Positions 1 to 64,000 of a stretch of 64,000 nt of DNA are shown piece after piece. Below the pieces are notes generated by a model. It saw only the letters and a list, made by a program, of their open reading frames with translations. It made no database searches and was not told where the DNA came from. A program made the position numbers and the translations under genes. Numbering within the stretch: position 1 is the stretch's first letter; every line of letters starts with the position of its first letter. This stretch comes from Desulfurispora thermophila DSM 16022. GTDB lineage: Bacteria > Bacillota > Desulfotomaculia > Desulfotomaculales > Desulfurisporaceae. The DNA is taken from the NCBI RefSeq assembly GCF_000376385.1, contig NZ_AQWN01000007.1:124001-188000 (forward strand), given 5' to 3'.

Positions 1-15
1 GAGTGTTATATAATT

Positions 16-34
16 GATAACGATAATAATTATC
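16..34. promoter_or_regulatory. Fur box (iron-responsive operator)
   Basis: The 19-mer GATAACGATAATAATTATC agrees with the classical Fur consensus (GATAATGATAATCATTATC) at 17 of 19 positions. It ends 21 nt before the start codon of an iron-binding lipoprotein gene, so ferric uptake regulator repression under iron-replete conditions is expected for the three-gene importer. The promoter it covers lies partly outside the window. Confidence 0.85.
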
Positions 35-55
35 ATTCACAAAAGGAGTGACAGT

Positions 56-1132
56 ATGGGTAAAGGCAAGAGCTTATTCCTGGCCGGCCTGCTGGCGCTG
101 GCCCTGCTGGTCCTGGCCGGCTGCGCCGCCCGCAGCGAAAAGGGCGGTACAACAACCGGCGCCACTGGAACCACCAGAGGTGGGGAGGTCAATCTGTACA
201 CCGACCGCCACTACGATACCGACGAACAGCTTTTCCAGCTTTTCACCAAACAGACCGGCATCAAGGTCAATGTGGTGAAGGGCGAGTCCGATGAGATTAT
301 CGAGCGGCTGGCCCGCGAGGGCAGGGACAGCAAGGCCGACCTGCTGCTGGTGGCCGATGCCGGGCGGCTTTACCGGGCCAAAGAAAAGGGACTGCTGCAG
401 CCGGTGAGCAGTCAGGTGCTGGAAAGCAGCATCCCGGAAAAACTGCGCGACCGGGACAAGCAGTGGTACGGCCTGACAGTGCGGGCCAGGGTGCTGGTGT
501 ACTCCAAAGAGCGGGTGAAACCCGGGCAGCTTTCCACCTACGAGGCATTGACCGGGCCGCAGTGGCGGGGCAAAATCCTGGTGCGTTCTTCGGGCAATAT
601 CTACAACCAGTCGCTGCTGGCTTCCCTGATCGCCATCAATGGAGAAGAGGCGGCGCAAAAGTGGGCGCAGGGCATTGTGGCCAACCTGGCCCGGCCGCCC
701 AGGGGCAATGACCGCGACCAGGTGAAGGCCATCGCGGCCGGGGAAGGCGATGTGGCCATTGTGAATACCTACTACATAGGCAAGATGCTCAATTCCTCCG
801 ATCCGGAGGAAGTGAAGGCCGCCCAAAAGGTGGGCGTGTTCTTCCCCAACCAGCAGACCAGCGGTACACACATCAATGTGAGCGGGATAGGCCTGACCGC
901 TGCGGCCAAAAACAAGGAGAACGCCATCAGGCTGATGGAGTTTCTGGCGGGCAAACAGGCCCAGGAGCAGTTCGCGCAGGCCAATTTCGAGTATCCGGCC
1001 AACCCGGCGGTGCAGCCCGCGCCGCTGCTCAAAAGCTGGGGCGACTTCAAGGCGCAGGATATTAATCTGACAGTGCTGGGGGAAAACAATGCCAAAGCAG
1101 TGCGGATCTTTGAAGCGGTGGGCTGGAAGTAA
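56..1132 (+). CDS. Fe(III) ABC transporter substrate-binding lipoprotein
   Basis: A 358-residue extracytoplasmic solute-binding protein of the FutA/FbpA type. The N-terminus is a lipoprotein signal: a charged MGKGK head, a hydrophobic stretch, then LVLAGC with the lipidated Cys near residue 23. The mature part begins with the NLYTDRHY element typical of ferric-ion binding proteins and carries a tyrosine pair (NTYYIG) in the C-lobe, as used by this family to hold Fe(III). The ATG at 56 is chosen because AAGGAG lies 8 nt upstream and it opens the signal peptide; an in-frame upstream start at 14 would overlap the Fur box. Next to it are the permease and ATPase of the same importer. Confidence 0.92.
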   Translation: MGKGKSLFLAGLLALALLVLAGCAARSEKGGTTTGATGTTRGGEVNLYTDRHYDTDEQLFQLFTKQTGIKVNVVKGESDEIIERLAREGRDSKADLLLVADAGRLYRAKEKGLLQPVSSQVLESSIPEKLRDRDKQWYGLTVRARVLVYSKERVKPGQLSTYEALTGPQWRGKILVRSSGNIYNQSLLASLIAINGEEAAQKWAQGIVANLARPPRGNDRDQVKAIAAGEGDVAIVNTYYIGKMLNSSDPEEVKAAQKVGVFFPNQQTSGTHINVSGIGLTAAAKNKENAIRLMEFLAGKQAQEQFAQANFEYPANPAVQPAPLLKSWGDFKAQDINLTVLGENNAKAVRIFEAVGWK

Positions 1133-1139
1133 ATTGAAA

Positions 1140-2750
1140 ATGTGGGACGGCTGGGCGGTGCTCAGCCTTCTTTTTCTGGTGCTGCTCCTTTTACCCGCCG
1201 GGCGCATTTTCGGACAGCTCCTTAAGCCGGCGGGAGAAAACTGGGCGCATATCAGGCAGTACCTGTTCCGGGATTACCTGCTCAACACGCTGCAGCTGGT
1301 GGGATTTACCGGCCTGGGCACGGCGCTATTGGGCACGGGCCTGGCCTGGCTGGTCAGCGCCTGCGATTTTCCCCTGCGCGTTTTTTTCCGCCGGGCGCTC
1401 TTTTTGCCTCTGGCCCTGCCGCCCTACATCGCCGCCTGCACCTACAGCGGTTTGCTTGGCTACACGGGCCCGCTGCGTTCCTTGTTGCGCCAGCAACTGG
1501 CCTGGGAACCGCCCGCCGCCTACTTTGACATCATGAACCTGCCCGGGGCGGTGTTTATCTTTACCCTGGTGCTGTACCCGTACGTTTATGCCGTCACCAG
1601 GGCGTTCTGGGAAAAGCAGTCGGCCTCGCTGCTCGAATCGGCCCGCCTGTTGGGCCGGGGGCAACTGGCGGTGTTCCGGGGCGTGGCGCTGCCCTTGAGC
1701 CGTCCGGCCGTGGTGGGCGGAGTCAGCCTGGTGGCCATGGAGGTGCTGGGGGATTACGGTGTGGTGCATTATTTCGGCCTTCCCACTTTCAGCACGGCCA
1801 TTTTCAAGACCTGGTTCGGCATGGGCGATGTGGACGCGGCTGTGCGCCTGGCGGCGGTGCTGATGCTGGTGGTGCTGCTGCTGTTGCTGCTGGAGAGCCT
1901 GCTGCGGGGAGGTAAAAAGTACAGCCCGGCCGGCGCTCGCTCCCGGCCCCTGTCTCCCTGGCCGCTGCAAGGCGGCCGGGGCTGGCTGGCTTTTGGCTGC
2001 TGCGCAGCGGTGTTCAGCCTGGGCTTTCTCATCCCGGTGGGGCAGCTGGTCTACTGGGCCTGGCACAGCTGGCCGCGGGTGCTGGGCGCAGACTTTGCCC
2101 GCCTGCTGGCGGGTACGCTGCTGGTGGCCTGGAGTAGCGCACTGCTGGTCCTGGTAGTGGCTCTGATCATGGCCAATTACAGCCGCCTGCACCGGGGAGT
2201 GCTGGCATCCGCCTGCGCCAGAGCTACCGTTTTGGGCTATTCCATCCCCGGCCCGGTCATTGCCATAGGTGTGCTGGCCTGGTTCATCGCTCTGGACACT
2301 TTTCTACACCCCCTGTACCGGAGCATTGACCCGCAGGCGGAGCGGCTGTGGCTCACCGGCAGCCTGGTCATGCTGATTTACGCCCTGGTGGTGCGCTTTC
2401 TGGCCATGGGGTTTAACCCCCTGCAGGCCGGTTTTGCCAAACTGGGCAACCGCTTTAGCGAGGCTTCCCGCACTTTGGGAGCGGGAGTGACGGCCACCTT
2501 CTGGCGGGTGGATCTGCCCCTGCTGCGCCCGGCCGTGGCCGCATCCTTTTTGCTGGTGTTTGTGGAAGTGATCAAGGAACTGCCGCTTACCCTGATGCTG
2601 CGCCCGTTCAACTTCAACACGCTGGCGGGCAAGGTGTTCCAGTACGCCGGCGACGAGATGCTGCCCGAAGCGGCGGTGCCGGCGCTGGTGATTGTGGCCC
2701 TGAGCACGCTGGCGGTCTGGTGGCTGGAAAGCGGTGACCGCCGCTGGTAG
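1140..2750 (+). CDS. Fe(III) ABC transporter permease (fused two-domain)
   Basis: About 536 residues forming two tandem BPD-transp-1 permease halves with roughly twelve membrane segments, as in FbpB/SfuB/FutB, so one polypeptide supplies both membrane domains. Each half ends in an EAA-loop region, the first reading ESARLLGRG followed by FRGVALPLSRP, the second EASRTLGAG followed by FWRVDLPLLRP; these contact the ATPase. The gene begins 8 nt after the binding-protein stop; ATG 1140 (GGAAG 10 nt upstream) is preferred, though TTG 1134 and ATG 1089 are in frame. It acts in the inner membrane and delivers iron released by the lipoprotein. Confidence 0.9.
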   Translation: MWDGWAVLSLLFLVLLLLPAGRIFGQLLKPAGENWAHIRQYLFRDYLLNTLQLVGFTGLGTALLGTGLAWLVSACDFPLRVFFRRALFLPLALPPYIAACTYSGLLGYTGPLRSLLRQQLAWEPPAAYFDIMNLPGAVFIFTLVLYPYVYAVTRAFWEKQSASLLESARLLGRGQLAVFRGVALPLSRPAVVGGVSLVAMEVLGDYGVVHYFGLPTFSTAIFKTWFGMGDVDAAVRLAAVLMLVVLLLLLLESLLRGGKKYSPAGARSRPLSPWPLQGGRGWLAFGCCAAVFSLGFLIPVGQLVYWAWHSWPRVLGADFARLLAGTLLVAWSSALLVLVVALIMANYSRLHRGVLASACARATVLGYSIPGPVIAIGVLAWFIALDTFLHPLYRSIDPQAERLWLTGSLVMLIYALVVRFLAMGFNPLQAGFAKLGNRFSEASRTLGAGVTATFWRVDLPLLRPAVAASFLLVFVEVIKELPLTLMLRPFNFNTLAGKVFQYAGDEMLPEAAVPALVIVALSTLAVWWLESGDRRW

Positions 2751-2861
2751 GGGGGATCCGGTTACCGGCAAAGGGCAGGGTGGGGCTTGATGGGGAGGGA
2801 TGGGCGGGGGTATGTCCGGGCATGGTGTTGTTTTAGAATCTGGTGGCGCGGAGGGATAAAA

Positions 2862-3500
2862 ATGCCTGTTATAGAAGTGCGCGATCTGGTCTTTGTCTAC
2901 CCGGGCGCGGCGGCGCCCGTGCTGGACGGCTTTGAGCTTTCTGTGGAGCCGGGGGAAATAGTGGCGCTGGTGGGGCCTTCGGGCTGTGGCAAGAGCACCG
3001 TGCTGCGCCTGCTGGCCGGTCTGGAGAGGCCCCGGCGGGGGCGTATCAGCATCGGGGGGCGCCTGATGGCGGACGGCCGTACCTTTGTGCCGCCCGAGCG
3101 GCGGGGGGTGGGCATGGTCTTCCAGGATTTCGCCCTTTTTCCCCACCTCACGGTGGAGAAAAACATCGCCTACGGGATAAACCGGCTGCCCCGGGCGGAG
3201 CGGCGGGAGCGCCTGCAGGCCATGCTGGCATTGACCGGGCTGGCCGAACTGGCGCACCGCTACCCCCACCAGCTCAGCGGCGGCCAGCAGCAGCGGGTGG
3301 CCCTGGCCCGGGCGCTGGCCCCCGGCCCGGCCGTGCTTTTGCTGGACGAGCCCTTCAGCAGCCTGGACGCCCACCTGCGCGACCGTCTGCGCGGCGAGGT
3401 GCGCCGCATTATCCGGGCGGCCGGTACCACCGCCCTGTTTGTCACCCACGACCGGCAGGACGTACAGGCCCTGGCCGACCGCTGTGTGGAGATGGGGTGA
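2862..3500 (+). CDS. Fe(III) ABC transporter ATP-binding protein (short form)
   Basis: A 212-residue ABC ATPase with Walker A GPSGCGKST (around residues 38-46), Q-loop VFQDF, signature LSGGQQQR, Walker B VLLLDEP and switch His in VTHD. ATG 2862 follows GGAGGG at a good distance; upstream in-frame codons look non-coding. FbpC-type ATPases are usually about 350 residues with a C-terminal regulatory (TOBE-like) domain; this one stops right after the catalytic core. Either a minimal ATPase or a truncated one; the core motifs are intact so activity is likely. It is separated from the permease gene by about 110 nt. Confidence 0.88.
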   Translation: MPVIEVRDLVFVYPGAAAPVLDGFELSVEPGEIVALVGPSGCGKSTVLRLLAGLERPRRGRISIGGRLMADGRTFVPPERRGVGMVFQDFALFPHLTVEKNIAYGINRLPRAERRERLQAMLALTGLAELAHRYPHQLSGGQQQRVALARALAPGPAVLLLDEPFSSLDAHLRDRLRGEVRRIIRAAGTTALFVTHDRQDVQALADRCVEMG

Positions 3501-3567
3501 GGAAAAAATATCACTAAAATTCTGCAAAGAGAGTTGTGGTAAAGTGGTCAGATGGAGAGTAATACGG

Positions 3568-3912
3568 TCATTGGATTTCTGACAGTATTTTCTGAATATC
3601 TGCTGTTAATTTGGGAATATCGCGGTTGCAGGTAATCCAAACCTGTTCCAGGTCTACCCCGAAATATTCGTGTATTAAGACGTCTCTCATGCCCGCAATA
3701 TGTTTCCAGGGGATTTCTGGATAAATCATTTTTAGTTGACTGGTTATATGTTTAGTTGCTTCACCTATTATTTCTAAGTGACGTATTACGGCTGCCTGTA
3801 ACATGGGGGAATTAAGAAAAGCCTCCAGGGAAATGCCCGCCATCCAGTACGAAATTATAGTGGCGCTTTCCAGTATGTGTAATAACCTGGTGCGGTCTTT
3901 TTCCAGTTTCAC
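3568..3912 (-). CDS. hepT: HepT-like HEPN ribonuclease toxin (DUF86)
   Basis: A 114-residue HEPN protein of the HepT/DUF86 family. The active-site signature R-x4-H-x-Y is visible as RDVLIHEY near the C-terminal half, which in studied HepT toxins forms the RNase site and the tyrosine that is AMPylated by the partner. It overlaps the upstream antitoxin gene by 4 nt (ATGA), the usual translational coupling of MntA/HepT modules. The pair sits alone on the minus strand between the iron importer and the hut cluster. Function assigned from family knowledge; no residue is missing. Confidence 0.85.
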   Translation of the reverse strand: MKLEKDRTRLLHILESATIISYWMAGISLEAFLNSPMLQAAVIRHLEIIGEATKHITSQLKMIYPEIPWKHIAGMRDVLIHEYFGVDLEQVWITCNRDIPKLTADIQKILSEIQ

Positions 3913-4196
3913 AGGATGGGCCTCATTTCATTTAACACAGTGTCTTTGATATACGGTGACAACGAATTTGTTGTGATCAGGTCAACGTTACATTTCAGGA
4001 CTGTTTCGAGTTCTTCTGTCAGTGCGATGTGGTCGAAAAGCGATACTGCCTTGTCCCGGGCGTATTCCACCAGGATATCCACATCGCTGTCCGGGTGTTG
4101 GTCCCCCCTGGCCAGCGATCCGAAAATGGCAGCTTTAACCACGCCATGACGGCGCAATATTGGCCCGGTAATTAATTTGATGGTTTCCAGATTCAT
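3909..4196 (-). CDS. mntA: MntA-like nucleotidyltransferase antitoxin
   Basis: About 95 residues, minimal nucleotidyltransferase fold. The motif GSLARGDQHPDSDVDI fits GS-x9-10-D-x-D of MntA, whose two Asp residues bind metal; MntA antitoxins neutralise HepT by adding AMP to its HxY tyrosine. The start is placed at ATG 4196 because GGTGATC, a near-perfect anti-SD match, lies 6 nt upstream; a GTG at 4208 would sit on that same site. Translationally coupled to hepT downstream. Confidence 0.85.
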   Translation of the reverse strand: MNLETIKLITGPILRRHGVVKAAIFGSLARGDQHPDSDVDILVEYARDKAVSLFDHIALTEELETVLKCNVDLITTNSLSPYIKDTVLNEMRPIL

Positions 4197-4304
4197 GTTT
4201 TTGATCACCGCCTTTAATAAGATTATAACGCAGGGTGAGGGGAGATTAAACGGCCATTTTTATTGACTCAGAAATTTAGTAATTTCCGGCAAGGCGCTTA
4301 TTTC

Positions 4305-4320
4305 TGGCACTGATATTGCT
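4305..4320 (+). promoter_or_regulatory. sigma-54 promoter upstream of hutP
   Basis: TGGCAC-N5-TTGCT is an exact match to the -24/-12 sigma-54 consensus (TGGCAC-N5-TTGCW), placed 80 nt before hutP, giving a predicted transcript start near 4331. A short palindrome, GAAATT-TAGT-AATTTC at 4271-4286, lies just upstream. The activator needed by sigma-54 is probably the GAFTGA-containing protein encoded at 11383-12837 in the same cluster; this link is inference. Confidence 0.82.
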
Positions 4321-4399
4321 AAGTGTTTTGCATATCAACCAGCCCTCCCAGGGGCAGTATAAAACTACCCGGAACACTTGGAAACTGCAGGTGAAGGCG

Positions 4400-4837
4400 A
4401 TGCGCACCATCGGCCGGGTGGCCACTTTGCTGGTGCTGGCGGAAAAAGAGGAACAGGCGGCGCTTTTAGCCCGGGCCGCAGCGGCCGGCTACCGGGCCGT
4501 GCTGGGCCGGGTGGGTTCCATGGCGGCGGACAAGGTGGTGGCGGCGGTGGAAACCGCTGTGCAGCGGGAGGGGCTGCTGGATGACAGCTACCGCCAGATG
4601 CACTCGCTTTACCACGCCATCATCGAGGCCCTGTACGGCGTCTGCCGGGGCCAGCTGGAGCTGGGCCAGATTCTGCGCACCGTGGGCCTGACCTTTGCCG
4701 TGGTTCTGGGGCCGCGGGAAGCGAGAGCGGCCGACCCGCGGGACCAGTGGCTGGCGGTGGCTCTGTACGGTACCATCGGTGCGCCCAAAAAGGGCTTTGA
4801 ACACGAGGTAATCGGATTGGGGATTAATCATCTCTAG
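4400..4837 (+). CDS. hutP: HutP, histidine-responsive antiterminator
   Basis: About 145 residues, the normal length for HutP, and recognisable along its whole length: VGSMAADKVVAAVETA, the HSLYHAIIEALYGV segment holding two of the metal-ligand histidines, the RTVGLTFAV strand and the C-terminal YGTIGAPKKGFEHEV with the third histidine. HutP binds L-histidine and Mg2+ and then NAG-triplet RNA, preventing a terminator from forming. Suitable sites occur downstream at 5660-5690 and 5767-5790. ATG 4400 is preferred; GTG 4391 is an alternative. First gene of the transcript from the sigma-54 promoter. Confidence 0.93.
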   Translation: MRTIGRVATLLVLAEKEEQAALLARAAAAGYRAVLGRVGSMAADKVVAAVETAVQREGLLDDSYRQMHSLYHAIIEALYGVCRGQLELGQILRTVGLTFAVVLGPREARAADPRDQWLAVALYGTIGAPKKGFEHEVIGLGINHL

Positions 4838-4860
4838 TTACAATTAGGAGGTTTGATGCC

Positions 4861-5661
4861 GTGCTTATAGTCGGTGAACTGATTAACACCAGCCGCAAGG
4901 CTATCAAAGAGGCGGTGGAAAAGCGGGATGCGGCCTACATCCGGGAAATCGCCCGCAAACAGGCCGCGGCCGGTGCGCACTACATTGATGTCAACTGCGG
5001 CACCATGGTGCACAACGAGCCCGAGATCATGCAGTGGCTGGTGGAACTGGTGAAGGAGGCCGTGGACCGGCCCCTGTGCATTGACAGCCCCAGCGCCCGG
5101 GCCCTGGAGGCGGGGCTGGCCCTGGCGGTGGACAAAGGGCAGCCCATGGTCAACTCTATTTCCGCCGAAAAAGAGCGTTACGAGAGCGTGCTGCCCCTGG
5201 TGCTGAAATACCGGGCCAAAGTGGTGGCGCTCCTCATGGACGACAGCGGCATGCCGGACACCGCCGAGCAGCGCCTGGACGTGGCGCGCCGCCTGGTGGC
5301 CGACCTCACCGCCGCCGGGGTGCCCATGGAGGACATCTACATCGACCCGCTGGTCAAGCCGGTGAGCACTTCGGACGGTGCCGGCCTGGAGGTGCTGGAG
5401 GCCCTGCGCCTGATCAAAAAAGAGTTTCCCGCCGTGCACACCATCTGCGGTTTGAGCAATGTGAGCTACGGACTGCCCAGCCGGCCGGTGCTCAACCAGG
5501 CCTTTTTGATCCAGACCATGACGGCGGGCATGGACAGCTACATTCTGGATCCGCTGGATAAAAAGCTGATGGGCTTTTACTACGCTTCCCGGGCGCTGCT
5601 GGGCCAGGATGAATACTGCAGCGACTACCTGGCGGCCTACCGGGCGGGATTGTACAGTTGA
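4861..5661 (+). CDS. Methyltetrahydrofolate:corrinoid methyltransferase-like protein (MtgA/AcsE family)
   Basis: A 266-residue pterin-binding TIM barrel of the dihydropteroate synthase / methyl-THF methyltransferase superfamily. Pterin-site elements are visible: YIDVNCGTM, CIDSPSARALEAGL, MVNSISAEKERY and GLSNVSYGLPSR. Members move methyl groups between a corrinoid protein and tetrahydrofolate; the corrinoid protein at 25172 and MttB homologues at 21957 and 23421 are plausible partners. GTG 4861 follows AGGAGG by 9 nt. Unusual placement: it lies between hutP and the HutP attenuator, so it is transcribed before the histidine checkpoint. Substrate specificity cannot be read from sequence. Confidence 0.85.
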   Translation: MLIVGELINTSRKAIKEAVEKRDAAYIREIARKQAAAGAHYIDVNCGTMVHNEPEIMQWLVELVKEAVDRPLCIDSPSARALEAGLALAVDKGQPMVNSISAEKERYESVLPLVLKYRAKVVALLMDDSGMPDTAEQRLDVARRLVADLTAAGVPMEDIYIDPLVKPVSTSDGAGLEVLEALRLIKKEFPAVHTICGLSNVSYGLPSRPVLNQAFLIQTMTAGMDSYILDPLDKKLMGFYYASRALLGQDEYCSDYLAAYRAGLYS

Positions 5662-5690
5662 GAAGTGAGAAGTGAGATGTTAGAGGTGAG
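5660..5690 (+). promoter_or_regulatory. HutP RNA-binding site I (five NAG triplets)
   Basis: Triplets GAG, GAG, GAG, TAG, GAG start at 5660, 5667, 5674, 5681 and 5688, each separated by exactly 4 nt. HutP is known to recognise NAG triplets with 4-nt spacers. The first triplet overlaps the stop codon of the preceding gene, so translation termination and HutP binding may compete. Confidence 0.82.
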
Positions 5691-5766
5691 AAAAAAAGTA
5701 TTGCCAGAAGATTGCGGCTGTAGTATGGTGTGATTAATACTACAAAATAGAAACCTTATCTACTCA

Positions 5767-5790
5767 CAGGTATTAGAAAGCAGGGAGTAG
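5767..5790 (+). promoter_or_regulatory. HutP RNA-binding site II (four NAG triplets)
   Basis: CAG, TAG, CAG, TAG start at 5767, 5774, 5781 and 5788, again with a strict 7-nt period. The last two triplets overlap the 5' arm of the terminator at 5784-5823, so bound HutP would block hairpin formation and let RNA polymerase into hutH. Spacing to site I is about 75 nt. Confidence 0.85.
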
Positions 5791-5823
5791 AGGCGTTTTG
5801 AGCAGCGCTTCACTCCTTTTTTT
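5784..5823 (+). terminator. Intrinsic terminator of the hut attenuator
   Basis: GGAGT (5784-5788) pairs with ACTCC (5812-5816) and AGGCG (5791-5795) with CGCTT (5806-5810, one G-U pair), followed by seven T. It stands between the methyltransferase gene and hutH. With HutP sites overlapping its left arm it forms a complete attenuator. Confidence 0.85.
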
Positions 5824-5904
5824 ATTTACCATGCTAAAGTATTGGTTTTGCCCCGCGGGTCTCTGGGGAGTTTGCGGACGTAAATGGCAGAGGAGGAAAA
5901 GATC

Positions 5905-7458
5905 ATGCTGGAAGTGGAAGCAAAACCGGCCTTAAACGCCCTTTTTATTGACGGCAACAGCCTGACCCTGGAACAGGTGCTGGCCGTGGCCTGTAAAAAC
6001 ATGCCCGTCAGCTTGAGTGTGGTGGGCAAGGCCAATTTGCTGCGTTCCCGCCGCCTGGTGGAAAAGATAGTGGAAGACGGCCTCACCGTATACGGTGTGA
6101 CCACCGGCTTTGGCAAGTTCAGCGAGGTCACGGTTTCGCGGGAAGAGTGCAATGAGTTACAAAAAAACATCATCATGAGCCACGCCGGCGGGGTGGGGCG
6201 GCCCCTGCCCCGGGAAGCGGTGCGGGCCATGATGCTGCTGCGGGCCAACTCGCTGGCCAAGGGTTACTCCGGAGTGCGCCTGGAAGTGGTGCAACTGCTG
6301 CTGGATATGCTGAACGGCGGCATCCACCCCGTGGTACCCTGCCAGGGTTCGGTGGGGGCCAGTGGCGACCTGGTGCCCCTGTCCCACATCGCCCTGGCCA
6401 TGATCGGGCTGGGCGAAGCGGAGTACCAGGGCCGCATCATGCCGGCCGAGGAAGCGCTTAAACAGGCCCACTTAAAGCCCGTTGTCCTGCAGGCCAAAGA
6501 AGGGCTGGCCCTGATCAACGGCACCCAGTATATGAGCGCCCTGGGCTGCCTGGCCGTGGCCCAGGCCAGCAAACTGGCCAAGGGGGCCTGCATCGCCGCC
6601 GCCATGACCTTTGAAGCCCTGGAGGGCATTCCGGCCGCCTACAGCCCCCTCATCCACGATGTGCGGCCCCACGCCGGGCAGAGAACCTGCGCCCGGGCCA
6701 TGCGCCAGCTGCTGGAGGGCAGCGACCTGCTGGAGCGGGAAAAGCACGCCAGGGTGCAGGACGCTTACACCCTGCGCTGCATCCCCCAGGTGTACGGTGC
6801 TTCCCTGGACGCCATCAATCACGTGCGCGGTGTGCTGGAAACCGAGATCAATTCGGCCACCGACAACCCGCTGGTCTTCCCCGATGCCGGCTGCGTGATC
6901 AGCGGGGGCAACTTCCACGGCCAGCCTCTGGCCCTGGCCCTGGACTATCTGGCCCTGGCGGTTTCCGAGCTGGGCAGCATGGCCGAGCGGCGGGTGGAAA
7001 GGCTGGTCAACCCGGCCTTAAACGGCCAACTGCCGCCCTTCTTGACCCGGCACGGCGGCCTGAATTCCGGCCTGATGATCCTGCAATACGTGACCGCGGC
7101 CCTGGCCTCGGAAAACAAAGTGCTGTCCCACCCGGCCAGTGTGGATTCCATCCCCACCTCGGCCAACCAGGAGGACCACGTGAGCATGGGATCCATCGCC
7201 GCCCGCAAAGTGGGCAGTGTGCTGGAAAACGTCTCCTGGGTGGTGGCGGCCGAATTCCTGGCCGCGGCCCAGGCCCTGGACTTTGCCCAGCATACGCCGG
7301 GCCTGGGCAGCCGCATCGCCCACGCCCTGGTGCGGGAAGTGGTGCCCCACTGGGACGGCGACCGCATCCTTTACCAGGACCTGCACCGGGTGCACGAGCT
7401 GTTGCAAAGCGGCGGCCTGGTGGAGCGGGTGGAGCAGGAAATCGGGCCGCTGTGGTAA
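5905..7458 (+). CDS. hutH: Histidine ammonia-lyase
   Basis: A 517-residue lyase converting L-histidine to urocanate and ammonia. The self-made MIO cofactor arises from Ala152-Ser153-Gly154 in GSVGASGDLVPLSHIA; YGVTTGFGKF near the N-terminus and SATDNPLVF in the middle are further family landmarks. Start ATG 5905 is preceded by AGGAGG at 8 nt; an in-frame ATG at 5884 lies ahead of that site and is unlikely. Length is normal for HutH (about 510). First gene behind the HutP attenuator, so its expression should depend on histidine. Confidence 0.96.
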   Translation: MLEVEAKPALNALFIDGNSLTLEQVLAVACKNMPVSLSVVGKANLLRSRRLVEKIVEDGLTVYGVTTGFGKFSEVTVSREECNELQKNIIMSHAGGVGRPLPREAVRAMMLLRANSLAKGYSGVRLEVVQLLLDMLNGGIHPVVPCQGSVGASGDLVPLSHIALAMIGLGEAEYQGRIMPAEEALKQAHLKPVVLQAKEGLALINGTQYMSALGCLAVAQASKLAKGACIAAAMTFEALEGIPAAYSPLIHDVRPHAGQRTCARAMRQLLEGSDLLEREKHARVQDAYTLRCIPQVYGASLDAINHVRGVLETEINSATDNPLVFPDAGCVISGGNFHGQPLALALDYLALAVSELGSMAERRVERLVNPALNGQLPPFLTRHGGLNSGLMILQYVTAALASENKVLSHPASVDSIPTSANQEDHVSMGSIAARKVGSVLENVSWVVAAEFLAAAQALDFAQHTPGLGSRIAHALVREVVPHWDGDRILYQDLHRVHELLQSGGLVERVEQEIGPLW

Positions 7459-7469
7459 TGGTACTGTAG

Positions 7470-7500
7470 TTCGGGCGAACGAAGGATGCACACCCGCTGC
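7470..7500 (+). repeat. Solo end fragment of the interspersed repeat family
   Basis: The stretch TAGTTCGGGCGAACGAAGG followed by ATGCACACCCGCTGCT is a diverged copy of the end of the large repeats (CAGTTCGGGCGAGCGCGGG then ATGCGCACCCGCTT at 15670-15702). It fills the short gap between hutH and hutI. Confidence 0.55.
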
Positions 7501-7536
7501 TGACAAATTGTAGTAGAGCTTTAAGGAGATATGGCC

Positions 7537-8823
7537 ATGGGAGAAAAAGTGGACCTTTTGCTGCACAGTGCCGCCGAGTTGATTACGGTGGCCGGCGGGT
7601 CGGCGCGGCCCAGGCGGGGCCGGGAAATGGCCGATATCGGCCTGATCCGGGACGGCGCCGTGGCCGTGCGGGACGGGCGCATTGTGGCGGTGGGCCCCAC
7701 CCGCGACGTGCTGGAGCGGGTGGAAACGGACCGGGCCACCATCGAGATAGACGCGCGAGGCAAAGTGGTGCTGCCCGGCCTGGTGGACCCGCACACCCAC
7801 CTGGTTTTTGCCGGCTCCCGCGAATACGAGCTGGAAATGAAAATCGCCGGCGTCAGCTACCTGGAGATCCTGGCCCGGGGCGGGGGCATCCTGGACACCG
7901 TGCGGGCCACCCGGGCGGCCAGCCCCGCCCGGCTGAAGGAAGTAGCGCAGGGCTACCTGCGGGAAATGCTGGCCCAGGGTACCACCACCGCCGAGGTGAA
8001 AAGTGGCTACGGCCTGGACCTGGAAACCGAGCTGAAGACGCTGCAGGTGGTGGCCGAACTAAACGGCTGCCAGCCCGTGGAACTGGTGCCCACCTTTCTG
8101 GGCGCCCACGCCGTGCCGCCCGAATACCGGGACAACCCGGAGGCCTATGTGGATCTGGTGGTGGAAGAAATACTGCCCGCCGTGGCCGGGCGGGGGCTGG
8201 CCCGGTTTTGCGATGTTTTTTGCGAGGAGGGGGTTTTTTCCCCGGAGCAGACCAGGCGCATCCTGAGCGCTGCCCGCCGGCTGGGCCTGGAGCTCAAGCT
8301 GCACGCCGATGAGATCGAGCCCCTGGGCGGGGCGGAGCTGGCGGCCCAAATGGGCGCCACCTCGGCCGACCACCTGGTGCAGATTTCCGAGCAGGGGATC
8401 AGGGAGCTGGCCAATTCCAATACGGTGGCCGTGCTGCTGCCCGCCACCACCTTCTGCCTGATGGGCACGCAGTATGCACCGGCCCGGCGCATGCTGGAGC
8501 AGGGTGTGGCCGTGGCTCTGGCCAGCGATTTCAACCCGGGCAGTTCGCCGGTGAACTCCCTGCCCCTGGTGATGGGCATAGCCTGCCGCCAGCTGAAGAT
8601 GCGGCCGGCCGAGGTGGTGACGGCGGTGACCATCAATGCGGCCCACGCCATCGGGCAGGCCTATCGGCTGGGCAGTCTGGAGCCGGGCAAGCAGGCCGAC
8701 CTGGTGGTATTTGATGCGCCGTCCTACCAGTACATTATGTACCGCCTGGGGGCGCAGCTGGTGGATACGGTGGTCAAGGCCGGGCGGGTGGTCTGGCGGC
8801 GCCGGGGGATGGATGCCTGTTAG
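7537..8823 (+). CDS. hutI: Imidazolonepropionase
   Basis: A 428-residue amidohydrolase hydrolysing 4-imidazolone-5-propionate to N-formimino-L-glutamate, the third histidine-degradation step. The metal-binding HTHLVFAG motif follows VVLPGLVDP; LHADEIEP and SDFNPGSSP supply further metal and catalytic residues. ATG 7537 is chosen because AAGGAG is 8 nt upstream, whereas ATG 7531 would be only 2 nt away. Length is normal. Seventy-eight nt after hutH, presumably the same operon. Confidence 0.95.
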   Translation: MGEKVDLLLHSAAELITVAGGSARPRRGREMADIGLIRDGAVAVRDGRIVAVGPTRDVLERVETDRATIEIDARGKVVLPGLVDPHTHLVFAGSREYELEMKIAGVSYLEILARGGGILDTVRATRAASPARLKEVAQGYLREMLAQGTTTAEVKSGYGLDLETELKTLQVVAELNGCQPVELVPTFLGAHAVPPEYRDNPEAYVDLVVEEILPAVAGRGLARFCDVFCEEGVFSPEQTRRILSAARRLGLELKLHADEIEPLGGAELAAQMGATSADHLVQISEQGIRELANSNTVAVLLPATTFCLMGTQYAPARRMLEQGVAVALASDFNPGSSPVNSLPLVMGIACRQLKMRPAEVVTAVTINAAHAIGQAYRLGSLEPGKQADLVVFDAPSYQYIMYRLGAQLVDTVVKAGRVVWRRRGMDAC

Positions 8824-8827
8824 CCAT

Positions 8828-8903
8828 TCGCGAGCGCGGATACTGCCGTGCCAGGCATTGTCTGCCAGCGGGTGCTGCAGCCCGAGCTCGCCTTTTAGGC
8901 CGA
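8828..8903 (-). repeat. Partial copy of the interspersed repeat, next to copy A
   Basis: GCGAGCGCGGATACTGCCG, the following GCCAGGCATTGTCTGCCAGC and the GGGTGCTGCAG tail repeat the right-hand end of copy A (9384-9440) with few differences. It abuts copy A in the same orientation, so the 720-nt gap after hutI holds one nearly complete copy plus a tandem fragment. Confidence 0.65.
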
Positions 8904-8905
8904 AT

Positions 8906-9447
8906 GCCAGCGGGTGCGCATCCCGTGCTCGCCCGAACTGCGCACCGGGCAGCACCGGCGGCTCGGCCGCGGGCGGGCCGGGCCGCTCCAGATTCGACAT
9001 CGTGTCTCAACTGGAGCTGGCGTGGACATCCTGTCCGCGCCTCCCGGCCCGCTGCCGCGGCCTTGCCGGGTGCTGCAGCCGGCGCTCCGGACGGGCTCGC
9101 CCGGGATTGGCGCACCCGCAGTCACAGTGCGGGTGCTGGCCCAGCGCGGCGCGGCAGTTATCCAGAGCGAGCGACTTGCGGAGCGCCGGTAACGGCACAG
9201 GCGCGGCGAGGTTGCCGCACCTGCGGCGCGGAGTGGCGAGGCTAAAAGCATGCCGCAGCTGATGCGAAACTGAGGTGCTATGCGCCATGCATGGGAAGGC
9301 AAATGGTAGCATGCCGCATACGAGCGCCGCGCTGGTGCGGCCCGCAGCCGCGCCGTCTTGCCGTCGGCGCTTTAGCCACGGAGCGAGCGCGGATACTGCC
9401 GCGCCAGGTATTGTCTGCCAGCGGGTGCGCATCCCGTGCTCGCCCGC
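8906..9447 (-). repeat. Interspersed GC-rich repeat, copy A (about 540 bp)
   Basis: Reverse-complemented, this aligns nearly end to end with copy B (15184-15702) and, apart from an internal deletion, with copy C (21355-21767). Both ends carry the same end motif, GCGGGTGCGCATCCCGTG. Open frames exist on several strands only because GC-rich sequence lacks stops; no protein family or consistent ribosome-binding site is seen. The whole hutI-ftcD gap (8824-9544) consists of this repeat and its fragment plus about 95 nt of leader before ftcD. Confidence 0.78.
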
Positions 9448-9544
9448 CACGCCTTATCAAATAGAGGGGCGAGCATATATAACGCCCGCCCTCGCTATTG
9501 CCAGCGCAACGCAAACTTTCGTTACAGCAAGGAGGCCATAGACA

Positions 9545-10450
9545 GTGAAAAAACTGGTGCAATGTGTGCCCAATTTCAGTGAAGGGCGGCGTCCGGAAGT
9601 GGTGGAGCAGATTGTGGCGGCCATCCGGGCGGTGGAGGGCGTCAGCCTGCTGGACTATTCCCTGGACGCCAGCCACAACCGCAGTGTGGTCACCTTTATC
9701 GGGCCGCCCGCCCGGGTGGGGGAGGCGGCTTTTGCGGCGGCCGCCCGGGCGGCGGAGCTGATCAATATGGAGGAACACAGCGGTGCGCACCCGCGCATCG
9801 GGGCCACCGATGTCATTCCCTTCATCCCCGTGTCCGGGGTGGAGATGGCCGAGTGCGTGGAACTGGCCCGGACGGTGGGGCGGGAAATCGGCGAGAAACT
9901 GGCCATTCCCGTCTACCTCTACGAGGCGGCGGCCACCCGGCCGGAGCGCAAGAACCTGGCCCGGGTGCGCCAGGGGCAGTATGAGGGGCTGAAAACCGAA
10001 ATCGCCCGGCCGGAGCGGGCGCCCGACTTCGGTCCGCCCCGCCTGCACCCCACCGCCGGGGCCACGGCGGTGGGAGCCCGTCCGCCGCTGATCGCTTACA
10101 ACATCAACCTGGGTACCGGCGACCTGCGCATTGCCCAGGCCATTGCCCGCTCCATCCGGGGCAGTAGCGGCGGCTATCCCAGCATCAAGGCGCTGGGCGT
10201 CATGCTGGAAGACCGCGGTCTGGCCCAGGTGAGCATCAATGTGTGCAACTTCCGGGAGGTTTCCCTGCCCCGGATTTTTGAGACGGTGCGCCTGGAGGCC
10301 GCCCGCTACGGGGTGAATGTGGTGGGCAGCGAAATTGTGGGGCTGGTGCCGCTGGAGGCTTTGCTGGACACGGCGGCTTTCTATCTGCGGCTGGAGGGTT
10401 TTGCGCCGGAGCAGGTGCTGGAAAAGCGGCTGCTGGATCTGGCCGAGTAG
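9545..10450 (+). CDS. ftcD: Glutamate formimidoyltransferase
   Basis: A 301-residue single-domain formiminotransferase, transferring the formimino group of N-formimino-glutamate to tetrahydrofolate. Family features: VQCVPNFSEGRR at the start, LLDYSLDASHNRSVVTFIG, HPRIGATDVIPF with the catalytic-site His, and HPTAGATAVGARPPLIAYNINL. The fused cyclodeaminase domain found in animals is absent and supplied by the next gene. GTG 9545 follows AAGGAGG. The reaction releases glutamate and gives 5-formimino-THF, so this branch saves the one-carbon unit. Confidence 0.94.
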   Translation: MKKLVQCVPNFSEGRRPEVVEQIVAAIRAVEGVSLLDYSLDASHNRSVVTFIGPPARVGEAAFAAAARAAELINMEEHSGAHPRIGATDVIPFIPVSGVEMAECVELARTVGREIGEKLAIPVYLYEAAATRPERKNLARVRQGQYEGLKTEIARPERAPDFGPPRLHPTAGATAVGARPPLIAYNINLGTGDLRIAQAIARSIRGSSGGYPSIKALGVMLEDRGLAQVSINVCNFREVSLPRIFETVRLEAARYGVNVVGSEIVGLVPLEALLDTAAFYLRLEGFAPEQVLEKRLLDLAE

Positions 10451-10461
10451 TACAGTGGTGC

Positions 10462-10532
10462 TGCCGCGCCCTCTCCGGGTACTGCAGCCGCTACTCCAGA
10501 CGGGCTCGCTCAGGATACACACACCCGCAAGT
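10462..10532 (-). repeat. Diverged fragment of the interspersed repeat
   Basis: CCGGGTACTGCAGCCGCTAC, CAGACGGGCTCGCTCAGGAT and the ACACACCCGCAAG tail correspond to CCGGGTGCTGCAGCCGGCGC, GGACGGGCTCGCCCGGGAT and CGCACCCGCAG within copy A (about 9066-9121). It lies between ftcD and fchA. Confidence 0.6.
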
Positions 10533-10576
10533 TTACGCTGTAGTAGTACGTTTTAAGAAGACTGGAGGAAATGGCC

Positions 10577-11215
10577 ATGCAGCTACTGGACATGACTGTA
10601 CGGGAATTTCTACAAGAAGTGGCCGCCAATTCGCCCGCTCCCGGCGGGGGCAGCGTGGCCGCCCTGGCCGGGGCGCTGGGCGCCGCCCTGGCCGGCATGG
10701 TGGCCAATTTGAGCAGCGGCAAGGAGGCGGCCGGCGCCGGGCCACAGATGCAGCGACTGAAAGCCGGGGCCGCCCGCCTGCAGGACAGCCTGGGCCGGGC
10801 GGTGGAGGAAGACACGCAGGTTTTTCAGCGGGTGATGCAGGCCTACCGGCTGCCCCGCGGCACGGAGGAGGAAAAGGCCGCCCGGTCGGCGGCCATCCAG
10901 CAGGCCCTGAAAGATGCCGCCCGCTATCCCCTGCAGGTGGCCGAGCAGTGCAGAGAAGTTTTGCACCTGTGCCGGGAAGCGGCGGTGCAGGGTAACCAGA
11001 ACGCCCTGAGCGATGCCGCGGTGGGGGCTCTGCTGGCCCACAGCGGGCTGGTGGGCGCGCTGTACAATGTGGCCATCAATTTGGCCTCCATCAAGGATGA
11101 GCAGTTTAGTACCACTGCCCGGGAGCAGGTGCGCGCCTTACTGGTGCAGGGCGAAGCGGCTTTAGCCGAGGTGCGCGCCGTGGTGCAAGCCGCCCTTTCC
11201 TTTCCCCAGCCGTGA
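10577..11215 (+). CDS. fchA: Formimidoyltetrahydrofolate cyclodeaminase
   Basis: A 212-residue, mostly helical FTCD-cyclodeaminase family protein, converting 5-formimino-THF to 5,10-methenyl-THF and ammonia. The family signature SPAPGGGSVAALAGALGAAL is near the N-terminus, followed by MVANL. ATG 10577 lies 8 nt after GGAGG; ATG 10571 is too close to it. It pairs with the single-domain FtcD upstream, together replacing the bifunctional enzyme. Its product enters the same folate pool used by the methyltransferase genes of this region. Confidence 0.9.
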   Translation: MQLLDMTVREFLQEVAANSPAPGGGSVAALAGALGAALAGMVANLSSGKEAAGAGPQMQRLKAGAARLQDSLGRAVEEDTQVFQRVMQAYRLPRGTEEEKAARSAAIQQALKDAARYPLQVAEQCREVLHLCREAAVQGNQNALSDAAVGALLAHSGLVGALYNVAINLASIKDEQFSTTAREQVRALLVQGEAALAEVRAVVQAALSFPQP

Positions 11216-11382
11216 TAGCACGGCAAAACGCTTTGTTCCCGATATTCTGAAAAAAATTTTTGCTGCAAATAATTTATGCTCGGCTGCGCTCCGCCGGCAG
11301 GTAACCTGTCTGTCTATAGCGAATTATCTAGAAATTATTTATTTTGCGCAGAATTGTCCGGAAAGGAGCGGCGGCAGATGGG

Positions 11383-12837
11383 GTGAGGCGCAAAGATGAA
11401 GGAAACCCGCTGGCCGACCGGCTGGCTATGCTGGAAAGTGCTCTGGATGCGGTTTCCGAAGGGGTCATTATTACCGATGAGCAGGGCAGGATCATCTACT
11501 ACAACCAGGCTCTGGCCAAAATAGAGGGCCTGGATGGCACCAGGGTGGTGGGCCGCTATCTGACCGACGTTTACCAGGTGATGCCGGAAAAGAGCGAGCA
11601 TTTGGCCGCCACAAAAAGCGGTAGACAATTCCAGGAAGTGGCCAAACATTACTTTACCGCCGACGGCCGGCAGGTCAGCCTGGTAGCCAGCACTTACCCC
11701 GTCCGGCGGGAGGGGCGCATCCTGGGCGCCTTTTCAGTCTGCCGCGACGTGACCCGGTTGAAAGAATTGCTGGGCGAAAGCCTGCGTTTGCAGAAGGAGC
11801 TGTGGGCGGGTGACCGGGGGCGGGCCGCGCCCGGCAACGGGACGCGCTACACCTTTGCCGATCTGGTGCACGCCAGCCCGGTTATGCAAAACCTGCTGCG
11901 CCAGGCGGAAAAGGCGGCCCGCACCGACTGCCCGGTGCTGGTGTACGGGGAAACCGGCACGGGCAAAGAAGTGCTGGTGCAGAGCCTGCACAACGCCAGC
12001 GCCCGGCGGGAGCAGCCCTTTGTGGGCATCAACTGCGCGGCCATCCCCGATGCGCTGCTGGAAAGCCTGCTTTTCGGAACGGTGAAGGGTGCCTTCACCG
12101 GCGCTGTGGACAGCCCGGGCCTGCTGGAACAGGCGGGTGGCGGGACGCTGTTTTTGGATGAAATCAACTCCATGAGCCCGGCCCTGCAGGCCAAGCTGCT
12201 GCGCGTGGTGCAGGAGCGGACTTTCCGCCGGGTGGGGGGGCGGCAGGAAATAACCGTGCAGTGCCGGATCATTTCCTCCACCAATATGGACCCCTGGCAG
12301 TGTATCCGCAAAGGCACCCTGCGGGAGGACCTCTACTACCGCCTGGCCGTGCTCACTCTGCCCATCCCCCCCCTGCGGGAAAGGCCGGAAGACATCGAGG
12401 CGCTGGTCAATCATTTCATCAACCAGTACGGCAAAATATACGGGCAGGGGCGGGTGCGCCCGGCTCCTGAATTGCAAGAAGCTTTTTTGCGTTATCACTG
12501 GCCGGGCAATGTGCGTGAGCTCAAACACGTTATTGAGAGCTGCCTGGTGATGCTGGAGGCGGGCGAGGAGGTAATCACCTTCCAGCACCTGCCGGCCTGC
12601 CTGCGGCCCCGGCTGACCCGGTCCAAAGTGTCCGGCTACGTGAGCGCCGCCCTGCGCAGCGGGGGCAGCCTGCAGCAAATGCTGGAGGAAGTGGAGCGGC
12701 AACTGATCAAGGAAGTGCTGCAAAAAAACCAGGGTAATATCACCAGGGCGGCCGGTGCGCTGGGCGTGTTGCGGCAAAATTTGCAGTACCGCATGCGCCG
12801 CCTGGGTATCAAAGCCGGGGCGGGCGGCGGGGATTAG
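11383..12837 (+). CDS. PAS-domain sigma-54-dependent transcriptional activator
   Basis: About 484 residues with three parts: a PAS sensor (roughly 16-125, LDAVSEGVIITDEQGRIIYY), an AAA+ domain with Walker A GETGTGKE (189-196), the sigma-54-contacting GAFTGA (236-241) and Walker B GTLFLDE, and a C-terminal Fis-type helix-turn-helix (ITRAAGALGVLRQNLQYRMRRL). RocR/BkdR-like layout. The start is uncertain: GTG 11383 has AAGGAG 14 nt away, and TTG 11344 is in frame. Sigma-54 promoters at 4305 (hutP) and 21881 (mttB) make it the likely local activator; the ligand of the PAS domain is unknown. Confidence 0.9.
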   Translation: MRRKDEGNPLADRLAMLESALDAVSEGVIITDEQGRIIYYNQALAKIEGLDGTRVVGRYLTDVYQVMPEKSEHLAATKSGRQFQEVAKHYFTADGRQVSLVASTYPVRREGRILGAFSVCRDVTRLKELLGESLRLQKELWAGDRGRAAPGNGTRYTFADLVHASPVMQNLLRQAEKAARTDCPVLVYGETGTGKEVLVQSLHNASARREQPFVGINCAAIPDALLESLLFGTVKGAFTGAVDSPGLLEQAGGGTLFLDEINSMSPALQAKLLRVVQERTFRRVGGRQEITVQCRIISSTNMDPWQCIRKGTLREDLYYRLAVLTLPIPPLRERPEDIEALVNHFINQYGKIYGQGRVRPAPELQEAFLRYHWPGNVRELKHVIESCLVMLEAGEEVITFQHLPACLRPRLTRSKVSGYVSAALRSGGSLQQMLEEVERQLIKEVLQKNQGNITRAAGALGVLRQNLQYRMRRLGIKAGAGGGD

Positions 12838-13023
12838 ACGAGTGCATAATATTTAATCATGCAAAATATATTTGCATCTTAAAACCAGGGCGGCAAGGCC
12901 GCTGGTGCAAAAATAATGTGCAGTGATAGTGCTGCATGCTGTATTCAGAATTTTTATATCAGTTGAAAAAAATTTGCCATGCGGTTGTTCCCACAGCATG
13001 CTTTTCGAGAAGCACGGATCCTG

Positions 13024-13040
13024 CAGTCAATAGCAGTCAG
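13024..13040 (+). promoter_or_regulatory. Possible HutP-type NAG cluster upstream of hutU
   Basis: CAG, TAG and CAG begin at 13024, 13031 and 13038, spaced exactly 4 nt apart, within the 313-nt gap before hutU. A weak AGACG / CGTCT pairing surrounds it but no clear terminator follows. Apart from this the gap (12838-13150) shows only AT-rich sequence. Confidence 0.35.
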
Positions 13041-13150
13041 TGCTTTAGACGAGCCGGCTGAGGAATGGTACACCCGCTAAGTTAACGTCTTTGCATAAAG
13101 GGTCTTTGCATAAAAGGATAAAAACTTTTGCCAGGACAGGAGGCTTGTAT

Positions 13151-15181
13151 ATGATGGATAACGGGCAAATTGGCCGTGCCATGACCATCAAGCTGGATGC
13201 CGAACTGCCTCCCAGGCCCGAGTTTGTGCCCGGCATCCGGCGGGCGCCCAGCCGGGGTTTCCGGCTCAGCCCCGCCCAGACCAAGATTGCTTTGAAAAAC
13301 GCTCTGCGCTATTTGCCCCCGGAGCTGCATGAGGCCGTAGCGCCCGAATTTTTGAATGAGCTGCTCACCATGGGCCGTATTTACGCCTACCGGTTCCGTC
13401 CCCCGGGCCGCATCTATGCCCGGCCGGTGGATGAATACCGGGGCAAATGCCTGGAAGGCCGGGCCTTTCAGGTGATGATTGACAACAACCTGGACTTTGA
13501 AGTGGCCCTTTACCCCTACGAGCTGGTCACCTACGGCGAGACGGGCCGGGTTTGCCAGAACTGGCTGCAGTACCGCTTGATTAAGAAATACCTGGAAGAG
13601 CTGACCCCGGACCAGACTCTGGTGGTGCAGTCGGGCCACCCCCTGGGCCTTTTCCCCTCCCGGCCGGAAGCGCCGCGGGTGATCATCACCAACGCCCTGA
13701 TGGTGGGCATGTTCGATAATCCCGCCGACTGGGAGATTGCCGAAGAAATGGGCGTGGCCAACTACGGGCAGATGACGGCCGGCGGCTGGATGTACATTGG
13801 ACCCCAGGGCATAGTGCACGGCACATACAACACCCTGCTCAATGCCGGACGCCTCAAGCTGGGCATCGGGCCGGAAGGAGACCTGAGCGGCCGCCTGTTT
13901 GTTTCTTCGGGCCTGGGCGGCATGAGCGGGGCGCAGGCCAAGGCTATTGAAATCGCCCGCGGCGTGGGCGTCATTGCCGAGGTGGACTACTCGCGCATCC
14001 AAACACGCTACCAGCAGGGCTGGGTGAGCCGGGTTTCCGCCGACCTGGACGAGGTTTTCCGCATTGCCCGGGAGCACCTGGCCAGCCGCCAGCCCGTGTC
14101 CATCGCCTATCACGGTAACATTGTGGACCTGCTGGAGTACATTGTGCAAAACAACATCCCCGTGGACCTGCTTTCCGACCAGACCTCCTGCCATGTGGTG
14201 TACCAGGGCGGTTATTGCCCGCAGGGGCTCACCTTTGAAGAGCGCACGGCCCTTTTAGCCACCGACCAGGCCCGCTTCAAGGAGCTGGTGGACAGGAGCC
14301 TGCGCCGTCATTACGAGCTGATCAAGATTCTGGTGGAAAGGGGCACTTATTTCTTCGACTACGGCAACGCCTTCATGAAGGCGGTCTTTGACGCGGGCGT
14401 GAAAGAAATCGCCAAAAACGGCGTGGATGAAAAGGACGGCTTTATCTGGCCCTCCTATGTGGAGGACATCATGGGGCCGCAGCTTTTCGACTACGGTTAC
14501 GGGCCTTTCCGCTGGGTCTGCCTGAGCGGCCGGCCGGAAGACCTGGCCAAAACCGACCGGGCGGCCATGGAATGCATCGACCCCCACCGCCGGCCCCAGG
14601 ACCGGGACAACTACATCTGGATCCGGGACGCGGCCCGGAACAACCTGGTGGTGGGCTCCCAGGCCCGCATTCTCTATCAGGATGCCGCCGGGCGGGTGAA
14701 GATCGCCCTCAAGTTCAATGAGATGATCCGGCGGGGCGAAATCGGTCCGGTCATGCTGGGGCGGGACCATCACGACGTGAGCGGTACCGACTCGCCCTTC
14801 CGGGAAACCGCCAACATCAAGGACGGCAGCAATGTGATGGCCGACATGGCCGTGCAGTGCTTTGCGGGCAACGCCGCCCGGGGCATGAGCCTGGTGGCGC
14901 TGCACAACGGCGGCGGTGTGGGCATCGGCAAGGCCATCAACGGCGGTTTCGGCCTGGTGCTGGACGGCAGCCAGCGGGTGGACCAGGTGATCAGGTCGGC
15001 CCTGCTCTGGGACGTGGTGGGCGGTGTGGCCCGCCGGGCCTGGGCCCGCAATGAGAATTCGCTGACCACGGCGGCCGAGTTCAACAGCGAGTATGCGGGT
15101 TGCGGGCATATTACGCTGCCCTACCTGGCCGATGATGAACTGGTGGACCGCCTGGTGGACCGGGCCCTGGCGGCGCGCTAA
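13151..15181 (+). CDS. hutU: Urocanate hydratase (long form)
   Basis: A 676-residue urocanase, converting urocanate to 4-imidazolone-5-propionate with tightly bound NAD+. Clear family blocks are MTAGGWMYIGPQGIVHGT, SSGLGGMSGAQAKA, LLSDQTSCHVVYQGGYCPQG and VGSQARILYQD. Many bacterial enzymes are about 555 residues; this belongs to the longer subtype also seen in animals. ATG 13151 has AGGAGG 8 nt upstream. It completes the pathway histidine to THF-bound C1 plus glutamate, but is placed downstream of the regulator with its own leader. Confidence 0.94.
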   Translation: MMDNGQIGRAMTIKLDAELPPRPEFVPGIRRAPSRGFRLSPAQTKIALKNALRYLPPELHEAVAPEFLNELLTMGRIYAYRFRPPGRIYARPVDEYRGKCLEGRAFQVMIDNNLDFEVALYPYELVTYGETGRVCQNWLQYRLIKKYLEELTPDQTLVVQSGHPLGLFPSRPEAPRVIITNALMVGMFDNPADWEIAEEMGVANYGQMTAGGWMYIGPQGIVHGTYNTLLNAGRLKLGIGPEGDLSGRLFVSSGLGGMSGAQAKAIEIARGVGVIAEVDYSRIQTRYQQGWVSRVSADLDEVFRIAREHLASRQPVSIAYHGNIVDLLEYIVQNNIPVDLLSDQTSCHVVYQGGYCPQGLTFEERTALLATDQARFKELVDRSLRRHYELIKILVERGTYFFDYGNAFMKAVFDAGVKEIAKNGVDEKDGFIWPSYVEDIMGPQLFDYGYGPFRWVCLSGRPEDLAKTDRAAMECIDPHRRPQDRDNYIWIRDAARNNLVVGSQARILYQDAAGRVKIALKFNEMIRRGEIGPVMLGRDHHDVSGTDSPFRETANIKDGSNVMADMAVQCFAGNAARGMSLVALHNGGGVGIGKAINGGFGLVLDGSQRVDQVIRSALLWDVVGGVARRAWARNENSLTTAAEFNSEYAGCGHITLPYLADDELVDRLVDRALAAR

Positions 15182-15183
15182 CG

Positions 15184-15702
15184 GTGAGCGCGGGATGCGC
15201 ACCAACTTGCAGACAATGGCCTGGCGCGGCAGTATCCGCGCTCGCTCCGGTGCTTCGCGCCGACGGCAAGACGGCGCGGCTGCGGGCCGCACCAGCGCGG
15301 CGCTCGTATGCGGCATGTTCCCAGCAGTGCCCTTCCGGTGGTATTTATGCCCGGAGAAACACGCAGTGCTTTTGCTTACCCTGTTGTTTCGCCACTCCGC
15401 GCCGCGGGTGCGGCGAACTCGCCGCGCCTGTGCCGTTACCGGCGCTTCGCAAGTCGCTCGCTTCGGATAACTGCCGCGCCGCAGCGGATGGGTGGGTGCG
15501 CCAATCCCGGGCGAGCCCGTCCGGAGCACCGGCTGCAGCACCCGGCGAGGCCGCGGTAGCGGGCCGGGAGGCGCGGACAGGACGTCCGCGCCAGCCCCGG
15601 CTGAGACAGGAGGTCGAATCCGGGGCGGCCCGGCCCGCCCGTGGCCGAGCCGCCGGTGCTGCCCGGTGCGCAGTTCGGGCGAGCGCGGGATGCGCACCCG
15701 CT
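15184..15702 (+). repeat. Interspersed GC-rich repeat, copy B (about 520 bp)
   Basis: Near full-length copy in the opposite orientation to copy A. Both ends carry GAGCGCGGGATGCGCACC as a direct repeat. Internal landmarks shared with A and C are GACGGCGCGGCTGCGGGCCG, CGGCGCTCGTATGCGGCATG, CACTCCGCGCCGCGGGTGCG and GTCGCTCGCTTCGGATAACT. It starts 2 nt after the hutU stop and ends just before the ribosome-binding site of the permease gene, filling the whole gap. Confidence 0.8.
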
Positions 15703-15727
15703 TAATGAAGATACGGGAGGTGCATTT

Positions 15728-16378
15728 GTGGAGTACATCCAGTTCATGCAAAAAAACACCCCGCTGCTCATGGAATACGGTCAGAACCACCTGGTGCTGG
15801 TGCTCTGGGCCGTGGCCCTGTCCCTGCTGCTCTGGGTGCCGGTGGGCGTGCTGATCACCCGGGAGGAGAAATGGGCCAACCGGGTGCTGGGCGTGGCCAA
15901 CACCATCTTCTGCGTGCCCAGCCTCTCGCTGTTTGCCGTTATGGTCACCATCCCCTTTCTGGGCCTGGGGCGTCGCTCCGCCCTGGTGGCGCTGGTGCTC
16001 TACGCCATGATGCCCCTGGTGCGCAACGTCTACCAGGGCATCAAAGGGGTGGACCCCAGCGTCATCGAAGCCGCCCGGGGTATGGGCATGAGCTACTGGC
16101 AGATTATGCGCGAGATCCGGCTGCCCCTGGCCACGCCGGTGATCTTCGCCGGCTTTCGCATCACCGCGGTGATGACCACGGGCATTGCCGCGGTGGCCAC
16201 CTATATCGGCGAAAGGAACCTGGGGCGGCTCATTTCCGAGGGATTGACCCGCTTTAACATCGAGATGATTGTGGTGGGAGCCCTGCTGGTGGCGGCCATC
16301 GCCATTGTGCTGGACGGTCTGCTGGGCATTGTGGAGAGGATGCTGGTGCCCCGCGGCCTGCGCGTTCGCCGCGGCTGA
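15728..16378 (+). CDS. Glycine betaine/carnitine/choline-type ABC transporter permease
   Basis: A 216-residue integral membrane protein of the OpuCB/ProW type with about five to six hydrophobic segments and an EAA loop (EAARGMGMSYWQIMREIRLPLA). GTG 15728 follows GGGAGG by 7 nt. First gene of the operon permease - ATPase - permease - binding protein. Substrate is likely a quaternary amine, which fits the MttB-type methyltransferases downstream; that is inference. Confidence 0.9.
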   Translation: MEYIQFMQKNTPLLMEYGQNHLVLVLWAVALSLLLWVPVGVLITREEKWANRVLGVANTIFCVPSLSLFAVMVTIPFLGLGRRSALVALVLYAMMPLVRNVYQGIKGVDPSVIEAARGMGMSYWQIMREIRLPLATPVIFAGFRITAVMTTGIAAVATYIGERNLGRLISEGLTRFNIEMIVVGALLVAAIAIVLDGLLGIVERMLVPRGLRVRRG

Positions 16379-16420
16379 TGTTGCCCGGCTGCCGGCGGAA
16401 AGCGCGGTTCGGGATGACGC

Positions 16421-17566
16421 ATGGTGAAGGAGGCGGCAGTTTTGATTGAACTGATTGAAGTGACCAAAATTTACAAAGGGCAGCAGGTACCGGCGGTGGA
16501 CAGACTCTCGCTGAAAATAGAAAGGGGCGAAACCTGCATCTTTGTGGGGCCGTCGGGCTGTGGCAAGAGCACCACTCTGCGCATGATCAACCGGATGATT
16601 GAGCCCACCTCGGGCACCATCCTGATTGATGGCCGGGATGTGCGCCAGAGCGACCCGGACAAGCTGCGCATGGGCATCGGCTATGTCATCCAGCAGATCG
16701 GCCTGCTGCCGCACCGCACCGTGGCCGAAAACATTGCCATTGTGCCCCGGCTGTACGGTTGGCCCAAGGAAAAAATCAGCCGGCGGGTGGACGAACTGCT
16801 GGCCCTGGTGGGGCTGGACCCGGAAACCACCCGTCACAAGTACCCCGCCCAGCTCAGCGGTGGACAAATGCAGCGGGTGGGGGTGGCCCGGGCCATGGCG
16901 GTGGACCCGCCGGTGATGTTGATGGACGAGCCCTTTGGCGCCGTGGACCCGGTGGTGCGCAATTATCTGCAGGATGAATTTTTGCGCCTGCAGCGGGAAT
17001 TGAAAAAGACCATTTGCTTTGTCACCCATGATATCAACGAGGCCATCAAGATGGGCGATAAAATAGCCATCTTCAACCAGGGGCGGCTGGTGCAGTACGG
17101 CACGCCCTACGAGATCCTCACCCGGCCGGCCAACGACTTCGTGCGGGACTTCATCGGCTACGACCGGGCGGTCAAGCTGCTCAGCCTGTTCCCGGTGGAA
17201 AAGCTGGTGCAGCGCCGGGTGGTCACTGTGACCCGGCCGGAATGGGCGCGGGCCGGGGAGAAAGTGGCGCACGATCGGGCGGGCGGCTGTTTCCTGCTGG
17301 ATGAGGCCGGGCAGCCGGCGGCATTTGTGCCGGCCGGGGCATTGGCCGGTGCGGCGGCCGGTTCTGCACCCGGGGACTGGGAGCAACTCCTGCGGCAGGG
17401 GCGGGAGGCCATGGTGCAATCCACCACTCTGCTGCGCGATGCCCTGTCGCTCATGCTGGAGCTGGGCCGGGATTGTCTGGGAGTTTTGGAGAGGGAGCAA
17501 CCTGTGGGTGTGATCACCCTGGAAGAGATCCGACAATACACCTGCCGAAAAGAGGGTGGGCAATGA
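16421..17566 (+). CDS. Glycine betaine-type ABC transporter ATP-binding protein
   Basis: A 381-residue ATPase of the OpuCA/ProV branch: Walker A GPSGCGKST, Q-loop VIQQIGL characteristic of this branch, signature LSGGQMQR, Walker B VMLMDEP and switch VTHDINEA. After about residue 250 comes a C-terminal extension in the place of the CBS pair of OpuCA, but shortened and Ala/Gly/Pro-rich, so CBS ionic-strength sensing may be reduced. TTG 16442 with AAGGAGG just upstream could be the true start instead of ATG 16421. It overlaps the next permease gene by 4 nt. Confidence 0.9.
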   Translation: MVKEAAVLIELIEVTKIYKGQQVPAVDRLSLKIERGETCIFVGPSGCGKSTTLRMINRMIEPTSGTILIDGRDVRQSDPDKLRMGIGYVIQQIGLLPHRTVAENIAIVPRLYGWPKEKISRRVDELLALVGLDPETTRHKYPAQLSGGQMQRVGVARAMAVDPPVMLMDEPFGAVDPVVRNYLQDEFLRLQRELKKTICFVTHDINEAIKMGDKIAIFNQGRLVQYGTPYEILTRPANDFVRDFIGYDRAVKLLSLFPVEKLVQRRVVTVTRPEWARAGEKVAHDRAGGCFLLDEAGQPAAFVPAGALAGAAAGSAPGDWEQLLRQGREAMVQSTTLLRDALSLMLELGRDCLGVLEREQPVGVITLEEIRQYTCRKEGGQ

Positions 17567-18204
17567 GCTGGGATCGTTTTCAGGAAGCGTTTTTCAACCG
17601 GGCGCCCGAAGCTCTGGCGGTGCACTGTTTCATGGTGCTGGTGGCGGTGGTGCTGGCGGTGGCCGTGTCCGTGCCCATCGGCATATTGCTCACCCGGCCG
17701 CGCTACCGGAAATTTGGCATCATTGTTTTAAATATACTGAACCTTTTGCAGACCGTGCCGGGTCTGGCTATTGTGGCCCTGGCCATGCCCTTTCTGGGCA
17801 TGGGCTTAAAGCCTACAATAGTGGCCCTGGTGGTGCAGGCCCTGTTGCCCATAGCCCGCAACACCATTGCCGGTTTGAATGGGGTGAGCCCCGATGTGAA
17901 AGAAGCGGCGCAGGGCATGGGCATGTCCCAGCGTAAGGTGCTGTGGGAAGTGGAGCTGCCGCTGGCCATGCCGGTGATTCTGGCCGGCATCCGGACCTCC
18001 ACCGTCTATGTGGTCAGTGTGGGCACTCTGGCCGCCTACATTGGCGGAGGCGGCCTGGGCGATTTAATTCTCATCGGCCTGAACATGTTCTGGCCCGAGT
18101 TCTTGCTGGTGGGAGCCGGTCTGGGAGCTTTGCTGGCCATTTTCCTGGACCGGGCGCTGGGCTACCTGGAACGCCGGGTGGCGCCGCCCGCCCAGCGGGC
18201 TTGA
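17563..18204 (+). CDS. Glycine betaine-type ABC transporter permease (second subunit)
   Basis: A 213-residue permease paralogous to the one at 15728, with EAA loop EAAQGMGMSQRKVLWEVELPLA. Its ATG lies inside the stop codon region of the ATPase gene (ATGA overlap at 17563-17566), so the subunits are translationally coupled. Two different permeases plus one ATPase match the OpuC heterodimer layout. Confidence 0.9.
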   Translation: MSWDRFQEAFFNRAPEALAVHCFMVLVAVVLAVAVSVPIGILLTRPRYRKFGIIVLNILNLLQTVPGLAIVALAMPFLGMGLKPTIVALVVQALLPIARNTIAGLNGVSPDVKEAAQGMGMSQRKVLWEVELPLAMPVILAGIRTSTVYVVSVGTLAAYIGGGGLGDLILIGLNMFWPEFLLVGAGLGALLAIFLDRALGYLERRVAPPAQRA

Positions 18205-18319
18205 GGAGGAGCGGTTCGGGTGAATGAAGGGGGGGGAAGAGCAGAGGGTAGCACGGTACAGTCCAGGGTAGGTGTAATAAAGGGGAAGATTTGTGAATTT
18301 TTAGAAAGGGGTAGGCTTG

Positions 18320-19282
18320 ATGAAAAAGTTTTTCAAGTACAGTTTAATGCTCCTGCTGGCGCTGGCGCTGCTGGCCAGCGCGGTGGGCTGCGGCGGTAGC
18401 CAGAGCGGTCAGCAGGCCGAAAAAGCCGCTTCCGGCAGCAATGCGGCCGGGGAGAAGAAACCCACCATTGTCATTGGCTCCAAGACCTTCACCGAGGCTT
18501 TGCTGCTGGGCACCCTGACCTACCAGTACCTGCAGCACCTGGGCTATCCGGTGGAGAACAAGGTGGGACTGGGCGAACTGGCGGTGATCCGGCCGGCCCT
18601 GGAATCCGGGCAGATCAGCGGCTACTGGGAATATACTGGCACGGTACTGATCAACGTGATGAAGCACGAGCCCAGCTTCAATGAAGAGGCCTGCTTCCAG
18701 CTGGTCAAGGAGTGGGATGCCAAGAACGGCCTGGTCTGGCTGGACTATGCGCCGCTCAACGACACCTACGGCATCATGGTGCGCAAGGACATCGCCCAGA
18801 AATACAACCTGACCAAGACCTCGCAGTTGATTGAGCTGATCAAAAAGGGCGAACCCATCCGCTTTGTGAGCACCCAGGAGTACAACGAGCGGCCCGACGG
18901 CCTGGCCCACTTTGAAGGGGTTTACGGCTTCAAGTATCCCAAAAAGCTGCTCATCAACGCCGCTCTCAATGTGGGCTATGAGGCGTTGAAGGCCAAACAG
19001 GCCGAAGCCGGTCTGGCCTTCACCACCGACGCCCGGGTCAAGGCCTACGACCTGGTCATGCTGGAAGACGACAAGAAAGCCTTCCCGGTGTACAACGCCG
19101 CGCCGGTCTTCCGCAAGGAGATCATCGATGCTTATCCCCAGCTGCCCGAGCAGATGAAGAAGCTGAGCTCTTTGTTGGATGACGCCACGATTATGGAATT
19201 AAACAAGCAGGTGGATGTGGACAAGAAGACGGTGGAGGAAGTGGCCAGGGAGTTTTTGAAGCAGAAAGGTTTGATTAGTTAA
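18320..19282 (+). CDS. Glycine betaine-type ABC transporter substrate-binding lipoprotein
   Basis: A 320-residue OpuAC-domain lipoprotein: MKKFFKY head, hydrophobic stretch and lipobox LASAVGC. The mature start (IVIGSKTFTEALLLGTLTYQYL) is typical of the OpuCC/OsmX class, as is SGQISGYWEYTGTVL. ATG 18320 is preferred over the adjacent TTG 18317. It captures the substrate outside the membrane for the two permeases. A gap of about 115 nt separates it from the second permease gene. Confidence 0.9.
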   Translation: MKKFFKYSLMLLLALALLASAVGCGGSQSGQQAEKAASGSNAAGEKKPTIVIGSKTFTEALLLGTLTYQYLQHLGYPVENKVGLGELAVIRPALESGQISGYWEYTGTVLINVMKHEPSFNEEACFQLVKEWDAKNGLVWLDYAPLNDTYGIMVRKDIAQKYNLTKTSQLIELIKKGEPIRFVSTQEYNERPDGLAHFEGVYGFKYPKKLLINAALNVGYEALKAKQAEAGLAFTTDARVKAYDLVMLEDDKKAFPVYNAAPVFRKEIIDAYPQLPEQMKKLSSLLDDATIMELNKQVDVDKKTVEEVAREFLKQKGLIS

Positions 19283-19297
19283 CCTGGTTTATAGCGT

Positions 19298-19322
19298 GGG
19301 TGTGCATCCTTCGCACACCCGC
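19298..19322. repeat. Repeat-family end motif forming a hairpin
   Basis: GGGTGTGC-ATCCTTC-GCACACCC is a perfect 8-bp hairpin that also resembles the end motif of the interspersed repeats and the fragment at 7470-7500. No T-run follows, so it is a weak terminator candidate after the binding-protein gene. Confidence 0.5.
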
Positions 19323-19362
19323 TTGCACTCACCTGACAGTTGTTGAATAAAACAAGCGAGAA

Positions 19363-19395
19363 ACAGCCGGCTGCTTTGGATGAGCGGCCGGCTGT
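19363..19395 (+). promoter_or_regulatory. Leader hairpin before the AOR gene
   Basis: ACAGCCGGC (19363-19371) pairs perfectly with GCCGGCTGT (19387-19395) across a 15-nt loop, ending about 10 nt before the AGGAGGAGGG ribosome-binding site of the oxidoreductase gene. No T-run follows, so a translational or mRNA-stability role is more likely than termination. It does not look large enough for a full molybdenum/tungsten-cofactor riboswitch. Confidence 0.4.
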
Positions 19396-19420
19396 ACCTT
19401 ACATAGGAGGAGGGTGGCCG

Positions 19421-21310
19421 ATGGGCATTTATCAAGGTGATCTGGTTTATGTAAACCTGAGCACGGGTGAGGTAAGGCGCCGGCCCTGTGCGGAAGAAGT
19501 GCTGCGGGCTTTCCTGGGCGGGCGCGGCCTGGCCACATATATTTTGCTGCGCTATCTGTCCGGCACGGTAGCGCCGCTGGCGCCGGAAAACATTCTGGTG
19601 CTGGCCCCCGGCCTGCTGGGCGGCAGCCGCATGATCACCACGGGCCGGCTGCACATTGCCGCCCGCTCGCCCCTCACCGGGCTGATTGGTTCCTCCAACG
19701 GCGGGGGCAAGTTTGCCGCGCGGCTGCGGGCGCTGGGCATTGTGGCCCTGGTGGTCACGGGCCGGGCGGAACGGCCGGTGTACATCCGTCTGGACGAGGA
19801 GCGGGTGAGCATTGAAGACGCCACCGCGCTGTGGGGGCTGAAAACCCACGCGGCGCGCCAGCTGATTAAAGAACGGGAGGGCGAGGGGGCGGAAGCGGTT
19901 TTAATCGGCCCGGCCGGGGAGAACCTGTCGGCTTTAGGCTGTGTGGCCACGGCGGTGGGGCACGCGGCGGGCCGCACGGGCATGGGTGCGGTGATGGGCT
20001 CCAAACACTTAAAGGCGGTGGTGATCAGTGCGGCGCCGCGCACCCCGGCTCCGCCCCGGGAGGCCGTGCAGGCGGTGCAGGAGTATGTGGCCAAACTCAA
20101 GGCGCTACCCTGCTGGCCGGAATGGACTCGAGAAGGTTCGGCCAGCAGCGTTTCCTGGACCGACCGCCTGGGGGCGGCCGGGGTGAAAAATTTCAACCAG
20201 GTGACCTTTGAGGGCATAGAGACGGCCTGTGGATCGGCCTACCAGCACCTGGTGATCCGGCATCACTCCTGTTACAACTGCCCCGTGCACTGCCGGGCCT
20301 TTGTGCGCCTCGACCAGGGGCGCCACGCCGGTTTTGTGGGTGACCGCGGGGAGTACGAGCCTCTGTCCATGTGGGGCCCCCGCTGCGGCAATGCCGACGG
20401 GCGGGAGAGCATCTACCTGTGCAACCTGTGTGACGAGTACGGCATTGACAGCTTTGACGCCGGCTGCCTGGTGGCCTTTGCCATGGATCTCTATGAGCGG
20501 GGCATTTTGACCCGGGAGGATACGGATGGCCTGGAACTGACCTGGGGCAATGTGCCGGCCATGGAGGAGCTGCTTTTGCGCATGGTCTACCGGCGCACCT
20601 GGCTGGGCGACGCCCTGTCCCGGGGCCTGCCCAAAGCGGCGGTCATCATCGGCCGGGGGGCGGAGAAATACGCCTATCACGTCAAGGGGCTGGGCCTGCC
20701 AATAATGGACCCGCGGGGCTTTAAAGGCAGCGCCCTGGGTTACGCCGTGCTCAGCCGCGGTGCCGACTTCAACCAGGTTTACGCCAAGCCGGAATATGCT
20801 TATACGCCGCAGCAGGCCCTGGCGGCCTACGGGACGGAAAAGGCGGCCGACCGGCTGAGTGAGGAGGGCAAGGCCCGCATGGTCAAGCAGTGCATGTGTG
20901 CCAACGCCGCGCTGGACGCCCTGGGCATCTGCCGCATTCCCGCCGTGGCCATGCTTTTAGATTTCGACCTTACGGAAACCGCCCGGGTGGTGGCCGCTCT
21001 GGCCGGGGAGCCGGTGAGCGGGGCGGATTTGCTGACCGTGGGCGAGCGCATTGTGAACGCGGAAAGGCTGTTCAACTTCCGCTGCGGCGCCAGCGGGCGG
21101 GACGACAGGCTGCCGGAGAAGTTCCTGCGCGAGCCGGTGCCGGAAGGGCCCTGCCGGGGCCAGGTGGTGCGCCTGGATTTTATGCTGCAAGAGTTTTATG
21201 CGCTGATGGGCTGGGAGGCGGACGGCACGGTAGGCCCGGCCCGGCAGCGGGAGCTGGGGCTGGCCGGCCTGGACGGCAGCGAAGATATCGCCACTATTGC
21301 CGCAATGTGA
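19421..21310 (+). CDS. Aldehyde ferredoxin oxidoreductase family protein (tungsten/molybdopterin)
   Basis: A 629-residue AOR-family enzyme. The N-terminal domain (FLGGRGLATYILLRYL, GRLHIAARSPLTGLIGSSNGGG) binds the pterin cofactor. The [4Fe-4S] ligands appear as Cys284, Cys287 and Cys291 (CYNCPVHC) with the fourth in DALGICRIP, and the late FNFRCGASGRDDRLPEKF block is typical. Such enzymes oxidise aldehydes with ferredoxin. ATG 19421 has AGGAGGAGGG upstream. Placed between the amine importer and mttB genes, it might handle an aldehyde from amine breakdown; substrate unknown. Confidence 0.92.
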   Translation: MGIYQGDLVYVNLSTGEVRRRPCAEEVLRAFLGGRGLATYILLRYLSGTVAPLAPENILVLAPGLLGGSRMITTGRLHIAARSPLTGLIGSSNGGGKFAARLRALGIVALVVTGRAERPVYIRLDEERVSIEDATALWGLKTHAARQLIKEREGEGAEAVLIGPAGENLSALGCVATAVGHAAGRTGMGAVMGSKHLKAVVISAAPRTPAPPREAVQAVQEYVAKLKALPCWPEWTREGSASSVSWTDRLGAAGVKNFNQVTFEGIETACGSAYQHLVIRHHSCYNCPVHCRAFVRLDQGRHAGFVGDRGEYEPLSMWGPRCGNADGRESIYLCNLCDEYGIDSFDAGCLVAFAMDLYERGILTREDTDGLELTWGNVPAMEELLLRMVYRRTWLGDALSRGLPKAAVIIGRGAEKYAYHVKGLGLPIMDPRGFKGSALGYAVLSRGADFNQVYAKPEYAYTPQQALAAYGTEKAADRLSEEGKARMVKQCMCANAALDALGICRIPAVAMLLDFDLTETARVVAALAGEPVSGADLLTVGERIVNAERLFNFRCGASGRDDRLPEKFLREPVPEGPCRGQVVRLDFMLQEFYALMGWEADGTVGPARQRELGLAGLDGSEDIATIAAM

Positions 21311-21354
21311 TTGTGCGGGGGGCCGTTCCGCGCCCGCCCGTGATAGGCGAACGG

Positions 21355-21767
21355 CAGCGGGTGCGCATCCCGTGCGAGAACAGGATACGCAGCCGCAGGC
21401 AGGCAATGCCTGGCGCGGCAGTATCCGCGCTCGCTCCGTGGCTAAAGCGCCGACGGCACGACGGCGCGGCTGCGGGCCGCACCGGCGCGGCGCTCGTATG
21501 CGGCATGGTACCAGTTGCCTTTCTATGGCGGGCGTATAGCACTTCAGTTTCGCATCGGCTGTGGCATGCTTTTAGCCTCGCCACTCCGCGCCGCGGGTGC
21601 GGCGACCTCGCCGCGCCTGTGCCGTTACCGGCGCTCCGCAAGTCGCTCGCTTCGGATAACTGCCGCGCCGCGCTGGGGCTCACGCCGATAACGCGGGTGC
21701 GCCAATCCCGGCCGAGCCGCCGGTGCTGCCCGGTGCGCAGTTCGGGCGAGCCAGGGATGCGCACCGG
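21355..21767 (+). repeat. Interspersed GC-rich repeat, copy C (internally deleted, about 410 bp)
   Basis: Same orientation as copy B. It follows copy B from the end motif through GTCGCTCGCTTCGGATAACT, then jumps at GCGCCAATCCCGG directly to CCGAGCCGCCGGTGCTGCCC, missing about 130 nt present in B and in A. The left end (CGGGTGCGCATCCCGTGCG) is in the reverse sense to that of B, so the outer motif itself is inverted here. Confidence 0.78.
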
Positions 21768-21837
21768 CAAAACATTACCATGCCAACCGAGTGTGAATAT
21801 TGCCGCGTCCGACATTGCTGCCGGCGGATACCCATTT

Positions 21838-21868
21838 CCGGTTCGCCCGGGATTTACGCACCGGCAGC
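21838..21868. repeat. Short repeat-family fragment upstream of mttB
   Basis: CGGTTCGCCCGGGATTTACG followed by CACCGGCAG resembles CGGGCTCGCCCGGGATTGGC and GCACCCGCAG in copy A (9095-9121). It ends 12 nt before the sigma-54 promoter, so an old repeat borders the regulatory region. Confidence 0.45.
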
Positions 21869-21880
21869 CATTCGCCTGTG

Positions 21881-21897
21881 CTGGCCCGTTTTTTGCA
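21881..21897 (+). promoter_or_regulatory. sigma-54 promoter upstream of the mttB genes
   Basis: CTGGCCCGTTTTTTGCA matches the -24/-12 consensus with the invariant GG (21883-21884) and GC (21895-21896) separated by exactly 10 nt; one deviation is C for A in TGGCAC. Predicted start is near 21908, about 50 nt before the first mttB homologue. Confidence 0.65.
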
Positions 21898-21956
21898 ACA
21901 AGAAAGACCAGCTAAATACCCAGAGGCTTAATGCCGGAGGAGGTTATACAAGAAAT

Positions 21957-23417
21957 ATGGAACCCTATCTGTCCAACTATACAGAGCAGTGCACGCCGCG
22001 CCTGAAGTGGCTCAGCGAGGCTCAGCTGGAGCAAATCCACCTGGCTTCGCTGGAGGTGCTGGAGCGGACGGGCATTGTGGTGCAAAACCAGCAGGCGCTG
22101 GCCCTGCTCAAAGAGGCCGGCTGCCGGGTGCGGGAGGACCGGGTGTGGATACCGGGCTGGCTGGTGGAGGAATGCCTGCGCCTGGCCCCCAAGCGGGTGA
22201 TGGTGGCCAACCGCCTGGGGCAGCGGGTGATGCCGCTGGAAAAGAACCGGGTCTATTACGGCACCGGTTCCGACCTGCCCTTTACCATTGATATGGAAAG
22301 CAAAGAGCGCCGGGTTTCCACCAAAAAGGATGTGGAGGAAGCCGCCCTCTTGATGGACTACCTGCCCAACTACGACTTTATCATGAGCTATGCCATTGCT
22401 ACGGACACGCCGTCCAGCGTCAGCGACCTGCACCAGTTCGCGGCCATGACCATAAACAGCAGCAAGCCCATCATCTTCACGGCCCACAACCCGGAAAACA
22501 CCGAAGCCATTATCCAGATGGCCGCCGCCTGCGTGGGCGGGGAGGATGAGCTGCGCCACAATCCTTACATCATCCTTTATTCCGAACCCATCTCCCCGCT
22601 GGTGCATACGCAGGACGGCGTGGGCAAGATGTTCAAGTGTTTTGATTACAACGTGCCGGTGGTTTATACACCCGGTGTGCTGGCCGGTGCCACCACGCCC
22701 GTGACCAAGGCCGGCTGCATCACGCTGATGAACGCGGAAGCGCTGGCCGGGGTGGTCATGGCCCAGCTGTACAAGAAGGGGGCGCCCATCATCATTGGCG
22801 GCGGCGCTACGCCCATGGATATGAAATACTCCACCACGCTGTACGGCGCGCCCGAGACCGGCATGAACTACGCGGCCATGACCGAGCTGGCCCAGTTCTA
22901 CGGCCTGCCCAACTTCACCGAGGCCGGCTGCACCAACTCCCCGCTGCCCGATGTGCAGGCCGGCGTGGAAGCGGCCCTGTCCATCATGTTCAACCAGCTT
23001 TGTGGCGCCAACCTGGTGCACGACGTGGGCTACCTGGAGGGGGGCAAAACCGGTTACCTGCCCTTCCTGGTTGTTTGTGACGATATCATCGACATGGCCC
23101 GCTACACCGGGGCCGGTACCCGCACTTCGCCCGAGCACCTGGCGGTGGACTGCATCCACGACGTGGGGCCGGGCGGCAACTACCTGGCTCACGACCACAC
23201 CTTCAAATATTTCCGGCAGGAAATCTGGTCGCCCCGCTTTTTCATCCGCTATCGCTGGGAGCAGTGGGAGGAGCAGGGCCGGGAAACCACGCTGGACCGG
23301 GCCATCAGCAAAGTGCGGCAGGTGCTGGCCAGCCACAAACCGGCGGCGCTGCCGGCCGCCGCGCAGCAGACCCTTATGGACATCATCGCCCGCCGGCAGC
23401 GGGAAGCCCGGAGTTAG
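21957..23417 (+). CDS. MttB-family (non-pyrrolysine) methylamine:corrinoid methyltransferase, first copy
   Basis: A 486-residue TIM-barrel protein of the trimethylamine methyltransferase (MttB) superfamily. No in-frame amber codon interrupts it, so it is the non-pyrrolysine kind that includes glycine-betaine and other quaternary-amine demethylases. Family stretches: YYGTGSDLPFTIDM, GVLAGATTPVTKAGC, NLVHDVGYLEGGKTGYL and DVGPGGNYLAHDHT. It would methylate the corrinoid protein encoded at 25172. ATG 21957 is 13 nt from GGAGGAGG, so a nearby non-ATG start is possible. Exact amine unknown. Confidence 0.9.
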   Translation: MEPYLSNYTEQCTPRLKWLSEAQLEQIHLASLEVLERTGIVVQNQQALALLKEAGCRVREDRVWIPGWLVEECLRLAPKRVMVANRLGQRVMPLEKNRVYYGTGSDLPFTIDMESKERRVSTKKDVEEAALLMDYLPNYDFIMSYAIATDTPSSVSDLHQFAAMTINSSKPIIFTAHNPENTEAIIQMAAACVGGEDELRHNPYIILYSEPISPLVHTQDGVGKMFKCFDYNVPVVYTPGVLAGATTPVTKAGCITLMNAEALAGVVMAQLYKKGAPIIIGGGATPMDMKYSTTLYGAPETGMNYAAMTELAQFYGLPNFTEAGCTNSPLPDVQAGVEAALSIMFNQLCGANLVHDVGYLEGGKTGYLPFLVVCDDIIDMARYTGAGTRTSPEHLAVDCIHDVGPGGNYLAHDHTFKYFRQEIWSPRFFIRYRWEQWEEQGRETTLDRAISKVRQVLASHKPAALPAAAQQTLMDIIARRQREARS

Positions 23418-23420
23418 GGG

Positions 23421-24875
23421 GTGGAGACCTTGCGCTACGCCAGCAGACACGGCCATGGGCTGGCCCTGGCCACGCTTGCGCCGGCCCAGATTGAACAGAT
23501 TCACCAGGCCAGTTGCCGCATCTTGAGCGAAGTGGGGGTGCTGGTGCACCACGACGAAGCGGCCGCCCTTTTGCAGAAGGCCGGGGCGTACACCGACGGC
23601 AGCGGGCGCACCTACCTGCCCGTGGCCCTGGTGGAGTGGGCTATTCGTACCGCTCCCTCGCGCATCACACTGTATAACCGCCTGGGCCGGCCGGCCATGT
23701 GGCTGGAGGGCCACAACGCCTACTTCGGCACCGGTTCCGACACGCTCTATTTCTTTGACCCGGACAGCGGCGAACGGCGGCCCTGGCGCAGCCAGGACGT
23801 GGCCGCCGCCCTGCGCGTAGCGGATGCCCTGCCCGGCATAGATTTCGTCATGTCCATGGGCATGCTGGAGGAAGTGGACAAGCGCCTGCACAACCGTATA
23901 CAGTATGCTCTGATGCTGAAAAACAGCAGCAAGCCCCAGGTGGTGATCGCCGAGGACGATAAGACCCTGGCCGACATCATCGACATGGCGGCGGCGGCCG
24001 TGGGCGGCCGGGAAAAACTGGCCCACCAGCCGCTTTTCGCCCTGTACTGCGAGCCCACATCGCCGCTGCAACTGCCCTACGAGTCCGTCGCCAAGCTGCT
24101 TTTGGCCGCCGAACGGCGGGTGCCCGTCAACTTTGCCTGCGGCGCGCTGGCCGGGGCCACCACGCCGGTGACCGTGGCCGGTACCGTGGTGCAGGCCAAT
24201 GCCGAGGCGCTGTGCGGTCTGGTGGTGCACCAGCTGAAAAATCCCGGCGCGCCCTTCCTGTACGGCTACGGCGATTCGCCGCTGGATATGCGCACCATGC
24301 AGGCGCTCTATGCCGTGCCCGAAGCGCTCATGCTGCAGGGCTGCCTGTGCGACCTGGCCCGCTATTACCGGTTGCCCTCCTGGGGCTATGCCGGTTGCAC
24401 CAGTGCCAAGGTCTTTGACGAGCAGGCCGTGGTGGAGGCCACCATGTTTACCCTCCTGGGCGCCCTGCAGGGCTGCAACCTGATGCACGATGTCTTTTAC
24501 ATGGAATCGGGGCGTACCGGCTCGCTGGAGCTGCTGGTTTTGATGGATGAAGTCATCTCCCGCGTGCGCTTTATGCTGCGCGGGGTGGACACCAGCCCGC
24601 AGCAACTGGCGGTGGAAGCCATTGCCCGGGTGGGGCCGGGCGGTAACTTCCTGGCCGACGACCACACGGCCGACCACTTCCGCCAGAGCTGGCAGCCCAT
24701 AGTGTCCGACTTCCAGACCTACGAGGGCTGGATGGCCGCGGGCGGCCAGACCACGGGGCAGCGCATTGCCGGGCGGCTGCGCCAGATCCTGGACACCCAC
24801 CGGCCCGCGCCGCTGCCGGAGGCGGTGGAAAAGCAAATAGAGGCCATTTTGCAGCGGGCGCAGGAGCGGCTGTAG
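23421..24875 (+). CDS. MttB-family (non-pyrrolysine) methylamine:corrinoid methyltransferase, second copy
   Basis: A 484-residue paralogue of the preceding protein sharing its block order (YFGTGSDTLYFFDP, GALAGATTPVTVAG, NLMHDVFYMESGRTGSL, RVGPGGNFLADDHT), again without an amber codon. GTG 23421 follows the previous stop by 3 nt with GGGGG upstream, so both are on one transcript. Divergence suggests a different substrate or methylation state. The pair could form successive demethylation steps; inference only. Confidence 0.9.
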   Translation: METLRYASRHGHGLALATLAPAQIEQIHQASCRILSEVGVLVHHDEAAALLQKAGAYTDGSGRTYLPVALVEWAIRTAPSRITLYNRLGRPAMWLEGHNAYFGTGSDTLYFFDPDSGERRPWRSQDVAAALRVADALPGIDFVMSMGMLEEVDKRLHNRIQYALMLKNSSKPQVVIAEDDKTLADIIDMAAAAVGGREKLAHQPLFALYCEPTSPLQLPYESVAKLLLAAERRVPVNFACGALAGATTPVTVAGTVVQANAEALCGLVVHQLKNPGAPFLYGYGDSPLDMRTMQALYAVPEALMLQGCLCDLARYYRLPSWGYAGCTSAKVFDEQAVVEATMFTLLGALQGCNLMHDVFYMESGRTGSLELLVLMDEVISRVRFMLRGVDTSPQQLAVEAIARVGPGGNFLADDHTADHFRQSWQPIVSDFQTYEGWMAAGGQTTGQRIAGRLRQILDTHRPAPLPEAVEKQIEAILQRAQERL

Positions 24876-24924
24876 AAGTGTTTGCGGATTAATGACAAAC
24901 ATCCCGGTTGGCGAGCATTGTGCA

Positions 24925-25125
24925 AAAGCGAGCCCTTTGTGGAGCACCGGCTAACGGCACTTGGCGCAGTGGCGGTAACGAAGCCTTTAGGCGCGACACG
25001 GAGGTCCGGCCCAACCCCAGTTGAGCCGGGATGGCGAATCTGGGGTGGTCCGGCTGAGTCCGCCGCAAGCCGTAGTGCCGTCCGGTGCGCAACCGTTGGG
25101 CGAGCGTTGCACATGCTCGCCGAAC
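24925..25125 (+). repeat. Diverged interspersed-repeat copy before the corrinoid gene
   Basis: GGAGCACCGGCTAACGGCAC, GCGCGACACGGAGGTCCG, CCCCAGTTGAGCCGGGATGG and GTCCGGTGCGCAACCGTTGG track the order of the right half of copy B (15530-15690), with many substitutions. It occupies most of the 296-nt gap between the second mttB and the corrinoid protein gene; the last 45 nt carry only the ribosome-binding site. Confidence 0.6.
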
Positions 25126-25171
25126 AACCTTGCCACATAACTATAAAGATATAACGTAGGAGGAATGAATG

Positions 25172-25804
25172 ATGGGCAAATATTCTCAACTGGCCGATCT
25201 GGTGCTGAAAGGCGACCAGCCGCAGGTGGAGCAGGTGACCCGCCAGCTGCTGGAGGCGGGCGAGGACCCGCTGCAGATCATCAACGAGGGGCTGATTGCC
25301 GGCATCACCGAGGTGGGCGTGCGCTTTAAAGAAGGCGAACTCTTTGTGCCCGAGATGATGCGCTCGGCCAAGGCCATGAAGGCGGGCATAGAAATATTAA
25401 AACCGGCCATTGCCGGCAGCGACATCCCCAGCGCCGGCAAGGTGGTCATGGGTACCGTGAAGGGAGACCTGCACGATATCGGCAAAAACCTGGTGATCAT
25501 GATGCTGGAGAGCAGCGGCTTTGCCGTGGTGGACCTGGGCATCGATGTGCCCGTGGAGAAATTCATCGCCGCGGTGCAGGAACACCGGCCGCAAATCGTG
25601 GGTATGTCGGCGCTTTTGACCACCACCATGCCCGTAATGAAGCAGGTGATTGACGCTTTAAGCCGGGAAAACCTGCGGGAAAATGTCAAGGTGCTGGTGG
25701 GCGGCGCGCCGGTTTCGGCGGAATTTGCCCGGGAAATCGGGGCGGACGGCTACGCTCCCGATGCGGCCAGCGCCGCCGAGCTGTGCAAGCAAATGGTGGG
25801 TTAA
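25172..25804 (+). CDS. Methyltransferase-cognate corrinoid protein (MtbC/MtgC type)
   Basis: A 210-residue two-domain cobalamin protein: an N-terminal helical cap (about 1-85) and a Rossmann B12-binding domain (about 90-210). The base-off/His-on motif D-x-H-x2-G is present as Asp99, His101, Gly104 in GDLHDIGKN. It accepts the methyl group from the MttB homologues and hands it to a methyl-THF methyltransferase such as that at 4861. ATG 25172 is 8 nt after AGGAGG; ATG 25169 is possible. Confidence 0.93.
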   Translation: MGKYSQLADLVLKGDQPQVEQVTRQLLEAGEDPLQIINEGLIAGITEVGVRFKEGELFVPEMMRSAKAMKAGIEILKPAIAGSDIPSAGKVVMGTVKGDLHDIGKNLVIMMLESSGFAVVDLGIDVPVEKFIAAVQEHRPQIVGMSALLTTTMPVMKQVIDALSRENLRENVKVLVGGAPVSAEFAREIGADGYAPDAASAAELCKQMVG

Positions 25805-25838
25805 AGGGGAGTTTCGTGGCAGTCTGTAAGGGTGACAG

Positions 25839-25871
25839 GGGGGCGCTGCAAAGTGCGCCCCCTTGCTTTTT
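25839..25871 (+). terminator. Intrinsic terminator after the corrinoid protein gene
   Basis: GGGGGCGC (25839-25846) pairs with GCGCCCCC (25855-25862), followed by TTGCTTTTT. Ends the mttB operon before the convergent diguanylate cyclase gene. Confidence 0.85.
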
Positions 25872-25900
25872 GGGATGCCGCTGGATTATGGAATATGTTG

Positions 25901-27523
25901 TTAGCCATTTGACTGGTCGCAATTGGGCCGGGCTTTGGTTATGGCCTGGCAGAGGAGGGGCCGGGTTTTTTCCCGCTGCTGTATTTTTTGGGCGTACATG
26001 GCGGCATCGGCTTCTTTCAATGTTTCGTTGAGCGTTTTAGAGGGGTCGGGACTGGTGGCCCAGCCGATGGACAGGAAGACCGGCAGAGCGGGATCGCTGT
26101 TGTTATAGGCAGCCAGGTGTTTATGCAAACGCTCCACAATGACCTGCGCCGCCTTTGCATCGGTGTCCGGCAACAGGGCGGCAAACTCGTCACCGCCGAT
26201 GCGGGCCAATATGTCCGAACTGCGCAGTGCTGCTTTCAGCTGTCCGGCACAGGCCCTGATCAACTCGTCGCCCCGGTCGTGGCCCAGGCTGTCGTTGACC
26301 AGTTTCAGGCCGTCCAGGTCGGCCAGCAGCACGGTGATGGGGTAATCGCGGCTTTTTTCCAGCCGGGCCATTTCGGCCTGGAAAAAGGCCCGGTTGTAAA
26401 GGCCGGTCAGCACATCGTGCATGCTCAGGTAGCGCAGCTGCTCTTCGTAGCGGCGGCGTTCGGTGATATCCAGCGTGGCTTCCACGGCGCCCGTAACATT
26501 GCCCTGGTTATCGAAGACGGGCGAGGCGTTGATGCTCAGCCAGCGTCCGTCGGGTGTTTCCAGTTCGCCGGTATAGGGCTGGCCGCTGGTCATGGCCCGC
26601 TGCACCGGACAGCCGGCGCAGGGCTGGTCCTGGCCGAAGCGCACTTCGTAGCACTTGGCCCCCATCAGCTCCAGCACGCTTTTGCCCACGGCCTGGGCGG
26701 CGGTTTTGTTGGCCCAGATGATGTGCAGGTCGCGGTCCACAAAGATGACCATTTCGGTCAGGCTGTCCAGGATGAGGTTTTTCTCCGCCATCAGGCGGGA
26801 GAGTTCCTCCTCCAAAATCTTGCGCGGTGTGATGTCGGAAATAAAGTGCAGGTGGGCCGTACCTTCTTCCCAGCCAATCACGGTGGAGTTGGCTTCCAGC
26901 CACCTTTCCCGGCCGTCGGCCGTGCGGGAGCGGAAGGGGTGTGCTCGGGTGATGCCTCCCTTTTCGGTCAGAGCCAGGCAATATTCGTGCATGGCGGCCT
27001 TGTCCTGGGGGTGAACCAGCTCCAAAAAGGTCTGGTCGGTTTTGTCCTGTGGGCAGCCCAGCATGCCCGCGGCAGCCGGGTTGGCGTACTTGATGACACC
27101 GTTTTGTACCACCACTATGCCCTCGGCCATGTTGTCCAGTATAGCGTTGTGTTTTTGTTCCTGGTGCTCCAGCTCCTGCCGGTGCCGGGCCAGCTTTTCC
27201 AGCAGATCGTTCATTTCCCGGGATAACCGGGCCAGTTCATCCCCGCCGGGCAGCACCGGTATGCCGGCTGGCGGTGAGTTACCGCTCTGGTGCAGGGCGG
27301 CGGTGAGACGATTCAGGCGTGCCAGACAGGTGTGGTTAAGCCAGAAAATGGTTAAGACAAAGGTGAGCAGTGTGGTTAGGAAAAGCCCCAGAGCAAAAGT
27401 GGTCTCTTTTGCCATACCTGCCAGCAGATTTTTTGTGAATAGATGCAGTAATAACCAGATGAGCAGGGCGGAAAAAGCGAAAATGCCGCTTAAAGTCAGC
27501 AGCAACTTGGTTTTCAAAGACAT
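25901..27523 (-). CDS. Membrane-anchored PAS-PAS diguanylate cyclase
   Basis: A 540-residue protein: two N-terminal transmembrane helices (about 6-28 and 43-62), a HAMP-like linker, a PAS domain (about 120-235), a second PAS (about 245-365) and a GGDEF domain. The active site is intact (ARIGGDEFAALL) and an RxxD product-inhibition site (RSSD) lies five residues before it, so it should make c-di-GMP with feedback control. The second PAS has a Cys-rich insert (KCYEVRFGQ then PCAGCP) that may bind a metal or redox cofactor. Convergent to the corrinoid gene. Confidence 0.92.
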   Translation of the reverse strand: MSLKTKLLLTLSGIFAFSALLIWLLLHLFTKNLLAGMAKETTFALGLFLTTLLTFVLTIFWLNHTCLARLNRLTAALHQSGNSPPAGIPVLPGGDELARLSREMNDLLEKLARHRQELEHQEQKHNAILDNMAEGIVVVQNGVIKYANPAAAGMLGCPQDKTDQTFLELVHPQDKAAMHEYCLALTEKGGITRAHPFRSRTADGRERWLEANSTVIGWEEGTAHLHFISDITPRKILEEELSRLMAEKNLILDSLTEMVIFVDRDLHIIWANKTAAQAVGKSVLELMGAKCYEVRFGQDQPCAGCPVQRAMTSGQPYTGELETPDGRWLSINASPVFDNQGNVTGAVEATLDITERRRYEEQLRYLSMHDVLTGLYNRAFFQAEMARLEKSRDYPITVLLADLDGLKLVNDSLGHDRGDELIRACAGQLKAALRSSDILARIGGDEFAALLPDTDAKAAQVIVERLHKHLAAYNNSDPALPVFLSIGWATSPDPSKTLNETLKEADAAMYAQKIQQREKTRPLLCQAITKARPNCDQSNG

Positions 27524-27604
27524 GTAAAGCGCTCACTTTCTTCATTGGTTGTTTTCCTTAACGGAAAATGCGCAGCCTGTTTGTCCGGGCGGGGCCTTGC
27601 TTGT

Positions 27605-28198
27605 TTATTCGATCCGGCACTCGCGGCGGGGGACAAAGCCCAGTTTGTCCTTGACCTGCTGGATGCGGCTGGCCAGATCGCCCGTGATCACTGTGTAGGG
27701 CACGTTCATCATGTCCAGAAAGCTCTTGATTTTTTGATCCACAACGGCGGCCATTTCCTCGTTCTGGTAAATTACCCCGTCGTTGTGCAGGGGGAATTCG
27801 CGGGGAATATAAAAAATCTCGTATTCGGGCAGGTCCTTCATGGCCCATTCGTAGAGTTTCATCAGGGCGTAAACCTGCTGCCGGCTCTTGAAGTCGCAGA
27901 GCAAGAGGCCGTAGACGTAGTTTAATATGGTGGCGTTGTCGCAGAAAATGATGTCGCAGTGGGACAGCTCGGCCTCGGATTGTTTCTGGCCCTCGTAGAG
28001 CAAAAACTGTTCGAAAATGGTGCGGGGCGGGCCGTAACGGATGATGTAGCTGCGGGCGAAGTCCATGCAGGAGGAAGAAAGGTAACCGGCCATGCTGAAA
28101 TCCACATCCAGCTGCTTAATCAGCGTGGTCTTGCCCGTGCCCGGGCCGCCCAGAAAGGCACATTTGGTAGGTTTGCCGGTCCGGCACTGCATGTTCAT
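27605..28198 (-). CDS. P-loop AAA-type ATPase/kinase-like protein
   Basis: A 197-residue single-domain P-loop protein with Walker A GGPGTGKTT near residue 18. The second Asp-rich strand DIIFCDNA is the likely Walker B. It resembles the NadR C-terminal kinase-like / AAA_28 group, in which the substrate is often not known. ATG 28198 has AAAGGAGG upstream. It follows nothing obvious on the minus strand; 80 nt ahead of the diguanylate cyclase start, so the two may be cotranscribed. Confidence 0.75.
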   Translation of the reverse strand: MNMQCRTGKPTKCAFLGGPGTGKTTLIKQLDVDFSMAGYLSSSCMDFARSYIIRYGPPRTIFEQFLLYEGQKQSEAELSHCDIIFCDNATILNYVYGLLLCDFKSRQQVYALMKLYEWAMKDLPEYEIFYIPREFPLHNDGVIYQNEEMAAVVDQKIKSFLDMMNVPYTVITGDLASRIQQVKDKLGFVPRRECRIE

Positions 28199-28402
28199 TA
28201 AACACGATCCTCCTTTGGGTGTGGCTGGCAGTATATTCTACAAATTTCGACAAAATATTCGGCAATAAGACCGGTGTTAAATAGCACTATTTCCGGTGCA
28301 TTATTATTCGCTGTCTGAGGCCAAAAACCTTTTCACATTTTCCCCGTTCTTGAATATATTTACTAAGGTAGTGAACCGGATGGCCGGGAGGGGGAAAGCT
28401 TT

Positions 28403-28963
28403 ATGTGGGAAGAATTGCTGGGCAAGGTGCTGGCGGGGAAAGAAGAGCGGGAGCAGGCCCTTTTAATGTCGCTGGCCAACCTCTTTGCCCTGACAGGGGT
28501 GTTGAGCAAACTGACCGGGGTGACGGCAGGTGCGGGCAGTGAGGTGGGGCAGGGGGGGTTGGAGCCGCTCTTGTTCCACCTGCTTGAGCAGCGGCGGGCG
28601 GGGGGAGGAGAGCCGGGTATGCCTTTGGATCCGGCCTGGCTGGTTAAGCTTCTGGCCGGCCATTTGCCGCCGCAGCAGGCCGCTTTGCTGGGGATCTTGA
28701 GCAGTTTGTGGGGCGGTGCGCCGGGGACGGCGGCGGAAGCAGAGGTGCGCCGGACGAGCATGTCCGCGCCACCGGTCCGGGATGCGGCGGTCGGGTCTGC
28801 TGTTCGGCAGCGGACCGATATGCGGAGGGCGGTCGAGGCCGGGGCGAACCAGGGCTCTGTTCAGCCCGATATTGCAGCAGGCCGCAGGCCGGGTGGCAGA
28901 AACAGAGTGCTCTGCTGGGATCCGCGCCTGGCGGGAAATGCGCGTAATAATAAACAGGGATAA
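28403..28963 (+). CDS. Hypothetical protein, Leu/Ala/Gly-rich
   Basis: A 186-residue protein with no family recognised. The first 110 residues are helix-forming (WEELLGKVLAGKEEREQALL, PAWLVKLLAGHLPPQQAALL); the tail is low-complexity, Arg/Gly/Ala-rich and looks disordered. ATG 28403 follows GGAGGGGG, and a strong terminator hairpin comes directly after the stop, which supports a real gene. Its helical part may form a small bundle; no signal peptide or membrane segment. Confidence 0.55.
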   Translation: MWEELLGKVLAGKEEREQALLMSLANLFALTGVLSKLTGVTAGAGSEVGQGGLEPLLFHLLEQRRAGGGEPGMPLDPAWLVKLLAGHLPPQQAALLGILSSLWGGAPGTAAEAEVRRTSMSAPPVRDAAVGSAVRQRTDMRRAVEAGANQGSVQPDIAAGRRPGGRNRVLCWDPRLAGNARNNKQG

Positions 28964-28973
28964 TGCACAAACT

Positions 28974-28999
28974 ACCCCCGGAAAAACTTTTCCGGGGGT
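28974..28999 (+). terminator. Strong hairpin after the hypothetical gene
   Basis: ACCCCCGGAAAA pairs with TTTTCCGGGGGT over 12 bp with almost no loop, then GTTGCTTTT. Acts as terminator of the gene at 28403 and overlaps the proposed start of the next gene. Confidence 0.7.
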
Positions 29000-29249
29000 G
29001 TTGCTTTTGCCTTTTGCTACAGCCAGCTTTAGTGTGGGTGGCCTGTTTGACAGCCAGAATCAGGCGGAAATAAAGGACGTTCTGCAAGACATTGATGGAG
29101 TACAAAAAGTTAATGTCGATTTGCAGGAGAAAAGGGTGGACGTAACCTTCGACAGCACGGTTTTGCCCGCTGATTATCTGGCCCGTACGCTAAATTCGCT
29201 GGGGTACTCGCCGTATGTGGATATTGAGCAGCAAGGTGGTGGTTGCTGA
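28998..29249 (+). CDS. HMA-like (heavy-metal-associated fold) small protein without CxxC
   Basis: About 83 residues. EIKDVLQDIDGVQKVNVDLQ followed by EKRVDVTFD and YLARTLNSLGYSPYVD follows the beta-alpha-beta-beta-alpha-beta pattern of copper-chaperone domains. The metal-binding MxCxxC loop is replaced by SVGGLFDSQN, but the tail ends in GGGC. Start is unclear: GTG 28998 lies in the hairpin above, GTG 29034 would remove the first strand. Probably a divergent or degenerate HMA protein. Confidence 0.55.
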   Translation: MLLLPFATASFSVGGLFDSQNQAEIKDVLQDIDGVQKVNVDLQEKRVDVTFDSTVLPADYLARTLNSLGYSPYVDIEQQGGGC

Positions 29250-29288
29250 ACGGACAAATAATGGTGGAGAGGACGGGGGCTGTAAGCA

Positions 29289-29735
29289 ATGACGGACAAT
29301 TTGCCGGCCCTGCTGATTGCCGCTGCTTCCGGTGTTTTGATGGCCTGGCAGGGAACCTTCAATGCGGTACTGGGTAAGAGAATCGGTCTTTTGGAGACCA
29401 CTTTTGTGGTGCATATCACCGGTCTATTGCTGGTCAGCTTGCTCCTGTTTGTTTTACGCCTGGGCAGCGGCCGGCTGTCCCAGCTTTTTGCCGCCCCCTG
29501 GTATACACTGCTGGGCGGTGTGCTGGGGGTGGGGATAGTTTACCTGGTGGCCTTGAGCATACCGCGGGTGGGCGTGGCACCGGCCACTACGGCCATTATT
29601 CTGGGCCAGGTTTTTACGGCCGGGCTGATTGATCATTTCGGGTTTTGTGGTGTGGATAAACTGCCCTTTTCCTGGTGCCGCATTGTGGGTACTCTTTTGA
29701 TGGCCCTGGGGGCGTATTTTTTATTGAAAAAGTGA
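29289..29735 (+). CDS. DMT-superfamily membrane protein (DUF606/YdcZ type)
   Basis: A 148-residue protein with five hydrophobic segments, matching the DUF606/YdcZ half-size drug/metabolite transporter family (SGVLMAWQGTFNAVLGKRIG, then VAPATTAIILGQVFTAGLID). ATG 29289 is 11 nt after a GGGGGC stretch. Forty nt after the HMA-like gene. Substrate unknown; such proteins usually work as dimers. Confidence 0.8.
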   Translation: MTDNLPALLIAAASGVLMAWQGTFNAVLGKRIGLLETTFVVHITGLLLVSLLLFVLRLGSGRLSQLFAAPWYTLLGGVLGVGIVYLVALSIPRVGVAPATTAIILGQVFTAGLIDHFGFCGVDKLPFSWCRIVGTLLMALGAYFLLKK

Positions 29736-29737
29736 GG

Positions 29738-30340
29738 TTAAGGCAGACGGATTTTTTGCCCCGGGTAAATCAAATGAGGGGTGGGCAGCTGGTTTAAGGC
29801 CAAAAGCCGGTCCAGCTCGATGCCGTAGCGGCGGGCAATCGCCCACAGTGTATCGCCCGGCCGGACAACATGGTATCGCTCGGTGGGGGCCGTGGTTTCC
29901 GGAGCGGGGTCGGGGAGGGCGTTGTCCAGAGGTGGGGAACCGGCAATGGGCGCAGGGGCCGGTTGTGGCTGCTCTGCCGCCACAATAATTACCGGTGTGC
30001 CTACGGGTACCTGCGGGAACAGGGACTCAATGTCCCGGTTGTGCATGCGGATGCACCCTTTGGAGGCCATGGTGCCGATGGAGGCCGGGTTGTTGGTGCC
30101 GTGAATGCCGTAATTGCCGCCGGGGATATTTAAACCCATCCAGCGGCTGCCCAGGACACCGCCGGGATTGACAACCTTGTTCACGATCCGGTAGTGACCG
30201 GTGGGGGTGGGGGTAGCCGGCTTGCCCACGGCCACGGGATAGGTGGCCTTGAGAATCCCTCCTGCAAAATATTGCAAGCGGCGTCTCTTGGTATTGATCA
30301 GCAGGTAGGCGCCGCCGGGGGCGGGGGATGTTTGCAGCAT
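29738..30340 (-). CDS. L,D-transpeptidase (YkuD) with C-terminal LysM
   Basis: A 200-residue protein: YkuD catalytic domain (about 10-120) with the active-site block HGTNNPASIG then SKGCIRMHN (catalytic Cys in GCIRM), a Pro-rich linker, and a LysM peptidoglycan-binding domain (YHVVRPGDTLWAIARRYGIE) at the end. It would make 3-3 cross-links or attach proteins to spore or cell wall peptidoglycan. No signal peptide is seen, as in B. subtilis YkuD, which is also LysM-linked. ATG 30340 follows TAGGAG. Confidence 0.92.
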   Translation of the reverse strand: MLQTSPAPGGAYLLINTKRRRLQYFAGGILKATYPVAVGKPATPTPTGHYRIVNKVVNPGGVLGSRWMGLNIPGGNYGIHGTNNPASIGTMASKGCIRMHNRDIESLFPQVPVGTPVIIVAAEQPQPAPAPIAGSPPLDNALPDPAPETTAPTERYHVVRPGDTLWAIARRYGIELDRLLALNQLPTPHLIYPGQKIRLP

Positions 30341-30635
30341 ACAATCATCTCCTAAAAATGGTAATATACCCGGTTAGATGCCGGGCATGCTGTTGCTGCT
30401 TACGGTTGACGCATATCGCTTGGATGGGAAGGGCTGGCGGTAGGGAGCCTTTTTGCTGTGGGGAGTGATGTGCTGTACAGTTATTATATTGCTGCTTTGC
30501 ACTTTTGGTTACCGCTTGTCGCCAATCGCTTTTTCTGGTAATATGCTGAGTATGGATCAAGTGACTGGTTAATCGATAAATGACCCTCTGCCAATGAGGG
30601 CAAACAATATCCTGGTTCAGGGAAGGTGATGCAAA

Positions 30636-30848
30636 GTGGCTGGTAAAGAGATGGTTTGCCGCCAGGAGAAAAACCTGGCCGGTTGCACCTGTACTTACAG
30701 TGCTTGCAACAGGCGGGGCATTTGCTGCGAGTGCGTGGCCTACCACCGCAAAAATGGAGAAATACCGGGCTGTTTTTTCCCGCCCGCAGCCGAGAGGACA
30801 TACGACCGCTCCATTGAGGCGTTTATCCGCGCTTATAGCAAAGCTTGA
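30636..30848 (+). CDS. Small Cys-rich protein (DUF6485 type)
   Basis: A 70-residue protein with seven cysteines, six of them in CTCTYSACNRRGICCEC, followed by VAYHRKNGEIPGCFF, the pattern of a small conserved anaerobe family with an unknown, probably metal-binding, role. GTG 30636 has AAGGTGAT upstream and a clean terminator follows. The preceding gap (30341-30635) contains only AT-rich sequence and a small hairpin. Confidence 0.8.
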   Translation: MAGKEMVCRQEKNLAGCTCTYSACNRRGICCECVAYHRKNGEIPGCFFPPAAERTYDRSIEAFIRAYSKA

Positions 30849-30849
30849 A

Positions 30850-30876
30850 AGCGGCCCGGCTAAAGGGCCGCTTTTT
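30850..30876 (+). terminator. Intrinsic terminator after the Cys-rich gene
   Basis: AGCGGCCC (30850-30857) and GGGCCGCT (30865-30872) form a perfect 8-bp stem followed by TTTTT. Confidence 0.88.
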
Positions 30877-30902
30877 GGCATATAGTAAATATGGGGTTGC
30901 AA

Positions 30903-31055
30903 TCAGGTGCGCGGTGCAAAGGTGTTGCAGGCGGTCTCATCGCTGCAGGTGGGCCGCCTGGTGCGGCTGGACATTACCTCGATCTCTCCGGCGTGGCAGA
31001 TAAAGTCGCGGTTGTGCTTGCACTCTTCCACCTTGCATTTGACCTTGCCGGTCAT
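30903..31055 (-). CDS. DUF1540-like small Cys protein
   Basis: A 50-residue protein starting MTGKVKCKVEECKHN and ending ETACNTFAPRT. The layout CxVxxC ... C ... C-x-TF is that of DUF1540 domains of spore formers, with four spaced cysteines likely holding a metal. ATG at 31055 has a strong GGAGGTGC 8 nt upstream, which decides the strand and start. Convergent with the Cys-rich gene at 30636. No function is known for the family. Confidence 0.75.
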   Translation of the reverse strand: MTGKVKCKVEECKHNRDFICHAGEIEVMSSRTRRPTCSDETACNTFAPRT

Positions 31056-31208
31056 TTTCAGCACCTCCTGAAAAATAAATTTTGCTTCATAAATAGCCTT
31101 TACCGTCCGGCGGGGCGTTATGCTGGCAGGTTTTTACCTGTTTGCAGCCAATATTTACTTAACAATGCCTGATGTTTTTGTCATTTTGTTGAGCTATGGA
31201 GAGATCAT

Positions 31209-32048
31209 ATGCAGATTGTTGCCCGTGCCAAAATCAATCTGGGCCTGGCCGTGCTGGGCCGCCGGGCCGACGGTTTTCATGCAGTGGATATGGTCATGCA
31301 GACCATTAGTACTGGCGATTTGCTCACCATAGAGCCGGCGGAAACCATCAGTGTGGATGTGAGCCGCCCCGACCTGCCGGGCGGTCCGGAAAACCTGGCC
31401 TACCGGGCCGCCGCCCTGCTGCAGAAAGTTTCCGGCTTTCGGCAGGGAGCGCGCATATACATAGAAAAACGCATTCCTCTGGCCGCGGGGCTGGCCGGTG
31501 GCTCGGCCGACGCCGCAGCAGTGCTCAAAGGTCTGAACCAATTGTGGGGGCTGGGCCTTTCTCCGGGCGAATTGATGGAGCTGGGCTCCGCCCTGGGTTC
31601 CGACGTGCCTTTCTGTCTGGTGGGCGGGACGGCGCGCGCCCGGGGACGGGGTGAATTGATTGAGCCGTTACCGCCGCTGGCGGGGCGCGGCGTGGTGCTG
31701 GTCAAGCCTGCTTTTGGCGTGTCCACGCCCCGGGTTTACCACTTTTACGACCAGCTGCCGCCCCGCCCTCCGGCAGGAATAGAACCGCTGGTAGTTGCGC
31801 TGGAACAGGAGGACTGGTCGGGTCTTTGCGCCGCTCTGGTCAATGACCTGGAAAGGGCTACGCTGGCTCTGCATCCCGAAATTGCCGAAATAAAGGAAGC
31901 GATGCTGCGGGCCGGTGCGCCGGGTGTGCTCATGTCGGGCAGCGGCCCCACGGTTTTCGGTTTGTGCGCCGACCGGGATGCCGCCCGCCGGGTGGCGGAA
32001 AAGCTGGATTTGCCGGGGTGCTGGGTGGATGTGGCGGTGACGGTGTAG
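31209..32048 (+). CDS. ispE: 4-diphosphocytidyl-2-C-methyl-D-erythritol kinase
   Basis: A 279-residue GHMP kinase of the non-mevalonate isoprenoid pathway, phosphorylating CDP-ME. Motifs: ARAKINLGLAVLGRRADGFH at the start, the ATP-binding PLAAGLAGGSADAAAVL, and LMSGSGPTVFGL near the end. ATG 31209 is preceded by GGAGAG. Followed by a GntR regulator, as in several Peptococcaceae. A normal length for IspE (about 285). Confidence 0.95.
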   Translation: MQIVARAKINLGLAVLGRRADGFHAVDMVMQTISTGDLLTIEPAETISVDVSRPDLPGGPENLAYRAAALLQKVSGFRQGARIYIEKRIPLAAGLAGGSADAAAVLKGLNQLWGLGLSPGELMELGSALGSDVPFCLVGGTARARGRGELIEPLPPLAGRGVVLVKPAFGVSTPRVYHFYDQLPPRPPAGIEPLVVALEQEDWSGLCAALVNDLERATLALHPEIAEIKEAMLRAGAPGVLMSGSGPTVFGLCADRDAARRVAEKLDLPGCWVDVAVTV

Positions 32049-32133
32049 AGAGTGAAAACTGCGCTAGTGGTAGTATATGGATTATTTGTCTTGACATGTA
32101 TATAAAACCTGAAAAACGGGGAGGTATGTATTA

Positions 32134-32817
32134 GTGACCGAACCCAGACTGGTGCCCATCAAACTGGACAATTACAAGCCGCTGCGGGAAATGGTGTTCG
32201 AATCGCTGCGGGAGGCCATTATTCAGGGCCGCCTCAAGCCGGGCGAGCGGTTGATGGAGATACAGCTGGCCGAGGAAATGGGCGTCAGCCGCACACCGGT
32301 GCGGGAGGCCATCCGCAAGCTGGAACTGGAAGGCTTTGTGGTGATGGTGCCGCGCAAGGGAGCCTATGTAGCGGGCATTTCCGTGAAAGACATTGTGGAC
32401 GTGTTTGAAGTGCGGGCGGCGCTGGAAGCGCTGGCGGCCGGACTGGCGGCCGAGCGGGCCACCGAGGAGGAGCTGGAGGAACTGGAGCGCTCGCTGGTGC
32501 AGATTTCCGAGGTTACCGGTCGGGAAGACATCGACGCCCTTGTGGAAACCGACATCAATTTCCATGAATTGATCTACAAGGCCTGCCGCAATGAGCGTCT
32601 GGTGCAGATTTTGACGCACCTTAAAGAGCAGATCACGCGCTTTCGCACCACTTCGCTTTCCCAGCCGGGTCGCTCCAAGCACGCTGTGGAAGAACACCGC
32701 AAGATTGTGGAGGCCATCAGCGACCGCAATGTGGAATTGGCCAGCACTCTGGCCAGGGAGCATATTGAAAACGCCGAACAAAGTCTCTTAAACGCCATTC
32801 AGGGGGAGAAGGAATAA
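32134..32817 (+). CDS. GntR-family (FadR/FCD subfamily) transcriptional regulator
   Basis: A 227-residue repressor: N-terminal winged helix-turn-helix (LREAIIQGRLKPGERL, LAEEMGVSRTPVREAIRKLE) and C-terminal helical FCD ligand domain with metal-type residues in DINFHELIY and VEEHRKIVEAI. GTG 32134 follows GGGGAGG. It overlaps the next gene by one base (TAATG). Ligand unknown; position in the ispE - glmU cluster suggests a link to cell-envelope or nucleotide-sugar metabolism. Confidence 0.92.
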   Translation: MTEPRLVPIKLDNYKPLREMVFESLREAIIQGRLKPGERLMEIQLAEEMGVSRTPVREAIRKLELEGFVVMVPRKGAYVAGISVKDIVDVFEVRAALEALAAGLAAERATEEELEELERSLVQISEVTGREDIDALVETDINFHELIYKACRNERLVQILTHLKEQITRFRTTSLSQPGRSKHAVEEHRKIVEAISDRNVELASTLAREHIENAEQSLLNAIQGEKE

Positions 32818-33569
32818 TGCTGTCTGCGCTGGTGCTGGCCGGCAGTCTCAACCGGGGACGGCTGCAGGAATGCAGCCGCGAGCCCTACGAAGCCATGATT
32901 TCCATTGGCGGACGGAGTATGGTCTCCTATGTGGTGCAGGCCCTTTTAAACTGTGCCCGGGTTGGCCGTGTGCTGGTGGTGGGACCCGAGATTGCCGACC
33001 TGCCGGACGGGGTGGAAGTGGTGGCGCCGGCCGGTGACTTGCTGGACAACGTGGAAAGGGGAGTGCGGGCTCTGGGCGATGCCGGGCAGGTGCTGCTGGC
33101 TACCTGCGACATTCCCCTTTTGAGCGGGCGGGCGGTGGAAAATTTCCTCTGCCTTTGCCGCCAGCGCCAGGCGGATATCTATTACCCGGTGATTGAAAGG
33201 CAGCTCATTGAAAGCCGGTATGCCGGGGCGGAAAGAACCTATGTACATTTTAAAGAGGGGGATTACACCGGAGGGAATTTAATCCTCTTCGACCCGGCCA
33301 TTTTACCCCGCTGCCTGGAGCGGGGCCGGCAGCTGGTGGCGGCGCGCAAGAGCCCGCTGCGCCTGGCCGGTCTGGTGGGGTGGGGGTTTTTGCTGCGGTT
33401 TTTGCTGCGCCGGATTACGCTGGCCGAGGCCGAGCGCAAGGTTTCACAGCTATTGGGCGTGGAAGGGGCCGTGGTGTTGTGCAGCGACCCGGAAGTGGGC
33501 GTGGATGTGGATAAACCCAGCGATCTGTTGCTGGTACGCCGGGTTTTAAGCCCGGGTCCGGTAAGTTGA
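32817..33569 (+). CDS. MobA-like NTP transferase domain protein
   Basis: A 250-residue nucleotidyltransferase-fold protein. The opening SALVLAGSLNRGRLQE resembles the LAGG loop of MobA/GlmU-type enzymes but lacks the canonical GxGxRM; CDIPLLSG supplies the metal-binding Asp. Late residues (CSDPEVGVDVDKPSDLLLV) fit the family end. Translationally coupled to the GntR gene. Substrate unknown; molybdopterin, sugar or 2-phospholactate types are all conceivable. Confidence 0.78.
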   Translation: MLSALVLAGSLNRGRLQECSREPYEAMISIGGRSMVSYVVQALLNCARVGRVLVVGPEIADLPDGVEVVAPAGDLLDNVERGVRALGDAGQVLLATCDIPLLSGRAVENFLCLCRQRQADIYYPVIERQLIESRYAGAERTYVHFKEGDYTGGNLILFDPAILPRCLERGRQLVAARKSPLRLAGLVGWGFLLRFLLRRITLAEAERKVSQLLGVEGAVVLCSDPEVGVDVDKPSDLLLVRRVLSPGPVS

Positions 33570-33606
33570 CCCCCTGCTGTTATTACAGCCCGGGGGTGTA
33601 TTTTTT
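33569..33606 (+). terminator. Intrinsic terminator after the NTP transferase gene
   Basis: ACCCCC (33569-33574) pairs with GGGGGT (33592-33597), with an inner GCTGT-TATT-ACAGC stem, followed by GTATTTTTT. It reaches into the minus-strand small gene at 33583. Confidence 0.82.
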
Positions 33607-33744
33607 CAGGCGGCTGACCTCGCGCCGGGAAGCTTCCACCCAGGTGCTGATGGTGATCTCCTTGGCTCGGTTGTTTTTGGGGGGCCGGGAGATGGATAGC
33701 CGGCAGGTTTGTTTCCGGGGGCTGAATTTGATGCGCAGAGCCAT
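33583..33744 (-). CDS. Small basic hypothetical protein
   Basis: A 53-residue frame starting MALRIKFSPRKQTCRLSIS and ending SRLKKYTPGL, rich in Arg and Lys. The ATG has GGGAGGT about 10 nt upstream, and no similar frame lies on the other strand. Its 3' end overlaps the plus-strand terminator. No family recognised; a nucleic-acid-binding role would suit the charge but is a guess. Confidence 0.45.
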   Translation of the reverse strand: MALRIKFSPRKQTCRLSISRPPKNNRAKEITISTWVEASRREVSRLKKYTPGL

Positions 33745-33834
33745 GGGGCGTTTATACCTCCCGCGTTGTTCGAAAGACGGTTAACTTTTGCCTTTATTCG
33801 CCGCCGCGGGTGCTTTTCCTGCAGGGAATTGCAG

Positions 33835-33880
33835 GGAAAGGGACGGCGCTGTAACCGGCGCTCCAAACGGGCTCGCTTGG
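33835..33880 (-). repeat. Small fragment of the interspersed repeat family
   Basis: ACCGGCGCTCCAAACGGGCT followed by CGCTTGGG matches GCCGGCGCTCCGGACGGGCT then CGCCCGGG at 9079-9107. The only fragment seen outside the 7.4-25.2 kb region. Confidence 0.5.
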
Positions 33881-33966
33881 GAAAAGCACGTCCAGGTGCG
33901 TCGTTAAATATGGCATAGCCAGTATACCCGAGAGGTAAACTGAGTGAAAAACGAGGAGGACCGGCC

Positions 33967-34224
33967 ATGACCGCACAACCAGGCGAAGTGACGGTGGAAA
34001 GCATTGTGGCGGCCCGCCTGCGCACTGGCAGCGTGGCGGATAAAACGCCGCTGGACTATTCGGCCACGCTGACGCGCCCTGTGGGCGTGCACTGCTATTT
34101 GAAGCTGGAGAACCTGCAGCTGGCTGCGGTGGAGCTAATGGTGGAGACCAGGGATGCGGAGCATATTGCAGAAATCATAGCCCGCCTGCAGGAGCGCGGT
34201 TATGTTGTGGAGAGATGTGATTAA
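33967..34224 (+). pseudogene. Threonine dehydratase remnant with large internal deletion
   Basis: An 85-residue open frame. Residues about 25-51 (KTPLDYSATLTRPVGVHCYL then KLENLQ) copy the N-terminus of threonine ammonia-lyase, where TGSFKIRGA with the PLP lysine should follow. Instead the frame jumps to VELMVETRDAEHIAEIIARL and ERGYVVER, which is the C-terminal ACT domain. About 300 catalytic residues are missing while the frame and a GAGGAGG ribosome-binding site remain. Inactive as an enzyme; it could still make a small ACT-bearing peptide. Confidence 0.75.
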
Positions 34225-34368
34225 TGTCGAAATATGTAGCAAAATAAGGAAAGTTTTTCTTAATGTAAATTGAAAAATTGGCAGGAATTTCCCCTTGGCA
34301 TGGAGAAGACTTCCCACACCAAAACAACGAGCCATTTTGCAATTAAGGGAAGGTGGTGAAGCCAAGCC

Positions 34369-34656
34369 ATGACTGTAACCGATGTGCGCGTGCGAAAGAT
34401 CATTGCGGAGGGGAAAATGAAGGCCATTGTTTCGGTTACGCTGGACGATATGTTTGTCATCCACGATGTGAAGGTGGTGGAAGGCCAGAACGGGCTGTTT
34501 GTGGCCATGCCCAGCCGCAAGACTCCGGACGGGGAGTTTCGTGATATTGCCCACCCCATCACGGCTACGGCGCGGGAGATCATCCAGAACGCGGTGCTGC
34601 AGGCCTACGAGGCGGCCCTGAGCGAGCTGGAATACAGCAATGCCGCGGCGGTGTAA
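34369..34656 (+). CDS. spoVG: Septation/sporulation regulator SpoVG
   Basis: A 95-residue protein, the usual length, with the family blocks [31 protein letters not shown] and [20 protein letters not shown]. SpoVG is a small nucleic-acid-binding regulator affecting septation and sporulation. AAGGTGGTG lies upstream of ATG 34369. It stands where it is found next to glmU in Bacillus, although here two minus-strand genes separate them. Confidence 0.96.
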
Positions 34657-34782
34657 GTGCGGGTTGTTTAATCGCAATGTGTGATGAAAGATCGCTAACA
34701 AGGCGTGTTTGGTACCGGACGGCAAGGCCGGAACTTTGCAGCTGTGGAGTCATTTTAACTAGATAATTTTGTAAAAAATATT

Positions 34783-34806
34783 AAGGGAGCTCCGGGGAGC
34801 TCCCTT
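34783..34806. terminator. Bidirectional terminator between spoVG and the MCP-like gene
   Basis: AAGGGAGCTCC and GGAGCTCCCTT form an 11-bp perfect stem with a 2-nt centre. On the minus strand it is followed by TAATATTTTTT; on the plus strand only by TTTGC. It therefore serves the minus-strand receptor gene best. Confidence 0.8.
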
Positions 34807-34832
34807 TGCTGTGTTTGGCGCTGTATAACTTT

Positions 34833-36212
34833 TTACATTAGCTGCAAATCTGCTCCCAATACGGCTATGGCCTTGCCGGTGGGATCCTTAATTGGCACGG
34901 CTACTGTCAGGCAGGGCTGGCGGGTGATGGCCGAAATATAAACAGGGGAGATATATTGTTCGCCCTGCATAGCTCTTTGCCACCATTCCCGCACCCGGGC
35001 GTTGGCCAGTCCGGCCGGAGGATGGGAAAAGATAAAGCGGCCCTGCGTGTCGTTGGACCAGATGGCTTCCACGGCGGCGTTGCGCTCGGCCAGGGCGGTG
35101 AGCAGCTCGCGGTGGACGGACGGATTTGCTTCCTTAAGCCGCGGGTCCCGGGCCAGTTGCTCGAGCTGGCTTTGCAACTGCTCAATGGCCTGCCGGGCGT
35201 CCCGGTGCAGCCGGTATTCCAGCTGGCAGGTCTGGCTGACTTTGGTCAACTCTTCCGCCAGGCGGTCAATAAATTGACCTGCCGCCAGCACGGTTTCCAT
35301 GTCCCGGCTGCGGCTGTCCAGCACGGCTGCCGTTTCTTGTAGCATGGCGCTGGTCTGGTTTAAAGCGGTGCGCATGGTTTCCTGGATTTGCTCATTAATC
35401 CGGGCGGTGCTGCCCACAATATCCTGCAGGTGGCTTATGTCCGCGGCCAGCTGGTTTTGCACATTGAGGTTCTGGCCAATGCTCTGTACTACTTGTGTGG
35501 CGTCCTGGCGGATGGTGGAGAGCAGGTTTTGCACATTTTTGGCCGCCCCGGCGGTAACCTCGGCCAAATGGCTGATTTCGGCCGCCACCACGCCGAAGCC
35601 CAGCCCGTGTTGCCCGGCCCGCGCTGCCTCAATGGTGGCGTTCAGCGCCAGCAGGCGGATTTGTCCGGCGATGTGCCCGATGCTGGCGGCTACCTCCTGG
35701 ACATTGGCTACGGTGGTCTGAAGCGCCCCGACCTGGTTTCCCAGAGCGCCGCCGGTGTGGATAATCTCCTCTGCCGCCAGGCCGAGTTGCTGCATTACCC
35801 TGTTGCTCTGTAGTCTATTATGTTCTGCCTGTTCTGAGCCCGCCAGTACTTTTGCTTCCGCCCGGCGCAGTCCCTCTGCCGCGGCCTGAATCTGCCGGAA
35901 AGACTGCATGATATCGTTGCCCGCCGCCAGGCAGGAATTCACCTGCAGGGCAGCCGAACGCGCCTGCTGGGCGGAAAGCTGGATTTCCTTGGCCAGATGG
36001 CGGGTCTGTTCCACCAGCCGGTTCACTGCTACGGTTAAAGATCCGCCCGGATGGTGTGCTGTCCTGGCGGGCAATTCAATGGTTTGCCAGTTGTTCACCC
36101 GGGCACCGATTTCCTGCAGCTGGCGGAAAAAAAGCTGCCTGTGCCGCCTGTTAAGCAGGACAGCGCCCGCCGCTGTGAGCAGAATGCCGGTAACAAGGCC
36201 GCTGAAAAACAT
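34833..36212 (-). CDS. Methyl-accepting chemotaxis-like receptor with C-terminal Cache domain
   Basis: A 459-residue protein with one N-terminal membrane helix, a middle MCP signalling coiled coil with the conserved tip region (IRLLALNATIEAARAGQHGL then GFGVVAAEISHLAE), and a C-terminal PDC/Cache-like domain (ERNAAVEAIWSNDTQGRFIF, PVYISAITRQPCLTVAVPIK). The sensor therefore follows the signalling part and, with a single membrane pass, should be cytoplasmic: the reverse of normal receptors. ATG 36212 lies 8 nt from GGAGG; GTG 36221 is less likely. It overlaps the end of the upstream FUSC gene by 62 nt. Confidence 0.88.
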   Translation of the reverse strand: MFFSGLVTGILLTAAGAVLLNRRHRQLFFRQLQEIGARVNNWQTIELPARTAHHPGGSLTVAVNRLVEQTRHLAKEIQLSAQQARSAALQVNSCLAAGNDIMQSFRQIQAAAEGLRRAEAKVLAGSEQAEHNRLQSNRVMQQLGLAAEEIIHTGGALGNQVGALQTTVANVQEVAASIGHIAGQIRLLALNATIEAARAGQHGLGFGVVAAEISHLAEVTAGAAKNVQNLLSTIRQDATQVVQSIGQNLNVQNQLAADISHLQDIVGSTARINEQIQETMRTALNQTSAMLQETAAVLDSRSRDMETVLAAGQFIDRLAEELTKVSQTCQLEYRLHRDARQAIEQLQSQLEQLARDPRLKEANPSVHRELLTALAERNAAVEAIWSNDTQGRFIFSHPPAGLANARVREWWQRAMQGEQYISPVYISAITRQPCLTVAVPIKDPTGKAIAVLGADLQLM

Positions 36213-37326
36213 TGCTCTCACCTCCGGTAACTGATAATTGCCATGTACTCGTCCGTGGCTGTTTGTAAAATTCCTTGATGCTGCGGCAGGCCCATTTCAG
36301 GTCGTTGGCTACCGTGGCAAAGTGCAACAGGGCGTGTACAAAATCGCTGCCGCTTTTGTGGGTGTGCCATTGGTCTATGAGCAGGCTGAGTTCCAGCCAT
36401 AAATCTTCGCTAACTGGGGGCGGGGTAAATGGTTTGTTATGAAAAAGCTGTTGCGCCAGCTGATGGTTTAGTTCCCGGAAAGTGTGCAGAGCATGGGCCA
36501 GCACTTTGAGCATCTGTTTGTACTCGGTGCTCAATGGCGGGTGGTCCTGGGCGACTCGCCAGCGCAGCCGCTGTTCAAGGGCAATGTAAATCTGGTTCGC
36601 TTTTTGCAAGAGGGTGCTGTTATAGTCCAGATACTTTTCCAGATAATACAAGCGGGAATTTATCCCGTCCATCTGCCGGCCGCCTGTTTCGCGGCATAAA
36701 GCCAGCAGGTTGCGGGCCGACTTAATCTGGCTTTCTAATGCCTGGTTTTGCTTGATTTGTTCAGCGTTTGCCGGGCGGGACAGGTGGATAAAATCGTTTA
36801 TGGCGGCGCAGAAGAAACGGGCAACGTTTTTGTTCAGTTTTTCCAGTTGTTCTTCCAGCGTTTTGAGATGGTTGCCTGCCGGTATCAGGGCGTTGATGGC
36901 CATGGCGCAGGCCAGCCCGGCAAAAATTACATACGATCGTGTCAGAGCATGATGAATAAAATCATGTTGTGGAGAGCTGAGGATAAAAATTCCGCCTACC
37001 ACGCCGATGGCCATGCTGCCGGCTATTTGCAGGCGCTGGCACAACCCGGCCGTCAGCATGGCTACCAGACCAATTACCGGTGGACTGTTGCCCAGTGTGT
37101 AGCCGCAGGCGATAGCTACTGCTGCGGCCAGAAAATGGGACAGCACTTGCTCGCGGGCGTTTTTAAAGGAACGGTAAATGGAAGGTTGAATATTGAGCAG
37201 AGCGCTGATGGCGGCAAATAGCGCGGGTTCCAGGTGGAAGAGCCGGCATAAAACCAGTACACCGGTTATGGCCAGCCCGGTTTTTAACAGGTATATATTG
37301 TTGGGTGTTGCCAGTGTTTTGTACAT
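36151..37326 (-). CDS. FUSC / aromatic-acid exporter family membrane protein
   Basis: A 391-residue protein: six N-terminal hydrophobic segments in about 160 residues (ALFAAISALLNIQPSIYRSF, TLGNSPPVIGLVAML), then a long helical cytoplasmic region. This fits the ArAE/FUSC (DUF939-like) family, presumed efflux proteins. The last 25 residues run into the next gene in another frame and look non-conserved, so an ancestral stop may have been lost. ATG 37326 has AAGGGGGG upstream. A strong hairpin lies in its leader. Confidence 0.8.
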   Translation of the reverse strand: MYKTLATPNNIYLLKTGLAITGVLVLCRLFHLEPALFAAISALLNIQPSIYRSFKNAREQVLSHFLAAAVAIACGYTLGNSPPVIGLVAMLTAGLCQRLQIAGSMAIGVVGGIFILSSPQHDFIHHALTRSYVIFAGLACAMAINALIPAGNHLKTLEEQLEKLNKNVARFFCAAINDFIHLSRPANAEQIKQNQALESQIKSARNLLALCRETGGRQMDGINSRLYYLEKYLDYNSTLLQKANQIYIALEQRLRWRVAQDHPPLSTEYKQMLKVLAHALHTFRELNHQLAQQLFHNKPFTPPPVSEDLWLELSLLIDQWHTHKSGSDFVHALLHFATVANDLKWACRSIKEFYKQPRTSTWQLSVTGGESNVFQRPCYRHSAHSGGRCPA

Positions 37327-37360
37327 AACTTGCCCCCCTTACTCTGTTGGTGTTGTAAAA

Positions 37361-37395
37361 CAGCAAAGGCGCTGCTTAAAACAGCGCCTTTGCTG
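37361..37395 (-). promoter_or_regulatory. Leader hairpin (attenuator-like) before the FUSC gene
   Basis: CAGCAAAGGCGCTG (37361-37374) pairs perfectly with CAGCGCCTTTGCTG (37382-37395). On the minus strand the stem is followed by TTTTAC and then, 35 nt later, the FUSC start. No gene ends upstream on that strand within 4.8 kb, so it is not simply a terminator of a preceding gene. Confidence 0.5.
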
Positions 37396-37735
37396 GGTAA
37401 TATTTTGGTCAATATTTTTCTTTGGAGGCAAACCGGTAAATAAAGCAATAATTTTGTATGTATAGCATTATAGCACATCATAGCCAGGCGTCAATCCCGT
37501 TTCGGGAGTGTTGCCTGTTAAGGCTTTGTAAAATATTGCCGTGTGCAGGGACCAATCTTGTGCGCCGGGTTTTACGGCTTTGCTGCGGGACGATAAAGAT
37601 TAAATACAAACTATTAAGTATAATTTAAAAACCGCTTATAAAAAGGGAAAAGCAAAGTTATGTTGAATAAAATTGTTTGGTGTTGAAAAAAACTGTATGG
37701 CAAAAGGTGGTTTTAGAAAGCGGAGGTATATATAG
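37396..37735. other. AT-rich intergenic region before glmU
   Basis: No gene is visible. It holds divergent promoters for the FUSC and glmU genes by position; a small CCCG-TTT-CGGG hairpin is at about 37497 and AT-rich tracts at 37600-37730. The glmU ribosome-binding site GGAGG lies 9 nt before its start. Confidence 0.5.
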
Positions 37736-39109
37736 ATGACACTGGCGGCGGTGGTATTGGCGGCCGGCAAGGGCACGCGCATGAAGTCCGGGCAGCCCAA
37801 GGTGCTCTTCCCGCTGGGCGGGCAGCCCATGCTGGGGCATGTGCTGGATACTTTGGCGGCCTGCCGGGTGGAAAAAGTGGTGGTGGTGGCCGGGCACGGC
37901 CTGCAGCAGGTGGCCGCCTATGTGGGCGAGCGGGCCCAGGTGGTGTGCCAGGAGCAGCAGCTGGGCACGGCGCACGCCCTGCTGATGGCCGGGAGCGCCC
38001 TGGAGGGCTTTGCCGGCGACATCCTGGTGCTGTGCGGTGATACGCCGCTCATCCGGCCCGGGACGCTGGAGCAACTGGTGCAGGAGCACCGCCGGCAGCA
38101 GGCGGCGGCCACGGTTTTGACCGCGCAGCTCGCAGACCCCACCGGCTACGGGCGGGTGATCCGGGAAGCCGACGGGCGGGTGAGCCGCATTGTGGAGCAA
38201 AAGGACGCCACGGCGGACGAGCTGGCGGTCAAGGAGATTAACACGGGCCTGTACTGTTTGCGCAGTACCGGCCTGTTTGCCGCCCTGAAAGAGATCCGGC
38301 CGCAGAATGCCCAGGGCGAGTATTATCTGACCGATATTATCGGCCTGTACGTGGGGCGGGGTGAGCGGGTGGCTGCGCTTTCTTGCGCCGACCCGGCCGA
38401 GGTGGCCGGTATCAACGATCGCTGGCAGCTGGCGCAGGCCGAGCGGACCTACCGCCTGCGCCGCCTGGAGGAACTGGCCAAAAGCGGCGTAACTGTGCTG
38501 GATCCCGAGCACACTTATATTGAGGTGGACGTGACCGTGGGGCCGGACACTGTGCTGTTGCCCGGCACGTACCTGGCCCGGGGCACCCGCATTGGCCGCG
38601 GCTGCACCATCGGCCCCAATTCCTATTTGCGGGCGGCCGTTCTTGGCGACGATGTGCAGGTGTGCTATGCGGTGGTGGAAGAAAGCTACCTGGGCAACAG
38701 CTGCACGGTGGGCCCCTTTGCCTACATCCGGCCGGGTTGCCGGCTGGCCGATCAGGTCAAGGTGGGCGACTTTGTGGAGCTGAAAAAGGCCACGGTGGGG
38801 ATGGGCAGCAAGATCCCGCACCTGAGTTACGTGGGCGATGCCACAGTGGGCAGCGGCGTGAACATCGGGGCCGGTACCATCACCTGCAATTACGACGGCA
38901 AGAACAAATGGCCCACGGTGATTGAAGACGGAGCTTTTATCGGTTCCAACACCAACCTGGTGGCGCCGGTGACTGTGGGGGCGGGTGCCGTGACCGGGGC
39001 CGGTTCCACCATTACCAAAGATGTGCCGGCCGGGGCGCTGGCCGTGGAAAGGGCCAAACAGAAAATTGTGCCCGACTGGAAGAAAAAAGGCGGGCAGGGC
39101 GGAGAATAA
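37736..39109 (+). CDS. glmU: Bifunctional GlmU (GlcN-1-P acetyltransferase / UDP-GlcNAc pyrophosphorylase)
   Basis: A 457-residue two-domain enzyme of normal length. The N-terminal uridylyltransferase domain has [20 protein letters not shown] and the Asp-bearing LCGDTPLI; the C-terminal left-handed beta helix shows hexapeptide repeats ([20 protein letters not shown]) and the acetyl-transfer segment [14 protein letters not shown]. It makes UDP-GlcNAc for peptidoglycan. Followed by prs and pth as in many Firmicutes. Confidence 0.97.
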
Positions 39110-39136
39110 AGGCAGAACTTTTTGGAGGTAATTGAA

Positions 39137-40081
39137 ATGTCTTCTCGCAAGCGGCTGAAAATCTTCACCGGCAATGCCAACCCCGGACTGGCCGAGGAAA
39201 TTGCCGGCTACCTGGGAGTAAGTGTGGGAGCGGCCAAAGTGACCCGTTTCAGCGACGGGGAGATCCAGGTGAAAATTAACGAGAGCGTGCGCGGGGCCGA
39301 TGTTTTTATCATCCAGCCCACCTGCCAGCCGGTGAACGAAAACCTGATGGAGCTCCTGGTCATGGTGGACGCGGTGCGGCGGGCTTCGGCGCGGCGCATC
39401 ACCGCCGTGCTGCCCTACTACGGCTATGCCCGGCAGGACCGCAAAACGCGGGCCCGCGACCCCATTACGGCCAAGCTGGTGGCCAACCTGCTCACGGCCA
39501 GCGGGGCGCGGCGCGTGATCACCATGGACCTGCATGCCGGCCAGATCCAGGGCTTTTTTGACATTCCGGTGGACCACCTGCCCGGCGTGCCCATCCTGGC
39601 CCAGTACTTTTTGCAGAGCAAGATTGAAAATGTCACCGTGGTCTCGCCCGACCTGGGCGGTGTAACCCGGGCCCGGGACCTGGCCGAGCGCATCGGGGCG
39701 CCCATTGCCATTATTGATAAACGCCGGCCCGAGCCCAATGTGGCCGAGATCATGAACATTATCGGCAATGTGCAGGGACGCAACGTGATTCTGTGCGACG
39801 ACATCATTGACACGGCCGGCACCATCACCCAGGGGGCGGCGGCGCTCAAGGAGCGGGGGGCGAACGACATTTACCTGTGCTGCACCCATCCCGTGCTGAG
39901 CGGTCCGGCCATCTCCCGTCTGGCCGAGGCGCCGGTGAAGGAGATCCTGGTCACCAACACCATCCCCGTGCCGGAGGAAAAGCTCATTCCCAAGATGAAG
40001 GTGCTGTCGGTGGCGCCGCTGCTGGGCGAGGCCATTATCCGCATCCACGAGGACTTAAGTGTGAGCAAGCTGTTTGATTAG
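39137..40081 (+). CDS. prs: Ribose-phosphate pyrophosphokinase
   Basis: A 314-residue PRPP synthase. Features: [16 protein letters not shown] start, [20 protein letters not shown], the flexible catalytic loop [20 protein letters not shown], the Mg site [11 protein letters not shown] and the PRPP loop [14 protein letters not shown] 39137 is 7 nt after GGAGGT; an ATG at 39122 falls within that site region and is rejected. Supplies PRPP for nucleotides, histidine and NAD. Confidence 0.97.
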
Positions 40082-40105
40082 GGTGGGTTTGAGGAGTGTA
40101 CGCCA

Positions 40106-40672
40106 ATGCAGATGATTGTCGGCCTGGGTAACCCGGGGGAAAAGTATGCCCGCACCCGGCACAACGCGGGCTTTATGGTGGTGGACGCCCTGGCCGGCGA
40201 GCTGGGGCCCCTGGTCTGGCGGGAAAGGTTCCAGGCCCTGACGGTAAAGGTGGAGATGGCGGGCAAGCCGGTTTTACTGGTTAAACCGCAGACCTACATG
40301 AATTTGAGCGGCAGCGCCGTGGCGGCGCTGTTGCACTGGTACAAGATAGAGTTGGATAACTTGCTGGTGATCTACGATGACCTGGACCTGCCGCCGGGCA
40401 AAATCCGCCTGCGCACCAAAGGCGGCAGCGGCGGACACAAGGGGATGATTTCCATCATCGACCTGCTGGGCACATCTGATTTTCCCCGCCTGCGCGTGGG
40501 CATTGGCCGCCCGCCGGTTGGCGGGGAGGAAGCGGTGATCGCCTGGGTGCTGGGCGAATTCGCCCCGGAGGAACGGCCGCTCATGGAGGAGGCCGTGCGC
40601 CGGGGTGCGGCGGCGGCCCGGGCCGTGGTGGAGCAGGGTCTTCAGGCGGCCATGAATTTGTACAACCGTTAA
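40106..40672 (+). CDS. pth: Peptidyl-tRNA hydrolase
   Basis: A 188-residue enzyme releasing peptides from drop-off peptidyl-tRNAs. MIVGLGNPGEKYARTRHNAG carries the catalytic His, LVKPQTYMNLSG and YDDLDLPPGKIRLRTKGG the Asp and substrate-binding segments, and GGHKGMISI follows. Ends the glmU-prs-pth operon, with a terminator behind. Confidence 0.97.
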   Translation: MQMIVGLGNPGEKYARTRHNAGFMVVDALAGELGPLVWRERFQALTVKVEMAGKPVLLVKPQTYMNLSGSAVAALLHWYKIELDNLLVIYDDLDLPPGKIRLRTKGGSGGHKGMISIIDLLGTSDFPRLRVGIGRPPVGGEEAVIAWVLGEFAPEERPLMEEAVRRGAAAARAVVEQGLQAAMNLYNR

Positions 40673-40694
40673 AGAAAATGAATTGGAAGCAATG

Positions 40695-40740
40695 CCCCCG
40701 GCAACTGGTTGATACACCGCTTGCGGGGGGTGTTTTTGTT
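40695..40740 (+). terminator. Intrinsic terminator after pth
   Basis: CCCCCGGCAA pairs with TTGCGGGGG (one bulge) across a 20-nt loop, followed by TGTTTTTGTTT. Confidence 0.75.
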
Positions 40741-40936
40741 TATCGAAGTTATACCTTGCCCTGGTCGGAGCGTGGCAAGAACCACCCGTCAGACGTATCA
40801 ATCCCTGTCAAAAAGGGTTGAAGAGGGAGAAGAAATTTCAACTTTTCCAGAAGGATGAGAATGATTTCTTCGGGACAGCGAGTTCGGATGGGAGGAAAAA
40901 AGAGGATTCCAGCTTAAAATGAGGGGGAGAAGCATT

Positions 40937-42112
40937 ATGCAGAACGCTAAACCCGGACGGGTGACTCTGGGTGTATTATCTGTGGCGCACCTGATCAATG
41001 ATATGTATAACAACTTTTTACCGCAATTGTTGCCCGTGCTGGTGGCCACGGCCGGTTTCACAGTGACCAAAGCCAGTTCACTGGTGTCGGCGTTTACCAT
41101 CACTTCTTCACTTTTGCAACCGCTGTTTGGTTATCTGGTTGACCAGAAGAATCAGCGCTGGCTGGTTTTTGTGGGCACGCTGTGGATGGCGGTTATTTTG
41201 GGTTTGACCGGGCTTACCACCAACTATGTTGTTTTGCTGGTCATGGCAGCTGCGGCCGGCATAGGTACCGCCGCTTTTCACCCCCAGGCCTCGGCGATGG
41301 TTTCCGCGGTGAGCGGCAACCGCAAGGGCCTGATCATGTCCGCATTTGTGGCTTTTGGGAATGTGGGCTGGGCAGTGGCCCCGCTGGTGCTGATACCTTT
41401 GTTCGATTCTTACGGGGCCGGGGGAACTCTGGTAATGGTTGTGCCCGGTGTTCTGGCCGCCCTGTTCTTGTATATTTTTGCTCCGCGGTACGAAAAAATT
41501 AGCCCTCAGAAAAAAAGTTTTGCCGGTATAGTATCCTCCATGCGCCCGGCCATGGGTGAACTGGGTAAATTAATGCTGGTGGTGGCCCTGCGCTCGCTGG
41601 TTTATACCGGGCTGGTCACGATTTTGCCCTTGTACTTTAAGTCGGAAAAAATGAGTGGCGGTAGGGTAAGTTATTTGTTGTTTTTGATGCTTTTTGCCGG
41701 TGCTTTGGGCGGGCTGGTCGGGGGGTTTGTTTCCGACAAGTATGGCCGCCGGCCTTTGATAGCCGCTTCCCTGGCTCTGGCGACACCTTTCTTTTATGGC
41801 TTTATGAATACGCAGGGTCTGTTGAGCGACGTTTTTCTGGGTCTGGGGGGCGCCGCTTTGCTGGCCTCCTTCTCGGTAACCGTGGTGGCGGCGCAGGAAG
41901 TTATCCCGGACAATAAAGCCATGGCGGCCGGGCTCAGTATGGGGTTTGCAATAGGAGTGGGCGGTTTGGCGGTTACTCTGGTGGGCAAATTTGCCGATGC
42001 TTTTGGCTTGCTGGCAGCTGTGCATTTATTGTTGTGGTTGCCTCTGCTGGCCGGTATGATTGCCATGACTCTAAGCAAAAAAGGACAGGCGGGACAGGTA
42101 TCTGGGGTATAG
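40937..42112 (+). CDS. MFS transporter (fosmidomycin-resistance-like)
   Basis: A 391-residue twelve-helix permease. HLINDMYNNFLPQLLPVL near the N-terminus and AAFHPQASAMVSAVSGNRKG resemble the Fsr/fosmidomycin-resistance branch, with the MFS loop motif DKYGRRPLI between helices 8 and 9. ATG 40937 has GAGGGGGAG upstream. It is likely a proton-driven exporter; substrate unproved. Single-gene unit between two terminators. Confidence 0.85.
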   Translation: MQNAKPGRVTLGVLSVAHLINDMYNNFLPQLLPVLVATAGFTVTKASSLVSAFTITSSLLQPLFGYLVDQKNQRWLVFVGTLWMAVILGLTGLTTNYVVLLVMAAAAGIGTAAFHPQASAMVSAVSGNRKGLIMSAFVAFGNVGWAVAPLVLIPLFDSYGAGGTLVMVVPGVLAALFLYIFAPRYEKISPQKKSFAGIVSSMRPAMGELGKLMLVVALRSLVYTGLVTILPLYFKSEKMSGGRVSYLLFLMLFAGALGGLVGGFVSDKYGRRPLIAASLALATPFFYGFMNTQGLLSDVFLGLGGAALLASFSVTVVAAQEVIPDNKAMAAGLSMGFAIGVGGLAVTLVGKFADAFGLLAAVHLLLWLPLLAGMIAMTLSKKGQAGQVSGV

Positions 42113-42214
42113 AAATATATTTTGGCAAGAAAATAGCCCTTGGCATTTCCATGTGTGGTTGTGCCGCCAGGATATGAGGGATTAATTCAGGTGAATGGAA
42201 ATGAGGAACAAAAA

Positions 42215-42241
42215 AACTCCGGAGGAGTTGCTTCCGGAGTT
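42215..42241. terminator. Bidirectional terminator between MFS and PRC-barrel genes
   Basis: AACTCCGGA and TCCGGAGTT make a 9-bp stem; TTGTTCTTTT follows on the plus strand and a run of seven T on the minus strand. Confidence 0.85.
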
Positions 42242-42248
42242 GTTCTTT

Positions 42249-43169
42249 TCAGGGGGCTGGTTTTGTATCTATATTGTTTGGGGATGGCGGTTTGTCGGGC
42301 CCGGTATGTGTAGTTGTAACGGGAGCAATGTCTGCTTTTATAGCCTGATCCGGTGCGGGAGAAGGTTCTTTGGCGACGGTTGCTTCTTCCACGGCATTGA
42401 TTGTCTCTGGCTCGAGAGGGTGCGGTGTGGCCGGCGACTGCCTGTGGGCGGCATCCGGTTGCGCGCAGGCAGGGCAGTGGCAGGTGTTTTCCGGTGAGTT
42501 GCTTTCCGCCTGCCCGGTTTGGGCTTTGCGCTGCGGGTAGAGGCGGCGCGCTTTTTCCAGTGACTTTTCCAGGCTGCTGCCCAGGCGGGACGAAGCCTGG
42601 CGGGTGCTCTCCCAGAGCCGGTCGCCTCTTTCCCGCCACTGCTGCAGATTTTCCGCCAGCCCGCCGTCAATTTTAATCATGTTTTCCCGCGCTTCCTCCC
42701 GGCAGATAATCAGGCGAGGGCCGATGGTTTCCACCAGATTGCTGTCCAGAAAGGCCCTGCCTTTCAAAAGGCCGCCCAGCTGGCCGCCGGAAATCTCCAG
42801 GCCAACGATCTGGCCGGTTTTCACATCCACATAATATTCCTCCACCCGGCCCAGCACCTGGCCGCCGGGCGTGAGCAGACGGCTGCCGGTAAGCGTCACC
42901 CGCTCTTTCAACAGTTGCATGATTTCGGGCAGGCTGGTGCCCTTTTCCACATTGCTGCTGCGGTGGATGGTAATGGCGTCGTCGCCCACACTGTGGATGC
43001 GCTGGTAGGGGATGAAGCGTTGCTCTTTGCGCCAGGCGCCGGTTTCTATGATCAGGGCGGCCACCGCCCGGGCGGCCGGGTTTATCACCAGGTCTTTCAC
43101 CGTGCCGATCTGCCGTCCCTCCGCCAGGCTGACCACGGGCAGGCCGGGAAATTGTTTGCTCTTGCGCAT
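42249..43169 (-). CDS. PRC-barrel domain protein with long disordered tail
   Basis: A 306-residue protein with two PRC-barrel domains (residues about 5-80, SLAEGRQIGTVKDLVINPAA, and 90-160, GQVLGRVEEYYVDVKTGQIV), a short helical segment, then about 100 low-complexity residues rich in Pro, Ala, Glu and Thr containing CHCPAC. PRC barrels occur in sporulation (YlmC/YrrD-like) and RNA-processing proteins. ATG 43169 is preceded by GGAGGTG. Function unassigned. Confidence 0.8.
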   Translation of the reverse strand: MRKSKQFPGLPVVSLAEGRQIGTVKDLVINPAARAVAALIIETGAWRKEQRFIPYQRIHSVGDDAITIHRSSNVEKGTSLPEIMQLLKERVTLTGSRLLTPGGQVLGRVEEYYVDVKTGQIVGLEISGGQLGGLLKGRAFLDSNLVETIGPRLIICREEARENMIKIDGGLAENLQQWRERGDRLWESTRQASSRLGSSLEKSLEKARRLYPQRKAQTGQAESNSPENTCHCPACAQPDAAHRQSPATPHPLEPETINAVEEATVAKEPSPAPDQAIKADIAPVTTTHTGPDKPPSPNNIDTKPAP

Positions 43170-43265
43170 GGGGGTTCACCTCCTGCGGTTTTAGACGCGG
43201 GTTGACCTTACTGTTATTTATGCACAGGGCCGGCAAATTATGATCATAATGTCCCGGATCACAAC

Positions 43266-43297
43266 GCAAAAGCCCCGCCTGAAGAAAAGGCGGGGCT
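43266..43297 (-). terminator. Intrinsic terminator of the thioesterase gene
   Basis: On the minus strand AGCCCCGCC and GGCGGGGCT form a 9-bp stem followed by TTTTGCG, about 125 nt after the thioesterase stop. Confidence 0.85.
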
Positions 43298-43423
43298 ATG
43301 TCTGTCTTCCGGCCGGGCTTTGCGTTTAAGTGATACCCGGTGGCAATTTTCTCTGGTGACCCTGGTGTGGTTTGCTGCTAGACAAAGCGGTTGCCGGTTG
43401 GTTTGTGTGGGGCAGCCGGTTGT

Positions 43424-43834
43424 TCAGTGCCCGAAGGAGGCCAGCTCCACAATGGCCATGGTGCAGCGCGAAACGCAGATCAGCTTTTCCTGTTCGTCGG
43501 TGATTTTGATCTCCCAGACCATGGTGCTGCGCCCTTTGTGCAGGGGTACGGCCCGCGCCCGCACTGTGCCCGAGCGCTTGGGGCGGATATGGTTGGCGTT
43601 GATCTCCAGTCCCACGGCGGTCTGGCGGGACGGGTCGCAGTTCAAGTAGGCGCCGATAGAGGCGGCCGATTCGGCCAGCACCACCGAGGCGCCGCCGTGC
43701 AGGATGCCGAAGGGCTGGTGGGTGCGCTCGTCCACGGGCATGGTCAGCACCACTTCGTCGGGCGTGGCTTTTTCAATTTCAATGCCCAGGGATTTGTGGA
43801 TGGTTTTTTCGTGGTTCAAAGTAAGGGTGGACAT
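43424..43834 (-). CDS. PaaI-family hotdog thioesterase
   Basis: A 136-residue hotdog-fold acyl-CoA thioesterase. The family core GILHGGASVVLAESAASIGA carries the HGG catalytic-site motif, and GLEINANHIRPKRSGTVRAR is the central strand pair. ATG 43834 follows AAGGAG by 10 nt. Single gene; acts in the cytoplasm on aromatic or short acyl-CoA by analogy. Confidence 0.9.
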   Translation of the reverse strand: MSTLTLNHEKTIHKSLGIEIEKATPDEVVLTMPVDERTHQPFGILHGGASVVLAESAASIGAYLNCDPSRQTAVGLEINANHIRPKRSGTVRARAVPLHKGRSTMVWEIKITDEQEKLICVSRCTMAIVELASFGH

Positions 43835-43984
43835 AAAAACAGCTCCTTGGTGATTGATTTATGGTTATATAGGTAATTATAGCTTTAATTGGGCTTTGGC
43901 CAAAACGGAAATTTGGATGGACAGGCAGGAATTGAGTGATTTGCAACAACTTTATGGGGGGAATTTGTTATAATACAAATATGA

Positions 43985-44168
43985 ATTCGTGTTCGGTTAA
44001 TGCTAAAAAAAATTGGTGATGCTGGTAGGCCGCATGTTGTGTATTATAGCGTTTAACGAAAGCATAATACATTTGTGTTCGGTTAAGTACGTAGCGGCAC
44101 AAGGTGTTGTTGATCTGATGATGGCGAAAGTCCATATATTGCTGTTTTTTGGCCGACCGAACACGAAT
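43985..44168. repeat. Repeated 13-bp motif with terminal inverted copies around a stem-loop
   Basis: ATTCGTGTTCGGT (43985-43997) has a perfect inverted partner ACCGAACACGAAT (44156-44168) and a third, direct, copy ATTTGTGTTCGGTTAA (44071-44086). Between them GTATTAT / ATAATAC arms (44041-44070) form a hairpin. No gene is visible in the 476-nt gap 43835-44310. It could be a small MITE-like element or a multi-site operator; it lies just upstream of the IS607-like remnant. Confidence 0.55.
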
Positions 44169-44310
44169 GTACATGATATGTGTTATATGCATGCGCAATT
44201 ATAACCGCTGGCGCCATACTGCCCTGCAGGTTTTAAAATGGAGGTAAGAAGCAGCTACAGACAGGTCGATAAGTATTGATAAAACATAACAAAACATTTA
44301 CCATAAAGCC

Positions 44311-44865
44311 ATGGAACTATTAACCATCAGTAAAGCGGCAAAAAAATTGGGCGTTCACCCGAACAGCCTGCGCAACTGGGAAAAGCGTGGTTTAATCAAA
44401 CCTGTCCGTTTGCCTGGCGGCCAGCGCCGGTATTCCATGGACGAATTGAACCGGCTGTTGGTTTCCGGCCAGTTGTCCGGTGAACCGGAAGCGGTCGTGC
44501 TTTATGCCCGGGTGTCCACCAAAAAACAGTCCGACGCGGGCAACCTGGAGCGGCAGAAATACATGGAACGTTACTGCATTATCATTCACCACGCCGCCGC
44601 ACTGGTCATCGCCAGGCGGGCGATTGGCTTCAAAGAGCGTATTACCGAAGACTTGAGGCAAAAGATCCAAACCGTAAGAGAAAAGCTGAGCCAAAAGGCA
44701 AATTCCTTACCTGGGGAAGGAAGAGGGATGACCCGAAAGGTGAAGCAACTCTTCAAGCGGCTGGACGGAAAGATTTCTGTACACAACGGTTTGACCCGTT
44801 ACAAACAGGAATCGTTTCACTCTGTCTGGCATGACTTGAAACACCTTGCTTTATCAAGTAGGTGA
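44311..44865 (+). pseudogene. IS607-like element remnant: TnpA start fused to another transposon protein's end
   Basis: A 184-residue frame. Residues 1-60 are a MerR-type helix-turn-helix (LTISKAAKKLGVHPNSLRNW) and 63-82 the start of a serine recombinase (VVLYARVSTKKQSDAGNLER, Ser in the ARVS motif), as in IS607 TnpA. The rest of the recombinase is gone; the frame continues with YCIIIHHAAALVIARRAIGF and KGMTRKVKQLF, resembling the C-terminus of an OrfB/TnpB-like accessory protein. An in-frame deletion joined the two genes. Catalytically dead; may be moved in trans if ends survive. Confidence 0.7.
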
Positions 44866-45062
44866 CTCCGTTTAGCCGGAGTACGGGAACAACCGGTAGG
44901 CCGCATCTAACAGATCGCGGGAAGCAAAGCCGCAAGGCTTTTGCTGGACGGTCAACGCAAGACGGAACTCCCCGTGGTTTTCCATATGGCCGCGTTTTGC
45001 GCCCGTAAAGCACTGTTTTTCCGTCCGGGTGAGACTCCCGGGGCCGAGGCCCCCCTGTCACC
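44866..45062 (+). other. Structured noncoding right end of the IS607-like remnant
   Basis: Several compact stems follow the fused gene: ACTCCG/CGGAGT, GCAAAGCC/GGCTTTTGC and GGGGCC/GGCCCC. TnpB-encoding elements normally carry a structured guide RNA (omega/reRNA) across their right end, so this may be its remnant. The next 110 nt up to cas6 are AT-richer with no gene. The element end cannot be fixed by eye. Confidence 0.4.
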
Positions 45063-45171
45063 CCAGGGAAAATTTTTCATGGAGGTGTAAAGCCTGGTCA
45101 TGGGGGTGGCCGGCTGCACAAAAACTAACGCTTGTTAGGTATTGTGAGCTTTTTTGAACCAGGTATTAAAT

Positions 45172-45945
45172 ATGCACGCCTATATTGCCATGCGCCCGGT
45201 TCCGGGGCCGGCCGTGCCGTTGCAATATAACTATTTAATTCAGTCGGCCATTTACTCCGCCCTGCCCCCCGAGTTGGCCGAGCATTTGCACGAGCGGGGC
45301 TATGAAGCCGGCGGACGCAGGTACAAAATGTTTGCCTTTTCTCGCCTGTTGGGTTGCTATGTGCTGGATCGGGAGGCCCGCACCATTAGCTTTTCTGATA
45401 AGGTGACTTTGGTGGTCAGTTCGCCCAATATCAAGTTTTTTCACTATTTGATTAACAATTTGCTCACCAGGAGCCACTTGCGTTTGGGTGAGGCCAGGCT
45501 GGCCATTGAGCACGTGCGCTTTTCCGAGCAGGTGGTGGAGGAGGAGACGCTGGTGGTGCGCACCCTTTCGCCGGTGGTGGCCTATAGCACACTGTTGCGA
45601 CCGGAAGGCGGCAAGTACACCTGTTACTACCAGCCGGGAGAAAAGGAGTTTGAGAGGATAGTGACGGCCAACCTGGCCAAAAAATATGTGGCCTATTACG
45701 GGGAACCAGTACCGGATGGTACGGTGCAGGTACGACCGCTGGACCGGCCCCGCCTGCATGTAATGGACTACAAGGGTTCGGTGGTGAAGGGGTACACCGG
45801 CCGCCTGCGGCTTATCGGTCCGCGGGAACTTTTGCAGATAGCTCTGGACGCCGGACTGGGCAGTAAAAATGCCCAGGGTTTTGGCTGTGTGGAGAAGGTG
45901 GAAGGGAGAAGAGAAAAGGATATTGGGGGAACGGTGTCTTGGTAG
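45172..45945 (+). CDS. cas6: CRISPR endoribonuclease Cas6
   Basis: A 257-residue RAMP-fold nuclease that cuts pre-crRNA inside the repeat and leaves an 8-nt 5' handle. The C-terminal glycine-rich loop GLGSKNAQGFGCVEKV is characteristic; the N-terminal ferredoxin-like half has a His/Tyr-rich active-site zone. ATG 45172 is favoured over TTG 45154, though neither has a good ribosome-binding site. Unlike usual I-B operons it stands 5.6 kb upstream of cas8b, separated by array 1 and an Rpn-type gene, so it is transcribed separately or with array 1. Confidence 0.93.
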   Translation: MHAYIAMRPVPGPAVPLQYNYLIQSAIYSALPPELAEHLHERGYEAGGRRYKMFAFSRLLGCYVLDREARTISFSDKVTLVVSSPNIKFFHYLINNLLTRSHLRLGEARLAIEHVRFSEQVVEEETLVVRTLSPVVAYSTLLRPEGGKYTCYYQPGEKEFERIVTANLAKKYVAYYGEPVPDGTVQVRPLDRPRLHVMDYKGSVVKGYTGRLRLIGPRELLQIALDAGLGSKNAQGFGCVEKVEGRREKDIGGTVSW

Positions 45946-45964
45946 CTTATGGGAAATTGTGATA

Positions 45965-45993
45965 TTGAAAATGAGCAGGGGTGAAAGTATAAT
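45965..45993 (+). promoter_or_regulatory. Promoter in leader of CRISPR array 1
   Basis: TTGAAA-N17-TATAAT, near-consensus sigma-A boxes, lying just after the cas6 stop. The equivalent site in leader 2 is TTGCAA-N17-TATAAT (59323-59351). Transcription would start near 46000, about 170 nt before the first repeat. Confidence 0.72.
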
Positions 45994-46018
45994 TTAAGAC
46001 AGAGATAAAAGGCTGGTT

Positions 46019-46066
46019 TTGTCGTCGACCTCCAGTAGCGTAAAAATACCGGGGGGTCGACGACAA
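46019..46066 (+). promoter_or_regulatory. Conserved inverted repeat in leader 1
   Basis: TTGTCGTCGACC (46019-46030) and GGTCGACGACAA (46055-46066) are perfect 12-bp arms around a 24-nt loop. The same arms and a nearly identical loop occur in leader 2 (59378-59425). It may be a protein-binding site for adaptation or an RNA hairpin in the leader transcript. Confidence 0.75.
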
Positions 46067-46172
46067 TTGCTGGTGGCGTGAAGCCTTGGGAAATCAGGGT
46101 TGGTAAATTGTGTAGGTTTGCATCCAAAAAGCGCCCCTCACAGAGAGTGCTTATTTTTAGCGCCTCGGAACG

Positions 46173-49100
46173 GTTCGTAGCCTGCCTATAAGGAATGGAA
46201 ACCCTGGGGGACAAGGGATATGTGGAGTGTCGCCAGCTTGGTTCGTAGCCTGCCTATAAGGAATGGAAACTTAATAAAACTAATTATCCCGTTAATAGCA
46301 CCTTTAGTTCGTAGCCTGCCTATAAGGAATGGAAACTAGCTTTTATCTCGGACCATCACCTGTAAGCCTGGATGTTCGTAGCCTGCCTATAAGGAATGGA
46401 AACACCATTTTCTCCAGGTCATTCAAGTTTACCCGGCCTGTTCGTAGCCTGCCTATAAGGAATGGAAACACGCGGTGAAAGAGTGGCTGGAAGGACCCGG
46501 CGGGAAGTTCGTAGCCTGCCTATAAGGAATGGAAACGGTTGTCTAACAGACAGCTTTCGAGCCGGATAAGCGGTTCGTAGCCTGCCTATAAGGAATGGAA
46601 ACATGGGTGAGACGGGCCGGTATCGCACATCAAATACAGTTCGTAGCCTGCCTATAAGGAATGGAAACGCCTTCTCAATTACATACAGCTTCCCTTCCCG
46701 CATCCGTTCGTAGCCTGCCTATAAGGAATGGAAACACACGGTAAACCGGGCTAATTGTCCGGGGGCAGGTGTTCGTAGCCTGCCTATAAGGAATGGAAAC
46801 TCCGTCCCATGTCACCTTTCGGCCCAGCGCCTCTGCGTTCGTAGCCTGCCTATAAGGAATGGAAACAGGGCTACGTTCAGCTGTGTTGGTCACCAGACCT
46901 GAGTTCGTAGCCTGCCTATAAGGAATGGAAACTGCTTCTGTGCGAATTGAAGTCCGCCGTGGTGAAGAGTTCGTAGCCTGCCTATAAGGAATGGAAACAG
47001 CAGCAGGCTGGCACAGGTGTGGCGCAGCGAGTGAGTTCGTAGCCTGCCTATAAGGAATGGAAACCGCTCCGCGACCTCTACGCCACTGTCGAGCGTCCGG
47101 TTCGTAGCCTGCCTATAAGGAATGGAAACGCACATTGCGCCGGGCTAGCCGGGTGTTTTTTATCTGGTTCGTAGCCTGCCTATAAGGAATGGAAACTCTG
47201 GACTGTCCTTATAGGTTCCGAGGCCGGTGGAGTAGTTCGTAGCCTGCCTATAAGGAATGGAAACATGCAGACGGCCGTGTGCTGGTCGACAGGCTACAGG
47301 GTTCGTAGCCTGCCTATAAGGAATGGAAACTCCAGGTGGTGCAGGAGTACGGCGGCTCAATATCCGTTCGTAGCCTGCCTATAAGGAATGGAAACTTCCT
47401 CGGCAATCAACAACGTAAACCTTGGCCCAACGTTCGTAGCCTGCCTATAAGGAATGGAAACAAGCATTACCCGGTACAGGCGGGATGAAAGGAGCCCGGT
47501 TCGTAGCCTGCCTATAAGGAATGGAAACTCTGGCCGGTAGGTATGAGTAACTTATAAGGCTAAATGTTCGTAGCCTGCCTATAAGGAATGGAAACCCGAC
47601 CTCTTGACTTAACCCTATGCAAAGTGTATCCCTGAGTTCGTAGCCTGCCTATAAGGAATGGAAACATGTATCTGACCGATTTTATCATGGAAGCAAAAAG
47701 GTTCGTAGCCTGCCTATAAGGAATGGAAACATGAGCATATGAAACAGAAAGCACAGAAAGCCAAGTTCGTAGCCTGCCTATAAGGAATGGAAACTGACTT
47801 AGTTTTTGATATTTATTGTTTGGTTTCAGGGTTCGTAGCCTGCCTATAAGGAATGGAAACCGGGAGTGTGAGGTGCAGACTATGTTTCTGCCCCTGAAGT
47901 TCGTAGCCTGCCTATAAGGAATGGAAACTTCTGGTGGGAAGGCGATCCTGCGGAATGCCCCCTTTGGTTCGTAGCCTGCCTATAAGGAATGGAAACACCC
48001 ATTGATTAAATGTCATAAAAGCAAGTGTATCCTGGTTCGTAGCCTGCCTATAAGGAATGGAAACTCAAAAAAAATCGAGGGATGGTGGAGGCGAAAGAGC
48101 AGTTCGTAGCCTGCCTATAAGGAATGGAAACAGGGACCAAGAGTTCTCGGCCCCCCGGATGAATACCGTTCGTAGCCTGCCTATAAGGAATGGAAACCCC
48201 GGACCCTGGAAACTTGATCAGGGGTTACCATATGGTTCGTAGCCTGCCTATAAGGAATGGAAACCCACATTTTGTCTGTCACTGTCCCCGCCCTCCTGCT
48301 GGTTCGTAGCCTGCCTATAAGGAATGGAAACCCTTTTTTCCAGATACTGGGGGCCGCAAACCCGTGTGTTCGTAGCCTGCCTATAAGGAATGGAAACAAT
48401 CAATACCAAAGTGGTTAAAAAATCCTCTACCAAGTTCGTAGCCTGCCTATAAGGAATGGAAACTACCATGGAGGAACGCTGATATGCAACAGCAACACAG
48501 TTCGTAGCCTGCCTATAAGGAATGGAAACCCATTTCCTTTGAGCCGGCCACACTCAAGACCGTGTGTTCGTAGCCTGCCTATAAGGAATGGAAACTAAAT
48601 ATTAATAATCTTCCAGACCTCCGTAGGTCACCGTTCGTAGCCTGCCTATAAGGAATGGAAACCCTTTTTCAGTTTCCAACCCCGGTTGCTGGACCGGGTT
48701 CGTAGCCTGCCTATAAGGAATGGAAACCCGGGAGCAGGTGGGCAACGCCCCCCTTCCGCGCAGTTCGTAGCCTGCCTATAAGGAATGGAAACAGCTTCTG
48801 GTCAACGGCTTCACCCAGAAGTGCTATGTTCGTAGCCTGCCTATAAGGAATGGAAACCCCGCGCATTGCCACCGAGGTTCCTTCCTCCACCCGCGAGTTC
48901 GTAGCCTGCCTATAAGGAATGGAAACATATCATCATGCACCGACATATCTTCAGTTCCTTTCGTTCGTAGCCTGCCTATAAGGAATGGAAACGCTAAGAA
49001 GGCCGTCAGCCCGTCCTCGGTAACCGGGTTCGTAGCCTGCCTATAAGGAATGGAAACACGCCGTGCTGCTGCAGGTATGCCAAAGCCACAGCCACAGTTC

Positions 49101-49174
49101 GTAGCCTGCCTATAAGGAATGGAAACCCTCATGGGTATGGGCTTTTGCCGCTTCGCCCTCCGTGTTCGTAGCCT
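46173..49174 (+). CRISPR. CRISPR array 1 (45 full repeats, 45 spacers)
   Basis: The 30-nt repeat begins GTTCGTAGCCTGCC and ends TATAAGGAATGGAAAC; all 45 copies read the same by eye. Spacers are about 35-40 nt. The last unit is degenerate: at 49164 only GTTCGTAGCCT is kept, marking the old, leader-distal end, so the array is read left to right from the leader at 45988-46172. Typical clostridial type I-B repeat form with the GAAAC ending. Open frames here are artefacts of the repeat. Confidence 0.98.
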
Positions 49175-49532
49175 CTCTCAGTAAAGTCTCAATATCTTTA
49201 AATATCTCGTCATTTCAGCCATTTTCATTTTTTATGGCTTTGATCATGAGCCATATAATTGCATTTGTGTTAATATATGGTATTGAGTATCAGCAATACA
49301 CCAGGGGTTTTATGGATAGTAGATTTCGCGCACTGATGTTCTCCATTTTTGCCCTGGTGGTCTACCCTCTCATGTCTCCCGGGATACCTGTAAACAGGCC
49401 GTAAGCGTCAAAAATGGGCTGAAAGTTTCAAACGTGAGTTTAATTGTTTGACAAAAGAACAGGTGTTTTGGTTCCGCGTCACCTCCTGAAAATAAGAAAA
49501 CCACCGGGTGAGCGGTGGTTTGCCAGCGGGGT
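49175..49532. other. Gap after array 1 with terminator for the Rpn gene
   Basis: No convincing gene. AACCACC (49499-49505) and GGTGGTT (49514-49520) form a hairpin followed on the minus strand by TTTTCTT, a terminator for the nuclease gene at 49533. An 80-codon plus-strand frame at 49162 begins in the last spacer and shows no ribosome-binding site, so it is not called. Confidence 0.6.
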
Positions 49533-50501
49533 CTAATGCACAGTTTTCTTTTGTAGTTCCAACACTTCTTCCAGGGGCAGGCCGGTGATTTCGCTGACCA
49601 GTTGCGGGTCTAATCCTTTGCGCAGGGCGGCCAGGGCGCTTTCCTGTGCTTTTTTGAGCTCACCCTGAGCTATACCTTGCTGTATACCTCTTTGCTCGGC
49701 ATCGGCCATACTCTTCTCCAGTATCCGCTCAATATTGGTCACCATAACTTTTCCCTCCTCTGGCCCGGCTTTTTGTAGTATTTCCTCCACCTTCGCCTGT
49801 TCTTTCTCCGATAGATACGGCGCAATGATTTTGCGCAGGAAGGTTTTAAATCGCTGAAAGTCATCGGGGGTCAATTTTTGGAGTACGCGCTGCAGCCGGT
49901 GCAATGTTTTAAATACCTGCTTTAAGTTCCGGCTTTTGTCCAGCATGAACACAGCCGCAATCAGGTTGGCGAGGCGCATCAGCTCCCGGTCGCTGTAGCC
50001 ATGTACGCTGATTAGTTCATAGTGGAAGTTGAGCAAGTGCCCGGCAAACTGCTCACTGGCGGCCAGGATGTCCTGAAAGGATGTGGCCGCCGTCCAGCGG
50101 GGCTTTCCGTTGTACAGCACCAGGGGGATAATGGCCGGCAGGCGAAAGTGCTTGCTTTCCCGTTCCTTTTGCGGTGTGTTGTTATATATCTCCCGCCAGA
50201 TTTCCACCATGTACAGGAGCAGACGAAAGGGCATCTGGTAATCCACTGTGGACTGCAGTTCCAGCAGGAGGTAGAAGATCACTTCACCTTCAGTGCTTTT
50301 CAGCCGGTAGACTATGTCGGCCTCTTTGTCGGCAAATTCCTGGGTGATGTAGCTTTTGTCTACCAGGACCAGGCTTTGGGGGTCAATATTGTGCACCCAG
50401 GGTGCCGGCACAAAGCTGCGCAAAAGCTGCCAAAAAGCGTCTTTGTTCTTGAGCAAATATTTGTAGCCCTTGTCCTGCGGCTGGTGGACGGGGTGGGTCA
50501 T
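49533..50501 (-). CDS. Rpn-family recombination-promoting nuclease / putative transposase
   Basis: A 322-residue protein of the PD-(D/E)xK Rpn/transposase_31 group. The nuclease core reads KEADIVYRLK ... VIFYLLLELQS, giving Asp and Glu-x-Gln active-site residues. A helical C-terminal domain follows and ends with RGIQQGIAQGELKKAQESAL, a segment typical of the family. ATG 50501 has AAGGAGTG upstream, preferred to 50549. It is inserted between array 1 and the cas operon, on the opposite strand; such genes often spread by duplication. Confidence 0.88.
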   Translation of the reverse strand: MTHPVHQPQDKGYKYLLKNKDAFWQLLRSFVPAPWVHNIDPQSLVLVDKSYITQEFADKEADIVYRLKSTEGEVIFYLLLELQSTVDYQMPFRLLLYMVEIWREIYNNTPQKERESKHFRLPAIIPLVLYNGKPRWTAATSFQDILAASEQFAGHLLNFHYELISVHGYSDRELMRLANLIAAVFMLDKSRNLKQVFKTLHRLQRVLQKLTPDDFQRFKTFLRKIIAPYLSEKEQAKVEEILQKAGPEEGKVMVTNIERILEKSMADAEQRGIQQGIAQGELKKAQESALAALRKGLDPQLVSEITGLPLEEVLELQKKTVH

Positions 50502-50752
50502 CGGGCGGCACTCCTTCTGGCCTTGATTATACCACGGTGACTGAGGCACGAGAAGCTACCTGAAAAAAGAAAAACCACCGGCTAAAATGGTGGTGGTGAT
50601 TAATATTTTTTCTGTTTATCCCCTCCTGACAAAAGCAAAAAGCCCGCACCGGGCGGGCCTTGACAGGCTGTCACAGTTGTCTCATAATAAAAGTGGGAAT
50701 ACTGGTAACCAGAAACGGCTCGTTGCGCCTCACTGCCGAGGATTTCATCGCC

Positions 50753-50789
50753 AGACCCCTGAAACTGCCGCGAACAGTTTCAGGGGTCT
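50753..50789. repeat. Perfect 15-bp inverted repeat in the Rpn-cas8b gap
   Basis: AGACCCCTGAAACTG pairs with CAGTTTCAGGGGTCT over a 7-nt loop. Two more hairpins lie near it, GCCCGC/GCGGGC at about 50647 and GCACCGGG/CCCGGTGC at about 50877. None has a clean T-run on the plus strand. The 50502-50962 stretch holds no gene and looks like debris of mobile sequence. Confidence 0.6.
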
Positions 50790-50962
50790 TCGACTATTTC
50801 CCTCTACCTTGCTGTTGCACCACGAGGGTTAGCAAGAGTAACAGTTACCGGCATTTTCCTGCTCGTTAAGCAAAATGCACCGGGTTTTCCCCGGTGCTAC
50901 GTGCGTAAACTATTGATGCCCCGCGCCAGATATTGACAAAATCAGGGGCCCCAAAAGCACGG

Positions 50963-51144
50963 GTGCGTTTTAAGGCGCTGTTTTTTTACAGAGAAAATCA
51001 GATCTATTCCGATGTGATGAGAGAAGCGCAAGAATTGGTTGAGCTGTTGTTGAAAGCGGTTTTGTGGAAGATTTTATTCCTGCAGGGGAATACGACCTAG
51101 AGGACGCCGACCTGGCGATAATAGATGCCGAACTGGTGTTATAG
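50963..51144 (+). pseudogene. Frameshifted HEPN-domain protein remnant
   Basis: From GTG 50963 one frame gives FYRENQIYSDVMREAQELVE followed by LLLKAV, the typical HEPN helix pair; after a one-base shift near 51060 the next frame gives FVEDFIPAGEYDLEDADLAI then a stop. A single indel thus broke a short HEPN gene; no ribosome-binding site is clear and the nucleotidyltransferase partner is missing. Confidence 0.55.
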
Positions 51145-51198
51145 ACGGTGCAGGCAGCGTTTGGTAATGATGGTGCCGTATAATAATTGGGGAAAAAC

Positions 51199-51227
51199 AA
51201 CCCCCACCTTGCAACCGGGTGGGGGTT
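51199..51227 (-). terminator. Second hairpin terminator on the minus strand
   Basis: AACCCCCACC and GGTGGGGGTT form a 10-bp stem; on the minus strand GTTTTT follows. It would back up termination of the small RNA at 51287-51441. On the plus strand only TTTAAAA follows. Confidence 0.55.
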
Positions 51228-51286
51228 TAAAATATGCTGTCTGAATTTCTTTTTTCCATGGATGATGCGCGGACGGGTTGTTTTGC

Positions 51287-51441
51287 AAAAAAACATCCTG
51301 CAGTTGTTTGTATAATTTTGCTGCAGGGGGCGGTGGTAGATAAGTCCTTGTAGGGAGGCTAATAGTCACTAAACATAAGCAAATGTTTCCATTCCTTATT
51401 TCTTGCCGCGGGGCAGGAAAAGGGAGTCTAGCCAGGGAGCA
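51287..51441 (-). ncRNA. crRNA-like small RNA with degenerate CRISPR repeat (putative Cascade autoregulator)
   Basis: Minus-strand unit of about 155 nt. It contains ATAAGGAATGGAAAC (51385-51399), identical to the last 15 nt of the array repeat and including the presumed handle ATGGAAAC; CCTGCC of the repeat also recurs (51412-51417) but pushed away by a 12-nt insert that makes a small GCC/GGC stem. The pseudo-spacer begins ATTTGCTTATG; the cas promoter has ATTTGCATATG at 51498-51508 (10 of 11). A CCTGCAG/CTGCAGG hairpin followed by seven T ends it. Likely processed by Cas6 and loaded on Cascade to repress cas8b, like CreR-type RNAs; not proved. Confidence 0.7.
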
Positions 51442-51447
51442 AGTATT

Positions 51448-51476
51448 ATCATATAAAAATTATTAATTTTTGGCAA
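51448..51476 (-). promoter_or_regulatory. Promoter of the crRNA-like RNA
   Basis: On the minus strand TTGCCA-N17-TATGAT, good sigma-A boxes with ideal spacing, predicting a start near 51441. It is divergent from, and 10 bp away from, the cas operon -35 box. Confidence 0.7.
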
Positions 51477-51485
51477 GATGATCTC

Positions 51486-51514
51486 TTGACAGGAATTATT
51501 TGCATATGTAAAAT
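51486..51514 (+). promoter_or_regulatory. cas operon promoter
   Basis: TTGACA-N17-TAAAAT: a perfect -35 and near-perfect -10 with optimal spacing, start near 51521, 100 nt before cas8b. The spacer between the boxes (51498-51508) is the segment matched by the pseudo-spacer of the minus-strand RNA; ATT precedes the match on the non-target strand, in the PAM position. An unusually strong promoter that would call for repression. Confidence 0.82.
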
Positions 51515-51620
51515 CAAAACAGATTGCATTTTTACTAATCATAACCAAATTAAAGGAGGTGAGGGGCGCGAATCCAGCCCGTCTGTTATGCAATCCAAAA
51601 GTGAAAAAATCAGGGGTGAC

Positions 51621-53396
51621 ATGCAAGTAGTATTCCCCAAAATAGGCCACTTCTGGCAGGATTCCGGTCTGGTAGGGCTGGTCAAAATTCTGGAGGAGCA
51701 GGAGCACGATGTGACGATAAATACAGACAGTCAGCAGCTGATCCTCAGCGGCTCTGGCCAGGCTATCCAGTCTCTGCTGGAAAAGGCCTACGATGCTGTG
51801 GTGGAGCGTTACTACAACGTATCCACCCGCAAACAGAGGGAAGAAACCCCCTACCAGTTTTACTATGACAGCCGGCTCGACCGCTTTATCAGTTTTCCCA
51901 AGAAAAAATCCTGCGGCATAGCCGAGATCATTTACAATAAGGCGGCCCGTCCCACCGGTTCCTCGGTAAAGTGGGTCTATAAAAGCGACAGAAAAGTGGA
52001 GCTGGAATACAAGGGCAAGAAAATTCGCCGCACAGTGGCCCATTTGCCCCCATCCCACGCTCACCTGCAAGAGCGGATGGATGAGTTTTTGAATGAGCAC
52101 GGCCTGGACATTACTACGGCCGGCCTGCTGCTGGACGGGCCCAATGCCGTGCGGCCCAATGTAAAAATAAAAGCGGCTGCTCCCTTGAAAAAAGCCAAAG
52201 GAAATTGCTTTTTATGCGGACAACCCTCTGACACCTTTGAAGAAGCCACCCAGACCACCTTCCCGCTCATAACTGGAACTTCCGGCGTCCTCTCTTTTAA
52301 CCCCATGGCCCGCAATCCGGAAAAGGTCTGCTGGAAATGCGCTTTTTTGGGCAAGTTCGTTCCGGCAAACGGTTTTTTTTACACTGCCGGTAAAGACATT
52401 TTTGCCTTTTTCCCTTACTCGGCCTCACTAAATAAAATGCTGGACGCTTTTGCTCCGCTGCACGAGGCCGAATATCAGGATCCTAACTATCTGTGTAACT
52501 TTGATAACAAGATCAAAGGATTTTTCTACCATGTGTTTGAGATTACCTTTGCTTTTCTCTATACCCTTTACGACAAGTTATTCCTACGGCAATCCGGGGG
52601 TGAGGAAAAGTCCGGTCTGCTGAATTACAATGAGCTTTTTGGTCTATTGGAAGATCGGGCGCCGCTGGAATTCTATGTACTGCACGCCCGCAAGAGAAGC
52701 GATACTTTTGCAGTAAAAACGCTCTGGCCTTTCCGTGAGACCGGTTACTTTTATCGTCTGATGTTCCGGGTGGAGGGGCATGAAACACCGGCTAAAACCG
52801 GAGATAATCGGGAAGCAGCGGGCGCCAGAGATGGAGAAACACAGATAAGGGGTGGAGAACAGAAAATCAGGGGTAACCGGGGAGTACAGATAGCCGAGGT
52901 AATGCGCCTTTTGGTGGATTATCGGCAAGAAAATGAAAAAAGAACCCTCATGCGCAATCGCATCTGCGAGCGGATACTGAAAAAACAGTCCATCCTGGAC
53001 CTGTTGGAAAAACATGTATACAGTGTGGAGACCAGTTATATCAAACCGCTGGTAGACTTTTTGCTCATTTACGAACCTGAGGTGCGAAAGGGTGATAGTA
53101 TGACCAGAGAAGAACAGGATGCGGCGGTAACTTTAGGCCGGCGCATTGGCACAGCGGTGGCGAAAAGTGAGCAGGGGAAAAAAGGCGACCTCTTTGCCCT
53201 GCGCAAAACCAGGAAACTGGTAGATTTTCTGGAGCAGATCAACCGCCTGCAGTTCAAGCTGGGCGGCGACCTGATTATCCCGCCCGACCTTTACGAGGGC
53301 AAACTCACCCAGGACAATTTCCAGGAATTTAAACAATTTTGCCTGATTGCCGCCTTGAACAGCTACTACGCGGCGGAGAACGAAAGCAGGAAGTAA
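51621..53396 (+). CDS. cas8b: Type I-B Cascade large subunit Cas8b (Cst1-like)
   Basis: About 591 residues. N-terminal VFPKIGHFWQDSGLVGLVKI and the two zinc-knuckle pairs Cys196/Cys199 (CFLCGQ) and Cys237/Cys240 (CWKCAF) define the CXXC-CXXC Cst1 group of I-B large subunits, which recognise the PAM and recruit Cas3. A low-complexity insert (GDNREAAGARDGETQIRGGE) lies late in the protein. Start is uncertain: ATG 51621 fits the family, yet the best ribosome-binding site AAAGGAGGTGAG (51552-51563) has no start at normal distance; ATG 51588 is in frame. Confidence 0.88.
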   Translation: MQVVFPKIGHFWQDSGLVGLVKILEEQEHDVTINTDSQQLILSGSGQAIQSLLEKAYDAVVERYYNVSTRKQREETPYQFYYDSRLDRFISFPKKKSCGIAEIIYNKAARPTGSSVKWVYKSDRKVELEYKGKKIRRTVAHLPPSHAHLQERMDEFLNEHGLDITTAGLLLDGPNAVRPNVKIKAAAPLKKAKGNCFLCGQPSDTFEEATQTTFPLITGTSGVLSFNPMARNPEKVCWKCAFLGKFVPANGFFYTAGKDIFAFFPYSASLNKMLDAFAPLHEAEYQDPNYLCNFDNKIKGFFYHVFEITFAFLYTLYDKLFLRQSGGEEKSGLLNYNELFGLLEDRAPLEFYVLHARKRSDTFAVKTLWPFRETGYFYRLMFRVEGHETPAKTGDNREAAGARDGETQIRGGEQKIRGNRGVQIAEVMRLLVDYRQENEKRTLMRNRICERILKKQSILDLLEKHVYSVETSYIKPLVDFLLIYEPEVRKGDSMTREEQDAAVTLGRRIGTAVAKSEQGKKGDLFALRKTRKLVDFLEQINRLQFKLGGDLIIPPDLYEGKLTQDNFQEFKQFCLIAALNSYYAAENESRK

Positions 53397-53409
53397 GGAG
53401 GTTTTTTTG

Positions 53410-54312
53410 ATGGAAAAGTTACAGGCTAAACAGGCCCGGGCGCTGACCATTACCTACCTGGTGCAAACCACGCTGGCCAGCTTGAACGGTTCGGACAAAG
53501 AGGCGGACAACATCTCCAGCATAAAAAAATTCACCCGCGGCACCGAGCAATACCCTTATGGCTCGGCGCAGTGGGTGCGGCGGGCTCTGCGGGACCAGCT
53601 GGCCAACCTGGGCTGGGAGCTTTCCGAAGGGGTAGCGGCCAGCATCGCCAAGGGGGCGGCCACCACCCAGCAGAAACCTGAACAGTACATTGATGATGAC
53701 CTGTTTGGCTTTATGGGTACCGAAAAGGGTGCAGACAACCAGAAGGGCTCTGCTACCAAGCGCACTTCGCCGGTCAGGGTTTCGCCGCTGGTGGCGGTGG
53801 ACAGGTACCTGGGCGATCTGGATTTTGGCACCAACTACATGAGTGTGCAGTCTGGGGGTACGCCCAACATTTATGAAACCGAAATACATTCCGGTCTTTA
53901 CCGGGGAACTGTTTTAATCGAGTTGGACCGGGTGGGTTGCGGTGAGGGGTTTGCTGCAGAACTGCCGGCCGGGGAAAAGGCCCGGCGGGTAAAAGCCCTG
54001 CTGGCCGCAGTGAAGAACCTGTGGTCCTCGGGGCGGCAAACCAGGTTTTTGGCCGATATATCACCCAAATTTGTGGCGGCAGCCCTGCTAAAAGTTAAAA
54101 ACCCCATTTTTCTGGAAGTAGTGCTGCCAGCCGCAGATGGTGTGCAGGTGGATTTATTGACCGAAACGGTCAACGACTTTGCCGGTGAAACCCTGGCTGT
54201 GGTTTTTGGTGCCAGACGGCAGCTATTTAAAACACTGCCGCCGGAGACCGTTTCACTGGGGGAAGCCTTTGCCCGCATGGAGCAGTGGGTGGAGGATTAT
54301 TACCTTGCGTAA
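53410..54312 (+). CDS. cas7: Type I-B Cascade backbone subunit Cas7 (Cst2/DevR)
   Basis: A 300-residue RAMP protein that coats the crRNA spacer in several copies. ALTITYLVQTTLASLNGSDK and KKFTRGTEQYPYGSAQWVRR at the start, and SVQSGGTPNIYETEIHSGLY in the middle, are typical of Cst2/DevR. ATG 53410 is used (AAGGAGG upstream); TTG 53407 is adjacent. It starts 13 nt after cas8b. Confidence 0.93.
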   Translation: MEKLQAKQARALTITYLVQTTLASLNGSDKEADNISSIKKFTRGTEQYPYGSAQWVRRALRDQLANLGWELSEGVAASIAKGAATTQQKPEQYIDDDLFGFMGTEKGADNQKGSATKRTSPVRVSPLVAVDRYLGDLDFGTNYMSVQSGGTPNIYETEIHSGLYRGTVLIELDRVGCGEGFAAELPAGEKARRVKALLAAVKNLWSSGRQTRFLADISPKFVAAALLKVKNPIFLEVVLPAADGVQVDLLTETVNDFAGETLAVVFGARRQLFKTLPPETVSLGEAFARMEQWVEDYYLA

Positions 54313-54327
54313 GGCCGGGTGAGAAAT

Positions 54328-55032
54328 ATGTATGCTTTTTTTGTTGAGGCCTATGCCAGCACAGCCTCCTTTCGCCTGCCGGAAGCGCACACCTTTCAGC
54401 AGACGCTGCCCCTGCCGCCCCTCACTGCCCTGCTGGGGTTGGCCGGGGCGGCGCTGGGCCTTCCCTTTGAACAAGCCATGGTCTGGCGGGAGGAAGGGCT
54501 GAAGTGCGGTGTGCAGGGCAGGAGTGGCGGAGAAGCCAGCGACCTGTGGAAATACCGCAAAATAGAATCCAAAAAGGTAATCTCGGCCGTCCTTACCCGG
54601 GAGATCCTGTGTGATCTGCGCCTGAAAATTGTCTATGCCCATGCCCGGAAAGAAAAGGTGGAAAGGCTGCGACAGGCTTTTTTAAACCCGGTTTATGCCC
54701 TGTCGGCCGGCACCAGTGATGACCTGATTAAAGTGTGCCGGGTAAGCGAAGTAGCCAGCGTTTCTGCCGCCGGGGAGAGGCATTTTTCTTACACCGTTTT
54801 GCCGGGAGATCAGAGTGCCAACTATCGTTCGGCAATCAAGTGTGAAGATCTACCCCTGTTGCATTCCGTGCGGGCACCGCGGGTTTTTCTTCTGCCGGTG
54901 GCCTTTGATTTCCAGGGGGAGGAACGGCGGGTCAAAGCCCGGGATCATTTCACCTTTGTGGATGCAGCGGTGGAACTGGTAGAGCCCGTGCCGGCCATCA
55001 GTCATGAATGGGGGGTTTTCCCTTTGCTATGA
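54328..55032 (+). CDS. cas5: Type I-B Cascade subunit Cas5
   Basis: A 234-residue RAMP protein capping the 5' handle of the crRNA. YAFFVEAYASTASFRLPEAH followed by QQTLPLPPLTALLGLAGAAL is the conserved Cas5 N-terminus. ATG 54328 (GGTGAG upstream) is preferred over GTG 54319. Its stop overlaps the cas3 start by 4 nt. It should also contact the handle of the crRNA-like RNA at 51385. Confidence 0.92.
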   Translation: MYAFFVEAYASTASFRLPEAHTFQQTLPLPPLTALLGLAGAALGLPFEQAMVWREEGLKCGVQGRSGGEASDLWKYRKIESKKVISAVLTREILCDLRLKIVYAHARKEKVERLRQAFLNPVYALSAGTSDDLIKVCRVSEVASVSAAGERHFSYTVLPGDQSANYRSAIKCEDLPLLHSVRAPRVFLLPVAFDFQGEERRVKARDHFTFVDAAVELVEPVPAISHEWGVFPLL

Positions 55033-57263
55033 GCTACTTGGCCAAATCCGATCAGACATATGCTGAACATCTGGAGCAGGCTTACCGGGCCTGGCGGGAA
55101 ACCATGGCGGCCAAAAAAAGGCTGGTGGAAAGGTACTGCCGGCGTTATGGCGTACCTGAACCCCGGTTCTGGCAAAGCTCGCTTCTGGCAGTGTTATTGC
55201 ACGATCTGGGCAAGATGACCGACCGTTTCCAGGCCATGATGCAGGCGGTGCGCCGGGGGGAAAAGTTTGATCGGCGGCAGTACTACCGGCACGAGCTTTT
55301 TTCTTTTGTTTTCACCATCCTGGCCGCCCGGGAGCTGGCTCAGAAAGAGGGCTGGCTACTGCAGGTGCCGGTAGAGGCGCTGGCGGTAGCCGGTCATCAT
55401 CGCCCGTTGGATACGGACCTGACATCCTTTGAGCGGGAAAAGCAGGCCCCCATACCTTCTTTTATCATGGGAGCCCTGCAGGAGGCTCTGCAACAGGCCC
55501 GGGAGATTATGGCCCGGGAAGGCTGGGAACTGCCTCATATCGATGAGGGGGCAGCACGGGAAAAACCTTACCCGGGCCTGGCCCGCCTGGTGAACAACGT
55601 CCTGGGACAACTGGTGGCCAGGGATGGACGGGAAAAAGTCCGGGACTTTTATATCTTGATAAAAGGGATTTTGCACTATGCGGACTGGTACGCCTCGGGC
55701 GGAGCTGCAGTGCGCTATGCCGTGGAAAGCGCACCGGAGCAGCTGGCGGTTGCCCTGCAGGAGCGGTGCCGGGAGAAGGGTATTGCTTTTCAGGGCTGGC
55801 GGCCATTTCAGGCCAGTATGGGTCGATACAGCGGGCACCTGCTGGCCGTGGCCCCTACCGGCAGCGGCAAAACCGAGGGAGCGTTGCTGTGGGCGCTGCA
55901 CAATGCCCGGCAAATGGGTGGGGCGAAAATAATCTACCTTTTGCCCACCATGAACACGGCCAACCAGATCTGGCAGCGTCTTTGTGATATTTTTGGCGTG
56001 GCCAATGTGGGCCTGACCCATTCAACAGCCAGCCTGTTTTTGCAGGAAGAAGAAAGCGACCTGGCGGAAACCTGGAAAAACAGGTGGGAGTATTTATTGC
56101 ACCAGGCTTTCATGAAGCCGGTGACGGTGGCCACAGTGGACCAGTGGCTGTCCTGCGGCTTTAATGCCGGGCGCTGGGTACTGAAAGAGATTAATGCCGC
56201 CAATGCAGTGATTGTGCTGGACGAAGTGCATGCCTATGATGGCTGGACGATGGGTCTTTTGGTAGCGTCACTGCGCCATTTTGCCGCCCGGGGCAGTCGT
56301 TTTCTCCTGATGAGCGCTACTCTGCCCAGAGGTCTGGTGGAGCTGTTTCAAGCGGCCCTGGGTGAGCCGGGATTGCTACGGGATGAAGAGCTATTAAATG
56401 CCAGCCGCAGCGTCTATCAGGTGGTGGATGCGCCCATGGAAAGCGCCCTGCCGGATATCCAGGCTGCGGTGCGGGCCGGTCGCAGGGTGCTGGTGGTGGT
56501 CAACACGGTGGAAAAATGTCAGCAACTAACCCGGGAGCTGGCGCCGTACCGGCCGGTTTGTTATCACTCCCGCTTTATCTTGCGGGATCGCAAGCGCATT
56601 GAAGAAAGCTTTGATCGCAGTAACCTGGTCATTGCCACCCAGGTGGTGGAGGTAGGGCTGGATATTGATTTTGACTGGCTGTTCACCGAATGTGCGCCGC
56701 CCGATGCCATAGTGCAGCGGGCCGGACGGGTGAACCGCTATCGCCATCCAAACCGGGATAGCCGGGTATTCATCTACAGGGCTTCTCCCGGCGGCGAAAA
56801 AATTTACAACCCCCTGGAAAACCCGGACTTGTTAGCGAAAACCCTGTCTGTTTTCCAGGCCCGGGCGGGACGGTTGAACGAACAGCAGCTAATCGAAATA
56901 GTGGAAACTGTTTATGATGGTTACCGGGTGGAGGAAAGCGAACCCTTCCGGGAGGCTCAAGAAGTTTACCAGCTGGCACAAAAAAACAGAATGGGCATAT
57001 TCGACAGCAGGTGGGAGGAGGACAGGGAGGTAACCCGTCTGGCTAAATACCAGACTGTGGCGGTTATACCCTGGTGTTTTTACGACCTGGTGCTGGAGCT
57101 TCCCCCTGCCGAACGGCGCTGGTACGAAGTGAAAGTGCCGCTCTGGTATTTCCGGGAGCACCGGCGGGCGGCCGGCAGTGGTCTGATGTTCTGTGACCTG
57201 GATTATGACCCCGCGCTGGGAGCAATATTGCGACCGGCGCAAGATAGGGATAACTTTATGTAA
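55029..57263 (+). CDS. cas3: CRISPR nuclease-helicase Cas3
   Basis: A 744-residue HD-helicase fusion. HD nuclease: His14, LLHDLGKM (His58-Asp59), GHH (His123-His124) and YADW with Asp219. Helicase: Walker A APTGSGKTEG with Lys281, DEVH box 398-401, SAT 429-431, QVVEVGLDID and QRAGRVNR. Both active sites look intact, so it should shred target DNA recruited by Cascade. ATG 55029 overlaps the cas5 stop. Confidence 0.96.
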   Translation: MSYLAKSDQTYAEHLEQAYRAWRETMAAKKRLVERYCRRYGVPEPRFWQSSLLAVLLHDLGKMTDRFQAMMQAVRRGEKFDRRQYYRHELFSFVFTILAARELAQKEGWLLQVPVEALAVAGHHRPLDTDLTSFEREKQAPIPSFIMGALQEALQQAREIMAREGWELPHIDEGAAREKPYPGLARLVNNVLGQLVARDGREKVRDFYILIKGILHYADWYASGGAAVRYAVESAPEQLAVALQERCREKGIAFQGWRPFQASMGRYSGHLLAVAPTGSGKTEGALLWALHNARQMGGAKIIYLLPTMNTANQIWQRLCDIFGVANVGLTHSTASLFLQEEESDLAETWKNRWEYLLHQAFMKPVTVATVDQWLSCGFNAGRWVLKEINAANAVIVLDEVHAYDGWTMGLLVASLRHFAARGSRFLLMSATLPRGLVELFQAALGEPGLLRDEELLNASRSVYQVVDAPMESALPDIQAAVRAGRRVLVVVNTVEKCQQLTRELAPYRPVCYHSRFILRDRKRIEESFDRSNLVIATQVVEVGLDIDFDWLFTECAPPDAIVQRAGRVNRYRHPNRDSRVFIYRASPGGEKIYNPLENPDLLAKTLSVFQARAGRLNEQQLIEIVETVYDGYRVEESEPFREAQEVYQLAQKNRMGIFDSRWEEDREVTRLAKYQTVAVIPWCFYDLVLELPPAERRWYEVKVPLWYFREHRRAAGSGLMFCDLDYDPALGAILRPAQDRDNFM

Positions 57264-57321
57264 CCAGTTGATATGCTCTGAGTAGCGTGGCGATTTTTTT
57301 GTTCTATCGGGCCGGCAGGGG

Positions 57322-57837
57322 GTGGCGGGTATTTCTCTCCAGGAAATCTCGGTCAGCGGTACGCTGATCTGGTATTACTATATTTGCCCGCGGGAAGTGT
57401 GGCTGATTGGTCACCAGGTTACACCGGATCAAGATGATGCCCATGTGAGTCTGGGCCGCTTCCTCCAGGAGCATTCCTATCCCCGGGAGCGCAAAGAGCT
57501 GCAAGTGGGAAGCAGCAAGATGGATATATTTCGCATCAGCGGGGATGAGCTGGTGGTGGGGGAGGTGAAGAAAAGCTCCCGCTACCGCCAGAGTGCCCGC
57601 ATGCAGCTGGCCTTTTATTTATGGGAGCTGAAACAGCGCGGGGTGCTGGCCCGGGGTGAGCTGCGCTTTCCGCAGGAAAAACAGCGGGAAGAGGTGGTGC
57701 TGGACCGGCAGACGGAAGAGGAGCTTAAGCAGGTTTGCCGGGAAATCCTGCGCCTTTTATACCTGCCCCGCCCGCCGGTTCCGCGCCGCATCAGCTTTTG
57801 CGCCAGGTGTGCCTACGGGGAGTTCTGCTGGGCATGA
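57322..57837 (+). CDS. cas4: Adaptation nuclease Cas4
   Basis: A 171-residue PD-(D/E)xK exonuclease with an iron-sulfur cluster. YYICPREVWLIGHQ gives the first Cys, and CARCAYGEFCWA the last three; GEVKKSSRYRQSARMQLAFY is the nuclease E-x-K motif followed by the QxxxY helix. GTG 57322 has GGGGG upstream. Cas4 trims pre-spacers and selects the PAM with Cas1-Cas2. Confidence 0.93.
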   Translation: MAGISLQEISVSGTLIWYYYICPREVWLIGHQVTPDQDDAHVSLGRFLQEHSYPRERKELQVGSSKMDIFRISGDELVVGEVKKSSRYRQSARMQLAFYLWELKQRGVLARGELRFPQEKQREEVVLDRQTEEELKQVCREILRLLYLPRPPVPRRISFCARCAYGEFCWA

Positions 57838-57969
57838 GACAGGCGTGCCTTTATTGCCTGTAATAAAGATGGGCATGTTATTGCCCTGCATTTGGCCCAT
57901 ATGGGCCCCGCGCAGGCGGCCGGGGGGCGGGGAGGCTATGTCGGAGTTCATGGCGTGGAGGGGGAAGGT

Positions 57970-58962
57970 GTGAAAAAGACCTATTTTCTGTTTTCCAGCG
58001 GGGAGCTGTCGCGCAGGGACAATACCCTGTGCTTTACTTCGGAAAAGGGCAGGCGGTACATTCCGGTGGAGGACACCGGCGAGATCATGATTTTCGGTGA
58101 GGTGGATGTAAACAAGCGCCTTTTGGAGTTTCTTTCCCAGCACGAGATAGTGCTGCATTTTTTTAGCCATTACGGTTACTACATGGGCTCATATTATCCC
58201 CGTGAACATTTAAACTCGGGCTACATGACCCTGCGGCAGGCGGAACATTACCTGGACGAGGCCAAAAGGCTGGCTCTGGCCCGGGAGTTTGTGCGCGGAG
58301 CGGCCAAAAACATCCGCCAGGTGCTCAAATATTACCAGGGGCGGGGCAAGGATGTGAATGGGCAGCTGCAGGCAGTGGAAAACCTGCTGCCCACCATTGA
58401 CAGTTGCGGCGACCCGGCAGCGCTGATGGCCATAGAGGGTAATTTGCGCGATCACTATTACCGGGCCTTCGATGCCATTATCGGTCTGCCTGATTTTGTA
58501 TTTCAAGAGCGCAGCCGGCGTCCGCCCAAAAATTACTTGAACACATTGCTCAGTTTTGGCAACTCCATGATGTACACCATCTGCCTGAGCGAGATCTACA
58601 AAACCCATCTGGACCCGCGCATTGGCTATCTCCATGCCACCAACTTCCGCCGCTTTACACTCAACCTGGATGTGGCGGAGATATTTAAGCCGGTTATTGT
58701 GGACAGGCTGATTTTCAGCCTGCTGGGCAGAAAGATGATTGGCCGGGATGACTTTGAGCGGGGTACGGAAGGGATAGTGCTCAAGGAAAAAGCGCGGCGC
58801 ACTTTTTTGGAAGGGATGGAAGAAAAGCTGAAAACCACCATCAAGCACCGGGAAATCGGTCGGGTAGTTACCTATCGCCGCCTGATTCGGCTGGAGCTTT
58901 ATAAGCTGGAAAAGCACCTGATGGGTGAAAAGCCTTATGAAGCCTTTGTGGCCAGGTGGTAG
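57970..58962 (+). CDS. cas1: CRISPR integrase Cas1
   Basis: A 330-residue integrase. Catalytic residues by family pattern: Glu156 in MAIEGNLRDHYY, His222 in GYLHATNFRRF, and Asp234/Glu237 in LNLDVAEIFKPVIVDR. GTG 57970 is chosen from GGGGGAAGG just upstream and the family-typical MKKTYFLFSSGELSRRDNTL start. The 130-nt gap after cas4 contains no other gene. Works as a tetramer with Cas2 at the leader. Confidence 0.95.
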   Translation: MKKTYFLFSSGELSRRDNTLCFTSEKGRRYIPVEDTGEIMIFGEVDVNKRLLEFLSQHEIVLHFFSHYGYYMGSYYPREHLNSGYMTLRQAEHYLDEAKRLALAREFVRGAAKNIRQVLKYYQGRGKDVNGQLQAVENLLPTIDSCGDPAALMAIEGNLRDHYYRAFDAIIGLPDFVFQERSRRPPKNYLNTLLSFGNSMMYTICLSEIYKTHLDPRIGYLHATNFRRFTLNLDVAEIFKPVIVDRLIFSLLGRKMIGRDDFERGTEGIVLKEKARRTFLEGMEEKLKTTIKHREIGRVVTYRRLIRLELYKLEKHLMGEKPYEAFVARW

Positions 58963-59091
58963 AACAGACGTGGTGCTTTGCTACCCATATAGAGGTGAAA
59001 ACAGTGTTATCGCCCGTATAAGCGGGGTTTGCGCCATCTTGGACTGTATGGATTACTCGCTGAAAACACAGGTTGTGGGAGATGACGTTAA

Positions 59092-59355
59092 TTGTTTGTA
59101 ATCCTGGTGTACGATGTAGCCCAGCGGCGGGTGGCCAGGGTGTTGAAAAAGTGCCGCCAGTACCTGCACTGGGTACAGAATTCTGTGCTGGAGGGAGAAA
59201 TATCCGAGGCCAACCTGAAAAAGCTGAAAATGGAGCTGGAGAGGATAATAAACAAGGAAGAGGATTCGGTGATCATCTACCACCTGCGCACTACCCGGTA
59301 CTCCTCCCGGGAAATTATGGGATTGCAAAAGGGCGGGGATGAAAATATAATCTAA
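59092..59355 (+). CDS. cas2: CRISPR adaptation protein Cas2
   Basis: An 87-residue ferredoxin-fold protein. MFVILVYDVAQRRVARVLKK contains the conserved Tyr-Asp of the first strand, followed by LKKCRQYLHWVQNSVLEGEI. TTG 59092 is the only start consistent with the family N-terminus; GGGAGATGA lies 7 nt upstream. Its last codons hold the promoter boxes of leader 2. Confidence 0.93.
   Translation: MFVILVYDVAQRRVARVLKKCRQYLHWVQNSVLEGEISEANLKKLKMELERIINKEEDSVIIYHLRTTRYSSREIMGLQKGGDENII
59323..59351 (+). promoter_or_regulatory. Promoter of CRISPR array 2 inside the end of cas2
   Basis: TTGCAA-N17-TATAAT overlaps the last codons of cas2. Same spacing and position relative to the leader palindrome as in array 1. 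The sequence after it (CTAAGACAGGGATG) also matches leader 1 (TTAAGACAGAGATA). Confidence 0.72.
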
Positions 59356-59377
59356 GACAGGGATGCTCCGGGCGGAT

Positions 59378-59425
59378 TTGTCGTCGACCTCCAGTAGCGC
59401 AAAAATGCCCGGGGGTCGACGACAA
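59378..59425 (+). promoter_or_regulatory. Conserved inverted repeat in leader 2
   Basis: TTGTCGTCGACC (59378-59389) and GGTCGACGACAA (59414-59425), arms identical to leader 1, loop nearly identical (both begin TCCAGTAGCG). About 110 nt lie between it and the first repeat, as in leader 1; the leader end (TTTTTAGCGCCTCG) is shared too. Confidence 0.75.
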
Positions 59426-59533
59426 CTGCAGGGGGCTTCAGCCCCGGAAAAACAAGGATTTGGTAAAATATGTGGGTTTGTATTGAGAAAGCACCCCTCG
59501 AAGAGAGGGCTTGTTTTTAGCGCCTCGCAACGG

Positions 59534-62500
59534 GTTCGTAGCCTGCCTATAAGGAATGGAAACCCGGAGTGCCAAATAGTACCGCTAGCAGACACCGGCA
59601 AGTTCGTAGCCTGCCTATAAGGAATGGAAACTGGTTCCCGTAAACGCCGTCAAACCTCTAATCGAAAGTTCGTAGCCTGCCTATAAGGAATGGAAACCCC
59701 ACATGAGGTTTCCGACCGGGTAATTGCACTCAGTTCGTAGCCTGCCTATAAGGAATGGAAACTGGATCTGTTGCGCCCCCAATCCGGACTTGGCCAGGAG
59801 TTCGTAGCCTGCCTATAAGGAATGGAAACGACGCCATCGGCAAGGGAATTTCCGGTACAGAAATGTTCGTAGCCTGCCTATAAGGAATGGAAACCTGGCC
59901 TTGGGCCGGCAGTCCTGACCGTCGCCGGCCTGTTCGTAGCCTGCCTATAAGGAATGGAAACCAGATCCAACCTGTCCCTGTGCTCCTAATACCCTAAGGT
60001 TCGTAGCCTGCCTATAAGGAATGGAAACCCGGCGTGACGGCTGTAACTAACCCGGTGGCGACGACCGTTCGTAGCCTGCCTATAAGGAATGGAAACATGT
60101 CACCTATGAGGGGCTAAAACGGGATATGCGTTGGTTCGTAGCCTGCCTATAAGGAATGGAAACCTGCACTTATATCACCAATCATGCCTGTTGTAAGTGG
60201 TTCGTAGCCTGCCTATAAGGAATGGAAACCCTGCCTAACATTCACCAAACAATCAATCACTTCTTTCAGTTCGTAGCCTGCCTATAAGGAATGGAAACTA
60301 CCATATGACATATATTTCGCGCAACATCTTTCGGTTCGTAGCCTGCCTATAAGGAATGGAAACCCACAATAAGAACAAGGTTCATTTACCTTTGTAGTTT
60401 GTTCGTAGCCTGCCTATAAGGAATGGAAACGCACCCTGTATGGAGGTATCGTATAAATCAGCTTCCTCGTTCGTAGCCTGCCTATAAGGAATGGAAACTT
60501 GGGGTACCCTTCTTCATCGTACCCCGACAGGATTGTTCGTAGCCTGCCTATAAGGAATGGAAACCTGCTATCGGGATTATAACCAAATTCTTCTGCCCAG
60601 TTCGTAGCCTGCCTATAAGGAATGGAAACTATAATATAATAAAATAAATAAAGGAGTGATAATGAGTTCGTAGCCTGCCTATAAGGAATGGAAACAAATA
60701 CCAAATGCGATATAATAAATTGTTAGACAAGTTCGTAGCCTGCCTATAAGGAATGGAAACATTTCTGCAGGTTTGCTTTCTGCAGGTTGGCCCATCGGTT
60801 CGTAGCCTGCCTATAAGGAATGGAAACTCTTTTCCTCCTTTCTCTGCCGCATTTCCCCGGCGGCGTTCGTAGCCTGCCTATAAGGAATGGAAACGGGAAA
60901 TAAAAAAAGCGCTCTAGTGAGCGCTAAGAGTTCGTAGCCTGCCTATAAGGAATGGAAACCTTCCTGCAGGTCAGCACCCTGCAGGTTAGCCTCTCGCAGG
61001 GTTCGTAGCCTGCCTATAAGGAATGGAAACCTCCGGTTTCGGCTAGGGTCAGTGCCCGTGTGCTAGGTTCGTAGCCTGCCTATAAGGAATGGAAACCCGC
61101 CCCTGCCGTGATGTCTTCAGAGCTTTGGGGCAGTTCGTAGCCTGCCTATAAGGAATGGAAACCTCGTGCTCCCGGAAATGGGAAATGTTTCCGGTTTTAG
61201 TTCGTAGCCTGCCTATAAGGAATGGAAACAAAGATACAACGAACTGGAGCTGGACCTGTTGGTTAGTTCGTAGCCTGCCTATAAGGAATGGAAACTTCGC
61301 ATTCTTTGCACCATTTACAATCATCTTCCTCGTTCGTAGCCTGCCTATAAGGAATGGAAACCCAACAAAGCAGGTGCAGGCCTGTTCGTGTCAATACGTT
61401 CGTAGCCTGCCTATAAGGAATGGAAACCCCGCAAGGTGCTTTGCACGACGGCCTTCCGATGCGTCGGTTCGTAGCCTGCCTATAAGGAATGGAAACGTAT
61501 TTGCCCTTGGATAATGTCTATTATGCCACTACTCAGTTCGTAGCCTGCCTATAAGGAATGGAAACCGGATGCACCAGCGCCTTGACCGCTTCGGGCAGTA
61601 CGTTCGTAGCCTGCCTATAAGGAATGGAAACCATTATTTCCCTCCACTTTACGCAGTGCCTCGCTTTGTTCGTAGCCTGCCTATAAGGAATGGAAACCCC
61701 CTACCAGTGGAACCCAACACCATACTTGAACGACATGTTCGTAGCCTGCCTATAAGGAATGGAAACCCATCGGTGGGATGTAGGTGATCAGATCCCCGTT
61801 ATAGTTCGTAGCCTGCCTATAAGGAATGGAAACGGCCTTGAAACGCTGACAGGAGGAAAAGCCAAACTTGTTCGTAGCCTGCCTATAAGGAATGGAAACT
61901 ATCTAACCAACACCGCAAGGCCGTTCGCCATCCAGAGTTCGTAGCCTGCCTATAAGGAATGGAAACAGGCCGAGGGGACCAATACCGATGAATACGTAAT
62001 TTGTTCGTAGCCTGCCTATAAGGAATGGAAACACGCAGGAAGCTACCGGCCATGTTGGATACATCAGGTTCGTAGCCTGCCTATAAGGAATGGAAACCCC
62101 GGACCTGGCTGGCATTAGCACAAATGAAATGAGTTCGTAGCCTGCCTATAAGGAATGGAAACCAATGTTGAACGGGACCGGGCCATCCCGGCCCGGTTGG
62201 GTTCGTAGCCTGCCTATAAGGAATGGAAACAATATTTAATTGTGCCGTCGCGCATAAGCGCAACGGTTCGTAGCCTGCCTATAAGGAATGGAAACCCCTT
62301 TCCTGGCTAGGGTCTGGTTCCACGCTGGCAAGTTCGTAGCCTGCCTATAAGGAATGGAAACACCAACATGCCTGCAGTTCTTTTGGAATGTTTGTTGTTC
62401 GTAGCCTGCCTATAAGGAATGGAAACCTGCACCGCGCCCGCCAGATCAAATTTTCCGCGAGAGTTCGTAGCCTGCCTATAAGGAATGGAAACCTGGAGAG

Positions 62501-64000
62501 GTTGAAAAGCCGCAAGTTCATCATGGCCGTTCGTAGCCTGCCTATAAGGAATGGAAACGCCCAAGCGTCAGAGAAAAGACGGGCCGAAAAGTAGGCGTTC
62601 GTAGCCTGCCTATAAGGAATGGAAACGGGGACGAAAATTTTCTGGATGGTTTAGCTAATGAAAGTTCGTAGCCTGCCTATAAGGAATGGAAACCCGCGAG
62701 CTTCGCCCTTCGACGGCTTTCCAGCCCGGTAGTTCGTAGCCTGCCTATAAGGAATGGAAACCCGGGGACGACCCGATGCGGACCATCGCCGACCTGGGTT
62801 CGTAGCCTGCCTATAAGGAATGGAAACTGCACAAAAGCCACCATGCGAATAGCCTTATTTTCGTTCGTAGCCTGCCTATAAGGAATGGAAACTACCACAG
62901 GAGGCGGTTTTGGTGCAAATCAATCTTACGTTCGTAGCCTGCCTATAAGGAATGGAAACTACTCCTGACAATAGGCTTCTATTGCCAGGTTAATAGCGTT
63001 CGTAGCCTGCCTATAAGGAATGGAAACTGGAAGAAAGCGTCATGCGGACGCTGGCCACCGTGAGTTCGTAGCCTGCCTATAAGGAATGGAAACAGCTGAA
63101 GCGCAGGCACCCGGAGCTGTTCTGCAAAGCGTTCGTAGCCTGCCTATAAGGAATGGAAACTCTAAAAAGACAACTTTTCCTTCTTTTTCGCCCAGCAGTT
63201 CGTAGCCTGCCTATAAGGAATGGAAACTTGAGTACGGCTGCCGTGCGCCTATTGCCGGCGAAGGTTCGTAGCCTGCCTATAAGGAATGGAAACCCTGCTA
63301 CTACCAGCGACATGAGCACTACCCCCATAGTTCGTAGCCTGCCTATAAGGAATGGAAACCCACCGTCCCGGTTTTCAGCGCAGCCAGTCTGATGGTTCGT
63401 AGCCTGCCTATAAGGAATGGAAACACGAGTATGGAAAATAGATTACAAAGATTTTATGAGTTCGTAGCCTGCCTATAAGGAATGGAAACCCGCATCTCCC
63501 TGCATGATTTTCTCGAGCAGTTCCCGTTCGTAGCCTGCCTATAAGGAATGGAAACGGGTGAAATTCAATGGAATCGTAAACTATTCCAACTGTTCGTAGC
63601 CTGCCTATAAGGAATGGAAACCATTCCCCGCCGCCGCCGCAGTCACTTTTGACCAGGGTTCGTAGCCTGCCTATAAGGAATGGAAACTCCTTTCGAACTT
63701 AAATTTAATAGCGAGTTTTGGAGTTCGTAGCCTGCCTATAAGGAATGGAAACAACTTTGGGCGGCTAAAATACTACCAATCGCGGAAAGTTCGTAGCCTG
63801 CCTATAAGGAATGGAAACTGCTTTGAAGTGGATTAACAAACAGTATCCTATTCCGTTCGTAGCCTGCCTATAAGGAATGGAAACCCCCAGTTGTGCAGGA
63901 TGAAATTCCGCTGCCCCAGGGTTCGTAGCCTGCCTATAAGGAATGGAAACCGGCTGGGCCTGGTGCGAATATGCCGACTGCCCGGTGGTTCGTAGCCTGC
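59534..64000 (+). CRISPR. CRISPR array 2 (67 full repeats plus one cut by the window end)
   Basis: Same 30-nt repeat as array 1 (GTTCGTAGCCTGCC ... AAGGAATGGAAAC) with spacers of about 34-41 nt. It begins directly behind leader 2, 179 nt after cas2, and is still perfect at the window edge (repeat 68 starts at 63988), so more units follow. No interruption or degenerate repeat was seen. Orientation as array 1. Confidence 0.98.

Follow-up and report, generated by a model that had tools for sequence, protein, structure and literature searches.

The primary paper on CreR appeared in Cell Host Microbe in 2023. CreR RNAs, described for type I and type V-A CRISPR-Cas systems, are crRNA-like RNAs from a mini-CRISPR with degenerate repeats, and the reviewed work covers their sensing of the crRNA supply and of anti-CRISPRs (PMC12737573, PMC12948488). 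The CreTA/CreA modules of haloarchaeal type I-B systems share a psi-R1, psi-S, psi-R2 anatomy with degenerated repeats, and CreA guides Cascade to repress a toxin without Cas3 cleavage (PMC9458426). Engineered guides of at most 26 nt likewise repress transcription, with no Cas3 cleavage, in the type I-B system of P. thermoglucosidasius, for which TTA is the best PAM (PMC10551041); TTA is also a listed I-B PAM (PMC8482600). The type I-B Cascade of T. maritima depends critically on guide positions 1-5 and 7, and with a mismatch at position 7 its binding was lost or nearly lost; position 6 tolerates a mismatch without harm, since every sixth base stays unpaired (PMC13199841). Outside type I, the Francisella novicida Cas9 scaRNA is a degenerate-repeat RNA that represses transcription through ~15 nt that are complementary to a 5′ untranslated region (PMC9458426).

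Here we describe creR, a minus-strand unit in a 64,000-nucleotide stretch (the window) of the Desulfurispora thermophila DSM 16022 genome, a 2.8-Mb genome related to Pelotomaculum. The unit is very probably a CreR-type guide RNA gene for the cell’s own type I-B Cascade, divergent from the cas8b operon. The CreR circuit is already known, and creR is, as predicted here, a further example of it with a corrected target. Unlike CreR as described, it has its predicted target within the transcribed leader, and there on the opposite strand from the transcript; its guide and target belong to a co-varying lineage across related genera; one of its repeats carries a 12-nt replacement that is not seen in the aligned relatives; and its function is predicted from sequence. 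With CreA it has in common the anatomy and the proposed repression without Cas3 cleavage, but its predicted repressed gene is cas8b, with no toxin gene between. The P. thermoglucosidasius repression resembles it in the TTA PAM, the short guides and the presence of Cas3, whereas the creR guide is natural, 18 nt long and aimed at its own operon. The scaRNA differs in belonging to a type II system and in targeting a lipoprotein operon rather than cas genes.

A crRNA-like unit lies between array 1 and the cas8b operon

The type I-B system of the window consists of cas6, array 1, cas8b-cas7-cas5-cas3-cas4-cas1-cas2 (51588-59355) and array 2, with cas6, cas8b, cas7 and cas5 all present as open frames (Table 1). 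The leaders of arrays 1 and 2 (46015-46173 and 59374-59533) are duplicated and ~80% identical. A gene for an Rpn-family nuclease (YhgA-like, Transposase_31) lies on the minus strand at 49533-50549, between array 1 and creR.

Table 1. Coordinates of the CRISPR-Cas system, the creR unit and its predicted target, numbered from the first letter of the window.
Feature	Position	Strand	Details
cas6	45154..45945	plus	open frame
CRISPR array 1	46173..49174	plus	45 full repeats, then truncated terminal repeat
Putative intrinsic terminator	51287..51328	minus	7-bp stem CCTGCAG/CTGCAGG, 17-nt loop, seven T; from sequence and fold
Psi-repeat 2	51339..51366	minus	ACTATTAGCCTCCCTACAAGGACTTATC; 3′ handle lost; aligned in 7 loci
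Psi-spacer	51367..51384	minus	18 nt in repeat register, ATTTGCTTATGTTTAGTG; target match extends to position 19 (51366)
Psi-repeat 1	51385..51417	minus	CCTGCC + 12 nt (replacing one T) + ATAAGGAATGGAAAC; intact 8-nt crRNA handle ATGGAAAC
creR promoter, predicted	51448..51476	minus	-35 TTGCCA 51471-51476, N17, -10 TATGAT 51448-51453; consensus scan 10/12
cas8b operon promoter	51486..51514	plus	TTGACA-N17-TAAAAT, 11/12 consensus; -35 lies 9 bp from creR -35
Target proposed earlier	51498..51508	plus	ATTTGCATATG; masked 12/16, ATT PAM, mismatch at 7
Protospacer, predicted creR-Cascade site	51532..51550	minus	ATTTGgTTATGaTTAGTaA; mismatched to psi-spacer only at 6, 12, 18
PAM 5′-TTA-3′	51551..51553	minus	TTA at 7/7 creR targets found
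Shine-Dalgarno-like sequence of cas leader	51552..51559	plus	AAAGGAGG; directly adjoins target
cas8b	51588..53396	plus	start codon inferred from relatives, MQSKSEKIRGDMQVVFPK...; Pfam Cas_CXXC_CXXC
cas7 (Cst2/DevR, type I-B)	53407..54312	plus	
cas5b	54319..55032	plus	
cas3	55008..57263	plus	HD + helicase domains
cas4	57322..57837	plus	
cas1b	57892..58962	plus	
cas2	59092..59355	plus	
CRISPR array 2	59534..64000	plus	67 repeats in window, extends past window end

The creR unit lies outside the arrays, between array 1 and cas8b, and is divergent from the cas operon. Read along the minus strand, it runs from a promoter through a degenerate repeat, a short guide and a second degenerate repeat to a terminator-like hairpin, so that, as in CreR units, ectopic degenerate repeats with a crRNA handle sit beside the cas operon. 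A sequence-only reading of this DNA had already described the minus-strand promoter, the cas promoter facing it and a hairpin with seven T, all of which are present, and it had correctly noted that the 15 nt at the end of the CRISPR repeat are kept: ATAAGGAATGGAAAC at 51385-51399 is identical at 15/15 positions to the 3′ end of the repeat GTTCGTAGCCTGCCTATAAGGAATGGAAAC. The genome has 166 forward copies and no other on the reverse strand, and this one has no mismatches where shuffled windows gave ~1.3 matches at up to 3 mismatches. The 12-nt insert of that reading is there too, but it replaces one T (CCTGCC-T-ATAAGG), making the net insertion 11 nt. The single degenerate repeat and pseudo-spacer that it reported are both real, but the second repeat at 51339-51366 had been overlooked, and this repeat limits the psi-spacer to ~18 nt, compared with 34-41 nt for the array spacers.

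Across the seven aligned loci, the core AAGG-AT--AAA of psi-repeat 1 is invariant and TAG--T-CCTA is conserved in psi-repeat 2, where the window has the segment TTAGCCTCCCTACAAGG at 51346-51362. The creR promoter has a counterpart at the equivalent position in relatives, mostly TTGCAA-N17-TATNAT, and the divergent creR/cas8b promoter pair as a whole is matched there. The terminator-like hairpin is absent from the list of the consensus terminator scan, its 17-nt loop being too long for that scan, the predicted fold of the creR RNA is no more stable than those of shuffles (z -0.66), and an Rfam search of the creR region gave only sub-threshold matches to CRISPR-DR2 and RsmY.

The creR guide matches the cas8b leader in 5-nt blocks

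To search the window for targets we scanned it with the guide, ATTTGcTTATGtTTAGTgA, and masked every sixth position. The psi-spacer matches 51532-51550 at 16/16 positions outside 6, 12 and 18, with positions 1-19 compared, and the next-best masked match in the 64-kb window scores 12/16. The best masked score among 4000 Markov-simulated regions of equal composition was 14/16. Genome-wide, 51532-51550 is the sole perfect masked match with the PAM; allowing up to 3 mismatches adds only two sites, the psi-spacer itself and one elsewhere, each with 3. The guide is thus partially complementary to its cognate cas promoter region, as in CreR systems, here beside a TTA PAM.

The target, counted over 17 guide positions, starts 19 nt past the cas promoter’s -10 box, spans about +12 to +30 of the cas8b transcript and lies ~37 nt before the start codon inferred for cas8b. 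The pairing covers the full length of the short psi-spacer in 5-nt blocks, which does not agree with the seed-only pairing that had been suggested before. Between the strong Shine-Dalgarno sequence, which lies 28 nt from the inferred cas8b start, and that start there is a GGGC/GCCC stem (window 51552-51588) that also occurs in relatives; in seven stretches, one of them mis-chosen, this hairpin had no covariation and was no better than shuffles.

Guide and target co-vary among relatives

Order- and class-level searches for relatives led to the same genomes. A creR unit upstream of cas8b recurs, with place and strand unchanged, in six relatives: G054, G021 (P. terephthalicicum), G011, G063, G107 (Pelotomaculum sp. 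UBA10960) and G420. In the loci with E <1e-100, the best segments of Cas8b are 50-71% identical. In five of the loci with a creR unit (the window, G054, G021, G011 and G420) the guide pairs with its own leader, always beside TTA, although the sequences differ: guide blocks 2/3 are TTATG/TTAGT (window), TTATG/TGTGT (G054) and TTTGC/ATTAT (G021). The guides of these three each match their own leader at 15/15 scored positions. When guides and targets were swapped, G021 scored only 7-10/15 with the other pairing loci, and the window with G054 scored 13/15. One further mismatch, at position 9, occurs in each of G011 and G420. The seed and TTA are kept in G107, where an indel breaks the pairing past position 9. 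The target starts 14-21 nt past the -10 box in six loci. An alignment of relatives, the comparison by which the sequence-only reading had hoped to see pseudo-spacer and promoter covary, thus found the handle, psi-spacer and target conserved, with complementarity kept by co-variation of psi-spacer and target, as for CreR.

In G063 a deletion has removed the target from the leader of the cas operon, and an internal TAG stop lies in the reading frame of cas8b. Target loss and operon decay appear together at this locus (L015 / L065, G063:C97).

An unmasked scan recovered seven guide-target pairs with TTA, in which 10 of the 13 mismatches fall at position 6 or 12, a clustering with a probability of ~1e-7 in a hand calculation that assumes even spread, five of the loci sharing ancestry. 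A Fisher test (p ~5e-11) was biased, some pairs having been found with positions 6 and 12 masked, and the unmasked scan was therefore used for the claim on mismatch positions. At a threshold of at least 15/17, all six matches of the real scan had TTA, and distinct control scans with scrambled guides gave four matches, one of them with TTA; at 14/17 the background of the unmasked scan is ~4-11 matches. Taken together, the sequences of these relatives show guide-target co-variation, a 6-nt periodicity of mismatches, TTA and similar promoters around the predicted targets.

We consider it rather probable that these units form a long-lived creR lineage in Pelotomaculum-like Bacillota I-B systems, set within a divergent promoter pair (8-10 bp between the two -35 boxes of the loci read), with a three-block guide of ~18 nt that co-evolves with its leader target and drifts freely at positions 6, 12 and 18. 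If so, the free drift at these positions would be a natural evolutionary read-out of base flipping by Cascade. The loci add a clear group of CreR guides that co-evolve with their targets in the type I-B systems of Bacillota, and co-variation, free positions 6/12/18 and PAM together make a signature that finds CreR targets and rejects false ones from sequence alone.

TTA is also a PAM prediction for the D. thermophila type I-B Cascade. Spacers of array 1 had no match in phages, and those of array 2 had only chance-like matches from AT-rich or repetitive spacers (E 0.03-0.4), as had the array of G054. Three spacers searched against IMG/VR gave no protospacer, and whole arrays searched against relatives returned essentially other arrays. 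Since none of these protospacers is convincing, the PAM is not confirmed from the system’s own spacers.

Two loci with other architectures

Two further guides, in the unrelated loci G206 and G207, are built differently, and each is less certain given the background of the scan. In G206 (L061, G206:C20, reverse complement, about 178-440) a genuine array closes with a spacer and a degenerate terminal repeat, and this final spacer matches the DNA just upstream of cas6 at 15/17 with a TTA PAM. G206 is a possible array-borne CreR, and it suggests that creR-type guides arise from array-end spacers. In G207 (L071, G207:C3, 6862-7137) a crRNA-like single unit is followed ~70 nt downstream by its target, a 16/17 match with a TTA PAM. 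The target precedes a small ORF of 67 aa from the first ATG, or 55 aa from the ATG after a ribosome-binding-like GGAGG, and the unit is absent from the equivalent place in the close relative G294. Instead of being a CreR, the G207 unit may belong to a toxin module of the CreTA/CrePA kind.

Alternative readings of the unit

A classical antisense RNA would pair with the cas8b mRNA leader beside the Shine-Dalgarno sequence and block translation. In its favour, the guide complements the mRNA leader and its target abuts AAAGGAGG, but we regard this reading as very unlikely, given that it leaves unexplained why mismatches cluster at positions 6 and 12, why the crRNA handle is retained and why every target has TTA. 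An antisense sRNA is continuously complementary and Cas-independent, whereas the mismatches here are 6-nt-periodic and TTA accompanies each target. Moreover, the G420 target is ~200 nt from the gene, and in G206 and G207 guide and target share the strand of the downstream gene, so that the guide is in sense orientation and RNA-RNA antisense pairing with its mRNA is impossible there.

Less probable still is binding between the -35 and -10 boxes of the cas promoter by seed-only pairing, as the sequence-only reading had proposed. That site (51498-51508) would be an ideal place for promoter occlusion, and the 10/11 identity from position 1 exists. However, its masked score is at chance level, at least 12/16 being reached in ~8.5% of simulated regions; its PAM is the non-preferred ATT and not TTA; it has a mismatch at the seed-critical position 7; and it has no counterpart in relatives, whose -35/-10 spacers differ. 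We rejected it as the main target. The leader site 51532-51550, and not the -35/-10 site, is the real target predicted for creR. The proposal of a CreR-type autorepressor is itself strongly supported by the kept and co-varying handle, psi-spacer and target, but the target then named for it is unsupported.

An addiction module like CreTA, in which the guide represses a toxin and derepression punishes the loss of Cascade, has the same guide anatomy of two degenerate repeats and a short guide (PMC9458426). The creR target, however, lies between the cas promoter and cas8b, ~37 nt before the start, where there is no room for a toxin gene; no toxin gene being under the targeted promoter, we exclude CreTA at the D. 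thermophila locus and think it highly improbable as an account of creR. Least credible of all is the idea that the unit is merely what is left, without function, of the end of an old CRISPR array. This would account for the degenerate repeats but not for the way in which the handle, the short guide, the second repeat, the promoter and the target stay in place across relatives whose Cas8b best segments are 56-71% identical, nor for the co-variation of guide and target.

Proposed mechanism of autorepression

As a CreR-type guide, the creR transcript would probably be processed by Cas6 at psi-repeat 1 into an RNA that carries the handle ATGGAAAC and the 18-nt guide, with a predicted 5′ end at 51392 (ATGGAAACATTTG...). 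Cascade carrying this short guide would then bind the DNA of the cas leader at ~+12 to +30 beside the TTA PAM, pairing in 5-nt blocks set apart by flipped-out positions 6, 12 and 18. The guide is half the normal length, and, judging from the I-B crRNAs of at most 26 nt, Cas3 would probably not be triggered and the complex would act as a transcriptional block. The leader-bound Cascade would stand in the way of RNA polymerase leaving the cas promoter. The handle, the short guide, TTA and the 5-nt-block pairing past the start site make an anatomy that fits published I-B behaviour.

By analogy with published CreR work, free Cascade would in this way hold down its own production, and creR would be outcompeted by ordinary crRNAs, or by anti-CRISPRs inactivating Cascade, so that cas expression would rise. 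creR offers a concrete case for how short natural guides may regulate without self-cleavage.

The -35 boxes of creR and cas8b (window 51471-51491) are 9 bp apart, and those of the relatives read are 8-10 bp or somewhat more apart. With divergent -35 boxes this close, the two promoters may also compete for RNA polymerase.
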